Assembly (NCBI GenBank): GCA_030066755.1 | Contig: JASJAX010000038.1 | Span: 1 to 37,934 of the forward strand | DNA: 37,934 bases | Source of the DNA: Acidimicrobiia bacterium | GTDB lineage: Bacteria; Actinomycetota; Acidimicrobiia; Spongiisociales; UBA5794 | Reading direction: 5' to 3' | In this document: positions 1 through 37,934 of the stretch, one piece after another | Layout: every line of letters begins with the position of its first letter | How positions within the stretch are numbered: the stretch's first letter is position 1 | The notes under the pieces: generated by a model | Databases searched by the model: none | What the model saw: the letters and a program-made list of their open reading frames with translations, nothing else | What the model was told of the DNA's origin: nothing | Position numbers and translations under genes: made by a program

Positions 1-671
1 GGCGCCACCTGCTGCAGATTGTCCGGCCGCGCCGCCGACACCGGCTTGAGCACCGCTACCCGGTGACCCAACGTCATCGCCTCGACCTGGTCATGGGTCA
101 CATACACCGTTGTGGTCCCAAGACGAGTATGCAACCGGCCCAGCTCGGTGCGCATCTGCACCCGCAGCTTCGCATCCAGATTCGACAACGGCTCATCCAT
201 CAAGAACGCCTTCGGCTCCCGCACAATCGCCCGACCCATTGCGACCCGCTGCCGCTGACCACCCGACAGCGCCTTCGGCTTGCGCTCCAAAAACTCGGTG
301 ATCTCCAAAATCTCTGCCGCTTCCTCCACCCGAGACCTGATCTCGTCCTTCGGCATCTTCCGCAGCTTCAACCCAAACGCCATGTTGTCAAACACCGACA
401 TATGCGGATACAAGGCATAGTTCTGGAACACCATTGCAATGTCCCGATCCTTGGGCTGCACATCATTCACCAGCGTGTCCCCGATGAACATCTTGCCCTC
501 AGAAATCTCCTCCAACCCCGCAATCATCCGCAACACCGTCGACTTGCCACAACCCGACGGACCGACCAGAACAAGGAACTCCCCATCCTCAATCGTCAAA
601 TTCACATCCCCAACCGCACGAGTCCCGTCCGGATAGATCTTGCCAAGTCCCTCCATCGTGATCTGCGCCAC
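1..671 (-). CDS. Sugar-type ABC transporter ATP-binding protein (5' part, runs off the window)
   Basis: Cytoplasmic ATPase of an ABC importer, of the MsmK/UgpC/SugC carbohydrate type. Only the first 223 residues are present; the gene continues beyond base 1. All nucleotide-binding elements are visible: Walker [10 protein letters not shown] (37-45), Q-loop Q83 in [10 protein letters not shown], signature LSGGQRQR (135-142), Walker B AFLMDEP (155-161), D-loop SNLDAKLR and switch His193. The C-terminal OB-fold regulatory domain expected in this family would lie outside the window. The GTG start at 671 is fixed by an AGGAGG site 7 nt upstream (679-684). Codon use is odd: G-ending codons (GGG, CGG, GCG, TTG, GTG) and AT-ending ones (GAT, ATT, TTT) are common, whereas neighbouring genes prefer C-ending codons. 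The transported substrate cannot be told, because no permease or binding protein is in view. Confidence 0.93.
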
Positions 672-792
672 GGGAGAACCTCCTAGGTCCGGTCTTCAAG
701 GCTGGACCGATCGTACCAGGCAACGCACCAGGAATACCAACGTCGCCGGTGTGCGGCCGCCGTTCGATCACGCCAATCGGGGTCCGGCCTCC

Positions 793-798
793 TAGGGT
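793..798 (+). promoter_or_regulatory. -10 box (TAGGGT) for a leaderless SDR transcript
   Basis: TAGGGT ends 6 nt before the ATG at 805, the spacing expected when transcription starts at the first base of the start codon. No Shine-Dalgarno site precedes either ATG. The assignment is from pattern and spacing only. Confidence 0.45.
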
Positions 799-804
799 AT
801 GCCC

Positions 805-1512
805 ATGCAAGAGAATGTCGCCGTCGTGACGGGTGGCACGGGAGCCCTGGGCCGAGCGCTCGTCCCCATGCTGGCCCGACGCGGGTTTCGCCTCGCAGTC
901 GCCTACTTGATCCCGGAAGAAGCCCGACGCCTCGAGGAGGAACTCGACGTCGACGAGGACGAGATCCTGCTGCGCAGGGTCGACGCGACCGACCGTGACC
1001 AGGTCGACGCATTCCTCCAGGAAGCCGTGGATACCTACGGCCACATCAACGTCGTGACATCGCTCGTCGGAGCCTGGGCGGGTGGGCGCGACATCTCAGA
1101 GACGGACGACGTGCGTTTCGACCGGATGATCGACCTGAATCTCCGCTCGGCGTTCTACACGGTTCGGGCTGCCATCCCCCACCTCCAAGACGTCGACTGG
1201 GGTCGGATCGTGGTGGTCTCGAGCAGAGCGGGCTTCGACACCCCGAGTGGGCAGGCTGCCTACAACATCGCCAAGGCCGGCGTGCTTGCGCTCGCCCAGA
1301 GTGCTGCGGTCGAGCTCGAACACACCAACGTGACCGCCAATGCGCTCATGCCCTCGGTCATCGACACCGAGGCAACTCGAGCCGCGCTGCCGTATGCGGA
1401 CTACATCAAGTGGCCGAAGCCGCACGAAATCGCAGCCGTCATCGACTTCCTGGCGTCGCCCCAGTCCGCAGTCATCAACGGCGCCGCCATCCCGGTGTAC
1501 GGACAGTCCTGA
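805..1512 (+). CDS. Short-chain dehydrogenase/reductase (SDR) family oxidoreductase
   Basis: Predicted cytoplasmic NAD(P)-dependent oxidoreductase with a Rossmann fold, 235 residues, the usual length for classical SDRs. Near the N-terminus the cofactor motif reads TGGTGALG; the middle Gly of the usual TGxxxGxG is Ala. The catalytic Ser lies in VVVSSRAG and the Tyr/Lys pair in YNIAKAG. The end, NGAAIPVYGQS, is the normal SDR C-terminus. Start choice: ATG 799 and ATG 805 are both in frame. I prefer 805 because a TAGGGT box ends 6 nt upstream, as in other apparently leaderless genes here. It is divergent from the ABC ATPase and monocistronic. The substrate is unknown; a ketoacyl-reductase-like or sugar/alcohol role are equally possible. 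Confidence 0.88.
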   Translation: MQENVAVVTGGTGALGRALVPMLARRGFRLAVAYLIPEEARRLEEELDVDEDEILLRRVDATDRDQVDAFLQEAVDTYGHINVVTSLVGAWAGGRDISETDDVRFDRMIDLNLRSAFYTVRAAIPHLQDVDWGRIVVVSSRAGFDTPSGQAAYNIAKAGVLALAQSAAVELEHTNVTANALMPSVIDTEATRAALPYADYIKWPKPHEIAAVIDFLASPQSAVINGAAIPVYGQS

Positions 1513-1528
1513 CCAGAAGTCAGGACTG
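1504..1528 (+). terminator. Hairpin overlapping the SDR stop codon
   Basis: CAGTCCTGAC (1504-1513) pairs perfectly with GTCAGGACTG (1519-1528) around a 5-nt loop. The TGA stop (1510-1512) lies inside the left arm. No T-run follows, so it is either a Rho-independent-like stop without U-tract or an mRNA 3'-end structure. Confidence 0.4.
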
Positions 1529-1544
1529 AGTCGTCAGTCGTCAG
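1529..1544 (+). repeat. Heptamer repeat, AGTCGTC x2
   Basis: Two perfect AGTCGTC units plus AG directly follow the hairpin at the SDR stop. Same unit as the arrays at 13359, 18762 and (inverted) 19254. An inverted, less perfect copy lies at 1634-1651. Confidence 0.7.
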
Positions 1545-1633
1545 AACGTTGGCACACGAGGCCGACGACTATCAACCCTCGCGATGATCCCCAGAGGTCT
1601 GCCGCGTGCGATTCCGAGCGACGAACCACAGAT

Positions 1634-1651
1634 AACTGACGACGGACGACT
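1634..1651 (-). repeat. Inverted heptamer copy (GACGACG GACGACT)
   Basis: On the plus strand this reads ACTGACGACGGACGACT, the reverse orientation of the AGTCGTC units at 1529-1544. Its last unit forms the outer end of the 15-bp hairpin at 1645-1677. Confidence 0.55.
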
Positions 1652-1677
1652 GCCTTGGCTGTGCCAAGGCAGTCGTC
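1645..1677. repeat. Perfect 15-bp hairpin built on a heptamer unit
   Basis: GACGACTGCCTTGGC (1645-1659) and GCCAAGGCAGTCGTC (1663-1677) are perfectly complementary around the loop TGT. The outer 7 bp of each arm are the GACGACT/AGTCGTC heptamer. It sits 19 nt before tRNA-Gln. No T-tract follows on either side, so I record it as a palindromic repeat. It could act as a terminator for incoming transcription or as a REP-like element. Confidence 0.6.
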
Positions 1678-1696
1678 TACCATCGTCCCGCCCTGT

Positions 1697-1768
1697 TCGG
1701 GGGTGGTGTAATTGGCAACACAGCAGGTTCTGGTCCTGTAATTGGGGGTTCGAGTCCTCCCCCCCGAG
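1697..1768 (+). tRNA. tRNA-Gln (anticodon CUG)
   Basis: Full cloverleaf. The acceptor TCGGGGG (1697-1703) pairs with CCCCCGA (1761-1767), giving the U1-A72 end typical of bacterial tRNA-Gln. The D stem is GTGT/ACAC. The anticodon stem GCAGG/CCTGT encloses loop TTCTGGT with CTG at 1730-1732. The T arm is GGGGG-TTCGAGT-CCTCC. The discriminator is G1768. CCA is not encoded, so it must be added after transcription. Confidence 0.95.
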
Positions 1769-1815
1769 CCGGTGGCGAGTCGTCCGTGCGAGCGGGCTAC
1801 CATCGCGCCACCTGC

Positions 1816-1888
1816 GGCCCCGTCGTCTAGTGGCCTAGGACGCCGCCCTCTCAAGGCGGTAACGCCGGTTCAAATCCGGTCGGGGCTA
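1816..1888 (+). tRNA. tRNA-Glu (anticodon CUC)
   Basis: Acceptor GGCCCCG (1816-1822) pairs with CGGGGCT (1881-1887), with G-U at the end. Anticodon stem CCGCC/GGCGG holds loop CTCTCAA with CTC at 1850-1852. The T arm is GCCGG-TTCAAAT-CCGGT. Discriminator A1888; no encoded CCA. It lies 47 nt after tRNA-Gln and is probably co-transcribed with it. Confidence 0.95.
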
Positions 1889-1890
1889 CG

Positions 1891-1913
1891 GCTGCTCGCC
1901 TCCGGCGAGCAGC
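1891..1913 (+). terminator. First hairpin downstream of the tRNA pair
   Basis: GCTGCTCGCC (1891-1900), loop TCC, GGCGAGCAGC (1904-1913): a perfect 10-bp stem 2 nt after tRNA-Glu. It may mark the 3' boundary for tRNA processing or act with the next hairpin in termination. Confidence 0.5.
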
Positions 1914-1916
1914 TTC

Positions 1917-1950
1917 GCAAGAAACCCCCGCTCACGCGGGGGTTTCTTGC
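1917..1950. terminator. Intrinsic terminator, probably bidirectional
   Basis: Perfect 15-bp stem: GCAAGAAACCCCCGC (1917-1931), loop TCAC, GCGGGGGTTTCTTGC (1936-1950). The right arm carries TTTCTT after the G-run and the left arm its complement, so it can serve the tRNAs (plus) and the lipoprotein gene (minus), which converge here. Confidence 0.8.
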
Positions 1951-2005
1951 ATGCTCGAGCCGACACACACTCAACGGGCCGTACACGAACAACGAACTGG
2001 TTCGC

Positions 2006-2548
2006 TCAGCCGCAGGTCACGCTGATCGTGCCATCTCCGACCTGAACCGGGGGCGGATTCGTGCCGTCGTTGGGTGGCTGCATCAACATCGGGCCCGAAA
2101 AGGACATGCTGTCGCCGCTGATGGCGACGCCACCGTCCATGGCTCCGTCATCGGGGTAGTACGCAACCGGCAGACCCTCGTCGTCAACCGTCGCCAGGCG
2201 AATGCTCCCGAGCCACCCGTCGTCGTAGAGGTTGGCTCCTCCGCCGAGAGTGGTGCTGTTGTCGCCCACCCAAAAGGCGAAGGTGATTGCCTCAGGCCCG
2301 ATGTCGCAGTCAAGTGAGGGAGAGCCGGTCAAGGTGAACTCCTGGCCGTCGACCGAGACAAAGGCCTCGCCTGCGGCCTGGACATTCACCACGTCGCCAC
2401 CGGGTGCCCCATCCCCACCATCGCTCTGCACTGAGTCGTTCCCGGATGCGTCACCCCCCGATGCGTCATCCGATACTCCTCCGTCATCGCCACCGCAGCT
2501 GGCGACAAGCAGTGCCAACACCGCTACGAGTATGACCAGCCTTCTCAC
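2006..2548 (-). CDS. Predicted surface lipoprotein, possibly LpqH-like
   Basis: Exported lipoprotein of 180 residues. The N-terminus MRRLVILVAVLALLVASCGG is a lipoprotein signal with lipobox VASC and lipidated Cys18. A linker rich in Gly, Asp and Ser (about 19-50) follows, then a folded region to the end with Cys at about 81 and 179, which could form a disulphide. The shape (short beta-rich domain, GSIRL and YYPDDG segments, C-terminal SVTCG) recalls mycobacterial 19-kDa antigen LpqH, which ends in a similar EVTCS. That likeness is from memory and is weak. The GTG start at 2548 has GGGAGG about 7 nt upstream. It is divergent from the macroglobulin gene across 271 nt in which I see no other feature, and ends at the bidirectional terminator 1917-1950. 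Confidence 0.75.
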   Translation of the reverse strand: MRRLVILVAVLALLVASCGGDDGGVSDDASGGDASGNDSVQSDGGDGAPGGDVVNVQAAGEAFVSVDGQEFTLTGSPSLDCDIGPEAITFAFWVGDNSTTLGGGANLYDDGWLGSIRLATVDDEGLPVAYYPDDGAMDGGVAISGDSMSFSGPMLMQPPNDGTNPPPVQVGDGTISVTCG

Positions 2549-2819
2549 CCGTGGACCTCCCTGACTCTCGTAGCCATATGTCTACTCGCTACACGTCAGG
2601 TGCGGGCCGGAATCGGGTCAGCCCGCTGCCCGGGACGACATCGCATGCCGGCCTAAGTATCACGATGCGACACCAGCGAAGCCGGTCACTGCCGGGTTCT
2701 TGCGTGTGTACGACGCCGCCCAAAGGGCCCGCGGTTCCGAGGGGCCGCTCATCAGGAACCTATTGTGGGCCTGCAGACGTCCAACATCTGGAACCATCTG
2801 AGGAAGGACGGATCCTGCA

Positions 2820-5800
2820 ATGCCGGTCGCTGCCGCCAGTCGCAGGCCTCGACTACTCGCCGGCGGGCTCGTCGTCGTCCTCGTGTTTGCGCTCGTGGCA
2901 GCAATGTGCATGTCGCGTGATGACACCGAGCCGACCACCACCGTCGCCGCTCCCTCGAGTCCGGCGGTACCGACGGCCGTTCAAGCACTTGCGCCACCAG
3001 GACAGCCGTTGTCGGTGCGCCTGAGTGCGGGCAGTGCCGTGAACCTGGTGGATCCAGGGCCGATCACTCTGGTCGAAGGTGAACCGCTCGACGACGCAAC
3101 CGTGGCTGCGATCCTCGAACGGTTGCCAGAGTGGGTCATCCCGCAGGACGACCGCCTGGAGTTCAGACGTCCCGCAGAGACCCTGGCGCCGCCTCGGTCC
3201 GGCGCCACTATCGACGTGCCCTTCCCCGCTCCCGGCGGCGAGCCGACCCCGACCGTCGCGGCCGGACCGCTCGAGGTGCTTCGCTTCCAGCCCGAGGGGC
3301 GCGTGGCCGTCGCCCCCTACATCAGCATCACGTTCAACCAGCCGATGGTGCCGCTCGCCACCGTTGGACAGCTCGACTCCGAGAACGTACCGGTCGTTGT
3401 GACGCCTGACCTGCCGGGCCGATGGGAGTGGATCGGCACCCGGACGCTCCGCTTCGACCATGATTCGGAGCTGATCGACCGGTTGCCGATGGCCACCGTC
3501 TACCGGGTCGAGATCCCCGCAGGTACCACCTCCCAGACCGGCGGCGAGTTGGCCGAACCGGTGTCGTGGACGTTCAAGACACCACCGCCGCAGGTCGAGT
3601 CGTTCCAGCCATCACACGATTCACTGCCGCTCGAACCCGTCTTCCTGGTGGACTTCGACCAACGCATCGATCCGGTCGCCGTTCTCGAGACGATCACCAT
3701 CACTACGGGCACAGTGGGCGGCGAGGCTATGGCCATCCGCCTGGCGACCGAAGAGGAGATCGCCGCCGACGAACGAGTCCGTGCGCGCGTCGACGGGCTG
3801 CTCGCCGACCGGTGGCTGGCGTTCCGAGCGACGGCTGCCTTTGCGCCAGACACGCAGATCAACATCCAGATCGGCCCCGGCACGCCATCCGCCGAAGGCC
3901 CCCGCGCCACGGCAAACGAACGCTCCTTCACGGCTCGCACCTACGCGCCACTACGAGTGAGCGATTCGTCCTGCCGTGGACGCGATCGCTGCGGCCCCGG
4001 TGACTCGCTGTCGATCAGATTCAACAACGTCCTCGAACTCGAGGGGTTCGACGCCTCCATGGTCGCGGTTGAGCCGGAGCCGGCGGGGTTGACCGTCCAG
4101 GCGTGGCGCGACACGATCTCGATCAGTGGCGCAACCATCGGTGGCACCACGTACACCGCGACGATCGACCCCACCCTCACGGACACGCACGGGCAGACCT
4201 TGGGCGGCAACCGAACGGTTGAGTTCAGAATCAACGATGCCCGCCCGTCTCTCAACCAGTTCAGAGATGAACTCATCACGCTCGATCCGCTGGTCCCCGA
4301 GCCAACACTGGCCGTCGCCAGTGTGAACCACGACGAACTGCGGGTTCGCGTGTTCCGGGTGGATCCGAACGACTGGGGCTCGTATGTGGCGTACCTGGAC
4401 CGACGCTGGGATGACCAGCCGCCTCCAATCCCGTCGAGTTGGGCGCAGGTGAGCGACGAGATCGTCGACACCAACTCGAAGTCGAACGAGCTGACCGAGA
4501 CGGCTGTCGACCTCAGCGATGCGCTCGAAGGTGATGTCGGCCACGTCGTTGTGCTCGTCGAACCGGTAGGACACCTGGCGGGTTTGACCCGCGACAGCGA
4601 CGACTACTGGCGCAACCAACCGGCGATCGTGTGGGCTCAGTCGACCGTCATCGGGGCCGCAGCTATCAGCGACGCCGACGAGATCGTTGCGTGGGCGACC
4701 GACCTCCGGAGCGGTGAACCACTTCCCGATGTCGAAGTTGGGTTCACGGGATATCGTGCGACTGCCGTCACCAACGGGGATGGGCTCGCCCGGGTCGAGC
4801 TGCCGCAGGACGATTCGATCAGGACCGGGCTTCTCGTTGCCCGGCGCGGGGACGACCGTGCGCTCATCGACGCAAACTGGCGCAGCAACGTCAGGGACGA
4901 CGAAGCCGTGTGGTACGTCTTCGACGACCGAGGCGTGTACCGGCCGGACGAAACCGTGCACGTCAAGGGCTGGGTGCGGCGGATCAGGTGGAGCGACGAC
5001 GCACAGTTGGCCGCTGTCACGGGTGATGCCACCGTCGGCTACACGGCAGCCGACAGTTCCGGCAACGAGGTCGCATCCGGCACCGTCGACCTCAATGCCT
5101 TCGGGGGCTTCGACTTCGAGATCGACGTTCCCGCCAACGCCAATCTGGGTCAGGCCACGATCGATCTCACCTTGCAAGGTGTCGCAGGTCAGGACCGACG
5201 CCACTCGCACCGCCTCCAGATCCAGGAGTTCCGCCGCCCCGACTTCGAGGTCGCGGTCCGTCCCGAGTCCGCCGGTCCGTACCTCGTCGGCGAGCCGGCC
5301 ACCGCTGCGGTGACGGCGGAGTACTTCGCCGGCGGGCCGCTCACAGACGCCGAGGTTCGGTGGGTAGTCAGAACACAACCGGCGACCTACTCCCCGCCGG
5401 GATGGGACGACTTCACGTTCGGTGTTTGGGTCCCGTGGTGGTCACGAGGAGACAGCGGCGGAAGCCAGTTCCGGGGCGGTGCGGGATTCGACGGCATCCC
5501 GGGTCGTTTGGAGCCCGACGAAGTCAAGACATTCTCCGGACGCACCGACGCCGGCGGGACCCACTACCTCCAGATGGACTTCGATGGTGACGGAGAGGGA
5601 TTGCCCACCACCGTGTCGGCCGACGCCACGGTGTTCGACGTCAATCGCCAGGGCTGGTCGGATGGCACCGACCTGCTGGTCCATCCCGGTGAGTTCTATG
5701 TCGGTCTGAGCAGTCGACGGACCTTCGTCGATCGAGGCGAACCGCTCCTCGTTGAGGCCATCGCAACGGACATCGATGGAACCGCCGTCGCCGGACGCAC

Positions 5801-8800
5801 GGTGATCGTGAAGGCCGGACGGACGGAGTGGCTCCTCATGCAAGGGCGTTGGGAGCAGGTCCCGGTCGCCGTCGAGACGTGTGTCGTCACGTCCTCGGAT
5901 GAGCCCGTCGAGTGCGAGTTCTCGGCCGAGGTCGGCGGGAGGTACCAGATCATTGCGACCGTCGCCGACAACTCCGATCGCACGAGCAAGACCGAAATCA
6001 CGCGCTGGGTGGGCGGCGACAACCGCAGGCCGGAACGGAACGTCGTTCAGGAGGAAGTGACGCTGGTACCCGACAAGCGGGAGTACACCCCCGGTGACGA
6101 CGCCGAGATTCTCGTTGCCTCACCGTTTGGTCCGGCCGAGGGCTTGGTCACGATCAGCCGCAACGGCATCGTGTCGACCGAACGGTTCACCATCGACGAC
6201 ACCAGCACCGTGCTCTCTGTGCCCATCGAGGACGGCTACATCCCGAACGTGCACGTCCAGGTCGACCTCGTCGGCACGACGGCTCGCACCGCCGACAACG
6301 GGGATCCGCTCCCCGGTGCCCCGGAGCGCCCGGCGTTTGCGGTTGGAGCGCTCAAGCTGTCGATCCCGCCACTGAGCCGCACCCTCACCGTGACCGCGGT
6401 GCCGAGCACACCATTGGCGGAACCCGGGAGCGACACCCAGGTGGAGGTGACCGTCACCGATGCTTCAGGAAACCCCGTAGACAATGCCGAGCTGGCCGTG
6501 GTCGTGGCCGACGAAGCGGTGCTTGCGCTCGGCCGCTACGAGCTTCCCGATCCAATCAGCGTCTTCTACGCATCGATCAACCCCCGTATCAAGAGCCGCT
6601 ACCTGCGCAACTCCATCGAACTCGTCAACCCACAGCTACTCACCGGCGACGACTCGTTCGCAACGGCAACGACGGTTCTGGCCAGCGGTCAGTTCGACGA
6701 ATTCACCTCGAGCTTCGACGGCGGATTCAGCAGGCAATCCCTGTCTGCCGACGCAATACCAACAGCAGCGCAAGGGCGGGAGGAGTCTGCCGAGGCCGGC
6801 ATCATCGGTGTACGGACTCGCTTCGATGCGCTGGCCGTCTTCGCACCCGATGTCACGACCGGCGTCGACGGCACCGCCACCGTCGACGTTTCCCTGCCGG
6901 ACAGCCTCACCCGCTACCGGGTGATGGTGGTTGCCGTCGAGGGCACCGATCGATTCGGCACCGCCGAGTCCAACATCACGGCCCGCCTGCCGTTGATGAT
7001 TCGGCCGTCTGCGCCGCGCTTCCTGAACTTCGGGGACGCCTTCGAGGTGCCGGTGGTGATTCAGAACCAGACCGATACCGATCTCGAGGTCGATGCCGTC
7101 ATCCAGACGTCGAACCTGACCCTCACCGCCGGTGCCGGGCGACGGGTCACCGTTCCGGCCAACGATCGCATCGAGGTGCGTTTCCCTGCGGCCGCCGAGG
7201 ACGCCGGAACCGCACGTCTGCGGGTTGCCGCGATCGGCGGGACGTACGCCGACGCCGCCAGCGTCTCGCTCCCTGTCTACACGCCGGCGACCACCGAGGC
7301 CTTCGCGACCTACGGAGTGGTTGACGACGGTGTCATCGCTCAGCCGGTCCTGACTCCCGAAGCTGTCGTCCCCCAATTCGGCGGATTGGAAATCAACACC
7401 TCGTCGACGGCGCTCCAGGCGCTGACCGACGCCGTCATCTACTTGAACGACTACCGGTACGCCAGTTCCGACGGTTTGGCGTCGCGCATCCTCGCCATCG
7501 CCGCCCTACGGGACGTCCTCGACGCGTTCGACGCCGACGGGCTGCCCCCTGCCGCCGAGCTCGCAGCCCGAGTCGACGGGGACATCACTGCGCTCCTGGC
7601 GCTGCAGACCGATCGCGGTGGTTTCGCCATCTGGCGCAGCTCCAACCAGGACGTGCCGTACCACAGCATCCAGGCCACCCATGCGTTGGTCGAGGCGAAA
7701 GCGAACGGCTACGCCGTGCCGGCCGATCGGCTGGAGCGGGCGTTGAAGCACCTGCGGAACATCGAGAACCGTATTCCCAAGGACTACAGCCAGAGGATGA
7801 AGGACACGCTCAGTGCGTACGCCCTGTACGTTCGTGATCTCGCCGGCGAGCGGGACGCCACCAAGGCCGGTCAGCTGTATGCACGGGCGGGGGACACGCT
7901 CAGCCTCGACGCCGTCGCCCGGTTGTGGCCGGTGCTCAATGACCCCGACGCCGACGCCGAGATCGAGCGGTTGTTCACCAACCGGGCAACCGAAACCGCC
8001 GGTGCCGCCACCTTCACGACGGACTACGGCGAAGACGCCTACTTGATCCTCCACTCGAACCGCCGCACCGACGGGATCATCCTCGACGCGCTCATTGCCA
8101 AGACTCCCGACAGTGATCTCATCCCCAAGGTCGTCGCCGGACTCCTCGGCAACCAAACCCGCGGTCGCTGGCACAACGTCCAGGAAAACTCATTCATTCT
8201 GCTGGCGCTCAACGAGTACTTCGACACCTTCGAGTCCACGACACCCGACTTCGTTGCGAGGATCTGGCTGGGCGACCTGTACGCCGCAGAGCATGTCTTT
8301 ACGGGGCGAACCACCGACCGCGACCTCACATCGGTCCCGATGGAGGAGCTGATCGATCAGACCGCCGGGGGCGCTGCGGACATCGTCGTCGCCAAGGACG
8401 GCCCGGGACGGCTGTATTACCGCCTCGGTCTGCGCTACGCCCCGGACGACCTCGAGCTCGATCCTCTCGACCGCGGATTCGTGGTGCAACGCACCTACGA
8501 AGCCGTCGAGGATCCCGACGACGTCACTCGGGACCCCGACGGGGCCTGGCGTATCCGGCCCGGCGCTGAGGTCCGGGTGCGAGTGACGATGGTCGCCGAC
8601 AGCCGGAGAACCCATGTCGCGCTGATCGACCCGATGCCTGCCGGCTTCGAATCGCTCAACCCTGCGTTGGCGGTGACCGCTCCCCTCCCGCCGGCCGCTT
8701 TGCGCGAAGACGCCGCCCGTCTGACGTACTGGTGGTGGCGGTGGTTCGAGCATCAGAATCTCCGCGACGACCGAGCCGAGGCCTTTGCGACCCTCCTGCG

Positions 8801-8945
8801 GGCCGGCACGTACGAGTACACGTACGTCGCCCGTGCGACGACGCCGGGGACCTTCATCGTGCCCCCGACGACGGCTGAGGAGATCTATGCGCCGGAGACC
8901 TTCGGTCGATCGGGTTCCGACGTCGTGATCATCGAGTCGCGCTGA
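2820..8945 (+). CDS. Alpha-2-macroglobulin family protein without the thioester motif
   Basis: Giant envelope protein of 2041 residues, longer than E. coli YfhM (about 1650). Bacterial macroglobulins are thought to trap proteases in the envelope. The N-terminus has basic residues, then a hydrophobic stretch (12-29). The Cys at 30 follows Met29, which breaks the lipobox rule, so I read it as a signal anchor. Order: Thr/Pro linker, Ig-like MG1 modules (about 140-260), MG2 with VYRPDETVHVKG (about 706-717), core A2M domain with FAPDVTTGVDGTATVDVSLP (about 1338-1357), alpha-toroid thioester-type domain (about 1525-1800), and receptor-binding-like C-terminus. Where thioester homologues have YxYGCxEQ, this protein reads YRYASSDG (1545-1552): Ser1549, Asp1551 and Gly1552 replace Cys, Glu and Gln. 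Covalent capture is therefore not possible. No pbpC partner is nearby. AGGAAGGA lies 11 nt before the ATG. Confidence 0.92.
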   Translation: MPVAAASRRPRLLAGGLVVVLVFALVAAMCMSRDDTEPTTTVAAPSSPAVPTAVQALAPPGQPLSVRLSAGSAVNLVDPGPITLVEGEPLDDATVAAILERLPEWVIPQDDRLEFRRPAETLAPPRSGATIDVPFPAPGGEPTPTVAAGPLEVLRFQPEGRVAVAPYISITFNQPMVPLATVGQLDSENVPVVVTPDLPGRWEWIGTRTLRFDHDSELIDRLPMATVYRVEIPAGTTSQTGGELAEPVSWTFKTPPPQVESFQPSHDSLPLEPVFLVDFDQRIDPVAVLETITITTGTVGGEAMAIRLATEEEIAADERVRARVDGLLADRWLAFRATAAFAPDTQINIQIGPGTPSAEGPRATANERSFTARTYAPLRVSDSSCRGRDRCGPGDSLSIRFNNVLELEGFDASMVAVEPEPAGLTVQAWRDTISISGATIGGTTYTATIDPTLTDTHGQTLGGNRTVEFRINDARPSLNQFRDELITLDPLVPEPTLAVASVNHDELRVRVFRVDPNDWGSYVAYLDRRWDDQPPPIPSSWAQVSDEIVDTNSKSNELTETAVDLSDALEGDVGHVVVLVEPVGHLAGLTRDSDDYWRNQPAIVWAQSTVIGAAAISDADEIVAWATDLRSGEPLPDVEVGFTGYRATAVTNGDGLARVELPQDDSIRTGLLVARRGDDRALIDANWRSNVRDDEAVWYVFDDRGVYRPDETVHVKGWVRRIRWSDDAQLAAVTGDATVGYTAADSSGNEVASGTVDLNAFGGFDFEIDVPANANLGQATIDLTLQGVAGQDRRHSHRLQIQEFRRPDFEVAVRPESAGPYLVGEPATAAVTAEYFAGGPLTDAEVRWVVRTQPATYSPPGWDDFTFGVWVPWWSRGDSGGSQFRGGAGFDGIPGRLEPDEVKTFSGRTDAGGTHYLQMDFDGDGEGLPTTVSADATVFDVNRQGWSDGTDLLVHPGEFYVGLSSRRTFVDRGEPLLVEAIATDIDGTAVAGRTVIVKAGRTEWLLMQGRWEQVPVAVETCVVTSSDEPVECEFSAEVGGRYQIIATVADNSDRTSKTEITRWVGGDNRRPERNVVQEEVTLVPDKREYTPGDDAEILVASPFGPAEGLVTISRNGIVSTERFTIDDTSTVLSVPIEDGYIPNVHVQVDLVGTTARTADNGDPLPGAPERPAFAVGALKLSIPPLSRTLTVTAVPSTPLAEPGSDTQVEVTVTDASGNPVDNAELAVVVADEAVLALGRYELPDPISVFYASINPRIKSRYLRNSIELVNPQLLTGDDSFATATTVLASGQFDEFTSSFDGGFSRQSLSADAIPTAAQGREESAEAGIIGVRTRFDALAVFAPDVTTGVDGTATVDVSLPDSLTRYRVMVVAVEGTDRFGTAESNITARLPLMIRPSAPRFLNFGDAFEVPVVIQNQTDTDLEVDAVIQTSNLTLTAGAGRRVTVPANDRIEVRFPAAAEDAGTARLRVAAIGGTYADAASVSLPVYTPATTEAFATYGVVDDGVIAQPVLTPEAVVPQFGGLEINTSSTALQALTDAVIYLNDYRYASSDGLASRILAIAALRDVLDAFDADGLPPAAELAARVDGDITALLALQTDRGGFAIWRSSNQDVPYHSIQATHALVEAKANGYAVPADRLERALKHLRNIENRIPKDYSQRMKDTLSAYALYVRDLAGERDATKAGQLYARAGDTLSLDAVARLWPVLNDPDADAEIERLFTNRATETAGAATFTTDYGEDAYLILHSNRRTDGIILDALIAKTPDSDLIPKVVAGLLGNQTRGRWHNVQENSFILLALNEYFDTFESTTPDFVARIWLGDLYAAEHVFTGRTTDRDLTSVPMEELIDQTAGGAADIVVAKDGPGRLYYRLGLRYAPDDLELDPLDRGFVVQRTYEAVEDPDDVTRDPDGAWRIRPGAEVRVRVTMVADSRRTHVALIDPMPAGFESLNPALAVTAPLPPAALREDAARLTYWWWRWFEHQNLRDDRAEAFATLLRAGTYEYTYVARATTPGTFIVPPTTAEEIYAPETFGRSGSDVVIIESR

Positions 8946-9062
8946 GTCCGACGTGCGGACCACGACGTCACCGGCGGCCCCCCGCCCGGACTGCAAGGAC
9001 GTTCGTCGGTAGACCGCCGACGCCCACCGGCGCGACGATGTCGAGAACCGGGAGGTTGCGGA

Positions 9063-9293
9063 ATGAAGACACGCAAGAGCCGGTTGGTCGCACTGCTCAT
9101 CGGCGCCGTGGTGGTGATTCCCTTCATGATCGCCGTCACCGCTCTCCTCAAGTGGCTCTCGTTGCTCGCTTGGGCGGCCGTCCTCTGGACGGCGTGGGAC
9201 TACTACCGATCAGGGGAGATGGTGAGCGCCGTCGAATCGGCCGCTCGCGAAGGAAGCTTCCTCACCGGCGCGTGGGAAGACGACGTCGAGTGA
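9063..9293 (+). CDS. Small membrane protein of unknown function
   Basis: 76 residues; I do not recognise the family. Basic start MKTRKSR, then one long or two short hydrophobic segments (about 8-27 and 29-45), then an amphipathic acidic tail ending WEDDVE. GGGAGG about 8 nt before the ATG supports the start. It lies 117 nt after the macroglobulin gene on the same strand and could be read from the same transcript. It ends convergent to gltX, with a heptamer repeat between them. Confidence 0.7.
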   Translation: MKTRKSRLVALLIGAVVVIPFMIAVTALLKWLSLLAWAAVLWTAWDYYRSGEMVSAVESAAREGSFLTGAWEDDVE

Positions 9294-9336
9294 GCCGCAG
9301 GCTCATCACCCCTGAGCCGGAATCGACGAGCGGCTC

Positions 9337-9371
9337 GTACTGAGTACTGAGTACCGAGTACTGAGTACCGA
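9337..9371. repeat. Heptamer array GTACTGA x5
   Basis: Five head-to-tail 7-nt units: GTACTGA, GTACTGA, GTACCGA, GTACTGA, GTACCGA. The array fills the short convergent gap and stops 2 nt before the gltX stop codon (9374-9376). The unit differs from AGTCGTC but has the same period and gene-border placement. Confidence 0.9.
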
Positions 9372-9373
9372 CC

Positions 9374-10843
9374 TCACATTGCCTCAGCGAGTTTGGCCGA
9401 CGCTGCGCTGAGGCGCTCGAGCGTGCGGTCCCGGCCGAGGGCAGCGATCGACTCGAACAGCGGGGGCGAGATCGACGAACCGGTGACGGCCACGCGCAGC
9501 GGCTGCAGGCCCTTCCGTGCGGAGAGCTCGTGAGTCTCGAGCATGGCTCGCAGCGCCCCCTCAACCGCCTCGATCGACCACTCAGAGAGTTGATCCAATG
9601 CCTCGGAGGCACCCGCCACGGCAACGTCGGCGCCGTCTTTGCGCATCACCTTGTCCCACGACGTCTCGTCGTACGTGATGTCACCGAAGAGGAACCGGAC
9701 TTGTTCGGGGATCTCGGTGAGCACCTTCGCCCGCTCCTGAACGTGCGGCAGGATCTCCTCGAGCGTGCGCACGTCATCGCCTGCGAGCTCGCGACCGAGG
9801 TCCGCTTCGACGAGCGCCCGCACCCGACCCACAAAACCATCGCCACTCAGCTCGCGGATGTAGACCCCGTTCATCCACTCGAGCTTCGTGACGTCGAAGA
9901 CGGCCGGGTTCTTCGACACGTCGGTCAGTTCGAACCGATCGGCCATGTCGGCGAGCGACACGATCTCCTCGTCATCACCAGGAGACCAACTCAAGATTGC
10001 GAGGTAGTTGCGCAACGCCTCGGCGAGGAATCCTGCATCCCGATAGGAGTTGATCGACGTGTGCCCGTGGCGTTTCGACAGCTTCGCTCCATCCGGTCCG
10101 CGCAGCAGGGGTAGATGCGCGTAGGTCGCTCGCGCCGACCCCATGGCCTCGGTCAACAGGATGTGCTTCGGAGTCGACGACAGGAGATCCTCGCCACGAA
10201 CCACGTGACTGATGTCGAAGTCGACATCGTCCACCGTGCTGGCGAGGTGGTACGTCGGCGACCCATCGGACCGCAGGATCACGAAGTCGTCGACCTGAAC
10301 GTGCTCGAACCGCATGTCGCCGCGTACGAGGTCTGCGAACTCCGTGACGCCGGGTCGTTCGACGGCGAAGCGAATCGGCGCGCGCTCCCCTGCGGCGATG
10401 CGGCGGGCGGCCTCGTCGGCATCGACCCGGAAGCGACCGTCGTAGGCGGGTGGCAGCCCCGCCGCTTGAGCCTCTTTGCGGAAGGTGTCCAACTGCTCCG
10501 GCGACGCGAAGGAGTAGTAGGCACGACCGTCGGCGAGCAGCTGGTGCGCGACCGCTTGGTATCGCGCGAACCGCTCACTCTGGTGATACGTCGGTTGCGG
10601 CCCGCCGACCTCGATTCCTTCGTCCCAATCGAGCCCGAGCCAGCGCATGCTCTCGATGATGTCGGCGGCGAACTCGTCGGTGCTGCGCTCCCGATCGGTG
10701 TCGTCGCTCCGCAGGATGAACGTGCCGCCATACCTCCGGGCGAAGAGCCAGTTGTAGAGGGCGGTCCGGCCGCCGCCGACGTGGAGGTACCCCGTCGGGG
10801 ACGGCGCAAACCGAACTCGAATCGGTCGCGAGGCGTCGATCAT
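9374..10843 (-). CDS. gltX: Glutamyl-tRNA synthetase
   Basis: Class I synthetase charging tRNA-Glu with glutamate in the cytoplasm; 489 residues, normal length. The N-terminus FAPSPTGYLHVGGGRTALYN holds the HIGH-type motif as HVGG (21-24). The KMSKS motif is KLSKR (254-258). The region around 110-120, YYSFASPEQ, lacks the Cys residues of zinc-binding GluRS. The C-terminal half is the helical anticodon-binding region. Because gatCAB is also in this window, the enzyme may be non-discriminating and also charge tRNA-Gln with Glu; this is inference. Its ATG overlaps the stop of the FAH-family gene by 4 nt (ATGA), so the two are translationally coupled. M. tuberculosis has the same order (Rv2993c-gltS). 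Confidence 0.97.
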   Translation of the reverse strand: MIDASRPIRVRFAPSPTGYLHVGGGRTALYNWLFARRYGGTFILRSDDTDRERSTDEFAADIIESMRWLGLDWDEGIEVGGPQPTYHQSERFARYQAVAHQLLADGRAYYSFASPEQLDTFRKEAQAAGLPPAYDGRFRVDADEAARRIAAGERAPIRFAVERPGVTEFADLVRGDMRFEHVQVDDFVILRSDGSPTYHLASTVDDVDFDISHVVRGEDLLSSTPKHILLTEAMGSARATYAHLPLLRGPDGAKLSKRHGHTSINSYRDAGFLAEALRNYLAILSWSPGDDEEIVSLADMADRFELTDVSKNPAVFDVTKLEWMNGVYIRELSGDGFVGRVRALVEADLGRELAGDDVRTLEEILPHVQERAKVLTEIPEQVRFLFGDITYDETSWDKVMRKDGADVAVAGASEALDQLSEWSIEAVEGALRAMLETHELSARKGLQPLRVAVTGSSISPPLFESIAALGRDRTLERLSAASAKLAEAM

Positions 10844-11604
10844 CCCTGAACCACCGGGTTGACGAGAACACCGACACCCTCGATCTCGACCTCGACGCGG
10901 TCTCCGACGTCGAAGGGACCAACCCCCGAGGGCGTACCGGTCAGGATCACGTCCCCGGGCAACAGCGTCATCACCTGGCTGATGTAGGACACGAGCTCAC
11001 CGACCGGAAACACCATGTCGCTGGTCGACCCCGTCTGGCGGATCTCGTCGTTGACCCGACAGATGATCGAAAGGCCCTCGGCAGGATCCAACTCGGTGTC
11101 GATCGCCGGCCCCAGCGGACAGAAGGTGTCGAACCCCTTGCCGCGGGTCCATTGACCGTCGCTGCGCTGGAGATCTCTCGCCGTGACATCGTTGGCGGCG
11201 GTGTATCCGAGAATGTGCGGTCCGACGTCCTCGACGGCGACCCGTCGGGTCACCTTGCCGATGACGACCGCCAACTCGGCCTCATGCTCGATGCGGTTGG
11301 TTTCTGGAGGGACCCGAATCGCCTGGAGCGGACCGATGACGCTGGTCGGCGGTTTCAGGAAGATCAGCGGTTGCTCAGGGACTTCATGGCCGAACTCCTC
11401 TGCGTGCTCGACGTAGTTCCGGCCCACCGCGACCACCTTGGTGGGAATCACCGGAGCGAGCAGCCTGGCCCGATCCCATGGGACCACAGTCTCGGTGGGT
11501 TCCCATGCAACCAGCGGCGTACCGCGATGGATTCGGATGCCCTCGGGCTCGACGGCGCCGTACGTGATGTCGTCGACGTCCGAGTCGATACGAACGATCT
11601 TCAT
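10840..11604 (-). CDS. Fumarylacetoacetate hydrolase (FAH) family protein
   Basis: 254 residues, metal-dependent C-C hydrolase or isomerase/decarboxylase fold. Seen: VGRNYVEHAEEFG (60-72), LIFLKPPTSVIGP (80-92), the metal ligands in IEHEAELAVVIGK (E108, E110) and NDVTARDLQ (D139), K156 in GKGFDTFCPLGPAI, and the C-terminal block LLPGDVILTGTPSGVGP. The family includes 2-hydroxyhepta-2,4-diene-1,7-dioate isomerases, fumarylpyruvate hydrolases and oxaloacetate decarboxylases, and the sequence alone does not pick one. No aromatic catabolism genes are nearby. The conserved pairing with gltX in actinobacteria suggests a housekeeping role such as oxaloacetate or enol-keto clearing (inference). A GGAGGG site lies about 9-10 nt before the ATG. 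Confidence 0.92.
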   Translation of the reverse strand: MKIVRIDSDVDDITYGAVEPEGIRIHRGTPLVAWEPTETVVPWDRARLLAPVIPTKVVAVGRNYVEHAEEFGHEVPEQPLIFLKPPTSVIGPLQAIRVPPETNRIEHEAELAVVIGKVTRRVAVEDVGPHILGYTAANDVTARDLQRSDGQWTRGKGFDTFCPLGPAIDTELDPAEGLSIICRVNDEIRQTGSTSDMVFPVGELVSYISQVMTLLPGDVILTGTPSGVGPFDVGDRVEVEIEGVGVLVNPVVQG

Positions 11605-11641
11605 GAAACTCAGCCCTCCAGCAAGCGAACGAACCCGGAGA

Positions 11642-12163
11642 TCAACGGTCGATCAGACGGCGTCCGGTCGCCATCTGAGCCCGAACGGCTCCGGGCTTCG
11701 ACTCGAGAACTGCCATCGGCACCGAAGCCGCGAGTTCACGGCGGGCGGCGGCATCGTGGCTGATGTTGGCGATCCATCCGACACGATCGCTGCGCAGGCT
11801 CTCGACCAGTTCATCGGGCAGTTCATCGGTGTCGTAGCCGAGCAAGAGTGCGGCCATGTCGATGTCCTCACTCGTCGGCGCCCGCCCAAAACGAGAGGCC
11901 CGGGCGACGGCGATCGTGCTGAGGGCAACCTCGACGTTGTGCCGGTGCTCTCCCGCAATGAGCTCCAACTCCCGGGATCGGATCAGCTTGAGGGCATACC
12001 CGGCGTCCGGGCCGATCGTGCCGAATCCCCCGCCCCACGGCATGTCGTCGGGAGACGACACCTCCCCGGGTCGAGACGGCCGCCACCGCCGAGCCGGCGC
12101 AGGATGCGCCGTAGGCCGCGGCAAGTCCGCAAACCCAAGCTCGATGTTCGGCTGTTGGCCCAT
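11642..12163 (-). CDS. Conserved-looking hypothetical protein upstream of the FAH-gltX pair
   Basis: 173 residues; I do not recognise the family. A Pro/Arg-rich N-terminus (about 1-37) is followed by MPWGGGFGTIGPDAGYALKL (about 41-60), a run with the look of a conserved core. A mostly helical remainder follows, with RHNVEVALSTIAVARASRFGR and a closing segment that mentions no known motif. No signal peptide or membrane segment. Start: an upstream in-frame GTG at 12196 has no ribosome site, whereas the ATG at 12163 has GAGGTGA 5 nt upstream, so I chose the latter. It lies 37 nt before the FAH gene on the same strand, so probably one operon with FAH and gltX. Confidence 0.72.
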   Translation of the reverse strand: MGQQPNIELGFADLPRPTAHPAPARRWRPSRPGEVSSPDDMPWGGGFGTIGPDAGYALKLIRSRELELIAGEHRHNVEVALSTIAVARASRFGRAPTSEDIDMAALLLGYDTDELPDELVESLRSDRVGWIANISHDAAARRELAASVPMAVLESKPGAVRAQMATGRRLIDR

Positions 12164-12217
12164 GGGGGTCACCTCGCGGTGGTCGTGCGGGTTCACGATA
12201 GACGGCTTCCACGGCCA

Positions 12218-12245
12218 CCAGACTCCAGCCCCCAGCCTCCAGCAA
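12218..12245. repeat. Degenerate heptamer array CCAGNNN x4
   Basis: CCAGACT, CCAGCCC, CCAGCCT, CCAGCAA in tandem with an exact 7-nt period, in the 232-nt gap between ilvE and the hypothetical gene. The first four bases of each unit are invariant. Confidence 0.6.
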
Positions 12246-12283
12246 GACTTCGCGCGTCCGAGACTGGTGTTCGACCGTGTTCG

Positions 12284-12372
12284 GACTGGCGACTTGACCT
12301 CAACGCAGTGATTCCACGGCTGCCGCGTCGAGCACGTCTGAGAACAACACTTCGGGCTGGCGACTGGCGACT
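12284..12372. repeat. Scattered GACTGGC heptamers
   Basis: GACTGGC-GACTTGA at 12284-12297, and CTGGC-GACTGGC-GACTCGG around 12357-12377. The same GACTGGC unit recurs at 19224-19250. Period again 7 nt. The copies are short and imperfect, so this is the weakest family. Confidence 0.4.
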
Positions 12373-12373
12373 C

Positions 12374-12394
12374 GGCGAGGGCGCAGCCCTCGCC
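12374..12394 (-). terminator. Hairpin downstream of ilvE
   Basis: GGCGAGGGC (12374-12382), loop GCA, GCCCTCGCC (12386-12394): a perfect 9-bp stem starting 1 nt after the ilvE stop codon (12396-12398). No U-tract. Confidence 0.5.
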
Positions 12395-12395
12395 G

Positions 12396-13307
12396 CTACA
12401 CGTATTCCAGCCACTCCGGGTGGGTCGTGAGCTTGCCGGTCACGGCATCCTGGAACAGCTCCTGAGCACGTTTCGTGATGGGCCCGGGATGGCCGGGACC
12501 GACCGGATTGTCGTCGACCTCGCGGATCGGTGTGACCTCGGCCGCGGTTCCCGTCATGAACAGCTCGTCGCAGTAGAACAAGTCGGATCGGGTGAGGGTC
12601 TTCTCGACGACCTCGTAGCCGTCCTCCTGGAGCAGCGTCGCTACTGCGTCGCGCGTGATTCCATCGAGACAGCCGACGGCGATCGGGGGCGTGTAGACCA
12701 CCCCGTCGTCGACGAGGAAGATGTTCTCGCCGCTGCCTTCGGAGATCACACCCTCGTCGTTGAGCATGATCGCCTCGTCGTAGCCGGCGCGGACTGCCTC
12801 CATCTTGGCGAGGATCGAGTTGATATAGGTCCCCGTCGCTTTGGCATTGGGAAAAGCCGATCCCGAGAACCGACGCCACGACGACACCCGAGTGCGGATC
12901 CCGTTGCGAACACCTTCTTCGCCGAGATAGGCACCCCACCGCCAAGTGACGATCGTCGAACGCACGAGGGCGCCCGTCGGGTTGAGTCCGATGGCGCCGA
13001 GCTCGCGGAAGACGAGCGGGCGGATGTACCCGGACTCGAGCTCATTGGCCCGCAGCAGCTCCAGCGTGGCCTTCGTCAGGTCCTGTACCGACCAATCCAG
13101 CTCCATGTGATACGCCTTCGCCGAGCGATGGAGCCGTTCCATGTGCTCGGTGAGACGGAATACCGCAGTGCCGTTGGCCGCCTCGTACGCCCGGATGCCT
13201 TCGAAGACACCAGTCCCGTAGTGCAGCGCGTGGGTGAGGACATGCACCTTGGCGTCCTCCCACGGCACCATCTCTCCGTCGAGCCAGATGTAGGTCGTGG
13301 GTTCCAT
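12396..13307 (-). CDS. ilvE: Branched-chain amino acid aminotransferase
   Basis: PLP fold-type IV transaminase, 303 residues, converting 2-ketoisovalerate, 2-ketoisocaproate and 3-methyl-2-oxopentanoate to valine, leucine and isoleucine with glutamate as donor. The start MEPTTYIWLDGEMVPWEDAK and HYGTGVFEGIRAY are typical of the short bacterial IlvE class. Lys156 in AFPNAKATGTYINS is the Schiff-base lysine. SEGSGENIFLV and DGITRDAV bind the phosphate. The C-terminus has FMTGTAAEVTPI, the usual family block. A D-amino-acid aminotransferase or aminodeoxychorismate lyase is less likely given these motifs. No ribosome site is visible before ATG 13307; a weak CAAACT box 6 nt upstream suggests a leaderless start. 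The gene lies after the heptamer cluster 13359-13522. Confidence 0.94.
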   Translation of the reverse strand: MEPTTYIWLDGEMVPWEDAKVHVLTHALHYGTGVFEGIRAYEAANGTAVFRLTEHMERLHRSAKAYHMELDWSVQDLTKATLELLRANELESGYIRPLVFRELGAIGLNPTGALVRSTIVTWRWGAYLGEEGVRNGIRTRVSSWRRFSGSAFPNAKATGTYINSILAKMEAVRAGYDEAIMLNDEGVISEGSGENIFLVDDGVVYTPPIAVGCLDGITRDAVATLLQEDGYEVVEKTLTRSDLFYCDELFMTGTAAEVTPIREVDDNPVGPGHPGPITKRAQELFQDAVTGKLTTHPEWLEYV

Positions 13308-13358
13308 GGCGTCAGTTTGCCACGGGATCTCGAGCCATGCACCGGCATTGCGAAGTCC

Positions 13359-13389
13359 AGTCGTCAGTCGTCAGTCATCAGTCGTCAGT
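13359..13389 (+). repeat. Heptamer element, four AGTCGTC units (third altered)
   Basis: AGTCGTC, AGTCGTC, AGTCATC, AGTCGTC, AGT. Read on the minus strand the units are GACGACT, GATGACT, GACGACT, GACGACT: the second is altered, as in the arrays at 18762 and 19254. It lies upstream of ilvE. Confidence 0.9.
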
Positions 13390-13432
13390 ATTGGCGCCGC
13401 CCGGCCCGGACGCGACTGGACGTCGGCACGGA

Positions 13433-13522
13433 ACTGACGACTCAGGCCTCAGCTCCCATCAGATCACGGCTCCCGCGTTCCATTGCGCTCGTGCGGTGAG
13501 TTCCGACTGATGACTGACGACT
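13433..13522 (-). repeat. Two inverted partial copies of the AGTCGTC element
   Basis: ACTGACGACT at 13433-13442 and CCGACT-GATGACT-GACGACT at 13503-13522 face the array at 13359-13389. The second copy again has GATGACT as its altered unit and stops 2 nt before the S9 peptidase stop codon (13525-13527). The 217-nt gap between ilvE and the peptidase holds no gene. Confidence 0.65.
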
Positions 13523-13524
13523 CG

Positions 13525-15453
13525 CTACCGCAGGTAGCGGTTGTGCCATTCCAGGATGGCTTCGAACCGTTCGACGCGGTGTTTGGGGGTGCCGCTTCTC
13601 GAGAGCTCGTGGCCTTCACCGGCCGGGAATCGCAAGAACTCGGTGGCGACGCCGGACTGCAGCAGGCGAACGAAGAGCTGCTCGGCTTGCTCCACCGGGG
13701 TGCGGAGGTCGCTCTCGGAGTGGATGATCAGGGTCGGGGTTGTGATCGCCCCGGCATACGCGAGCGGGCTGGAGGCCCATGCCAGATCCGGGTCGCCCCC
13801 GACGTCGTCACTCAGATACGTGCGGGTGAACCAGGGGCCGATGTCCGACGTTCCGTGGAAGGACGTCCATGAGTACAGCCCTCGTTCGGCGACGGCGGAG
13901 CGGAACCGTTGGTCGAGACTGAGCAGACGCACCGTCGACAGTCCGCCGTACGAACCGCCCATGACACCGAGCCGTTCACCGTCGAGTCGTGCGAACTGCT
14001 CCAACGCCGTGGTGACTGCTCCGGCGAAGTCAGCCATGTCAGGGGGCATTGCCTCGTGCCAGCGTCCGACGACGCCGCCGACATGATCGGCGCCGTATCC
14101 GCTCGATCCGCGCGGGTTGATCGCAACGACCCCGTACCCGGCAGCCGCATAGACCTGGAACTCGTCGAAGAAGCCGTAGCCGTACTGCGTGGCCGGGCCA
14201 CCGTGGATGTTCAACAGGAGTGGGACCCGTTCCTCGCCGGCCGGGAGGTAGACCCATCCTTCGATCGGGACACCGTCGCTGTCGAACTCGAAACGTTCCG
14301 GCTCGACCAATGAACTCTCGGCGAGGAAGGTGTCGTTGAGGTTCGTCAGGCGACGCTCGACGCCTTCCTCCCACCACCACAGGTCGCCCGGGTCGGTCGG
14401 AGTCGTAGCGGTGAACGCAAATGCCCGACCGTCCGAGGTGGGATCGATGCCGGTGATCTGTCGGTCTCCGCCCAGGACGTCTTCGGTATCCCTGCCGTCG
14501 AGCAGCCGGATCACGCGCACCCGCCCGGAGTCCTCGAGGGTGGACAGAGCATTTCCGTCGGCGAGCCACTGTGGTCCGCCAGGACTGAGCGGTGGTGCGA
14601 ATGTCTCGAGGTTGCGATCCAGGTCCGTGAACCGCGCCTCCTCGGCGCCCGGCGTGGTCAAGCGGTGGAGCTTCCGGACGGTGACCATGTTCCACCGATC
14701 GGTAATACCGATGGCGTAGAGGTTGCCGGCAGCGTCGTAGCTCGGGTGGCTCCACAGCCCAACATCGGAGCGAGCCGTTGCCGGTCCTCCATCACTGGGC
14801 ACAGTCCAGACCTGGACACCGGGATCGAGCCCGCGACCCTCGTGGCGCGGACTGAGGAACGCGAGCTCCGTGCCGTCGGGATGCCACGCCAGGGTCAGCT
14901 CGTCGTCGTCGCCGGGTGTGAGGCACACCGGCTCCGCTTCGCCTTCCGGATCCACGAGATAGAGATGTCGGCGCCGGTCGTGCAACCAGCCCATGCCGTC
15001 GAAACGAAACGGGAGGCCAACGATTCGTCGCGGCCGTCGGTCACGTTCGTCGTCGTCCAGGTCGGCGAGGGAGTCGATCCACGTCGTCGCGACGGCCGCC
15101 AGGCGCGTGCCGTCCGGCGACCACTCGGCTTGAGACACCCCAAGGGCGAACTCACTGACCACGCGTGCTTCCCCGCCGCTCATGGGAAGTACCGCGATCT
15201 GAGGCGGCGACCCGGGCGTCGTCGTACCACGAAGGAACGCAAGGGAGGCGCCGTCCGGCGACCAGCGTGGTGCAGTGTCGCGTGGGCCGGCGGTGAGGGG
15301 CCGAGCACCCGAACCGTCCCAGAGCCAGATCCTGCTGACGTAGCGATCCTCTCCCAGGTCCATCTGGGTGACGACGAACGCAACTTGAACGCCGTCCGGG
15401 GCAAGTCGGGGATCGGACGGTCGGCGGTAGTCGCCGAGTTGGTCGGGTCGCAT
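13525..15453 (-). CDS. S9 family serine peptidase (prolyl oligopeptidase/acylaminoacyl-peptidase type)
   Basis: Predicted cytoplasmic oligopeptidase of 642 residues. The N-terminal two thirds is a beta-propeller built from TolB/WD-like blades, seen as repeated WSPDG and WHPDG motifs (for example RWSPDGASLAFLRG, EWSPDGTRLAAVA). The C-terminal third (about 400-642) is an alpha/beta hydrolase. Catalytic triad: Ser501 in VMGGSYGG, Asp582 in HSESDLRTPVEQ and His615 in GEGHELSR. NIHGGP is the oxyanion-hole segment. There is no signal peptide. Substrates in this family are short peptides, often N-blocked or prolyl; which ones cannot be told here. The ATG at 15453 has GGAG about 8 nt upstream. It is divergent from pgpA. 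Confidence 0.93.
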   Translation of the reverse strand: MRPDQLGDYRRPSDPRLAPDGVQVAFVVTQMDLGEDRYVSRIWLWDGSGARPLTAGPRDTAPRWSPDGASLAFLRGTTTPGSPPQIAVLPMSGGEARVVSEFALGVSQAEWSPDGTRLAAVATTWIDSLADLDDDERDRRPRRIVGLPFRFDGMGWLHDRRRHLYLVDPEGEAEPVCLTPGDDDELTLAWHPDGTELAFLSPRHEGRGLDPGVQVWTVPSDGGPATARSDVGLWSHPSYDAAGNLYAIGITDRWNMVTVRKLHRLTTPGAEEARFTDLDRNLETFAPPLSPGGPQWLADGNALSTLEDSGRVRVIRLLDGRDTEDVLGGDRQITGIDPTSDGRAFAFTATTPTDPGDLWWWEEGVERRLTNLNDTFLAESSLVEPERFEFDSDGVPIEGWVYLPAGEERVPLLLNIHGGPATQYGYGFFDEFQVYAAAGYGVVAINPRGSSGYGADHVGGVVGRWHEAMPPDMADFAGAVTTALEQFARLDGERLGVMGGSYGGLSTVRLLSLDQRFRSAVAERGLYSWTSFHGTSDIGPWFTRTYLSDDVGGDPDLAWASSPLAYAGAITTPTLIIHSESDLRTPVEQAEQLFVRLLQSGVATEFLRFPAGEGHELSRSGTPKHRVERFEAILEWHNRYLR

Positions 15454-15526
15454 TGCACAGCTCCAAGGTTGGCGATCGGCCCGAAAACGCTAGTCGCCGA
15501 CGGCCATGCCCTGGGTGCGCTCCACC

Positions 15527-15532
15527 TACCAT
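15527..15532 (+). promoter_or_regulatory. -10 box (TACCAT) for leaderless pgpA
   Basis: TACCAT ends 7 nt before the ATG at 15540. The alternative ATG at 15531 lies within the box itself. No Shine-Dalgarno site is present. Confidence 0.45.
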
Positions 15533-15539
15533 GCCGGCG

Positions 15540-16004
15540 ATGACGACACGCCCACTGCGTCGATTCCTCGCTTCCGGCTTCGGATCGGGCCTACTCCCGA
15601 GACGGATCTGGGGAAGCGACAACGGCGCCGGAACGGTGGGTGCTGTTCTGGCGGCGATCATTGCGCTCGCAATCTCGCCGTTGCCTGATTACGTGCACCT
15701 GGCTGCGACCGGCATTGCCGTGGCACTGTCGCTTTGGGCGCCCATCCCGTTCCTCGAACAGGACGGTGACCCCCAGTGGGTCGCCATCGACGAGGTTGCA
15801 GGCACTTTGATCGCCCTCACCGGTTTGGCCGGGGTTCCCTGGGTCGTCGCCTGGCTGGTGTTCCGAGCGGCCGACATCTGGAAGGTGCTCCCCGGGGTGC
15901 CCCAAGCGGAACAGCTCCCGGGTGCGATCGGCGTCACCGGCGACGACGTCGTTGCCGGCCTCTACGGTCTCGCCGCAGGAGCCCTGCTCTCACTCTTCAT
16001 CTGA
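15540..16004 (+). CDS. pgpA: Phosphatidylglycerophosphatase A
   Basis: Membrane phosphatase removing the terminal phosphate of phosphatidylglycerol phosphate to give phosphatidylglycerol, a step towards cardiolipin. 154 residues, the normal size. Family motifs in order: ASGFGSGLLPRRIWGSDNGAG (GTVGA follows), WVAIDEVAGTLIAL with the acidic DE pair, VFRAADIWKVLPG (matching FRxFDIxKPxP) and GDDVVAGLYGL. The hydrophobic segments fit an integral membrane protein. Two departures: the usual PGT reads NGAGT, and the FRLFD block reads FRAAD. The start at 15540 rather than 15531 is chosen on the TACCAT box. It converges with serA through two hairpins. Confidence 0.85.
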   Translation: MTTRPLRRFLASGFGSGLLPRRIWGSDNGAGTVGAVLAAIIALAISPLPDYVHLAATGIAVALSLWAPIPFLEQDGDPQWVAIDEVAGTLIALTGLAGVPWVVAWLVFRAADIWKVLPGVPQAEQLPGAIGVTGDDVVAGLYGLAAGALLSLFI

Positions 16005-16046
16005 GAGAAGCGAGCGAAGGCGCAAACTCGACGCCCTTTCCGAGCC

Positions 16047-16069
16047 GAGTTCGAGCATCGCTCGAACTC
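16047..16069. terminator. Hairpin between convergent pgpA and serA
   Basis: GAGTTCGAGC (16047-16056), loop ATC, GCTCGAACTC (16060-16069): a perfect 10-bp stem. It is the first of two in the 112-nt convergent gap and can act on both strands. Confidence 0.6.
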
Positions 16070-16072
16070 AAA

Positions 16073-16094
16073 CGTGCCGGCCTTGGCCGGCACG
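16073..16094. terminator. Second hairpin between pgpA and serA
   Basis: CGTGCCGGCC (16073-16082), TT, GGCCGGCACG (16085-16094): a perfect 10-bp palindromic stem 3 nt after the first hairpin. No U-tract on either side. Confidence 0.55.
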
Positions 16095-16099
16095 CCTCG

Positions 16100-16113
16100 C
16101 TACTCATTACTCG
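16100..16113 (-). repeat. Short heptamer pair (GAGTAAT GAGTAGC GAG)
   Basis: Read on the minus strand the stretch is GAGTAATGAGTAGCGAG, two 7-nt units related to the GTAGCGA array at 31626-31653. It lies 3 nt before the serA stop codon region. Confidence 0.4.
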
Positions 16114-16116
16114 CCT

Positions 16117-17697
16117 TCACGCCGGCCGGATGTAGCGGGCGGCGGCGACACCGTCGAGCGCGAGGATGGCCGCAACGTCCTCGTCGGCGAGCTCGCCATC
16201 GAGCGCCATACCCATCATTGCCGCCCCGTCGGGGTGCCGGCCAACCGCCATGTCGGCGATGTTGAGCCCGGCGTCTCCGAGGTAGGTGCCGACACGCCCG
16301 ATCACTCCCGGGACATCGTCGTTGCGGACGAGCAGCATGTTCTCCGTGATGGGGAGCTCGATCTCGTAGCCGTCGACTTCCGTCAGGACCGGCCCCTTAC
16401 GTTCCATGTGCGTACCGGATACCGAGCGCGCCATGCCTTCGACCTCGCCGGTCACACTGATCAGGGATTGGTAGTCCTCCGATTCGTGCGCAGCGACCTC
16501 ATGGACGGCCATGCCGCGGGCCTCGGCGAGGAGCGGAGCGTTCACGTACGAAACCGGCTCGTCACTCACGTGGCCGAGTGCACCCTTCATCACGGCCAGG
16601 GCGATCGGGTGGACCGGATCCTCTGCCAAGCGCCCGACCGACTTGACCGTCATCGTCGGCGGTAGCCCCTTGGCGAACGCCACGAAAATCCGTCCGAGCG
16701 ACTCGGCGATCGGGAGGAACGGCTTGATGTCATCGCTCACGCGCGGCCCGAGATCGATATTGACCGCGGCCAGGACCAATTCGCCGCGCAACGCGGCAGC
16801 CACCGATTCGGCAACCGAGATCCCAGCCTTGTCTTGCGCTTCTTGGGTCGATGCGCCGAGGTGCGGCGTCACCACCACCTGCGGCAGGGCGAACAGCGGG
16901 CTGTCGGTTTGAGGCTCGACTGCGAAGACGTCGATTGCTGCGCCCGCCACCCGGCCGCGCTCGATCGCCGCAGCGAGCGCAGCCTCGTCGACAATCCCAC
17001 CGCGCGCCACGTTGATGATCCGAACCTCGGGCTTCATCTTCTCGAACGCCTCGGTGCCGATCAGGCCTTCCGTTTCCGGAGTCCGCGGCAAGTGCACCGT
17101 CAGGAAGTCGGCCGAGGCGTAGACCTCGTCGAGTTCGTGCATCTCGATACCGAGCCGCCGGGCCCGCTCCTCGCTCACGTACGGGTCGAAGGCGATGATC
17201 CGCATCCCGAACGACGACGCCCGTTGGGCAACCAACGCCCCGATACGACCGAGTCCGACGACACCAAGGGTCTTCCCGTGAAGCTCCACCCCCTGCAATC
17301 GCTTGCGCTCCCACACCCCGCGGCGCAGTGAGGCGTCGGCTTCGGCAACACGACGTGCCTGGGCGAGAATCAACGCCATGGTGTGCTCTGCCGCCGAAAT
17401 GGTGTTGGCGTTCGGTGCATTGACGACGAGCACGCCGGCTTGTGTCGCTGCGTCGAGGTCGATGTTGTCGACACCAATGCCGGCACGGCCGATCACCTGG
17501 AGCTTGGGTGCGGCGGCGATCATATCGGCATCCACCTGGGTTGCCGATCGCACGATGATGCCGCTGGCTTCCTGCACCCGACGCAGCAGATCGGCTCGTT
17601 CGGCCCCGACGGCCACGTCGACCGTGCAATCGGCCTCGAGCGCGGCGACCCCCGCTTGGGCAATCGCCTCGGCCACGACCACGATCGGTTGTGTCAT
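16117..17697 (-). CDS. serA: D-3-phosphoglycerate dehydrogenase (long form with ASB and ACT domains)
   Basis: First enzyme of serine synthesis: oxidises 3-phosphoglycerate to 3-phosphohydroxypyruvate with NAD. 526 residues, the long form typical of actinobacteria. Substrate-binding region 1-100 and 285-315. NAD domain with GLGRIG (148-153) and Asp171 in AFDPY, which favours NAD over NADP. Catalytic Arg232 (NVARGGIVDE), Glu261 and His279 (TPHLGAST). An intervening ASB-like domain (about 320-450) contains YVNAPLLAEARG. The C-terminal ACT domain begins near LLVRNDDVPGVIGRVG and is the likely site of serine feedback control. ATG 17697 has GGAGGAG a few nt upstream. The 182-nt gap to the divergent stress-protein gene shows no riboswitch that I can recognise. 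Confidence 0.97.
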   Translation of the reverse strand: MTQPIVVVAEAIAQAGVAALEADCTVDVAVGAERADLLRRVQEASGIIVRSATQVDADMIAAAPKLQVIGRAGIGVDNIDLDAATQAGVLVVNAPNANTISAAEHTMALILAQARRVAEADASLRRGVWERKRLQGVELHGKTLGVVGLGRIGALVAQRASSFGMRIIAFDPYVSEERARRLGIEMHELDEVYASADFLTVHLPRTPETEGLIGTEAFEKMKPEVRIINVARGGIVDEAALAAAIERGRVAGAAIDVFAVEPQTDSPLFALPQVVVTPHLGASTQEAQDKAGISVAESVAAALRGELVLAAVNIDLGPRVSDDIKPFLPIAESLGRIFVAFAKGLPPTMTVKSVGRLAEDPVHPIALAVMKGALGHVSDEPVSYVNAPLLAEARGMAVHEVAAHESEDYQSLISVTGEVEGMARSVSGTHMERKGPVLTEVDGYEIELPITENMLLVRNDDVPGVIGRVGTYLGDAGLNIADMAVGRHPDGAAMMGMALDGELADEDVAAILALDGVAAARYIRPA

Positions 17698-17879
17698 GAC
17701 TCCTCCTGGGGGCAGCAGCGAGAACGGACCCGACGTATCCCGTCATCTTGGCATCGTCGCCAGGGCTGCGGGAATCACCAGGTCAGCCGCAGTGCCGTTG
17801 GACTCTCGCCGGGTTCGATTGCATTCCGATATGGTGAACGTGGGCGGTGAGGGCCCCAACACGCACGATTGGAGGAACC

Positions 17880-18326
17880 ATGACCGAGGCATGGAGCGCA
17901 CGGACGATCGTCGTCGGGGTCGACGGGTCCAGCCAATCTCGCCATGCTGCGACGCTCGCAGCGACGTTGGCCCGAGCAGCTGGGGCAAAGCTGCACCTCA
18001 TGACCGTGGTTCGTCCCCCAGAAGGCTGGTGGGGCATCGTCGGCTCGCCGCCGACGCCAACGGCTTTGTCCAAGACGCTGACCGATGCCCAGCGAGAGAT
18101 CCTCGATGCCGTGGTCTCACAGGTCGACCTCGACGGAGTGGACTACGAGACCATCGAGGACATCGGCGACCCGGCCAGGGTGCTGATCGACTACTGCGAG
18201 AGTGTCTCGGCGGACATGCTGATCGTCGGCAAACGTGGTGCCGGGTTCATCGAGCGGCTCGTGCTCGGATCAGTAGCCAACCGCCTCGCCCACGACGCAC
18301 CCTGTCCCCTGCTGCTCGTTCCTTAG
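17880..18326 (+). CDS. Universal stress protein (UspA family)
   Basis: Single-domain cytoplasmic Usp of 148 residues. The core starts at TIVVGVDGSSQSRHA, and the ATP-binding signature G-2x-G-9x-G-S is intact in VGKRGAGFIERLVLGSVANR near the C-terminus. The end, HDAPCPLLLVP, is standard. Usp proteins of this ATP-binding type accumulate under starvation or stress; the precise role is unknown. Start: ATG 17880 has GGAGG 4 nt upstream (17871-17875), so the in-frame codon at 17847 is rejected. Divergent from serA. Confidence 0.93.
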   Translation: MTEAWSARTIVVGVDGSSQSRHAATLAATLARAAGAKLHLMTVVRPPEGWWGIVGSPPTPTALSKTLTDAQREILDAVVSQVDLDGVDYETIEDIGDPARVLIDYCESVSADMLIVGKRGAGFIERLVLGSVANRLAHDAPCPLLLVP

Positions 18327-18377
18327 GAGCCTCCCGGGCCGATGGCATGAGGGGTCGGACACGACAGCCGTCTCCCG

Positions 18378-18743
18378 TCAGAGCTGCTGCGCGAACAGGA
18401 ACCAGGCAACGACGGCCGCAAGGGCGAAGAACACCACGGCTTTCATCGCCGCCTTGGTGATACCCCAGACGAATCCGGCGACGGCGAGCACACCAATGAT
18501 GGCGAGCACGACGGCCAGGGTCGGGTTCGATGCGACCGCCTCGATGAATCCCTCCGGCACGAAGTCGGGGAACTGATCGACGAGGGTGTCCCGAGCACTC
18601 TCGGACAGGGAATCGAGGACATCTTCGGGGATCTTCTCGATCACACCGTCCTTCAGGTCCTGCACGACGTCCGACGGCAACTCGTCGACGACCTCGGGAG
18701 GCAGGTCCTCGACCTCTTGGAGCAAGAAGGCTGTCCGGTTCAT
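18378..18743 (-). CDS. Membrane protein with N-terminal octad repeats
   Basis: 121 residues; no family recognised. The N-terminal half (about 12-62) is made of 8-residue units: DLPPEVVD, ELPSDVVQ, DLKDGVIE, KIPEDVLD, SLSESARD, TLVDQFPD. Each has a hydrophobic residue, often Pro, an acidic residue, then V-V/L-I. This predicts a regular stack of short helical turns, strongly acidic. The C-terminal half has two membrane segments (about 75-95 and 98-118). A leaderless start is likely: TAGCCT ends 6 nt before the ATG at 18743. Divergent from the DUF983 gene, with a heptamer element between them. A scaffold or membrane-tethered binding surface is conceivable, but there is no direct clue. Confidence 0.75.
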   Translation of the reverse strand: MNRTAFLLQEVEDLPPEVVDELPSDVVQDLKDGVIEKIPEDVLDSLSESARDTLVDQFPDFVPEGFIEAVASNPTLAVVLAIIGVLAVAGFVWGITKAAMKAVVFFALAAVVAWFLFAQQL

Positions 18744-18749
18744 GCGGAG

Positions 18750-18755
18750 AGGCTA
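18750..18755 (-). promoter_or_regulatory. -10 box (TAGCCT) for the octad-repeat protein
   Basis: TAGCCT on the minus strand, 6 nt from the ATG at 18743. The divergent DUF983 gene has the same hexamer at the same distance. Confidence 0.5.
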
Positions 18756-18761
18756 ACGCAG

Positions 18762-18791
18762 AGTCGTCAGTCGTCAGTCTTCAGTCGTCAG
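18762..18791 (+). repeat. Heptamer element, four AGTCGTC units (third altered), in a divergent promoter
   Basis: AGTCGTC, AGTCGTC, AGTCTTC, AGTCGTC, AG. It lies between the two TAGCCT boxes of divergent genes. Its reverse complement matches 19254-19281 at 26 of 28 positions, with the altered unit in the same place. Confidence 0.92.
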
Positions 18792-18815
18792 AGCGATCGG
18801 TCCCCATGTGCGGTA

Positions 18816-18821
18816 TAGCCT
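18816..18821 (+). promoter_or_regulatory. -10 box (TAGCCT) for the DUF983 gene
   Basis: TAGCCT ends 6 nt before the ATG at 18828; no Shine-Dalgarno site is present, suggesting a leaderless mRNA. Confidence 0.5.
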
Positions 18822-18827
18822 GCGGGC

Positions 18828-19229
18828 ATGGCAACCGACCGTCCCACGTGGACGCAACCTGGCATCGGAACTGCGCTGGCACGTGCGTTTCGGCGGCGGT
18901 GTCCGCGCTGTGGCGGCGGTGACGTCTTCGACACCTGGATTCGACTGAAGGACGATTGTCCGACGTGTGCTTTGCACTTCGAGCGTGTCGACGGCTACTG
19001 GCTGGGCTCCATGGTCATCAACCTCGCCGTCACGCAGGTCCTGCTCCTGGGAACCCTCATCGGCTTGTTGGTCGCAACCTGGCCGGATGTTCCGTGGACT
19101 GCCGTCCTCATGGCGGTTGTGGCCATCGCCGTCGTCATTCCGCTCCTGATGCACCCACTCAGCCGCCTCCTCTGGGTAGCCGGCGAACGCCACTTCCACC
19201 TGCGCGCCCACCCCGACGCCACCGACTGA
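18828..19229 (+). CDS. DUF983 family zinc-ribbon membrane protein
   Basis: 133 residues. The N-terminal part holds two paired cysteine motifs, CPRCGGGDVF (about 25-34) and CPTCALHFERVDGYW (about 44-58), which form the zinc-ribbon signature of DUF983. Two membrane segments follow (about 62-83 and 88-107), then a short His-rich cytoplasmic or outer tail. The function of DUF983 is unknown. Heptamer elements in opposite orientation flank the gene on both sides (18762-18791 and 19254-19283). The stop codon lies inside the first downstream heptamer block. Confidence 0.88.
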   Translation: MATDRPTWTQPGIGTALARAFRRRCPRCGGGDVFDTWIRLKDDCPTCALHFERVDGYWLGSMVINLAVTQVLLLGTLIGLLVATWPDVPWTAVLMAVVAIAVVIPLLMHPLSRLLWVAGERHFHLRAHPDATD

Positions 19230-19250
19230 CGACTGGCAAATGGCGACTGG
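19224..19250. repeat. Degenerate GACTGGC heptamer block
   Basis: GACTGAC, GACTGGC, AAATGGC, GACTGG(A): four 7-nt units, the first overlapping the DUF983 stop codon. They resemble the GACTGGC units near 12284 and 12357 and run straight into the GACGACT array. Confidence 0.55.
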
Positions 19251-19253
19251 ACC

Positions 19254-19283
19254 GACGACTGACAACTGACGACTGACGACTGA
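19254..19283 (-). repeat. Heptamer element, four GACGACT units (second altered), upstream of ppc
   Basis: GACGACT, GACAACT, GACGACT, GACGACT, GA: the inverted counterpart of 18762-18791. It ends 1 nt before the -10 box of ppc, so it occupies the upstream promoter region. Confidence 0.92.
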
Positions 19284-19284
19284 T

Positions 19285-19290
19285 TACTCT
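19285..19290 (+). promoter_or_regulatory. -10 box (TACTCT) for leaderless ppc
   Basis: TACTCT ends 7 nt before the ATG at 19298, with no ribosome site between. The -35 position would fall inside the heptamer array, whose CTGAC steps partly resemble TTGAC. No copy is at the ideal 17-nt spacing. Confidence 0.5.
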
Positions 19291-19297
19291 CCCGCCC

Positions 19298-22066
19298 ATG
19301 TCCCAGCACATCAGCTCCGACGCCCGGCTTCGGGCCGACATCCGTCTCCTCGGCAATCTGCTCGGGGAGACGCTGGTGCGCCAGCACGGCCAATCGTTGC
19401 TGGACCTCGTTGAGGAGGTGCGGGCTCTTTCGAAGCAGATTCGGACGGCAGAGGCCCAGGGCGAGCGCAACACCGAGGCCGACACCAAGCTCGACGAGAT
19501 CCTGTCGAACCTCGACCTCGAGACGACGATCCAGCTCGTCCGTGCCTTCACCACCTACTTCTACCTGGCCAATGTCGCCGAACAGGCCCACCGGTTCGAT
19601 GAAGAGAGCACCCGGCAGGAAGCCCGGCGCAGCTTGCTGGAGTCCAGCGTCGATCGCATCGCCGCTGCGGGTATCGGCACGGACCTCGTCGCAGAGGTCG
19701 CCCACCGCCTCGAATTGCGGCCGGTCTTCACAGCGCATCCAACAGAGGCGGCCCGCCGCTCGATCCTCACCAAGACCGGCGCCGTTGCCGAGATCCTCGA
19801 CGAACGGGCAGATCCCAGGCTGACTTCAGCCGACCTCGCCCGCACTGAACGCCGCCTCGCCGAACTGATCGATCTCATCTGGCAAACCGACGAGCTGCGC
19901 AAGAGCCGCCCGACCCCGGTCGACGAGGCTCGGTCGGCCATCTTCTACTTCAGCGAGATCTTCCGGGACGTCGCCGGCAACCTCTACGACGAGTTGAGCC
20001 ACCAACTCGCTCGGCTTGGCGTCAACCTCGACCTCTCGGCCGCTCCGCTCCACTTCGGAACGTGGGTCGGTGGCGATCGTGACGGCAACCCGAACGTGAC
20101 GCCAGAGGTCACCTTCGACGTGCTGGAGACGCAACACGATCACGCACTGCGCGGGCTCATCGCTGCAATCGAGGAGCTGTCGACCGAGCTCAGCACATCG
20201 GAGCGCATCGTTGCCGTGACCGACGAGCTCGCAGCATCGCTCGAATCAGATGCCGAGCAGCTTCCGGCAGTTCACAAACGCTTCCACGAACTCTCAGCCG
20301 GCGAGGCCTACCGCCAGAAGTGCGCCTTCATCCACCAGCGACTCAACAACACCCGCCGCCGGATCGTAGAAGGGGCCCAACATCAACCGGGCCTGGATTA
20401 TCTCGACGCCCACGAGCTGCGCGCTGAGCTCGAGATCATGCACCGCTCGTTGATGGCGCATCGAGGTGAGCTGATCGCCAACGGATCGCTGGCGCGCCTG
20501 ATCCGGCGGGTATCGGCCTTCGGGTTTCATCTCGCCGTGATGGACATTCGGGAGCACGCCACCAAACACCACGCCGCCCTCTCCCAGCTCTACGACCGCC
20601 AGGGCCGGATTGACTACGCGTCCCTCGACCGGAGTAGTCGAACCGACGTGCTCTTCGAGGAGCTCGGCGGCAGCCGCCCGTTAGCTCCCATTGCCACGGT
20701 GCTCGACGGTGAGTCGGCGCGAACGCTCGAGACCTTCCACACCGTGAGACGAGCACTCGAACGGTTCGGTGAGCCGACCATTGAGAGCTACATCATCTCC
20801 GAAACCCGCGGCGCCGACGACGTCCTCGCAGCGGCCGTACTTGCTCGCGAGGCCGGTCTGATCGACCTCCCGTCGGGGGTGGCCCGGGTCGGCTTCGTTC
20901 CGCTGTTCGAGACCATCGACGAGGTGCGCAATGCCGGCGCCATCCTCGATGAACTCCTGCGCTACGAGCCGTACCGCCAGATCGTCCGGCTGCGGGGCAA
21001 CCTCCAGGAAGTCATGCTCGGCTACTCGGACTCCAACAAGCACGGAGGAATCACCACTTCCCAGTGGGGACTGTATCGGGCTTCGCGTGCCTTGCGCGAC
21101 GTCGCACGCGGCCACGGTGTCGACCTTCGGATCTTCCACGGCCGTGGCGGCACGGTGGGGCGTGGCGGCGGTCCGACCGGCGAAGCGATCATGGCTCAGC
21201 CCTGGGGCACGATCGACGGCCGTATCAAGATCACCGAGCAGGGCGAAGTGATCGCCGACAAGTACGGGCTTCCGTCGCTGGCGTCGGCGAACCTCGAACT
21301 CGCATTGTCGGCGACCATCGAAGCATCCCTGCTGCACCGAACGTCACGCCAGCCTGATTCCGTCCTCGATGACTGGGACGCGGTCATGGACACGATCAGC
21401 GACACTGCGTTTGCCGCGTATCGCAAACTGATCGACTCGCCCGATCTCGTGCCGTACTTCCTCGCCTCGACACCCGTTGAAGAGCTCGGGGCCATGAACA
21501 TCGGCTCACGGCCTGCTCGGCGGCCCGGTGGCGCCGACGACAACGTCGGCCTCGGTGGGATGCGTGCCATCCCATGGGTATTCGGGTGGACACAATCCCG
21601 TCAGATCGTCCCTGGGTGGTTCGGCGTCGGCACGGGCCTCGAGGCCGCACGAGCCGCAGGCGCTGCAGACACCATCGCCCAGATGTACCGCGACTGGTCG
21701 TTCTTCCGCACGTACATCTCGAATGTCGAGATGACGCTCGTCAAGACGGACATGACGGTCGCCACCCAGTACGTCGAGACACTCGTCCCGGACGAGTACC
21801 GGCACGTCTTCGACACCATCCGCGAGGAGTACCTCCGGACGGTGCACCAGGTGAAGGAGATCACGAAGGAGACGTATCTTCTCGATCGCTACGGCGTGCT
21901 GCAACGCACGCTCGCGATTCGCAATGTCTACCTCGACCCCATCAGTTATCTCCAGGTCGCACTCCTCGAACGAGCTCGGGCTTCCGAACAGCCGAGCGAG
22001 GACTTGCAGCGAGCGCTCCTGCTCACGGTCAACGGTCTGGCCGCCGGGTTGCGGAACACCGGCTGA
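19298..22066 (+). CDS. ppc: Phosphoenolpyruvate carboxylase
   Basis: Cytoplasmic anaplerotic enzyme making oxaloacetate from PEP and bicarbonate, feeding the aspartate family that includes the dap operon of this window. 922 residues, normal length. Catalytic His147 is in VFTAHPTEAARRS. Lys581 is in GYSDSNKHGGI. Arg616 is in the mobile loop FHGRGGTVGRGGGPT. Further signatures are QPWGTIDGRIKITEQGE and IPWVFGWTQSRQIVPGWFGVG. The C-terminus ends GLAAGLRNTG, the invariant terminus used for aspartate inhibition. The start at 19298 has no Shine-Dalgarno site and fits a leaderless mRNA from the TACTCT box. It stands alone apart from a possible link to the SRPBCC gene 64 nt downstream. Confidence 0.98.
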   Translation: MSQHISSDARLRADIRLLGNLLGETLVRQHGQSLLDLVEEVRALSKQIRTAEAQGERNTEADTKLDEILSNLDLETTIQLVRAFTTYFYLANVAEQAHRFDEESTRQEARRSLLESSVDRIAAAGIGTDLVAEVAHRLELRPVFTAHPTEAARRSILTKTGAVAEILDERADPRLTSADLARTERRLAELIDLIWQTDELRKSRPTPVDEARSAIFYFSEIFRDVAGNLYDELSHQLARLGVNLDLSAAPLHFGTWVGGDRDGNPNVTPEVTFDVLETQHDHALRGLIAAIEELSTELSTSERIVAVTDELAASLESDAEQLPAVHKRFHELSAGEAYRQKCAFIHQRLNNTRRRIVEGAQHQPGLDYLDAHELRAELEIMHRSLMAHRGELIANGSLARLIRRVSAFGFHLAVMDIREHATKHHAALSQLYDRQGRIDYASLDRSSRTDVLFEELGGSRPLAPIATVLDGESARTLETFHTVRRALERFGEPTIESYIISETRGADDVLAAAVLAREAGLIDLPSGVARVGFVPLFETIDEVRNAGAILDELLRYEPYRQIVRLRGNLQEVMLGYSDSNKHGGITTSQWGLYRASRALRDVARGHGVDLRIFHGRGGTVGRGGGPTGEAIMAQPWGTIDGRIKITEQGEVIADKYGLPSLASANLELALSATIEASLLHRTSRQPDSVLDDWDAVMDTISDTAFAAYRKLIDSPDLVPYFLASTPVEELGAMNIGSRPARRPGGADDNVGLGGMRAIPWVFGWTQSRQIVPGWFGVGTGLEAARAAGAADTIAQMYRDWSFFRTYISNVEMTLVKTDMTVATQYVETLVPDEYRHVFDTIREEYLRTVHQVKEITKETYLLDRYGVLQRTLAIRNVYLDPISYLQVALLERARASEQPSEDLQRALLLTVNGLAAGLRNTG

Positions 22067-22130
22067 CGCGGAGGCATCCGCAGGGCCGAGTGCTTCCGTA
22101 GACCGGTTGAATCGACCCCACGGAGCCATC

Positions 22131-22571
22131 GTGATTCGTATCCAGGAACAGCGGACCGTCCCCATGTCGCAAGACGAGGCCTTTGCGTTCGTCGCCGACT
22201 TCACCAATGTCGTCGATTGGGACCCGGGCATCACCGAGTCGTCGAAGGTCGGCGATGCGCCGGTCGGCGTCGGCACCGAATTCGCCGTCGTCTCGAAGTT
22301 TGCCGGCCGATCGTTGCCGCTCACCTACGTCGTCGAGGAATGGGTTGCACCACATCGGGCCGTGTTGGCGACCTCCACGTCCCGCTTCGACGGTCGCGAT
22401 ACGATCAGCTTCCGCGCCGTCGACGGCGGGACCGAGATCGACTACGTCGCCGAGTTCACGTTCAAAGGCGTGATGCGCCTCGTCGCACCATTCATGAAGC
22501 GAACGTTCGACCAAATCGGCAAGAAGGCCATGGACGGCGTCGTCGACGCAGTGAACGCCCGCGTCAACTGA
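22131..22571 (+). CDS. SRPBCC (START/Bet v1-like) family protein
   Basis: 146 residues, a single helix-grip domain that binds hydrophobic ligands. The start RIQEQRTVPMSQDEAFAFVA then DFTNVVDWDPGI is the usual opening of polyketide-cyclase/dehydrase-like SRPBCC proteins. The C-terminal long helix is rich in Phe and Lys. No catalytic residues can be named. The GTG start at 22131 has CGGAG about 7 nt upstream. It lies after ppc and abuts the convergent HAD gene with no gap (22571/22572). A second, diverged SRPBCC gene lies just beyond the HAD gene. Confidence 0.82.
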   Translation: MIRIQEQRTVPMSQDEAFAFVADFTNVVDWDPGITESSKVGDAPVGVGTEFAVVSKFAGRSLPLTYVVEEWVAPHRAVLATSTSRFDGRDTISFRAVDGGTEIDYVAEFTFKGVMRLVAPFMKRTFDQIGKKAMDGVVDAVNARVN

Positions 22572-23204
22572 TCAGCGCAACCCGAGCCACGTCATCAACA
22601 GCCGACCGTCGAGACGGTCCACGGAAGCGAGCGCGCCGAGCACCGCACCCGTCCGGTCGACGGTGACTACCCGCATGCCTGCACTGCGCGCCGCTTCGGC
22701 TCCCGGCAGCGAGTCTTCGACGACCAGACACGCTGCAGCCGGCACACCCAGCGCGTTGGCTGCAGCGAGGAACAGGTCCGGAGCCGGCTTCCCGGCCCTG
22801 ACCTCATCGCCGGCAATCGAGAAGTCGAAATAGCGCCGGAGACCCGTCACGCGCAGCTTGATGTCGAGATCGCGACGTTGGCTGGACGACGCCACCGCCA
22901 GAGGTACGCCGTTCAGTGCGAGTTCCCGCACGGACTCCATCGCATCGGGGAACGCAGCGAGTTCGTGCTCGAGGCCGGGAAGGATCTCTCGATCGAGCAC
23001 TGCACCGAACTCCTCGAAGCCGGGCAGCGGATGGCGGGCCGCGAAGTGTTGGTGGATGTCGCGCCGCGATCGGCCGAGACACTCATGGAACTCCTCGGAC
23101 CGGACGGTGTATCCGAATTCGGCAAGCGTTCGTGCCCACGCGGCTTCCGAGATCGGCTCGCTGTCAACGAGCACGCCATCGCAGTCGAAGATGACCGCGC
23201 TCAT
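22572..23204 (-). CDS. HAD-superfamily hydrolase (beta-phosphoglucomutase-like subfamily)
   Basis: 210-residue cytoplasmic phosphatase or phosphomutase with a cap domain. Motif I is VIFDCDGVLVDSEP with nucleophile Asp7 and acid/base Asp9. Motif II is the Ser in LAVASSSQRRD, motif III the Lys in VRAGKPAPDLF, and motif IV the acidic pair in LVVEDSLPGAEAARSAGM. The DGVLVDSE form is shared by PgmB, phosphoglycolate phosphatases and sugar-phosphate phosphatases, so the substrate is open. Its ATG overlaps the upstream SRPBCC stop (ATGA), making it the last gene of the gatCAB operon. That contact sets the start at 23204. Confidence 0.9.
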   Translation of the reverse strand: MSAVIFDCDGVLVDSEPISEAAWARTLAEFGYTVRSEEFHECLGRSRRDIHQHFAARHPLPGFEEFGAVLDREILPGLEHELAAFPDAMESVRELALNGVPLAVASSSQRRDLDIKLRVTGLRRYFDFSIAGDEVRAGKPAPDLFLAAANALGVPAAACLVVEDSLPGAEAARSAGMRVVTVDRTGAVLGALASVDRLDGRLLMTWLGLR

Positions 23205-23650
23205 GAAGCCACGGCCGCGACGACGTGGCGAACTGCTCGCTCCGCCATCGCCCGAATCCGCCACCGGTAGACCGGTGCCAACAGTGGCGGAACATCACCG
23301 CGATAGCCGACCGAAAGGGCCGCAGCGGCGTGAGCTCCGGTCCCCCGGGTCTCGACGACGATCGTGATCGACTGCTCCTCAGCGAGACCGGGCGTTTCGA
23401 GCGAACAGCGGATCTGATGTCCTGCCTCCCACTCGTCGATTCTGCATCGCCACGCTCGATCGGCTCGAGCACGCCGATCCCGGTGGAGGAACAGCGTGTG
23501 CCCGGCGTTTGGAAGCTCGGTGCCCATGAACCCGGCCTCGTGAACTGGCGCCCAGCGCGTGACATTCGCCGGATCCGCTACGAATGCCCACACTCGAGCT
23601 GGGTCGACGCCCTCGATCGACTCTGCAGCGACAACGGAGATGCGGCTCAC
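23201..23650 (-). CDS. SRPBCC family protein in the gat operon
   Basis: 149 residues, helix-grip fold. The N-terminus has VDPARVWAFVADPANVTRWAP, matching the opening of the other SRPBCC protein at 22131; a C-terminal long amphipathic helix follows. The ligand is unknown. Start: GTG 23650 overlaps the gatB stop (GTGA), and its own stop overlaps the HAD start, so it is translated between them. Nothing links this family to amidotransferase function, so I treat its presence as operon hitch-hiking unless conserved elsewhere. Confidence 0.82.
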   Translation of the reverse strand: MSRISVVAAESIEGVDPARVWAFVADPANVTRWAPVHEAGFMGTELPNAGHTLFLHRDRRARADRAWRCRIDEWEAGHQIRCSLETPGLAEEQSITIVVETRGTGAHAAAALSVGYRGDVPPLLAPVYRWRIRAMAERAVRHVVAAVAS

Positions 23651-25116
23651 GTCTCCGACGATGCCCGCGACCGGATGAGCTCGGACACTGCCTTGGGATC
23701 AGCTTTCCCGCCGGTCGCCCGCATCACCTGGCCGACGAGGAAACCGACCGGCTTCATGTCACCGCCCTGCATACGTTCTACCGCCTCGGCATGTTCGGCG
23801 AGGACGGATTCCACGGCGGCCTCGATCACCCCCAGATCGGAGATCTGCAGGAGATCACGTTGCTCGGCCACGGCGCGCGGCATCCCCTCACCGGCCAGCA
23901 CACCAGCGAGAACGTCTTTCGCGGCAGTCGCCGAGAGATCGCCCTCGGTCACCATGGTGCCGAGCTCGACGAGGTGATCGGCTGTCAACGCAGTTTCACT
24001 CACTCCGACACCTTCGCGGCGGGTGTAGGCAACGACCTCGCCGGTGAGTCGATTGGCCGTTGCAGCAGGATCGGCACCGGCGGCGACGGCGTCGTCGAAC
24101 AACGATCCGAGCGCCGCGTCGTCGACCAGCAGGCCGGCGTTGATCATGTCGAGGCCCAGCGCTCGGTAGCGAGACCGGCGAGCCGACGGCAGCTCCGGAA
24201 GTGATGCGACGATCCGCTCCCGCCACGCATCATCAACCTCGAGGGGGACGAGGTCGGGCTCCTGGAAGTACCGATAGTCCTCCGACTCCTCCTTGGATCG
24301 CATCGACGCTGTGACGCCGGTTGCCTCATTCCAGTGGCGGGTCTCCTGGACGACCGAACCGCCGCCTTCGAGTACCCGGACCTGGCGTTCGATCTCGAAC
24401 GCAATGGCGCCTTGGAGCGATCGCAGCGAGTTCACGTTCTTGACCTCGGTGCGTGTGCCGAACTCCTCGTCGCCTCGGCGGCGCACCGAGATGTTCGCGT
24501 CGAAGCGCATGCTGCCCTCTTCGAGCCTGGCGTCGGAGACGCCGAGTGACCGCACGATGCGCTGGATCTCCGATCCATAGGCACGCGCCTCGGCGGCCGA
24601 TCGAATGTCGGGTTCGCTGACGATCTCGACGAGCGGCACACCGGAACGGTTGAAGTCGAGCAGCGAGTGGTCGGCGTCGGCAATCCGGCCACCCTCACCG
24701 ACGTGCAGGCTCTTGCCGGTGTCCTCTTCCATGTGCACGCGCGTGATCCCGATCGTCGAACTCGACTCGTCGGTCTCGATCTCGACTGAGCCGTTGACAC
24801 ACAGCGGCAGGTCGTATTGAGAGATCTGATAGTTCTTCGGCAGATCCGGGTAGAAGTAGTTCTTCCGGTGGAACTCGGAGTACGACACCAGCTCGCATCC
24901 GAACGCTGCGCCGATCCGGAGGATGCCCTCGATAGCGGCTTCGTTGGGCACCGGGAGGGCACCGGGCAATCCGAGGCACACGGGGCACACGGTCGTGTTG
25001 GGTGGCGCCCCGAACGAGACCGGACACCCGCAGAACATCTTCGAAGCCGTCTGCAGTTCGACATGGGTTTCGATCCCGATGACGGCTTCCCAGTCGACCC
25101 GCGCTTCGTCGGTCAT
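23647..25116 (-). CDS. gatB: Aspartyl/glutamyl-tRNA amidotransferase subunit B
   Basis: tRNA-binding kinase-type subunit of GatCAB. It activates the side chain of Glu-tRNA(Gln) (or Asp-tRNA(Asn)) by phosphorylation so that ammonia from GatA can amidate it. 489 residues, normal. Family opening VIGIETHVELQT; four zinc-type cysteines at 29, 31, 44 and 47 (FCGCP and VCPVCLG); FHRKNYFYPDLPKNYQISQYD is the conserved core; IEEDTGK-like HMEEDTGKSLH. The C-terminal YqeY-like tail domain (about 400-489) contacts tRNA. The ATG overlaps the gatA stop by 4 nt. Confidence 0.97.
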   Translation of the reverse strand: MTDEARVDWEAVIGIETHVELQTASKMFCGCPVSFGAPPNTTVCPVCLGLPGALPVPNEAAIEGILRIGAAFGCELVSYSEFHRKNYFYPDLPKNYQISQYDLPLCVNGSVEIETDESSSTIGITRVHMEEDTGKSLHVGEGGRIADADHSLLDFNRSGVPLVEIVSEPDIRSAAEARAYGSEIQRIVRSLGVSDARLEEGSMRFDANISVRRRGDEEFGTRTEVKNVNSLRSLQGAIAFEIERQVRVLEGGGSVVQETRHWNEATGVTASMRSKEESEDYRYFQEPDLVPLEVDDAWRERIVASLPELPSARRSRYRALGLDMINAGLLVDDAALGSLFDDAVAAGADPAATANRLTGEVVAYTRREGVGVSETALTADHLVELGTMVTEGDLSATAAKDVLAGVLAGEGMPRAVAEQRDLLQISDLGVIEAAVESVLAEHAEAVERMQGGDMKPVGFLVGQVMRATGGKADPKAVSELIRSRASSET

Positions 25117-26594
25117 GGCAGTGTCACCTCCGACGTTGCGAGGGCAGGCCTCGAGTCGAACGCCACGAGGCGTTCGACCTCAGCCCCGACCTGGAACATG
25201 ACCTTCTCGCCGAGCGCAGGAGCCATCACCTGGAAGCCGATCGGGAGCCCGTCGTCATCGAGAGCAACGGGTACCGACATGCCGGGGTCCCCCGCCAGAT
25301 TGAGCGGGATGGTGCAGATGTCCTGGTAGTACATCTCGAGCGGGTCGGCCGTCTTGGCGCCGATCGGGAACGCGGTGGATGGCGCGGTCGGTGAAACCAA
25401 GACATCCGCCTGTTCGTATGCGGCGGCGAAGTCCCGCCGCACCAGCGTGCGAACTCGCTGGGCTTGTCCGTAGAACGCGTCGTAGTAACCGGCGCTGAGC
25501 GCGTACGTGCCGAGCAGGATCCGCCGGCTCACCTCAGGACCAAATCCGGCAGCTCGCGACCGTCCCATCATCGTTTCGGTGGTTTCGCCGTCGACCCGCA
25601 GCCCGTAGCGAACGCCGTCGAACCGGGCCAGATTGGCCGAACACTCCGCCGGGGCAATCAGGTAGTACGCCGACAGCGCGTAGTCGAATGACGGCATCGA
25701 GATCTCGACGATCTCTGCTCCAGCATCATCGAGCAGATCGATGGTCCGCTGCACTGCTGCACGAACCGGAGGCGCGATCGCGTCGCCCATCAGTTCCTTC
25801 ACCATGCCGACGCGGACCCCGGCAACACCGGCCGTGAGCCCACCCGCAATGTCGGGGCGGGCACCGCGGAACGAGGTGGCGTCGCGAATGTCGAACCCGG
25901 CGACGACTTCCAGCAGTGTCGCCGTGTCGCCGACGTTGCGAGCGAACGGACCGATCTGGTCCAGCGAGGACGCGAACGCAATCAAGCCATACCGACTGAC
26001 CAGGCCATACGTCGGTTTCGCACCGACGATTCCGCACAGCGATGCGGGTTGGCGAATCGACCCGCCCGTATCAGACCCAAGTGCGGCGATCGACGAACCG
26101 ACGGCAACGCTGGCAGCCGATCCCCCAGACGAGCCGCCGGGGACCCGGTCGGTGTCCCAGGGGTTGTGCGTTGGGCCGTAGGCCGAGTTCTCGGTCGACG
26201 AGCCCATGGCGAACTCATCGAGGTTCGTCTTGCCGACGATGACTGCCCCGGCATCGCGCAGGCGGCTGACGACCGTCGCGTCGTACGGAGGTTCGTATCC
26301 CGACAGGATCTTCGAACCTGCAGTGGTTTCGATGCCCCGGGTGCACATGTTGTCCTTGACGGCGATCGGGATCCCCATCAACGGACCGAGGTCCTCACCT
26401 GCGGCAATTGCGGTGTCGGCGGCCTCCGCTGCCGTCCGCGCACCGTCCCGATCGAGCGTGAGAAAGGCATGGAGCTGCGCCTCGGTGTTGGCCGCACGAG
26501 CGGTGACGGCGTCGAGAAGCTCTCGGGCGGACAGCGACCCGCTCCGTAGTTCCGCAGCGGCCTCGCCGAGTGTGAGGTCGGCCGGATCGGTCAT
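25113..26594 (-). CDS. gatA: Aspartyl/glutamyl-tRNA amidotransferase subunit A
   Basis: Amidase-signature glutaminase subunit that releases ammonia from glutamine for GatB. 493 residues. The catalytic Lys-Ser-Ser triad is present: Lys80 in GIPIAVKDNMCT, cis-Ser155 in GGSSGGSAA, and nucleophile Ser179 in GSDTGGSIRQPA. KPTYGLVSRYGL and the C-terminal PLNLAGDPGMSVP are typical. Frame extends upstream to 26963, but that would run through gatC. The ATG at 26594 overlaps the gatC stop (ATGA) and begins the real N-terminus (MTDPADLTLGEA). Confidence 0.97.
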   Translation of the reverse strand: MTDPADLTLGEAAAELRSGSLSARELLDAVTARAANTEAQLHAFLTLDRDGARTAAEAADTAIAAGEDLGPLMGIPIAVKDNMCTRGIETTAGSKILSGYEPPYDATVVSRLRDAGAVIVGKTNLDEFAMGSSTENSAYGPTHNPWDTDRVPGGSSGGSAASVAVGSSIAALGSDTGGSIRQPASLCGIVGAKPTYGLVSRYGLIAFASSLDQIGPFARNVGDTATLLEVVAGFDIRDATSFRGARPDIAGGLTAGVAGVRVGMVKELMGDAIAPPVRAAVQRTIDLLDDAGAEIVEISMPSFDYALSAYYLIAPAECSANLARFDGVRYGLRVDGETTETMMGRSRAAGFGPEVSRRILLGTYALSAGYYDAFYGQAQRVRTLVRRDFAAAYEQADVLVSPTAPSTAFPIGAKTADPLEMYYQDICTIPLNLAGDPGMSVPVALDDDGLPIGFQVMAPALGEKVMFQVGAEVERLVAFDSRPALATSEVTLP

Positions 26595-26899
26595 CCGTTG
26601 TCGCCCTCCACCTCTTCGCCGAGGATCTTGGGCACCCGGAAGTACGGGCCGTCGGCGTCGGGCGCGGCTGCAAGCACATCGTCGCGATCGAGCGACCCGG
26701 TGACCTCGTCGGAACGAAACGCATTCGTCATCGGGAGGGGATGCGATGTCGGCGGTACCCCCTCCGTGGGCAGGGCTTGGACACGTTCTGCGTGCTCGAG
26801 GATGTCTCCGAGCTGCGCTCCGTAGCGCTCCAGTTCCTCGGCACTCAGTTCGAGACGCGCCAGCTTGGCGACCTTGGCGATATCGATGTCTACCGGCAT
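26591..26899 (-). CDS. gatC: Aspartyl/glutamyl-tRNA amidotransferase subunit C
   Basis: 102-residue stabilising subunit that wraps around the GatA-GatB interface. Opening VDIDIAKVAKLARLELS, then EELERYGAQLGDILEHAERV; the end FRVPKILGEE is the standard GatC terminus. First gene of a five-gene operon, gatC-gatA-gatB-SRPBCC-HAD, in which all junctions overlap by 4 nt. Start at 26899 rather than 26935: a TACCAT box ends 8 nt before it, no ribosome site exists, and homologues start near this point. Confidence 0.95.
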   Translation of the reverse strand: MPVDIDIAKVAKLARLELSAEELERYGAQLGDILEHAERVQALPTEGVPPTSHPLPMTNAFRSDEVTGSLDRDDVLAAAPDADGPYFRVPKILGEEVEGDNG

Positions 26900-26907
26900 G
26901 AGGCGCG

Positions 26908-26913
26908 ATGGTA
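26908..26913 (-). promoter_or_regulatory. -10 box (TACCAT) for the gatCAB operon
   Basis: TACCAT on the minus strand, 8 nt upstream of the gatC ATG. The remaining divergent gap up to 27098 holds nothing else that I can identify. Confidence 0.45.
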
Positions 26914-27098
26914 CCCCCGGCCGGGTGCGGGGCAATCACCTCGGCCATGGAGGCGCCTCGCAAACCCGCTCGCTGTTGCCGGTCCCACGTCGGCCGGAAC
27001 CCCGAAGTGACTAGTCAGAACCTCTCAAGCGCCCATCTGACGGGACCGAAATCACTGGTAGCCCCCAGTTTGTGGGCAAGAAGGACATCCCCGCAATC

Positions 27099-29636
27099 AT
27101 GAACACGCACCGGCTCTCCATCCGGACCCGGCATCGGCGGCGCATGCTCGTCATGCTCGCTTTTGCATTGGTGGCGCTGTCGCCCGGCACGGCGTCCGGT
27201 TCCATCACGACGGTCGGTTACGAGCGCGCCCAGGCCACCCTGCAGGGGCCCGCGGCGGGGATCTACGACTACACCCAAGGTTTGGCGGCGTCCTGGTCGG
27301 CTACAGCCGAGTTCGATGCGGGGACACACAACGGCACTACCGCCCAGGACGTCGCCGACGCTCTCACCCTGGCAAGGATCGGGCCGGCGGGCGTCTCCGC
27401 CCCTGATCCGGCGACGCCGTGGTGGAACGCAGACTGGAACACCCGAGAATGCTTCGCCGTCGACCACGCTGCGGGCACGACGTCGGTGACGGAGTACCCC
27501 GTGCAAATCCCCTGGTCACCGGGGTCTCTGGCATCTGCCGGCCTCCTCCAGGGTGATTACGGCGATGTACGAGTGATCGCTTCGGATGGGGTCACCGAGC
27601 TGCCGATCTGGTTCGAAAACACCACAACCAGCTGGGTTCAGGTAGACGACATCCCCGCCGGCGGCGCCACCTCGTTCTGCGTGTACTACGGCTACTCGGC
27701 AGGCGTCGCCGCAGTGCCGGCCAACCACGGGCAGGCGCCCGTCTTCACCTACAGCTCGCCGAAGCCCGTGTACTACACCGTCTCCGGCGCCTACACCGGC
27801 GCCCAAACCGTTGCCGTCGCGAGCTACGTCGACGCCAACACGATCGAAATGGACGGCACGTCGGGGACGCTCACTGCAACGATCGATGACGGGGACCGCA
27901 CAACCTTTGCCGGCAACACGTCGACCAGCGAGTACCGGGTCACCGGGCCGATCGCTGCCCGCGGCATCGGCAACGGCCTCGACACGCTGATCCCCGTTTC
28001 GTGGGCGGGTACGCGGTTCGTCGTCCCGTCGAACCGCGAGGACGGTGTCACCAGCCAGCTGCTGTCGTTCTATGCGCCATTCGGCGGGAGCACCGTCACG
28101 CTCTACGCCGGCACCGAACCGGTCGCCATCGGCAGTGTCGCCGTCCCTGGTGGCGGAGGCGCTACCTGGGTCGAGACCGCAGACGAGATCTCCACGGGCG
28201 AAACCCTGATCATCGAGGCGACCACCCCCGTCCTCGCCCACCACGCAACCACCAACGGAGAGGACGCCACTGCGTTGCACCCCGTGCGATCGATGACCTG
28301 GTACGGCGTCTCCTCGACGGGGCGTGTCGGCGCCGACGGCGAGGACGCCACCGGCACCGCGACGGATGTGCTCGTGACGCGCTCCTCGTCCGGCGGGTCG
28401 ACCACGCCGCTGTTCCGCGGGGAAGAACTCGTGTTGGCAGGGACGCCGGGCGGAGGCGGTGCGGACGACGGCATCGCGGTGAGCGCCGGCGGATCTGCCG
28501 CCGGCCGCGCCGTCGGTGCCCTGTCGCAGGACGATGGTGACGGACGTGATTCGATCACGTTCTTGCCGCGCACGGCGCTCGGCGCTCGCTACCTGATCGT
28601 CACGAACAGCGAGTACATCGCCGCCGCCTGCCCGGCGGCGTCGACGTCGTTCACCGTCACCGACGGTGCTGGTGCAACTTCGTCGTTCTCGTGCGCAGGC
28701 GGCAGCGTCGGCCACGGCCTACTCACCAGCAATCTCGACGTGACCGCGACCCGTGCGATCGAGATCGCGTCGGCCGGGGCCGACTTCTTCCTGGCCTACG
28801 AGGACCGTTCGACCAACGACGAGACCAACGTGCTGGGCATGAAACAAGGGCGCCAGTACGTGTGGCCGTCTCCCTCCACTGTCGCTGCCGGTGCCGCCGA
28901 AGGTCTCTTCCCGGTCACAGGTACCTGGACCAGCGCCACATTCGATACCGGAACCGGCACCGACGTCTTCGGGGAGATCGACTTCTCGGGTGCCGTCAAC
29001 TCCGGTGTGACCGACCTCGAGGTCCGGATTGCCACGAGTGACACCGATCCCCCCTCCGCCTTCGTCGGGCCGGACGGCACGGCAACCAGCGCCTGGTCAC
29101 TGGCCGACCTGCCGTCGGTCCTGGATTTCTCCCACGACGGCGACCGGTACCTGAGGGTCAGAGTGGACCTGTCGACGAGCGATCGGCTGAACGAGACGCC
29201 ACGGCTCGACGCCGTCGTGGTCGACAACCAGCTCCCCCTCGCCGACCGCGCACCCGGTAGTCGTGCGTCGTTGACCGTGATTGGTTCGGTTTCGGCACAA
29301 GCCACCTACCTGCTGCGTGTTTCGACCGACAACGCAACGCTGTCGGGGAGCTCCGCCGAGTTGATCGGCATCAGCGGCACCAACCTCGCCAACCTGGCAC
29401 CCGGGACTCTCCGGTTCGTCAACGCCTCCGGGCTCGATGTCGTGCAATGGTCGACCGACGGCACACCGGGCACTCCGGTCGCATTCTCACCGGTCCAGGG
29501 GCACTCGCTGGTGCTCGATCACACCTCGGTCGGCCCCGGCGTCGTCGATGTCGACTTCACATGGAGCCTCAATGTGGGCGGTGGGGCGTCGATATTCGTC
29601 CAAAGCGATCTCACCGTGGAAATCACGACACCATGA
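27099..29636 (+). CDS. Large secreted DUF2341 protein
   Basis: 845 residues. A very basic N-region (RLSIRTRHRRR), a hydrophobic core (MLVMLAFALVAL) and SPGTASGS give a Sec signal peptide. Domains: N-terminal segment (about 35-105); DUF2341 (about 108-196) starting WWNADW and ending FCVYYGYS; a long beta-rich, Gly/Ser/Thr-rich middle; a beta-sandwich (about 608-710) of the kind that often accompanies DUF2341 (TWTSATFDTGTG to ETPRLDAVVV); and a C-terminal beta domain ending DLTVEITTP. No LPXTG or other anchor is seen, so it is secreted or held by a partner. Few cysteines. Start: ATG 27099 has AGAAGGA about 13 nt upstream; an in-frame GTG at 27072 would add 9 residues. Its stop overlaps the next ATG (ATGA). 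Confidence 0.85.
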   Translation: MNTHRLSIRTRHRRRMLVMLAFALVALSPGTASGSITTVGYERAQATLQGPAAGIYDYTQGLAASWSATAEFDAGTHNGTTAQDVADALTLARIGPAGVSAPDPATPWWNADWNTRECFAVDHAAGTTSVTEYPVQIPWSPGSLASAGLLQGDYGDVRVIASDGVTELPIWFENTTTSWVQVDDIPAGGATSFCVYYGYSAGVAAVPANHGQAPVFTYSSPKPVYYTVSGAYTGAQTVAVASYVDANTIEMDGTSGTLTATIDDGDRTTFAGNTSTSEYRVTGPIAARGIGNGLDTLIPVSWAGTRFVVPSNREDGVTSQLLSFYAPFGGSTVTLYAGTEPVAIGSVAVPGGGGATWVETADEISTGETLIIEATTPVLAHHATTNGEDATALHPVRSMTWYGVSSTGRVGADGEDATGTATDVLVTRSSSGGSTTPLFRGEELVLAGTPGGGGADDGIAVSAGGSAAGRAVGALSQDDGDGRDSITFLPRTALGARYLIVTNSEYIAAACPAASTSFTVTDGAGATSSFSCAGGSVGHGLLTSNLDVTATRAIEIASAGADFFLAYEDRSTNDETNVLGMKQGRQYVWPSPSTVAAGAAEGLFPVTGTWTSATFDTGTGTDVFGEIDFSGAVNSGVTDLEVRIATSDTDPPSAFVGPDGTATSAWSLADLPSVLDFSHDGDRYLRVRVDLSTSDRLNETPRLDAVVVDNQLPLADRAPGSRASLTVIGSVSAQATYLLRVSTDNATLSGSSAELIGISGTNLANLAPGTLRFVNASGLDVVQWSTDGTPGTPVAFSPVQGHSLVLDHTSVGPGVVDVDFTWSLNVGGGASIFVQSDLTVEITTP

Positions 29637-30307
29637 CCTCGTCGCACGAAACCAGCGTCTTCCCCGAGCACATGCCGGACATCCCTCTGGATGACCTGCC
29701 GGTCCCTCTTGTCCCCGGCGGTTTCTGGGATCCCGAAGACCAACACCCGCCCACCATCGAACCCGAGCTCCCCGACTACGAGTCCATGGTGCGCAATGCG
29801 CTGATCGCCTGCCTCGCAGTGCTCGCATCGAAGGTCGGATGGATCGTCGTCGTCGCCAATGTCCAGGGCATCCTGGTCTCCGTGCGGCTGTGGGGCGGGT
29901 TCTTGCCCTATCTGGGCATGGACGTCACCGACGTCGCCACCGCCGGCAACAACACATTCGCCACCATCGTCACGGTGTCGACGATCGGCATGGGCTTCAC
30001 CGCCGTCCTGCTGATGGCGTGGCCGATGATCCGGCCTGGCCTGCCTCGGCTCGATGTGCTCGGTCGTTCGGTTGCGATCGCCGTGGTGCTCGAGACGTGG
30101 ATCTTCGAGGTCTTCCGTGAAGTCTTCGACCGCACGACCCTCATCATGCGGTGGGACCTGGCCTGGATCACGTTGGTCGAACTCCTGCTCGCAGCCGCCC
30201 TCCTCTTCTTGACCCTCAAGCAACCACGCAGCGTGGCCGATATCACTGAGAGAAGCACGGATGCGCTGCCCCATGACCCACAAGTGATCCTGGAGGACAC
30301 ACCATGA
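29633..30307 (+). CDS. Four-TM membrane protein coupled to two secreted proteins
   Basis: 224 residues; family not recognised. About 50 N-terminal residues are acidic and Pro-rich (PLDDLPVPLVPGGFWDPED), probably cytoplasmic. Membrane segments lie near 55-76, 108-130, 145-161 and 176-195, followed by a polar tail. Between TM1 and TM2 the loop has LPYLGMDVTDVATAGNNTF. TM3-TM4 is joined by EVFREVFDRTTLIMRWDL, with several charged residues. No signal-peptidase (SipW), sortase or transporter motif is visible. Both ends overlap neighbouring genes by 4 nt, so it is made together with the DUF2341 protein and the small secreted protein. An assembly or anchoring role is only inference. Confidence 0.8.
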   Translation: MTSSHETSVFPEHMPDIPLDDLPVPLVPGGFWDPEDQHPPTIEPELPDYESMVRNALIACLAVLASKVGWIVVVANVQGILVSVRLWGGFLPYLGMDVTDVATAGNNTFATIVTVSTIGMGFTAVLLMAWPMIRPGLPRLDVLGRSVAIAVVLETWIFEVFREVFDRTTLIMRWDLAWITLVELLLAAALLFLTLKQPRSVADITERSTDALPHDPQVILEDTP

Positions 30308-30933
30308 ACATGCGCATGACGCGCCGAGGAGCAGGCATCCTCATCGCGCTGATGCTCATTGCGGTCCCGGCAGCGGCCGCCGTGATGACGCAGAACTTCC
30401 AATCCGCCACCATCGACATCAATGGACCTTGCTTCGACGTGACGGCAGGCGACGACGCAAGCTCGCCCACCAACTTCGTCCAGTTTGCGACGGCGACTGT
30501 GTCGACGGGTTCCATCGATCTTCGTCAGGAGTCGCTGACAGTCGCCGGACACGTGGGCAATCGCGCCATCTACAGCGAGGTTGCACGGTTCGCCAACGGA
30601 TGCGGAGCGGATGCGAGCGTGGAGTTCTTCCCGATCAACGACCCCAGCGGTACTCCGGCCTTCGTTCCGGACTTGACCGATCCGGTCTGGGACGACTTCA
30701 CCATCAGCTTCTACCTCGCCAACACCGGGTCGCCTGGTGACGTGCTCACGAGCGGCGACTGGGACGAACTCCTGCGGGTCGAGGCCGGTTTGGCCACAAC
30801 TCCTGACACCGGCATCGTGGTGGACGGTGCGACACGCGCCTTGGCCGTTGTCATCGACTCCGACGCAAACACGACACTGCCGATAGCCACGGATCCGGTG
30901 CTGCGCTGGACCGCCCAGATTCTCTACCCCTAG
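30304..30933 (+). CDS. Small secreted protein, third gene of the DUF2341 operon
   Basis: 209 residues; no family recognised. MNMRMTRRGAG plus ILIALMLIAVPAAAA is a signal peptide with cleavage near residue 25. The mature part is acidic, beta-rich, with two cysteines (43 and 100) that could bridge. The opening NFQSATIDINGPCFDV has a faint likeness to the early NTFxAGTLDL strand of TasA/camelysin fibre proteins, but there is no SipW peptidase beside it, so I do not claim homology. It may be the bulk subunit of a surface structure whose larger partner is the DUF2341 protein. The ATG overlaps the preceding stop; a 14-bp hairpin follows. Confidence 0.78.
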   Translation: MNMRMTRRGAGILIALMLIAVPAAAAVMTQNFQSATIDINGPCFDVTAGDDASSPTNFVQFATATVSTGSIDLRQESLTVAGHVGNRAIYSEVARFANGCGADASVEFFPINDPSGTPAFVPDLTDPVWDDFTISFYLANTGSPGDVLTSGDWDELLRVEAGLATTPDTGIVVDGATRALAVVIDSDANTTLPIATDPVLRWTAQILYP

Positions 30934-30958
30934 ACCGATCTCACCTCCAGGATCGCCA

Positions 30959-30990
30959 CTCAGCGGCGGGGCATCAGCCTCGCCGCTGAG
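30959..30990 (+). terminator. Terminator of the DUF2341 operon
   Basis: A 14-bp stem (30959-30972 with 30977-30990, one G-T pair) and loop ATCA, 25 nt after the third gene's stop. It is followed by ATTTG, a poor U-tract. Confidence 0.7.
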
Positions 30991-31004
30991 CATTTGGGCG
31001 GCGG

Positions 31005-31010
31005 TACGCT
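31005..31010 (+). promoter_or_regulatory. -10 box (TACGCT) for the YczE-type gene
   Basis: TACGCT lies 9 nt before ATG 31020; the gap GCAGCGTTC has no ribosome site. Confidence 0.4.
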
Positions 31011-31019
31011 GCAGCGTTC

Positions 31020-31643
31020 ATGCTCCCTCTCCCCCGCCAGCGTCTCGGTCGCCGGTTCACCCAACTCCTCATCGGGCTCGTGGTATTCGGCTTCGGTATC
31101 GCCCTGATGGTCGTTTCCGATCTCGGGCTCTCGCCGTGGCAGACCCTCCACCAGGGAGTGGCGGAGCGGACCGGCTTGGCCATCGGCACCGTGACGATCC
31201 TCACCGGCATCGTGGTCCTGCTTCTCTGGATCCCGCTGGGTGAGCGCATCGGCCTGGGGACGATCCTCAACGTCGCCATCATCGGCAACGCGCTCAATCG
31301 CAGCCTCGACCTCCTTCCCGAAGAGTTCGCCAGCCTTCCCATACGCTGGCTCGCCATGCTCAGCGGCGTGTGCCTGATCGGCCTCGGAACGAGCCTCTAC
31401 ATCGGCGTGAGGATGGGCTCCGGCCCCCGCGACGGCGTTATGACCGGCTTGGCGAGGCGCGGCATCAACATCGGCGTCGTCCGTACCGGTATCGAGGTGA
31501 CGGTGCTCGCGATCGGCTGGTCGCTCGGAGGCACGGTCGGCTTTGGGACGATCGCCTTCGCCGCAGGCATCGGCCCAATCATCGCTTACTTGCTCCCGAA
31601 ACTGACGGTGATGCCGATCGTTCCGGTAGCGAGTAGCGAGTAG
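31020..31643 (+). CDS. YczE/YitT-type integral membrane protein
   Basis: 207 residues with about five membrane segments. The family hallmark is the glycine-rich run SLYIGVRMGSGPRDGVMTGL (about 126-145) and VSDLGLSPWQTLHQG near the first TM. These match the YczE/YyaS/YitT group, whose function is unknown; some members act in regulation of antibiotic synthesis or transport. The last codons, GTAGCGAGTAGCGAG then TAG, are part of the heptamer array at 31626-31653, so the C-terminal VASSE is repeat-encoded. Leaderless start at 31020 assumed. Confidence 0.85.
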   Translation: MLPLPRQRLGRRFTQLLIGLVVFGFGIALMVVSDLGLSPWQTLHQGVAERTGLAIGTVTILTGIVVLLLWIPLGERIGLGTILNVAIIGNALNRSLDLLPEEFASLPIRWLAMLSGVCLIGLGTSLYIGVRMGSGPRDGVMTGLARRGINIGVVRTGIEVTVLAIGWSLGGTVGFGTIAFAAGIGPIIAYLLPKLTVMPIVPVASSE

Positions 31644-31653
31644 CGAGTAGCGA
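31626..31653. repeat. Heptamer array GTAGCGA x4, overlapping a stop codon
   Basis: Four perfect GTAGCGA units. The array begins inside the YczE-type gene, supplies its last five codons and TAG stop (31641-31643), and continues into the 38-nt convergent gap before dapE. Confidence 0.92.
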
Positions 31654-31681
31654 GAGCCTGCCGCAGGCGGTCGACTCCGGA

Positions 31682-32730
31682 CTAGTTGAGCAAGAACTCC
31701 CGCATGATGGCGTAGACCCGCTCGAGGTTCTCGACCGGAACGTGTTCCGTCTTCTGGTGCGCTTGTGCCACCACACCCGGCCCGAAGTTGACGGCTGGGA
31801 TTCCCCGGCTCGTCAGGCGCGCAACGTCGGTCCAGCCCTGCTTCGGGGCACGTTCGCCTCCAACGAGCGCTTCGAGGCGCTCCAGGTGAGGATTCCCTTC
31901 GGGGATCGTGCCGGCCGGTGCACGATCGCGCACGATAACCTCGTCGGCCGCCTCAGTGACCAGCCTCAGCCGTTGCTCGGCCTCGGTGAGCGTGTACACC
32001 GGTGGGAAGCGGTAGTTCATGTTGAGGCGGAACTTCGCCGGGAGCACGTTGTTGGCGATGCCGCCCTCCGCCTGCGTCACCGAGAAGACCTCTCGGTAGC
32101 CAAGACCACCGACGTCCACCTCCTCAGTGTCGAACCGGTGCATCATCGCCAGCCACTCGCCCGCCTTGGTCACGGCGTTCTCCCCGAGCCACGGCCGGGC
32201 GCTGTGCGCCGCATGACCATGGAAGATGACGTCGGCGTTCATCACACCGTTACACCCGAGCTCGAGCGCCATATCGGTCGGTTCCATCACGATCGACAGC
32301 TCCGCTTGGGACAACCAGTCTGCATGGTCGAGGACCGCCTCGAGACCGTTGTCGTCATGTGCGCCCTCTTCCTTGTCGTAGAACACACCGACGACGTCGT
32401 ACGGCCCGGAACGCACTTCCTCGTCCTCGAGCAGATGGACCATGACCGCCAGGCCCGCCTTCATGTCCGACGTGCCGAGCCCGTAGACGACGCCGTCGTC
32501 CACGAAGGCGATCCCGTTGTCCTGTTCCGGCACCGTGTCGAGATGGCCGTACATCGCCATGAGCGGACGACCGGTCCGTTCGCCGACGACGAGCGAGTTG
32601 CCGATCCGGTGGGTCGCCTGCAGGGTCCACACCGGCATCAAACGGCTGGCGATGAGCGTGGCGATACGGCCTTCGCTCCCCGTCACCGACGGCGTATCGA
32701 CCAGCTCGACCAGAGTGTCGACCAGGGTGC

Positions 32731-32734
<4 letters not shown>
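31682..32734 (-). CDS. dapE: Succinyl-diaminopimelate desuccinylase
   Basis: M20-family zinc amidohydrolase, 350 residues, removing succinate from N-succinyl-L,L-diaminopimelate in lysine and peptidoglycan synthesis. Metal ligands: His64 and Asp66 in MYGHLDTVP, Asp90 in GTSDMKAGLAVM (bridging), catalytic Glu122 or Glu123 in DKEEGAH, Glu151 in VMEPTDM, and a C-terminal His in AHQKTEH. The dimerisation domain (about 160-270) has HAAHSARP. The in-frame codon at 32803 would overlap dapD by 70 nt; the ATG at 32734 overlaps its stop by 4 nt and is chosen. Third gene of the dapC-dapD-dapE operon. Confidence 0.94.
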
Positions 32735-33536
<802 letters not shown>

Positions 33537-33540
<4 letters not shown>

Positions 33541-34688
33541 GCCAGACACTCCACCACTACCTCCACGGCAGCCTCACATTCCTCGAGCGGCGGCACCAGC
33601 GCCAGCCGCAGATATCCCTCGCCACCGGGACCGAAGAACCGACCCGGCGACACGACCACCCCTTGCGCAAGCAGGCGATCCGTTACTTCGATGTCGTCCC
33701 CCACGGCCACCCACAGGTACAACCCGGCCCGCGAGGCAACTGCACGATAGCCAACACGTTCGAAGGCACCTCGCAGCACCGATCGCTTGGCGGCAAACAG
33801 GCGCCGCCGCTCGGCGGCATGGGTGTCATCACTCCACGCAGCGGTCGCAGCCGCCTGCACGAAGTGGGGTGACGCCGTCCCGGTGGCAGCCCGTAGTCGC
33901 CGGAGAGCGGCAATGGCATCGGCATCGCCAACGATGGCGCCCGACCGGTAGCCCGTCATCCCGGACCGCTTCGAGCAGCTGTAGAAGGCGAGCATCCCAG
34001 AGAAGTCGGGGCCCGCAACCTGGAGTGCCGAGGCCGGACCGCTGGTGAACGCATCCTCCTCGTAGAGGTCGACATAGCATTCGTCCGACATGAACATGGC
34101 GTCGTGAGCCCGGGCTCGCTCGAGCAACGCACCGAGCTCGTCGGCCGTCGCGACCGCTCCCGTCGGGTTGTGCGGACTACACGCCCAGACCAGCCCTGCT
34201 CGCTGCCACACCTCGTGGGCGATGTCCTCGGCACGGAGCACGAAGTCGCCGCTGAGACGCACCTGGTGGACTGCGGCGCCGGCGAGCCGAGCCCCCCACT
34301 CGTAGACGGGATAGCTCGGGCTGCCGAAGACCACGGTGTCGTTTCGTTCCGCATCCACGAATGCGAGCGGACTGCTGAACACGGCCTCCTTCGACCCCGA
34401 CGTGATCAACACCTGGGTGTCCGGATCGACGGATACGTCGAAACGGCGCCCCAGGTAGTCGGCCATCGCCCGCTTGGTCTCCGGCATGCCGGCTGTGAGC
34501 GGGTACTGCGACACCGTCGGCACGGCATTGCGTAGCGCGTTCGGGATGAACGGTGGCGTCGGCTCGATCGGGTCGCCGACCGTGAAGTCGATGACCGGTA
34601 GCCCGTCGGCGCGTCGCTGCGCCACCCGCTCGAAGAGCGTCGCAATCGAGTAGGAGCCGAGCTCCCCGAGGACGGGATTGAGGCGCAT
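33537..34688 (-). CDS. dapC: Succinyldiaminopimelate transaminase
   Basis: PLP fold-type I aminotransferase, 383 residues, forming N-succinyl-L,L-diaminopimelate. Lys240 in FYSCSKRSGMTGYRSG is the Schiff-base lysine. Asn174 (CSPHNPTG), Asp202 and Tyr205 (SDECYVDLY) contact PLP; Arg at the C-terminal YLRLALVP binds the carboxylate. The setting with dapD and dapE gives the function. A general aspartate-type transaminase would be the alternative. Start: the in-frame codon at 34721 is rejected. ATG 34688 is preceded at 7 nt by TACGCT, and homologues start with RLNP near here. First gene of the dapC-dapD-dapE operon. Confidence 0.92.
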
Positions 34689-34695
34689 CGTCGGG

Positions 34696-34701
34696 AGCGT
34701 A
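34696..34701 (-). promoter_or_regulatory. -10 box (TACGCT) for the dapCDE operon
   Basis: TACGCT on the minus strand, 7 nt from the dapC ATG. It shares an 83-nt divergent gap with the TAACGT box of the next gene. Confidence 0.45.
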
Positions 34702-34757
34702 GTGCGCCACTGCGGGAGCACCCGCCGCCGCGTCGCCGGTACCTGATCGCGGGACGG

Positions 34758-34763
34758 TAACGT
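34758..34763 (+). promoter_or_regulatory. -10 box (TAACGT) for the single-TM protein gene
   Basis: TAACGT ends 8 nt before the GTG at 34772. The same hexamer precedes the next gene at 35201. Confidence 0.45.
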
Positions 34764-34771
34764 CGTTCGCT

Positions 34772-35173
34772 GTGAGCGACTTGCGGTATCGACTGATCTA
34801 TCTCGCGCTCGGCGTGGCCTTGATCGCCGTCGTCGTGTTCACCGTCGTTCTGTCGCCCGATGCACCGTTGCCGGAACTCCCGGATGCCATCGAATCGATC
34901 GTTCCGGGAGACGGCGACACCGTGCTCCGTCAGACCGACCTGACGATCGACATGGCCATCGGCTACGAGATCGAAGTCTTCATCGACAGCCTGCCGGTGC
35001 CGGAATCCGAGTTCACGTACGTGGAACCAACGGCAGTGTGGACCTGGGCACCTGGTCCGGGTCAGCTGTTCGAGGATTGGGAGCCAGGCCTCCACAGCGT
35101 CGTCGTTCGGTACGAACGGGTTGTCGGCGGCGTCGATTTCGGTGAGTACCGCTGGGTCTTCCGCGTGCAGTGA
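34772..35173 (+). CDS. Membrane-anchored protein with a small extracytoplasmic beta domain
   Basis: 133 residues; no named family. One N-terminal membrane segment (about 7-26), then an Ig-like outer domain: IVPGDGDTVLRQTDLTIDM, a strand with EVFIDSLPVPESEF, then WTWAPGPGQLFEDWEPGLHS and a final YRWVFRV strand. The layout (a PxDGD start, xGxHxVxVxY strand) looks like a bacterial Ig-type domain that often binds surface partners. GTG start with a TAACGT box 8 nt upstream. It lies 40 nt before the next membrane gene, which has its own -10 box. Confidence 0.75.
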   Translation: MSDLRYRLIYLALGVALIAVVVFTVVLSPDAPLPELPDAIESIVPGDGDTVLRQTDLTIDMAIGYEIEVFIDSLPVPESEFTYVEPTAVWTWAPGPGQLFEDWEPGLHSVVVRYERVVGGVDFGEYRWVFRVQ

Positions 35174-35200
35174 ATCGCCGGAATGGCGGCCGAGGCCGAG

Positions 35201-35206
35201 TAACGT
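35201..35206 (+). promoter_or_regulatory. -10 box (TAACGT) for the GPDPase_memb-DUF4129-DUF4350 operon
   Basis: TAACGT ends 7 nt before the ATG at 35214 with no ribosome site between. Confidence 0.5.
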
Positions 35207-35213
35207 CGCTGCC

Positions 35214-36059
35214 ATGGATCGCCAGCCGACCGCCCCGCAACTCGAACCACTGCGCTTCGGTGAGTTGATCGACGCCGGCTTCCGGCTCTGGCGCAAGGGT
35301 TTCAAGGACCTGTTCATCGTGGCGGCGATCATCACGATCCCGGTCGGCGTGCTCTCCTACATCCTGGAACGCGGCCAGGTCCTGGCCATCGGTGACGGGG
35401 GCGTGCTCATCGTGCGGGACACCACCAGCTACGCCGCTACCGCCCTCTCGATCGCCGTACTCAGCATCGGCGCTTCATTCCTTTCCGCCGGCGCCACGCT
35501 GGTATTGACCACCCGGGGATACATCGGAACGGTGCCATCGTGGCAGGACGGCTTCCGTGTCGCCGTTGCGCGTCTGTTCCCGTTCATCGGGCTGAGCCTG
35601 CTCATCGGATTGGCGATTGTCGCCGGGTTCATCGCTCTGATCATTCCGGGGATCTTCATCGGCCTCGGTCTGGCGTTTGCCACCGTTGCCTTCTGGGCGG
35701 AGGGAACCCGGGCGACCGAGTCGATGGGTCGCTCTTGGGATCTCGCTCGAGGCCGACGGTGGCCGCTCCTCGGATTGCTGCTCTTCAGCGCCTTTGCCTT
35801 TGCAATCACCGGGATCGTGGTCACGGCGCCGTTGCTGGCCGCCGCCTTCTCCAACAACACCGAACTCTTCCTCTTTGCCGACAACGTCGGGAATGCGGTC
35901 GTGAGTGCACTGGTATCGCCGTTGGCGTCGTGCCTGCTCACGGCGGCCTACTACGACGCCCGGGTCCGTCGTGAGGGCTTCGACCTTCAGCTCGCCGCAT
36001 CGATGCTCGACGAGCCGGAAGAGGACCCGGACGAGCCGCCTCCATCGATCTTCCGTTGA
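35214..36059 (+). CDS. Multi-pass membrane protein (glycerophosphodiester phosphodiesterase membrane-domain type)
   Basis: 281 residues with about six membrane segments between a soluble N-terminus (LRFGELIDAGFRLWRKGFKD) and an acidic, Pro-rich cytoplasmic tail (EEDPDEPPPSIFR). The amphipathic opening FGELIDAGFRLWRKGFKDLF and segments such as FPFIGLSLLIGLAIVAGF and IPGIFIGLGLAFATVAFWAEG are typical of the GPDPase_memb/DUF975-like group. No phosphodiesterase catalytic domain is present. Function unknown; membrane stress or MoxR-linked roles are guesses. Start at 35214 follows the TAACGT box; the gene continues into the next by a TTGA overlap. Confidence 0.85.
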   Translation: MDRQPTAPQLEPLRFGELIDAGFRLWRKGFKDLFIVAAIITIPVGVLSYILERGQVLAIGDGGVLIVRDTTSYAATALSIAVLSIGASFLSAGATLVLTTRGYIGTVPSWQDGFRVAVARLFPFIGLSLLIGLAIVAGFIALIIPGIFIGLGLAFATVAFWAEGTRATESMGRSWDLARGRRWPLLGLLLFSAFAFAITGIVVTAPLLAAAFSNNTELFLFADNVGNAVVSALVSPLASCLLTAAYYDARVRREGFDLQLAASMLDEPEEDPDEPPPSIFR

Positions 36060-36910
36060 GCAGCCGGCGGCTCCTGACTGCGGTGGCGCTCGTCACCACC
36101 GTGGTCGTCGGTAGCACGCCGGCAGCCGCCGACGAGGTTTCGCTTCCCGAACTCGCTGAGCTCGCCGCCGCAGCGGCCGGTGGTGATGAAGCGGCGCGCC
36201 GTGAGATCTCGGCGGTCACGTCGGTCGATGGGAGCCCTGTCGACGGTGCCGGCCTCCTTTCCGGGGATGCCGCTGCAGTTGAGACGCGTCTCCGCACGCT
36301 CGCCGACCGTGACACGCCGCCGAGCGCTATCGACGCGGATCAGGCGCGAAGTGAGGCTGCGTCGATCCTGGAGGGCCGCGAATACCAGCGGGCCGAACCT
36401 TCGCCGCCGGGCTGGTTGCAGCGGTTCTCCGAGTGGCTCGCCGGTCTGGTCCCGGACGAGATCGGTCAGATCCTGTCGAGCCCGACGCTCTGGATCCTCG
36501 TCGCCGTGCTGGCGGTCGCCACCGTGGCGTTCTTCCTCTTGCGCAACGCCGCTCGGCGTCGTCGGCACGATGCGGGAAGCGACGGCCCCAGCCTCGGCAC
36601 AGTCGCGCGTACCGCCGCCGACCTCGAACGCCGGGCGCAGCGAGCCGCCGACGCCGGCGATTACGGCATGGCGGTGCGGCTCTGGTTCGAGGCGGGTGCC
36701 CTCCGTCTCGCCGACCGCGGCGCCGTGCCGCGCGACACCACCTCGACGAGCGGCGCAATACGCCGCGCCGTGCCGACGGCGACCATGGCCGAGCTCACAA
36801 CCACGTTCGACCGTGTCGCATACGGCCAACGCCACGCGACGTCGCACGATGCGCAAGCCGCCGAGCAGGGCTGGGGTCGCGTGATCGAGGAGTTGTCGGC
36901 GCATGGGTGA
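36056..36910 (+). CDS. DUF4129 domain protein
   Basis: 284 residues. Signal peptide (about 1-25, ending PAAADEV), an outer region, one membrane segment (about 141-163, SPTLWILVAVLAVATVAFF), then a cytoplasmic DUF4129 domain with AADAGDYGMAVRLWFEAGALRLADRG. Upstream of the membrane segment is ILEGREYQRAEPSPPGW, the usual linker of this family. DUF4129 proteins in actinobacteria accompany MoxR ATPase and DUF58 genes. The TTG start overlaps the previous stop, and the end overlaps DUF4350 by 8 nt, so the three are coupled. Confidence 0.88.
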   Translation: MSSRRLLTAVALVTTVVVGSTPAAADEVSLPELAELAAAAAGGDEAARREISAVTSVDGSPVDGAGLLSGDAAAVETRLRTLADRDTPPSAIDADQARSEAASILEGREYQRAEPSPPGWLQRFSEWLAGLVPDEIGQILSSPTLWILVAVLAVATVAFFLLRNAARRRRHDAGSDGPSLGTVARTAADLERRAQRAADAGDYGMAVRLWFEAGALRLADRGAVPRDTTSTSGAIRRAVPTATMAELTTTFDRVAYGQRHATSHDAQAAEQGWGRVIEELSAHG

Positions 36911-37934
36911 TCAGTTGTTCCGCGGACGGGTCGCCCTTGCACTCCTCAGCGCCATCGGGGTCTTCGTCCTCCTCCAGCTCGTTGCTGCCGGCGGGGGCGA
37001 CCCGGATGGGCGCTCGGCGCCGCCCGGCTCCTCGTATTCGACCAATGGCGACGGGGTGAAGGCCTTCCGGCAGCTGCTCGAGGTGAACGACTACGACGTT
37101 TCCATCACTCGCGTCGGCTTTGCCGAGTCGACCCCGGACCCTGCAACCACTGTGGTCGTCATCGGTGGCGAGCCGCTGCCGCAGCCCGATGGTGAGGCAC
37201 TTCGCGACTTCGTCGTGGCGGGCGGCCGGCTCGTCGTTGCCGCCCAACCGCTCGAAACATTGCTGGGCATCGACCTCGATACGGCACCGGCCGGGACAGG
37301 ATCATTGGGGCCGTCAATCCCGTACCCGACGATCTCATCGATCGAACGGATCTCGGTGCCCGACGAAACGGTCTACGCCGAGGCCGGCCCCCTCCTGGCC
37401 ATCATCGGACCCATCGACTCCCCGGCCGTCGGCACGGTGGACGTCGAAGCCGGATCGATCTGGGCCATCGCCGACGCGTCGATCCTGTCGAACGATGCAC
37501 TCGACATGGCCGACAATGCAGCACTGGCGCTGATCCTCGCAGGGCCCCCCACTCGTCCGGTGATTGTTGCCGAGTACAACCACGGGTATGAGCCCATCAC
37601 CGGCCTCGCCAGCATTCCCGGACGGTGGCGGGTCGCATTGTGGATGTCTGCGATCGCCGGCGTGGTGTGGATGGTCAGCCGGGGTCGGCGCCTCGGTCCC
37701 CCAGCGGAGCAGAGTCGCCCGCTCCCACCTCCCCGGAGCGCATACGTCTCTGCAATGGCGATCAACCTCGCTCGCACCAAGGAACTCGTGGGGGCAACGG
37801 CCCCAGTGCGGGAACGAATCCGCCGCGAACTCCGGCGCCGCGGTGGCGACGACCCCGCAAACGTAGTGAGGGTCGCCAATCAACTCGATCTCGATCCCGC
37901 CAGGCTCGACCGGGCGATGCAGCCGCCGGGCGGC
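36903..37934 (+). CDS. DUF4350 domain protein (3' end outside the window)
   Basis: At least 344 residues, cut by the window edge. An N-terminal membrane segment (about 8-25) is followed by an extracytoplasmic DUF4350 region (about 40-210) beginning GSSYSTNGDGVKAFRQLLEV, the family opening, with YDVSITR and a GGRLVVAA strand. A second membrane segment near 240 (WRVALWMSAIAGVVWMVSRG) and the RRLGPP motif follow, then a cytoplasmic part with charged helices. DUF4350 resembles GATase-like envelope proteins of unknown role. No stop codon is reached by base 37934. Confidence 0.88.
   Translation, partial: MGDQLFRGRVALALLSAIGVFVLLQLVAAGGGDPDGRSAPPGSSYSTNGDGVKAFRQLLEVNDYDVSITRVGFAESTPDPATTVVVIGGEPLPQPDGEALRDFVVAGGRLVVAAQPLETLLGIDLDTAPAGTGSLGPSIPYPTISSIERISVPDETVYAEAGPLLAIIGPIDSPAVGTVDVEAGSIWAIADASILSNDALDMADNAALALILAGPPTRPVIVAEYNHGYEPITGLASIPGRWRVALWMSAIAGVVWMVSRGRRLGPPAEQSRPLPPPRSAYVSAMAINLARTKELVGATAPVRERIRRELRRRGGDDPANVVRVANQLDLDPARLDRAMQPPGG

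What the first reader, a model, noticed from the sequence alone, without database searches (positions are those of the whole stretch)
18762..19283. A dispersed 30-nt element of four 7-nt units, present in inverted pairs
Seen directly: the arrays at 13359-13389, 18762-18791 and 19254-19283 each consist of four AGTCGTC/GACGACT units, and in all three the same unit position is altered (GATGACT, GAAGACT, GACAACT). Reverse complementing 18762-18789 gives 26 of 28 matches with 19254-19281. Independent slippage would not keep the odd unit in one place, so this looks like a copied element. Each cluster has a partner in opposite orientation: 1529/1634, 13359/13433 and 13503, 18762/19254. The last pair brackets the whole DUF983 gene. 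Inference: a transposable or RNA-hairpin-forming repeat.
Basis: partly seen in the sequence, partly recalled or inferred. Interest (0 to 1): 0.62.

Follow-up and report, generated by a model that had tools for sequence, protein, structure and literature searches.

The report
Polar seven-base repeats at gene edges
This uncultured actinobacterium carries hundreds of short runs of a seven-base repeat at the edges of its genes, arranged by the same placement rules reported for unrelated seven-base repeats in Xanthomonas and Nostoc but without the quadruplex-forming sequence those were explained by, so the rules need another cause.

Summary
In 1.12 Mb of this Acidimicrobiia MAG there are 177 tandem arrays of period 7, against 0-8 for every other period tested. 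About 97% lie outside called genes. Units vary (GTCGTCA, GTCGCCA, GTCCCAA, GTAGCCA, GTACTCA and others). Three rules hold. Arrays are polar: the 5' end of the GTC strand faces the nearest gene (GTCGTCA: 38 of 45, p=3e-6). Neighbouring arrays converge (15 of 18 pairs), usually with different units in the two arms, so hairpin pairing is not what is conserved. Arrays often start 1 nt after the base of a stem-loop behind a stop codon. Convergent arms often flank a previously unrecognised 74-nt module private to this genome. No RAYT or reverse transcriptase was found. The anatomy matches Xanthomonas GGGAATC repeats (PMC4692102), yet only 8 of 175 arrays could form G-quadruplexes. New variant of a known kind; copying enzyme and function unproven.

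The parts
1529..1544 (+). GTCGTCA array (left arm), 17 nt after the stop of a short-chain dehydrogenase gene (799-1512)
1599..1652 (+). degenerate core of the 74-nt module (CTGCCGCGTG) and right arm (ACTGACGACGGACGACT)
9337..9371 (+). GTACTGA-family array holding the exact 26-mer AGTACTGAGTACCGAGTACTGAGTAC (9343-9368), just before the 3' end of the minus-strand glutamyl/glutaminyl-tRNA synthetase-like gene (9374-10843)
12214..12243 (+). left arm, GCCTCCA-type heptamers
12280..12364 (+). 74-nt module, full copy
   Evidence: 54 bits, E 8e-16
12357..12378 (-). right arm, CTGGCGA heptamers; read from the opposing gene it is AGTCGCCAGTCGCCAG starting directly after the stem
12373..12395 (-). GC-rich stem-loop behind the stop codon of the minus-strand class IV aminotransferase gene (12396-13307)
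13358..13389 (+). GTCGTCA array (left arm) of a complete element
13430..13513 (+). 74-nt module, diverged copy; starts with ACTGACGACT
   Evidence: 38.5 bits, E 6e-11
13504..13522 (-). right arm; abuts the stop codon of the minus-strand S9 peptidase gene (13525-15453)
18762..18791 (+). GTCGTCA array in the divergent gap between 18378-18743(-) and the DUF983 gene (18828-19229 +)
19223..19283 (-). GACGACT array; overlaps the DUF983 stop codon and ends 14 nt before the PEP carboxylase start codon (19298)
31626..31654 (+). GTAGCGA array, four perfect units, overlapping the stop codon of ORF 31020-31643

Best explanation
These are polar heptanucleotide arrays of the bacterial long-simple-sequence-repeat class. 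Shown: arrays sit at gene edges, point away from the nearest gene, often begin right after a stop codon or the base of a stem-loop, and come in convergent pairs; a 26-30-nt GTACTGA array and a 74-nt module are each dispersed in many copies. Inferred: an array is first placed at a gene border by a copying or templated process that acts in trans and recognises, or is tolerated only at, gene ends. Replication slippage and point mutation then remodel it in place, changing the unit and the length while the polarity stays. Convergent pairs are the two edges of an occupied gap and often enclose module copies. The copying enzyme is unknown and there is no evidence for a host function.
For: Period-7 excess 177 against 0-8. 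About 97% outside called genes, 5 of 180 inside. Polarity: GTCGTCA 38/45, other GTC-type 46/73, GTACTGA 32/44; contigs chosen without regard to repeats 34/42. Convergent pairs 15/18. Array start exactly 1 nt after a stem base in 14 of 37 GTC-type and 7 of 18 GTAC cases. 41 identical 26-mers with the odd unit fixed in the middle 12:1:0. 38 copies of the 74-nt module in 1.12 Mb, none inside genes, with only chance-level matches in 80 relatives. Arrays mixing two unit types in phase argue for remodelling in place. The GTAC4 pattern is in 24 of 138 genomes of the same order and 0 of 257 others in the class.
Against: No mobility enzyme of the two classes tested, although the MAG is only 92% complete. 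No same-genus genome is held, so no empty orthologous site could be shown. Target-site duplications were not tested. Most GTC-type arrays vary in length and unit, which slippage alone would also give. The A/B label of the GTAC family was set partly from the same data.
Confidence: 0.52

Rival explanations
1. The arrays are functional 3'-end signals (transcript-end, RNA-stability, or protein-binding sites such as a regulator reading GTAC every 7 nt) kept by selection next to terminator-like stem-loops.
For: Exact spacing to stem bases. 54% of GTAC arrays have a strong hairpin on the gene side against 12% in shuffles, with CCGAAGG/CCTTCGG loops enriched. Stem-array adjacency is also seen in other families of the order, L306 and L325. 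Sense-strand polarity after stop codons.
Against: Arrays also sit near gene starts and in divergent gaps (26 of 163). Units differ widely between neighbouring genes. Most relatives lack them. GTC-type flanks show little extra structure. Rehm et al. found no regulatory role in Xanthomonas/Nostoc (PMC4692102).
Confidence: 0.23
2. Pure neutral polymerase slippage with a 7-nt preference, surviving only between genes.
For: The general excess of heptamers among long bacterial repeats is attributed to slippage in the literature (summarised in PMC4679880 and PMC4692102). Unit drift and in-array homogenisation.
Against: Slippage does not predict polarity relative to genes, convergent pairing, 41 identical 26-mers with one fixed odd unit, or a sharp length mode at 30 nt in the GTAC family.
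Confidence: 0.15
3. A classical transposable element with inverted terminal repeats (MITE or REPIN type), heptamer arms as ends and the 74-nt module as interior.
For: Convergent arms enclosing modules; module copies all intergenic.
Against: No Y1 transposase and no RT. Arms of one element are often different heptamers, so they are not true inverted repeats. Most arrays are single. Module number varies from 1 to 3 in tandem.
Confidence: 0.1

Closest known systems
Xanthomonas GGGAATC and Nostoc GGGGA(C/T)T heptameric repeats (Rehm et al. 2015, PMC4692102)
   Same: Heptamer period; mostly intergenic (89-93% in Xanthomonas); commonest number of units four; convergent pairs (70 and 75 cases in the two Xanthomonas genomes); nearer to the ORF on the 5' side (means 28 and 160 nt there, 41 and 134 nt here for GTCGTCA); overlap with stop codons; no link to mobile elements.
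   Different: Those repeats form G-quadruplexes and were discussed in that light; only 8 of 175 arrays here could. Different units, phylum Actinomycetota, many unit families in one genome, an extra 74-nt module, and one 26-mer in 41 exact copies.
Beggiatoaceae TAACTGA direct repeats (MacGregor 2015, PMC4679880)
   Same: Intergenic heptamer arrays, few units each, some overlapping stop codons, patchy taxonomic spread.
   Different: One unit only, mostly just upstream of start codons; here many units, and next to gene ends as much as or more than starts.
Cyanobacterial STRR heptanucleotides (Calothrix; cited in PMC4692102)
   Same: Dispersed tandem heptamers of several unit sequences in one genome.
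   Different: Different units and phylum; polarity and pairing there are not known to me.
REP/REPIN elements with RAYT transposases
   Same: Short intergenic repeats of about 20-40 nt, paired in inverted orientation.
   Different: No RAYT gene, no conserved palindrome per repeat, variable length by units of 7.

Membership tests
Heptanucleotide long simple sequence repeats (LSSR) | period 7 strongly over-represented against other periods | tested here: met
   177 against 0-8 arrays
Heptanucleotide long simple sequence repeats (LSSR) | mainly intergenic | tested here: met
   5 of 180 arrays inside called genes, about 90% of the DNA coding
Xanthomonas/Nostoc-type polar heptamer repeats | nearest ORF on the 5' side; convergent pairs; commonest number of units four | tested here: met
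   38/45 (GTCGTCA), 34/42 in unselected contigs; 15/18 pairs; mode 30 nt overall, driven by GTAC; mild mode 4 in GTCGTCA
Xanthomonas/Nostoc-type polar heptamer repeats | G-tracts able to form G-quadruplexes | tested here: not met
   8 of 175 arrays have four GGG or CCC tracts
REP/REPIN-RAYT | Y1 (RAYT) transposase in the genome | tested here: not met
   PF01797: no match in own genome, 5 of 14 control genomes positive
REP/REPIN-RAYT | conserved palindromic hairpin in each repeat | tested here: not met
   GTC-type arrays are simple tandem repeats; paired arms usually of different units
Retroelement-spread repeats (e.g. group IIC introns at terminators) | reverse transcriptase in the genome | tested here: not met
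   PF00078: none in own genome, controls positive; MAG 92% complete
MITE / IS-derived element | target-site duplications and empty sites in relatives | not tested
   no same-genus genome held; duplications not examined
Structured RNA family (74-nt module) | match to Rfam, or a conserved fold with covariation | tested here: not met
   no Rfam match other than two tRNAs in the window and one chance hit; RNAalifold predicts 0 pairs on 37 copies

The most novel reading that the evidence does not exclude
A dedicated, still unknown bacterial process writes polar runs of about four 7-nt units at gene borders, at the base of terminator-like stem-loops or at stop codons. It works with many unit sequences and in unrelated phyla (Acidimicrobiia, Xanthomonas, Nostoc), so the shared anatomy comes from the writing mechanism and not from quadruplex structure or transposons.
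Probability: 0.17. Interest if true: 0.8.

Novelty: new variant of a known kind. Interest (0 to 1): 0.5.

Why it matters
Heptamers are the commonest long simple repeat in many bacterial genomes, and why seven has stayed open. This genome shows the anatomy reported for quadruplex-forming Xanthomonas and Nostoc repeats (polarity towards the nearest gene, convergent pairs, a preference for four units) in arrays that nearly all lack G-tracts. That removes quadruplex formation as a general cause. It points to a shared process, at the level of DNA or transcript ends, that can be tested by comparing congeneric strains. The 74-nt module and the 26-mer give clean markers for following spread.

Tried and rejected
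Linked REP-type transposase and reverse transcriptase: absent. Structured RNA for the module: no Rfam match, no consensus fold. Module in relatives: only weak partial matches at chance level. Module in viral contigs: one 17-nt match with no element around it. Fixed odd unit in GACGACT arrays: rejected genome-wide. Pair bracketing DUF983 as a gene-carrying element: arms lie in two different gaps, and only one other pair has similar spacing. Orthologous-site comparison: nearest held genomes are other genera, with DUF983 at 56% identity or less and PEP carboxylase at 70% or less, too far for intergenic alignment. Ascertainment: contigs of the first and third batches were chosen because they hold GACGACT, so polarity was repeated on the unselected batch C1-C20 (34 of 42).

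Full report
The window is contig C137 of a 3.79-Mb, 211-contig, 92%-complete genome. The nearest named PEP carboxylases (70% identity) are from uncultured Acidimicrobiia.

They belong to a genome-wide population. GACTGACGACTGACGACT (up to 1 mismatch) occurs 182 times, its reversed control 0 times. In 1.12 Mb of sampled contigs, period 7 gives 177 arrays, while periods 4-19 other than 7 give 0-8. At least a dozen units occur, related by a GTC/GTA...CA skeleton: GTCGTCA, GTCGCCA, GTCTCAG, GTCTCAA, GTCCCAA, GTAGCCA, GTAGCGA, GCCACCA, GTACTCA. Only 5 of 180 lie inside called genes, although about 90% of the DNA is coding.

Rule 1, polarity. Written so that the unit reads GTC..., the 5' end faces the nearer gene in 38 of 45 GTCGTCA arrays (mean distance 41 against 134 nt, p=3e-6), 46 of 73 other GTC-type arrays, and 32 of 44 GTAC arrays after choosing their direction. 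On contigs picked without regard to repeats it is 34 of 42. Rule 2, pairing. Neighbouring GTC-type arrays within 600 nt are convergent 15 times, divergent once and same-direction twice (p=3e-7). Because the two arms are usually different heptamers, base pairing between them is not the conserved property. Rule 3, placement. Of 37 GTC-type arrays behind a stem-loop that follows a stop codon, 14 start exactly 1 nt after the stem base; for GTAC arrays it is 7 of 18. 22 GTC-type arrays start within 7 nt of, or over, a sense stop codon. The same stem-array junction is seen in other families of the order (L306, L325).

The odd-unit argument. It does hold for the GTACTGA family: AGTACTGAGTACCGAGTACTGAGTAC occurs 41 times exactly and 143 times with up to 2 mismatches, with 0 controls. 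The odd unit is in the middle 12:1:0 and 28 of 46 arrays are 29-32 nt. The background-corrected length distribution of all arrays has a sharp mode at 30 nt, mainly from this family. These arrays have a strong hairpin on their gene side in 54% of cases, against 12% in shuffles.

A larger element. Between convergent arms lies a module of 74 positions (GGGACTGGCGACTCGACCTCAGC...GGCTGCCGCGTCC...CGGCGTT), in 38 copies, all intergenic, often tandem at 72-75 nt. The window has copies at 12280-12364 and 13430-13513 and a degenerate one near 1599. A sequence-only model finds 60 copies in this genome and only weak matches (best E 5e-4) in 80 relatives. It matches no Rfam family and has no consensus fold.

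Distribution. The pattern GTACnnAGTACnnAGTACnnAGTAC is in 24 of 138 genomes of the same order and in none of 257 other genomes of the class. Relatives use other units (GTACTTG, GTACCAA, GTCGCAA). No Y1 transposase or reverse transcriptase is encoded in this genome.

Comparison. Rehm et al. 2015 (PMC4692102) describe Xanthomonas and Nostoc heptamers with the same polarity (28 against 160 nt), convergent pairs, stop-codon overlap and, in Xanthomonas, commonest number of four units; they note the match of four units to G-quadruplex formation and found no link to mobile elements. MacGregor 2015 (PMC4679880) describes TAACTGA repeats and summarises the earlier finding that heptamers dominate long repeats. 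Here only 8 of 175 arrays could form a quadruplex, so that property cannot explain the shared anatomy.

Judgement. Shown: period, polarity, pairing, placement, the dispersed 26-mer, the dispersed module, the order-level patchiness. Inferred: placement by a trans-acting copying or templated step at gene ends, followed by slippage in place. Unknown: the enzyme and any host function.

Noticed in passing
G000 intergenic regions, e.g. C127:1230-1290, C82:1290-1330, C104:40-80, C148 near 9130: A second dispersed intergenic motif, about GATCGACGAGTGCT...CCCCCCTACCCCC, often next to heptamer arrays.
   Followed up: partly
L328 (viral contig IMGVR_UViG_3300035125_000073) 3676-3719, 6060-6103, 11583-11642: Viral contig with three heptamer arrays, two of them GTACTGA type and one holding 23 nt of the 26-mer, in short gaps between ORFs: possible phage of the same order.
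   Followed up: partly
L179 15160-15240 (JAUIIM010000001.1, Acidimicrobiia Co_bin.261): A GTAC array of 31 nt, a 28-nt spacer, then a shorter convergent GTAC array abutting a CCGAAGG-loop hairpin: the same layout in a distant genome.
   Followed up: partly
G018 (L267, L270), G015 (L275, L276, L093): Relatives with dense period-7 arrays of other units (GTCGCAA, GTCATGA, GACTGAT, GGCTGAC).
   Followed up: partly
window 1697-1768 and 1816-1888: Two tRNA genes beside the degenerate element at 1529-1652.
   Followed up: no
window 2820-8945 (+): Single ORF of 2041 aa, not identified here.
   Followed up: no

Follow-up and report, generated by a model that had tools for sequence, protein, structure and literature searches.

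What does a three-gene operon of an uncultured member of the Acidimicrobiia, which encodes two secreted proteins with a membrane protein between them, build at the cell surface? In an initial annotation of the whole stretch of DNA analysed (37,934 nucleotides, hereafter the window), a large secreted DUF2341 protein (ORF1), a 4-TM protein (ORF2) and a small secreted protein (ORF3) were taken as one unit, given their overlapping genes and a strong terminal hairpin. The coordinates presented in Table 1, the 4-nt overlap at both the ORF1/ORF2 and the ORF2/ORF3 joint and the folding energy of the hairpin agree with this view. Third-position GC is 0.79-0.83 in each of the three frames. The hairpin 3' of ORF3 (77 nt, -42.2 kcal/mol, z -5.0, with no shuffle equally good) is the probable end of the operon and, since it has no T-run, it is missing from the list produced by the terminator scan.

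Table 1. Position and description of the features of the operon in the window.
Feature	Position	Strand	Description
ORF1-ORF2-ORF3 operon	27099-30933	+	Products of 845, 224 and 209 aa
ORF1	27099..29636	+	Secreted multidomain product of 845 aa that includes DUF2341; candidate adhesin and fibre-end (tip or initiator) subunit
ORF1 mature N-terminal segment (SITTVGYERAQATLQG)	27201..27248	+	Proposed donor strand, resembles that of ORF3
DUF2341 (PF10102)	27555..27698	+	Pfam match, ORF1 residues 153-200
ORF1 middle region	27744..28874	+	Residues 216-592; unnamed conserved domain also present in DPANN archaeal surface proteins
ORF1 companion beta-sandwich	28914..29234	+	About residues 606-712; from inspection and strands in the ORF1 model
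ORF1 C-terminal region	29235..29633	+	About residues 713-845; in the model it forms, together with an N-terminal strand, an Ig-like sandwich of pilin/adhesin type, moderate confidence
ORF2	29633..30307	+	4-TM membrane protein of 224 aa, assigned to no family; candidate anchor or assembly factor
ORF2 Pro-rich acidic N-terminal tail	29633..29791	+	Residues 1-53; variable among relatives
ORF3	30304..30933	+	Secreted protein of 209 aa with a beta-sandwich fold like that of AbpA and threads; candidate repeat unit of the fibre
ORF3 mature N-terminal segment (AVMTQNFQSATIDIN)	30379..30423	+	Proposed donor strand
GC-rich hairpin 3' of ORF3	30956..30997	+	Strong, without T-run; probable operon end

ORF1, ORF2 and ORF3 are all present in the same 7 of 395 genomes of the class Acidimicrobiia. 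The trio is clustered in three gene orders (1-2-3, 3-2-1 and 2-3-1), and the spacing in relatives is mostly tight or overlapping. A trio not conserved together had been named at the outset as the result that would count against the proposal; we observed joint conservation in several gene orders. With 4-nt overlaps seen again in relatives and one set of genomes holding all three genes, this organisation is beyond chance and the operon is a real module. In the window, it occupies a slot between gatC and dapE that is empty in most of the relatives checked. The ORF2-ORF3 pair was found without an adjacent ORF1 in two genomes, ORF1 alone was found near argGH in one genome, and the 4-TM protein always accompanies ORF3. 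A scan of viral contigs with ORF3 found no relative, and there is therefore no sign of a phage origin. When genome contigs were scanned with a single ORF1 sequence nothing was found, whereas an alignment-based scan did find relatives.

In ORF3, inspection indicates a Sec-type N-terminus, and Cys43 and Cys100 are conserved. A profile of six sequences gave a single match among all PDB sequences, 7UEG (AbpA, the Pyrobaculum bundling pilin), with an E-value of 0.019. With a profile of nine sequences, 7UEG was again at the top (E 8e-4) and the runner-up was at 0.099; it is the sole convincing match of the profile. A template-free AlphaFold model of ORF3, of middling quality (mean pLDDT 70), also gave 7UEG at rank 1 with Foldseek (E 1.3e-6, TM 0.56/0.63). 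Compared with 350,542 chains (VIA), the model matched 7UEG first (Z 11.3); the Sulfolobus thread subunit 7PNB was second (Z 9.8) and the next chain was at Z 7.7; the TasA fibre 8AUR reached Z 6.5 (VIA). Profile and model both point to AbpA, which overturns the earlier description of ORF3 as a small protein of no recognised family: as modelled, it is a jelly-roll-like beta-sandwich with the fold of AbpA and thread subunits. Other fold matches (Eph receptor, sialidase and BIRC6) were regarded as general beta-sandwich background, and a hydroxyethylthiazole-kinase match, below the cut-off and in one member, was due to chance. The two leading fold matches of ORF3 are both donor-strand-complemented fibres. 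The Pfam and NCBIfam TasA/camelysin models matched none of the ORF3 family members; at a divergence like that of AbpA, a match of a relative to these models would not be expected.

The reading of ORF1 as a large secreted DUF2341 protein stands, with a Sec-type N-terminus on inspection and a PF10102 match above the cut-off (26.8 compared to a Pfam gathering score of 23.4 bits). DUF2341 was matched in all five ORF1 members scanned (E up to 1), and Pfam gave no match in the region of the companion beta-sandwich. In the ORF1 model, the N- and C-terminal parts are similar to the sandwiches of fimbrial adhesins and pilins (Z up to 9.7), although this model is weaker than that of ORF3 (pLDDT 67) and the pilin-type matches fall in its less certain parts. 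Foldseek matches of the whole protein were mostly long multidomain chance matches.

ORF1 and ORF3 have similar N-termini. In ORF3, a conserved motif directly follows the cleavage site, its QNF is invariant across nine loci, and the model falls below a pLDDT of 50 solely at residues 25-40, which are the mature N-terminus. The motif and the low model confidence are compatible with a free N-terminal strand, rather than proof of one. The part of ORF1 most like the ORF3 mature N-terminus is its own mature N-terminus in 8 of 9 genomes, and in those eight it outscores all 51 control secreted-like N-termini, a set cleared of most module paralogues in which one remaining control is the lone ORF1 of genome G327. 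For the copy in the window, the ORF1 N-terminus ranks second in likeness to the ORF3 N-terminus, with 13 points, a score equalled by 2 of the 51 controls. The comparison of ORF1 with ORF3 by hhalign confined the likeness to the N-termini (91.5%), every other part of ORF1 being below 1%. From these sequences, ORF1 appears to be a TapA-like partner that shares the N-terminal strand of the subunit, weakly so in the window copy.

ORF2 shows four hydrophobic segments by hydropathy. Its tail of 53 residues holds 12 acidic, no basic and 11 Pro residues, so that the initial picture of a membrane-bound middle protein with a Pro-rich acidic tail is accurate for the window; as a general trait it does not hold, the tail being short or missing in some relatives. 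Searches of Pfam, NCBIfam and PDB gave no useful match and likewise assign no family to this 4-TM protein. DUF5527 and SpoIIGA were rejected as families, as their weak matches were scattered over single members. We infer a role of ORF2 at the membrane solely from its operon position and topology.

Overall, we consider it likely that the operon builds a donor-strand-complemented thin surface fibre, with ORF3 as the repeating subunit, ORF1 as the adhesin-bearing end subunit and ORF2 as the membrane anchor or assembly factor. After Sec export and cleavage by signal peptidase, ORF3 would polymerise, with the N-terminal strand of each mature protein (A-h-x-h-Q-N-F...) inserting into the open beta-sandwich of the following subunit. 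ORF1, also secreted, would offer its similar strand to the terminal ORF3 and would therefore sit at that end of the fibre, where its DUF2341, middle and C-terminal beta domains may be displayed as an adhesin-like head. The dedicated ORF2 could secure the fibre base at the membrane or aid assembly there. The earlier idea that the operon encodes a surface fibre or an adhesin, and a membrane partner for it, gains computational support from the ORF3 fold and the co-conservation; the fibre itself we infer. The suggestion of an undescribed system survives in part: because ORF3 has the bundling-pilus/thread subunit fold, the system would be a variant of donor-strand-complemented fibres, a kind already known, rather than wholly undescribed, and the ORF2 family is still unrecognised.

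The similar N-termini could instead be docking tags for ORF2, which would hold one each of non-polymerising ORF1 and ORF3 at the surface to act as a receptor or a binding complex. A common tag with a dedicated membrane partner is also compatible with the co-conservation, and the ORF2-ORF3 pair persists without an adjacent ORF1. However, the position of the tag is that of the donor strand in such fibres and the two best fold matches of ORF3, clear of background, both polymerise, and we regard this explanation as unlikely. Somewhat less probable again, ORF3 fibres would be real and ORF1 a secreted adhesin or matrix protein in its own right that only shares the operon, with an N-terminal likeness that is incidental or due to signal-peptidase preference. 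The weak score in the window and the solitary ORF1 near argGH fit this possibility, whereas the best-matching mature N-termini, above every control in eight genomes, and the restriction of the profile likeness to the N-terminus argue against it. Finally, a place for ORF1 in a type IV pilus or an archaellum-like system is very improbable. It might be proposed from an archaeal relative beside FlaH/I/J-like genes (in a DPANN locus, the middle-domain protein adjoins genes for Arch_flagellin, a KaiC-type ATPase, T2SSE and T2SSF), but gene context largely excludes it: in the loci read, no pilus ATPase or prepilin gene was recognised next to the module. In addition, ORF1 and ORF3 begin with a Sec signal peptide and then a putative beta strand instead of a pilin helix, and ORF3 is absent from the archaeal genomes tested.

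For donor-strand fibres like TasA, bundling pili and threads, the start, the anchoring and the functional end are, to our knowledge, largely open questions. The module is a self-contained three-gene set that makes fibre assembly, anchoring and tip display testable, and the donor-strand reading places an archaeal-pilin-like fibre in the Acidimicrobiia, a class with few cultured members. In the thread study, no assembly machinery was found (PMC9715654). More tentatively, and with less confidence than for the fibre, we propose that the ORF2 family might be a dedicated membrane platform that assembles or anchors donor-strand fibres and needs no chaperone, usher, sortase or SipW to do so; ORF1 would be a giant tip adhesin with its own signal peptide, attached through that same strand. 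If true, this would give a specific candidate for the machinery, so far missing, that assembles fibres of the TasA/bundling-pilus type.

Among known systems, the AbpA bundling pili of Pyrobaculum calidifontis (7UEG) give the best match of ORF3 in both profile and fold. AbpA carries a Sec signal peptide and then a beta-strand N-terminus, an arrangement that ORF3 probably shares; unlike AbpA, with which it shares about 10% identity, ORF3 is bacterial, has a conserved Cys pair and is linked to large DUF2341 and 4-TM proteins. The threads of Sulfolobus acidocaldarius (Saci_0406, 7PNB) give the second-best fold match. Saci_0405, a putative cap encoded beside the thread subunit, is thought to donate its N-terminal strand at the fibre end (PMC9715654). 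It has a Saci_0406-like fold and no predicted signal sequence, whereas ORF1 is a signal-bearing multidomain protein of 845 aa. In the Bacillus TasA-TapA-SipW system (8AUR), the same general fibre principle applies; TapA has the same donor-strand sequence as TasA and starts the filament (PMC9674648, PMC10151520). This sharing parallels that of ORF1 and ORF3, a parallel limited to the strand idea. In contrast to tapA-sipW-tasA, the operon holds a 4-TM protein and no SipW signal peptidase gene, and ORF3 has no camelysin match. Four of the module genomes tested had no SipW-like gene above the cut-off, and the other two (G000 and G302) have such genes elsewhere. An LPXTG-type C-terminal sorting signal with a hydrophobic tail is absent from ORF1 and ORF3, which end in ...TVEITTP and ...RWTAQILYP, respectively. 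No PapD-type chaperone or outer-membrane usher was recognised among the neighbour genes of the module loci read. Chaperone-usher pili (FimH, CfaE, CsuA/B) also follow the donor-strand principle, and their pilin and adhesin domains resemble the terminal sandwich of ORF1.

The three genes in the window form a real, conserved and rare module. Its most likely product is a donor-strand fibre of the archaeal pilin type, with an adhesin-like subunit at one end and a membrane protein of its own. The coordinates bear out the layout read in the initial annotation: ORF1 (large secreted protein), ORF2 (membrane protein) and ORF3 (small secreted protein) overlap by 4 nt at both joints, ORF1/ORF2 and ORF2/ORF3, and a hairpin lies 23-64 nt 3' of ORF3 (77-nt stretch, z -5.0, far more stable than shuffles); it has no T-run. 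The DUF2341 assignment of ORF1 held above the Pfam cut-off, and the four-TM reading of ORF2 was matched by four hydrophobic segments; its N-terminal tail is acidic and rich in Pro. The window corresponds to contig C137 in an assembly of 3.79 Mb and 211 contigs.

Features of the three-gene module and of other frames in the window
Feature	Position (nt)	Strand	Description
Long open frame	2820-8945	+	2041 aa
ORF1	27099-29636	+	845 aa
ORF1 middle region, residues 216-592	27744-28874	+	unnamed conserved domain, about 350 residues
ORF2	29633-30307	+	224 aa
ORF3	30304-30933	+	209 aa
YczE/YitT-like membrane gene	31020-31643		named by eye, no Pfam match; between ORF3 and dapE

ORF3 had no curated-family match. 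Against all PDB sequences, a six-sequence ORF3 profile gave a single match, 7UEG (AbpA, the bundling pilin of Pyrobaculum calidifontis; E 0.019), and a nine-sequence profile matched 7UEG over profile positions 18-192 at E 8e-4 (next match 0.099); the ORF1 and ORF2 profiles gave no match up to E 10 in the same kind of search. The template-free AlphaFold2 model of ORF3 is a beta-sandwich (mean pLDDT 70), residues 25-40 being the only stretch with pLDDT under 50. Using Foldseek against 350,542 chains, 7UEG ranked first (E 1.3e-6), and VIA-align gave Z 11.3 for 7UEG (164 aligned, 3.7 A), 9.8 for the Sulfolobus thread 7PNB (157 aligned), 7.7 for the following chain and 6.5 for the TasA fibre 8AUR. 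Since profile and model both lead to 7UEG, the sequence and structure evidence for ORF3 agree. Both leading matches are of one kind: threads and bundling pili are fibres joined by N-terminal donor strands (PMC9715654).

The ORF1 segment after the signal peptide resembles that of ORF3, as in the loci L026 (AAVITQSF... and AAIITQNF...) and L028 (ARIFIQNHMEGS and ASIIVQNFMEAD). In 8 of 9 genomes it was the best ORF3-like 16-residue window anywhere in ORF1, and in all eight it also beat 51/51 control secreted-like N-termini; in the window it ranked second, and 2/51 controls scored as well. With hhalign, the ORF1 and ORF3 profiles resembled each other in this segment only (91.5%; other ORF1 parts <1%). 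In the ORF1 model (pLDDT 67), the C-terminal region seems to be joined with an N-terminal strand in one sandwich, closest to the fimbrial adhesins and pilins FmlH, FimH and CfaE (Z about 9-9.7). Given the modest confidence of the model in those parts, this likeness is no more than suggestive. The middle domain recurs in giant DPANN surface proteins of Woesearchaeota and Aenigmatarchaeota (L035, L036, L038, L039); at L039 it follows a LamG domain, and the gene adjoins archaellum-type genes (Arch_flagellin, KaiC-type, T2SSE, T2SSF). ORF3 was absent from the archaeal genomes tested. Giant DUF2341 open frames reaching contig ends were also observed at L123 (G000:C76, 4006 aa) and L078 (G029:C122, 3532 aa).

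Searched against 60 genomes, made up of the window's own and 59 relatives, all three ORFs matched a single further genome, G042. It belongs to a different family, and the genes there are adjacent and in the same order. Among 395 class genomes, ORF1 was found in seven (G000, G098, G099, G042, G302, G323 and G327), and a further match covered DUF2341 only; ORF3 was strong in exactly these seven and ORF2 occurred in the same seven, each with two marginal matches in addition. In G327 the ORF2 match is weak, yet it adjoins ORF3. A contig scan with the ORF1 alignment gave nine loci in Acidimicrobiia, the class to which the named module-bearing relatives, all MAGs, belong. ORF2 and ORF3 adjoin ORF1 in all nine but L029, in whose genome ORF3 sits on a different contig from ORF1. 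Three gene orders were observed (1-2-3, 3-2-1 and 2-3-1), and in most cases neighbouring genes overlap or lie <55 nt apart. Across 396 genomes sampled from the phylum, ORF3 was detected in the window genome only. The module is thus rare and patchy, and the co-occurrence of its genes indicates that they are functionally linked. ORF2 evolves fast (relatives about 19-36% identical to the window protein) and matched no known family; its relatives remain largely hydrophobic in layout and share a conserved LPY/IPY-type loop (LPF in two). That ORF2 serves the fibre is suggested mainly by its constant association with ORF3. In two genomes, ORF2 and ORF3 also occur as a pair with no ORF1 beside them (L076:4040-5382 and L077:7394-8610); at both, a BrkB/YihY-family membrane protein gene adjoins the pair.

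In the window, G042 and G098, the module is flanked by the gat genes on one side and by dapE on the other; in G099 the dapE side is visible and the opposite side is a contig end. In many module-free relatives, gatC comes straight after dapE or is separated from it by a YczE-like gene, with gaps of 49-820 nt in most (maximum about 1.3 kb). G010 and G049, which are congeneric with module carriers, are among these relatives. A single ancestral insertion with repeated loss would be the simplest account. Because the YczE/YitT-like gene often adjoins dapE in relatives without the module, we place it outside the module.

In the proposed mechanism, the evidence bears on the genes and how they are linked, on the fold of ORF3 and on the strand that it shares with ORF1, whereas polymerisation, polarity, adhesion and the role of ORF2 are inferred. 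Sec export and signal peptidase cleavage would release the N-terminal strands of ORF1 and ORF3; ORF1 would supply the first strand, ORF3 subunits would then be added through strand exchange, and ORF2 would keep the fibre base at the membrane. The ORF1/ORF3 likeness parallels that of TapA and TasA, which share an N-terminal strand relation (PMC9674648, PMC10151520). In contrast to the Bacillus tasA operon, which includes SipW (PMC9674648), the module operon holds no SipW gene, and no SipW-like gene above cut-off was found in 4 of 6 module genomes; ordinary signal peptidase I is therefore the likely processing enzyme. Elsewhere in the window's genome, at L122 (G000:C82:24500-33500), what appears to be a TasA/camelysin-like gene (4664-5314, minus strand; N-terminus AAFSDTTVNPNNDFAAGDVVL, by eye) adjoins a SipW-type signal peptidase match above the NCBIfam cut-off (about 4147-4533, minus strand), and these genes may represent a second donor-strand system, separate from the ORF1-3 operon.
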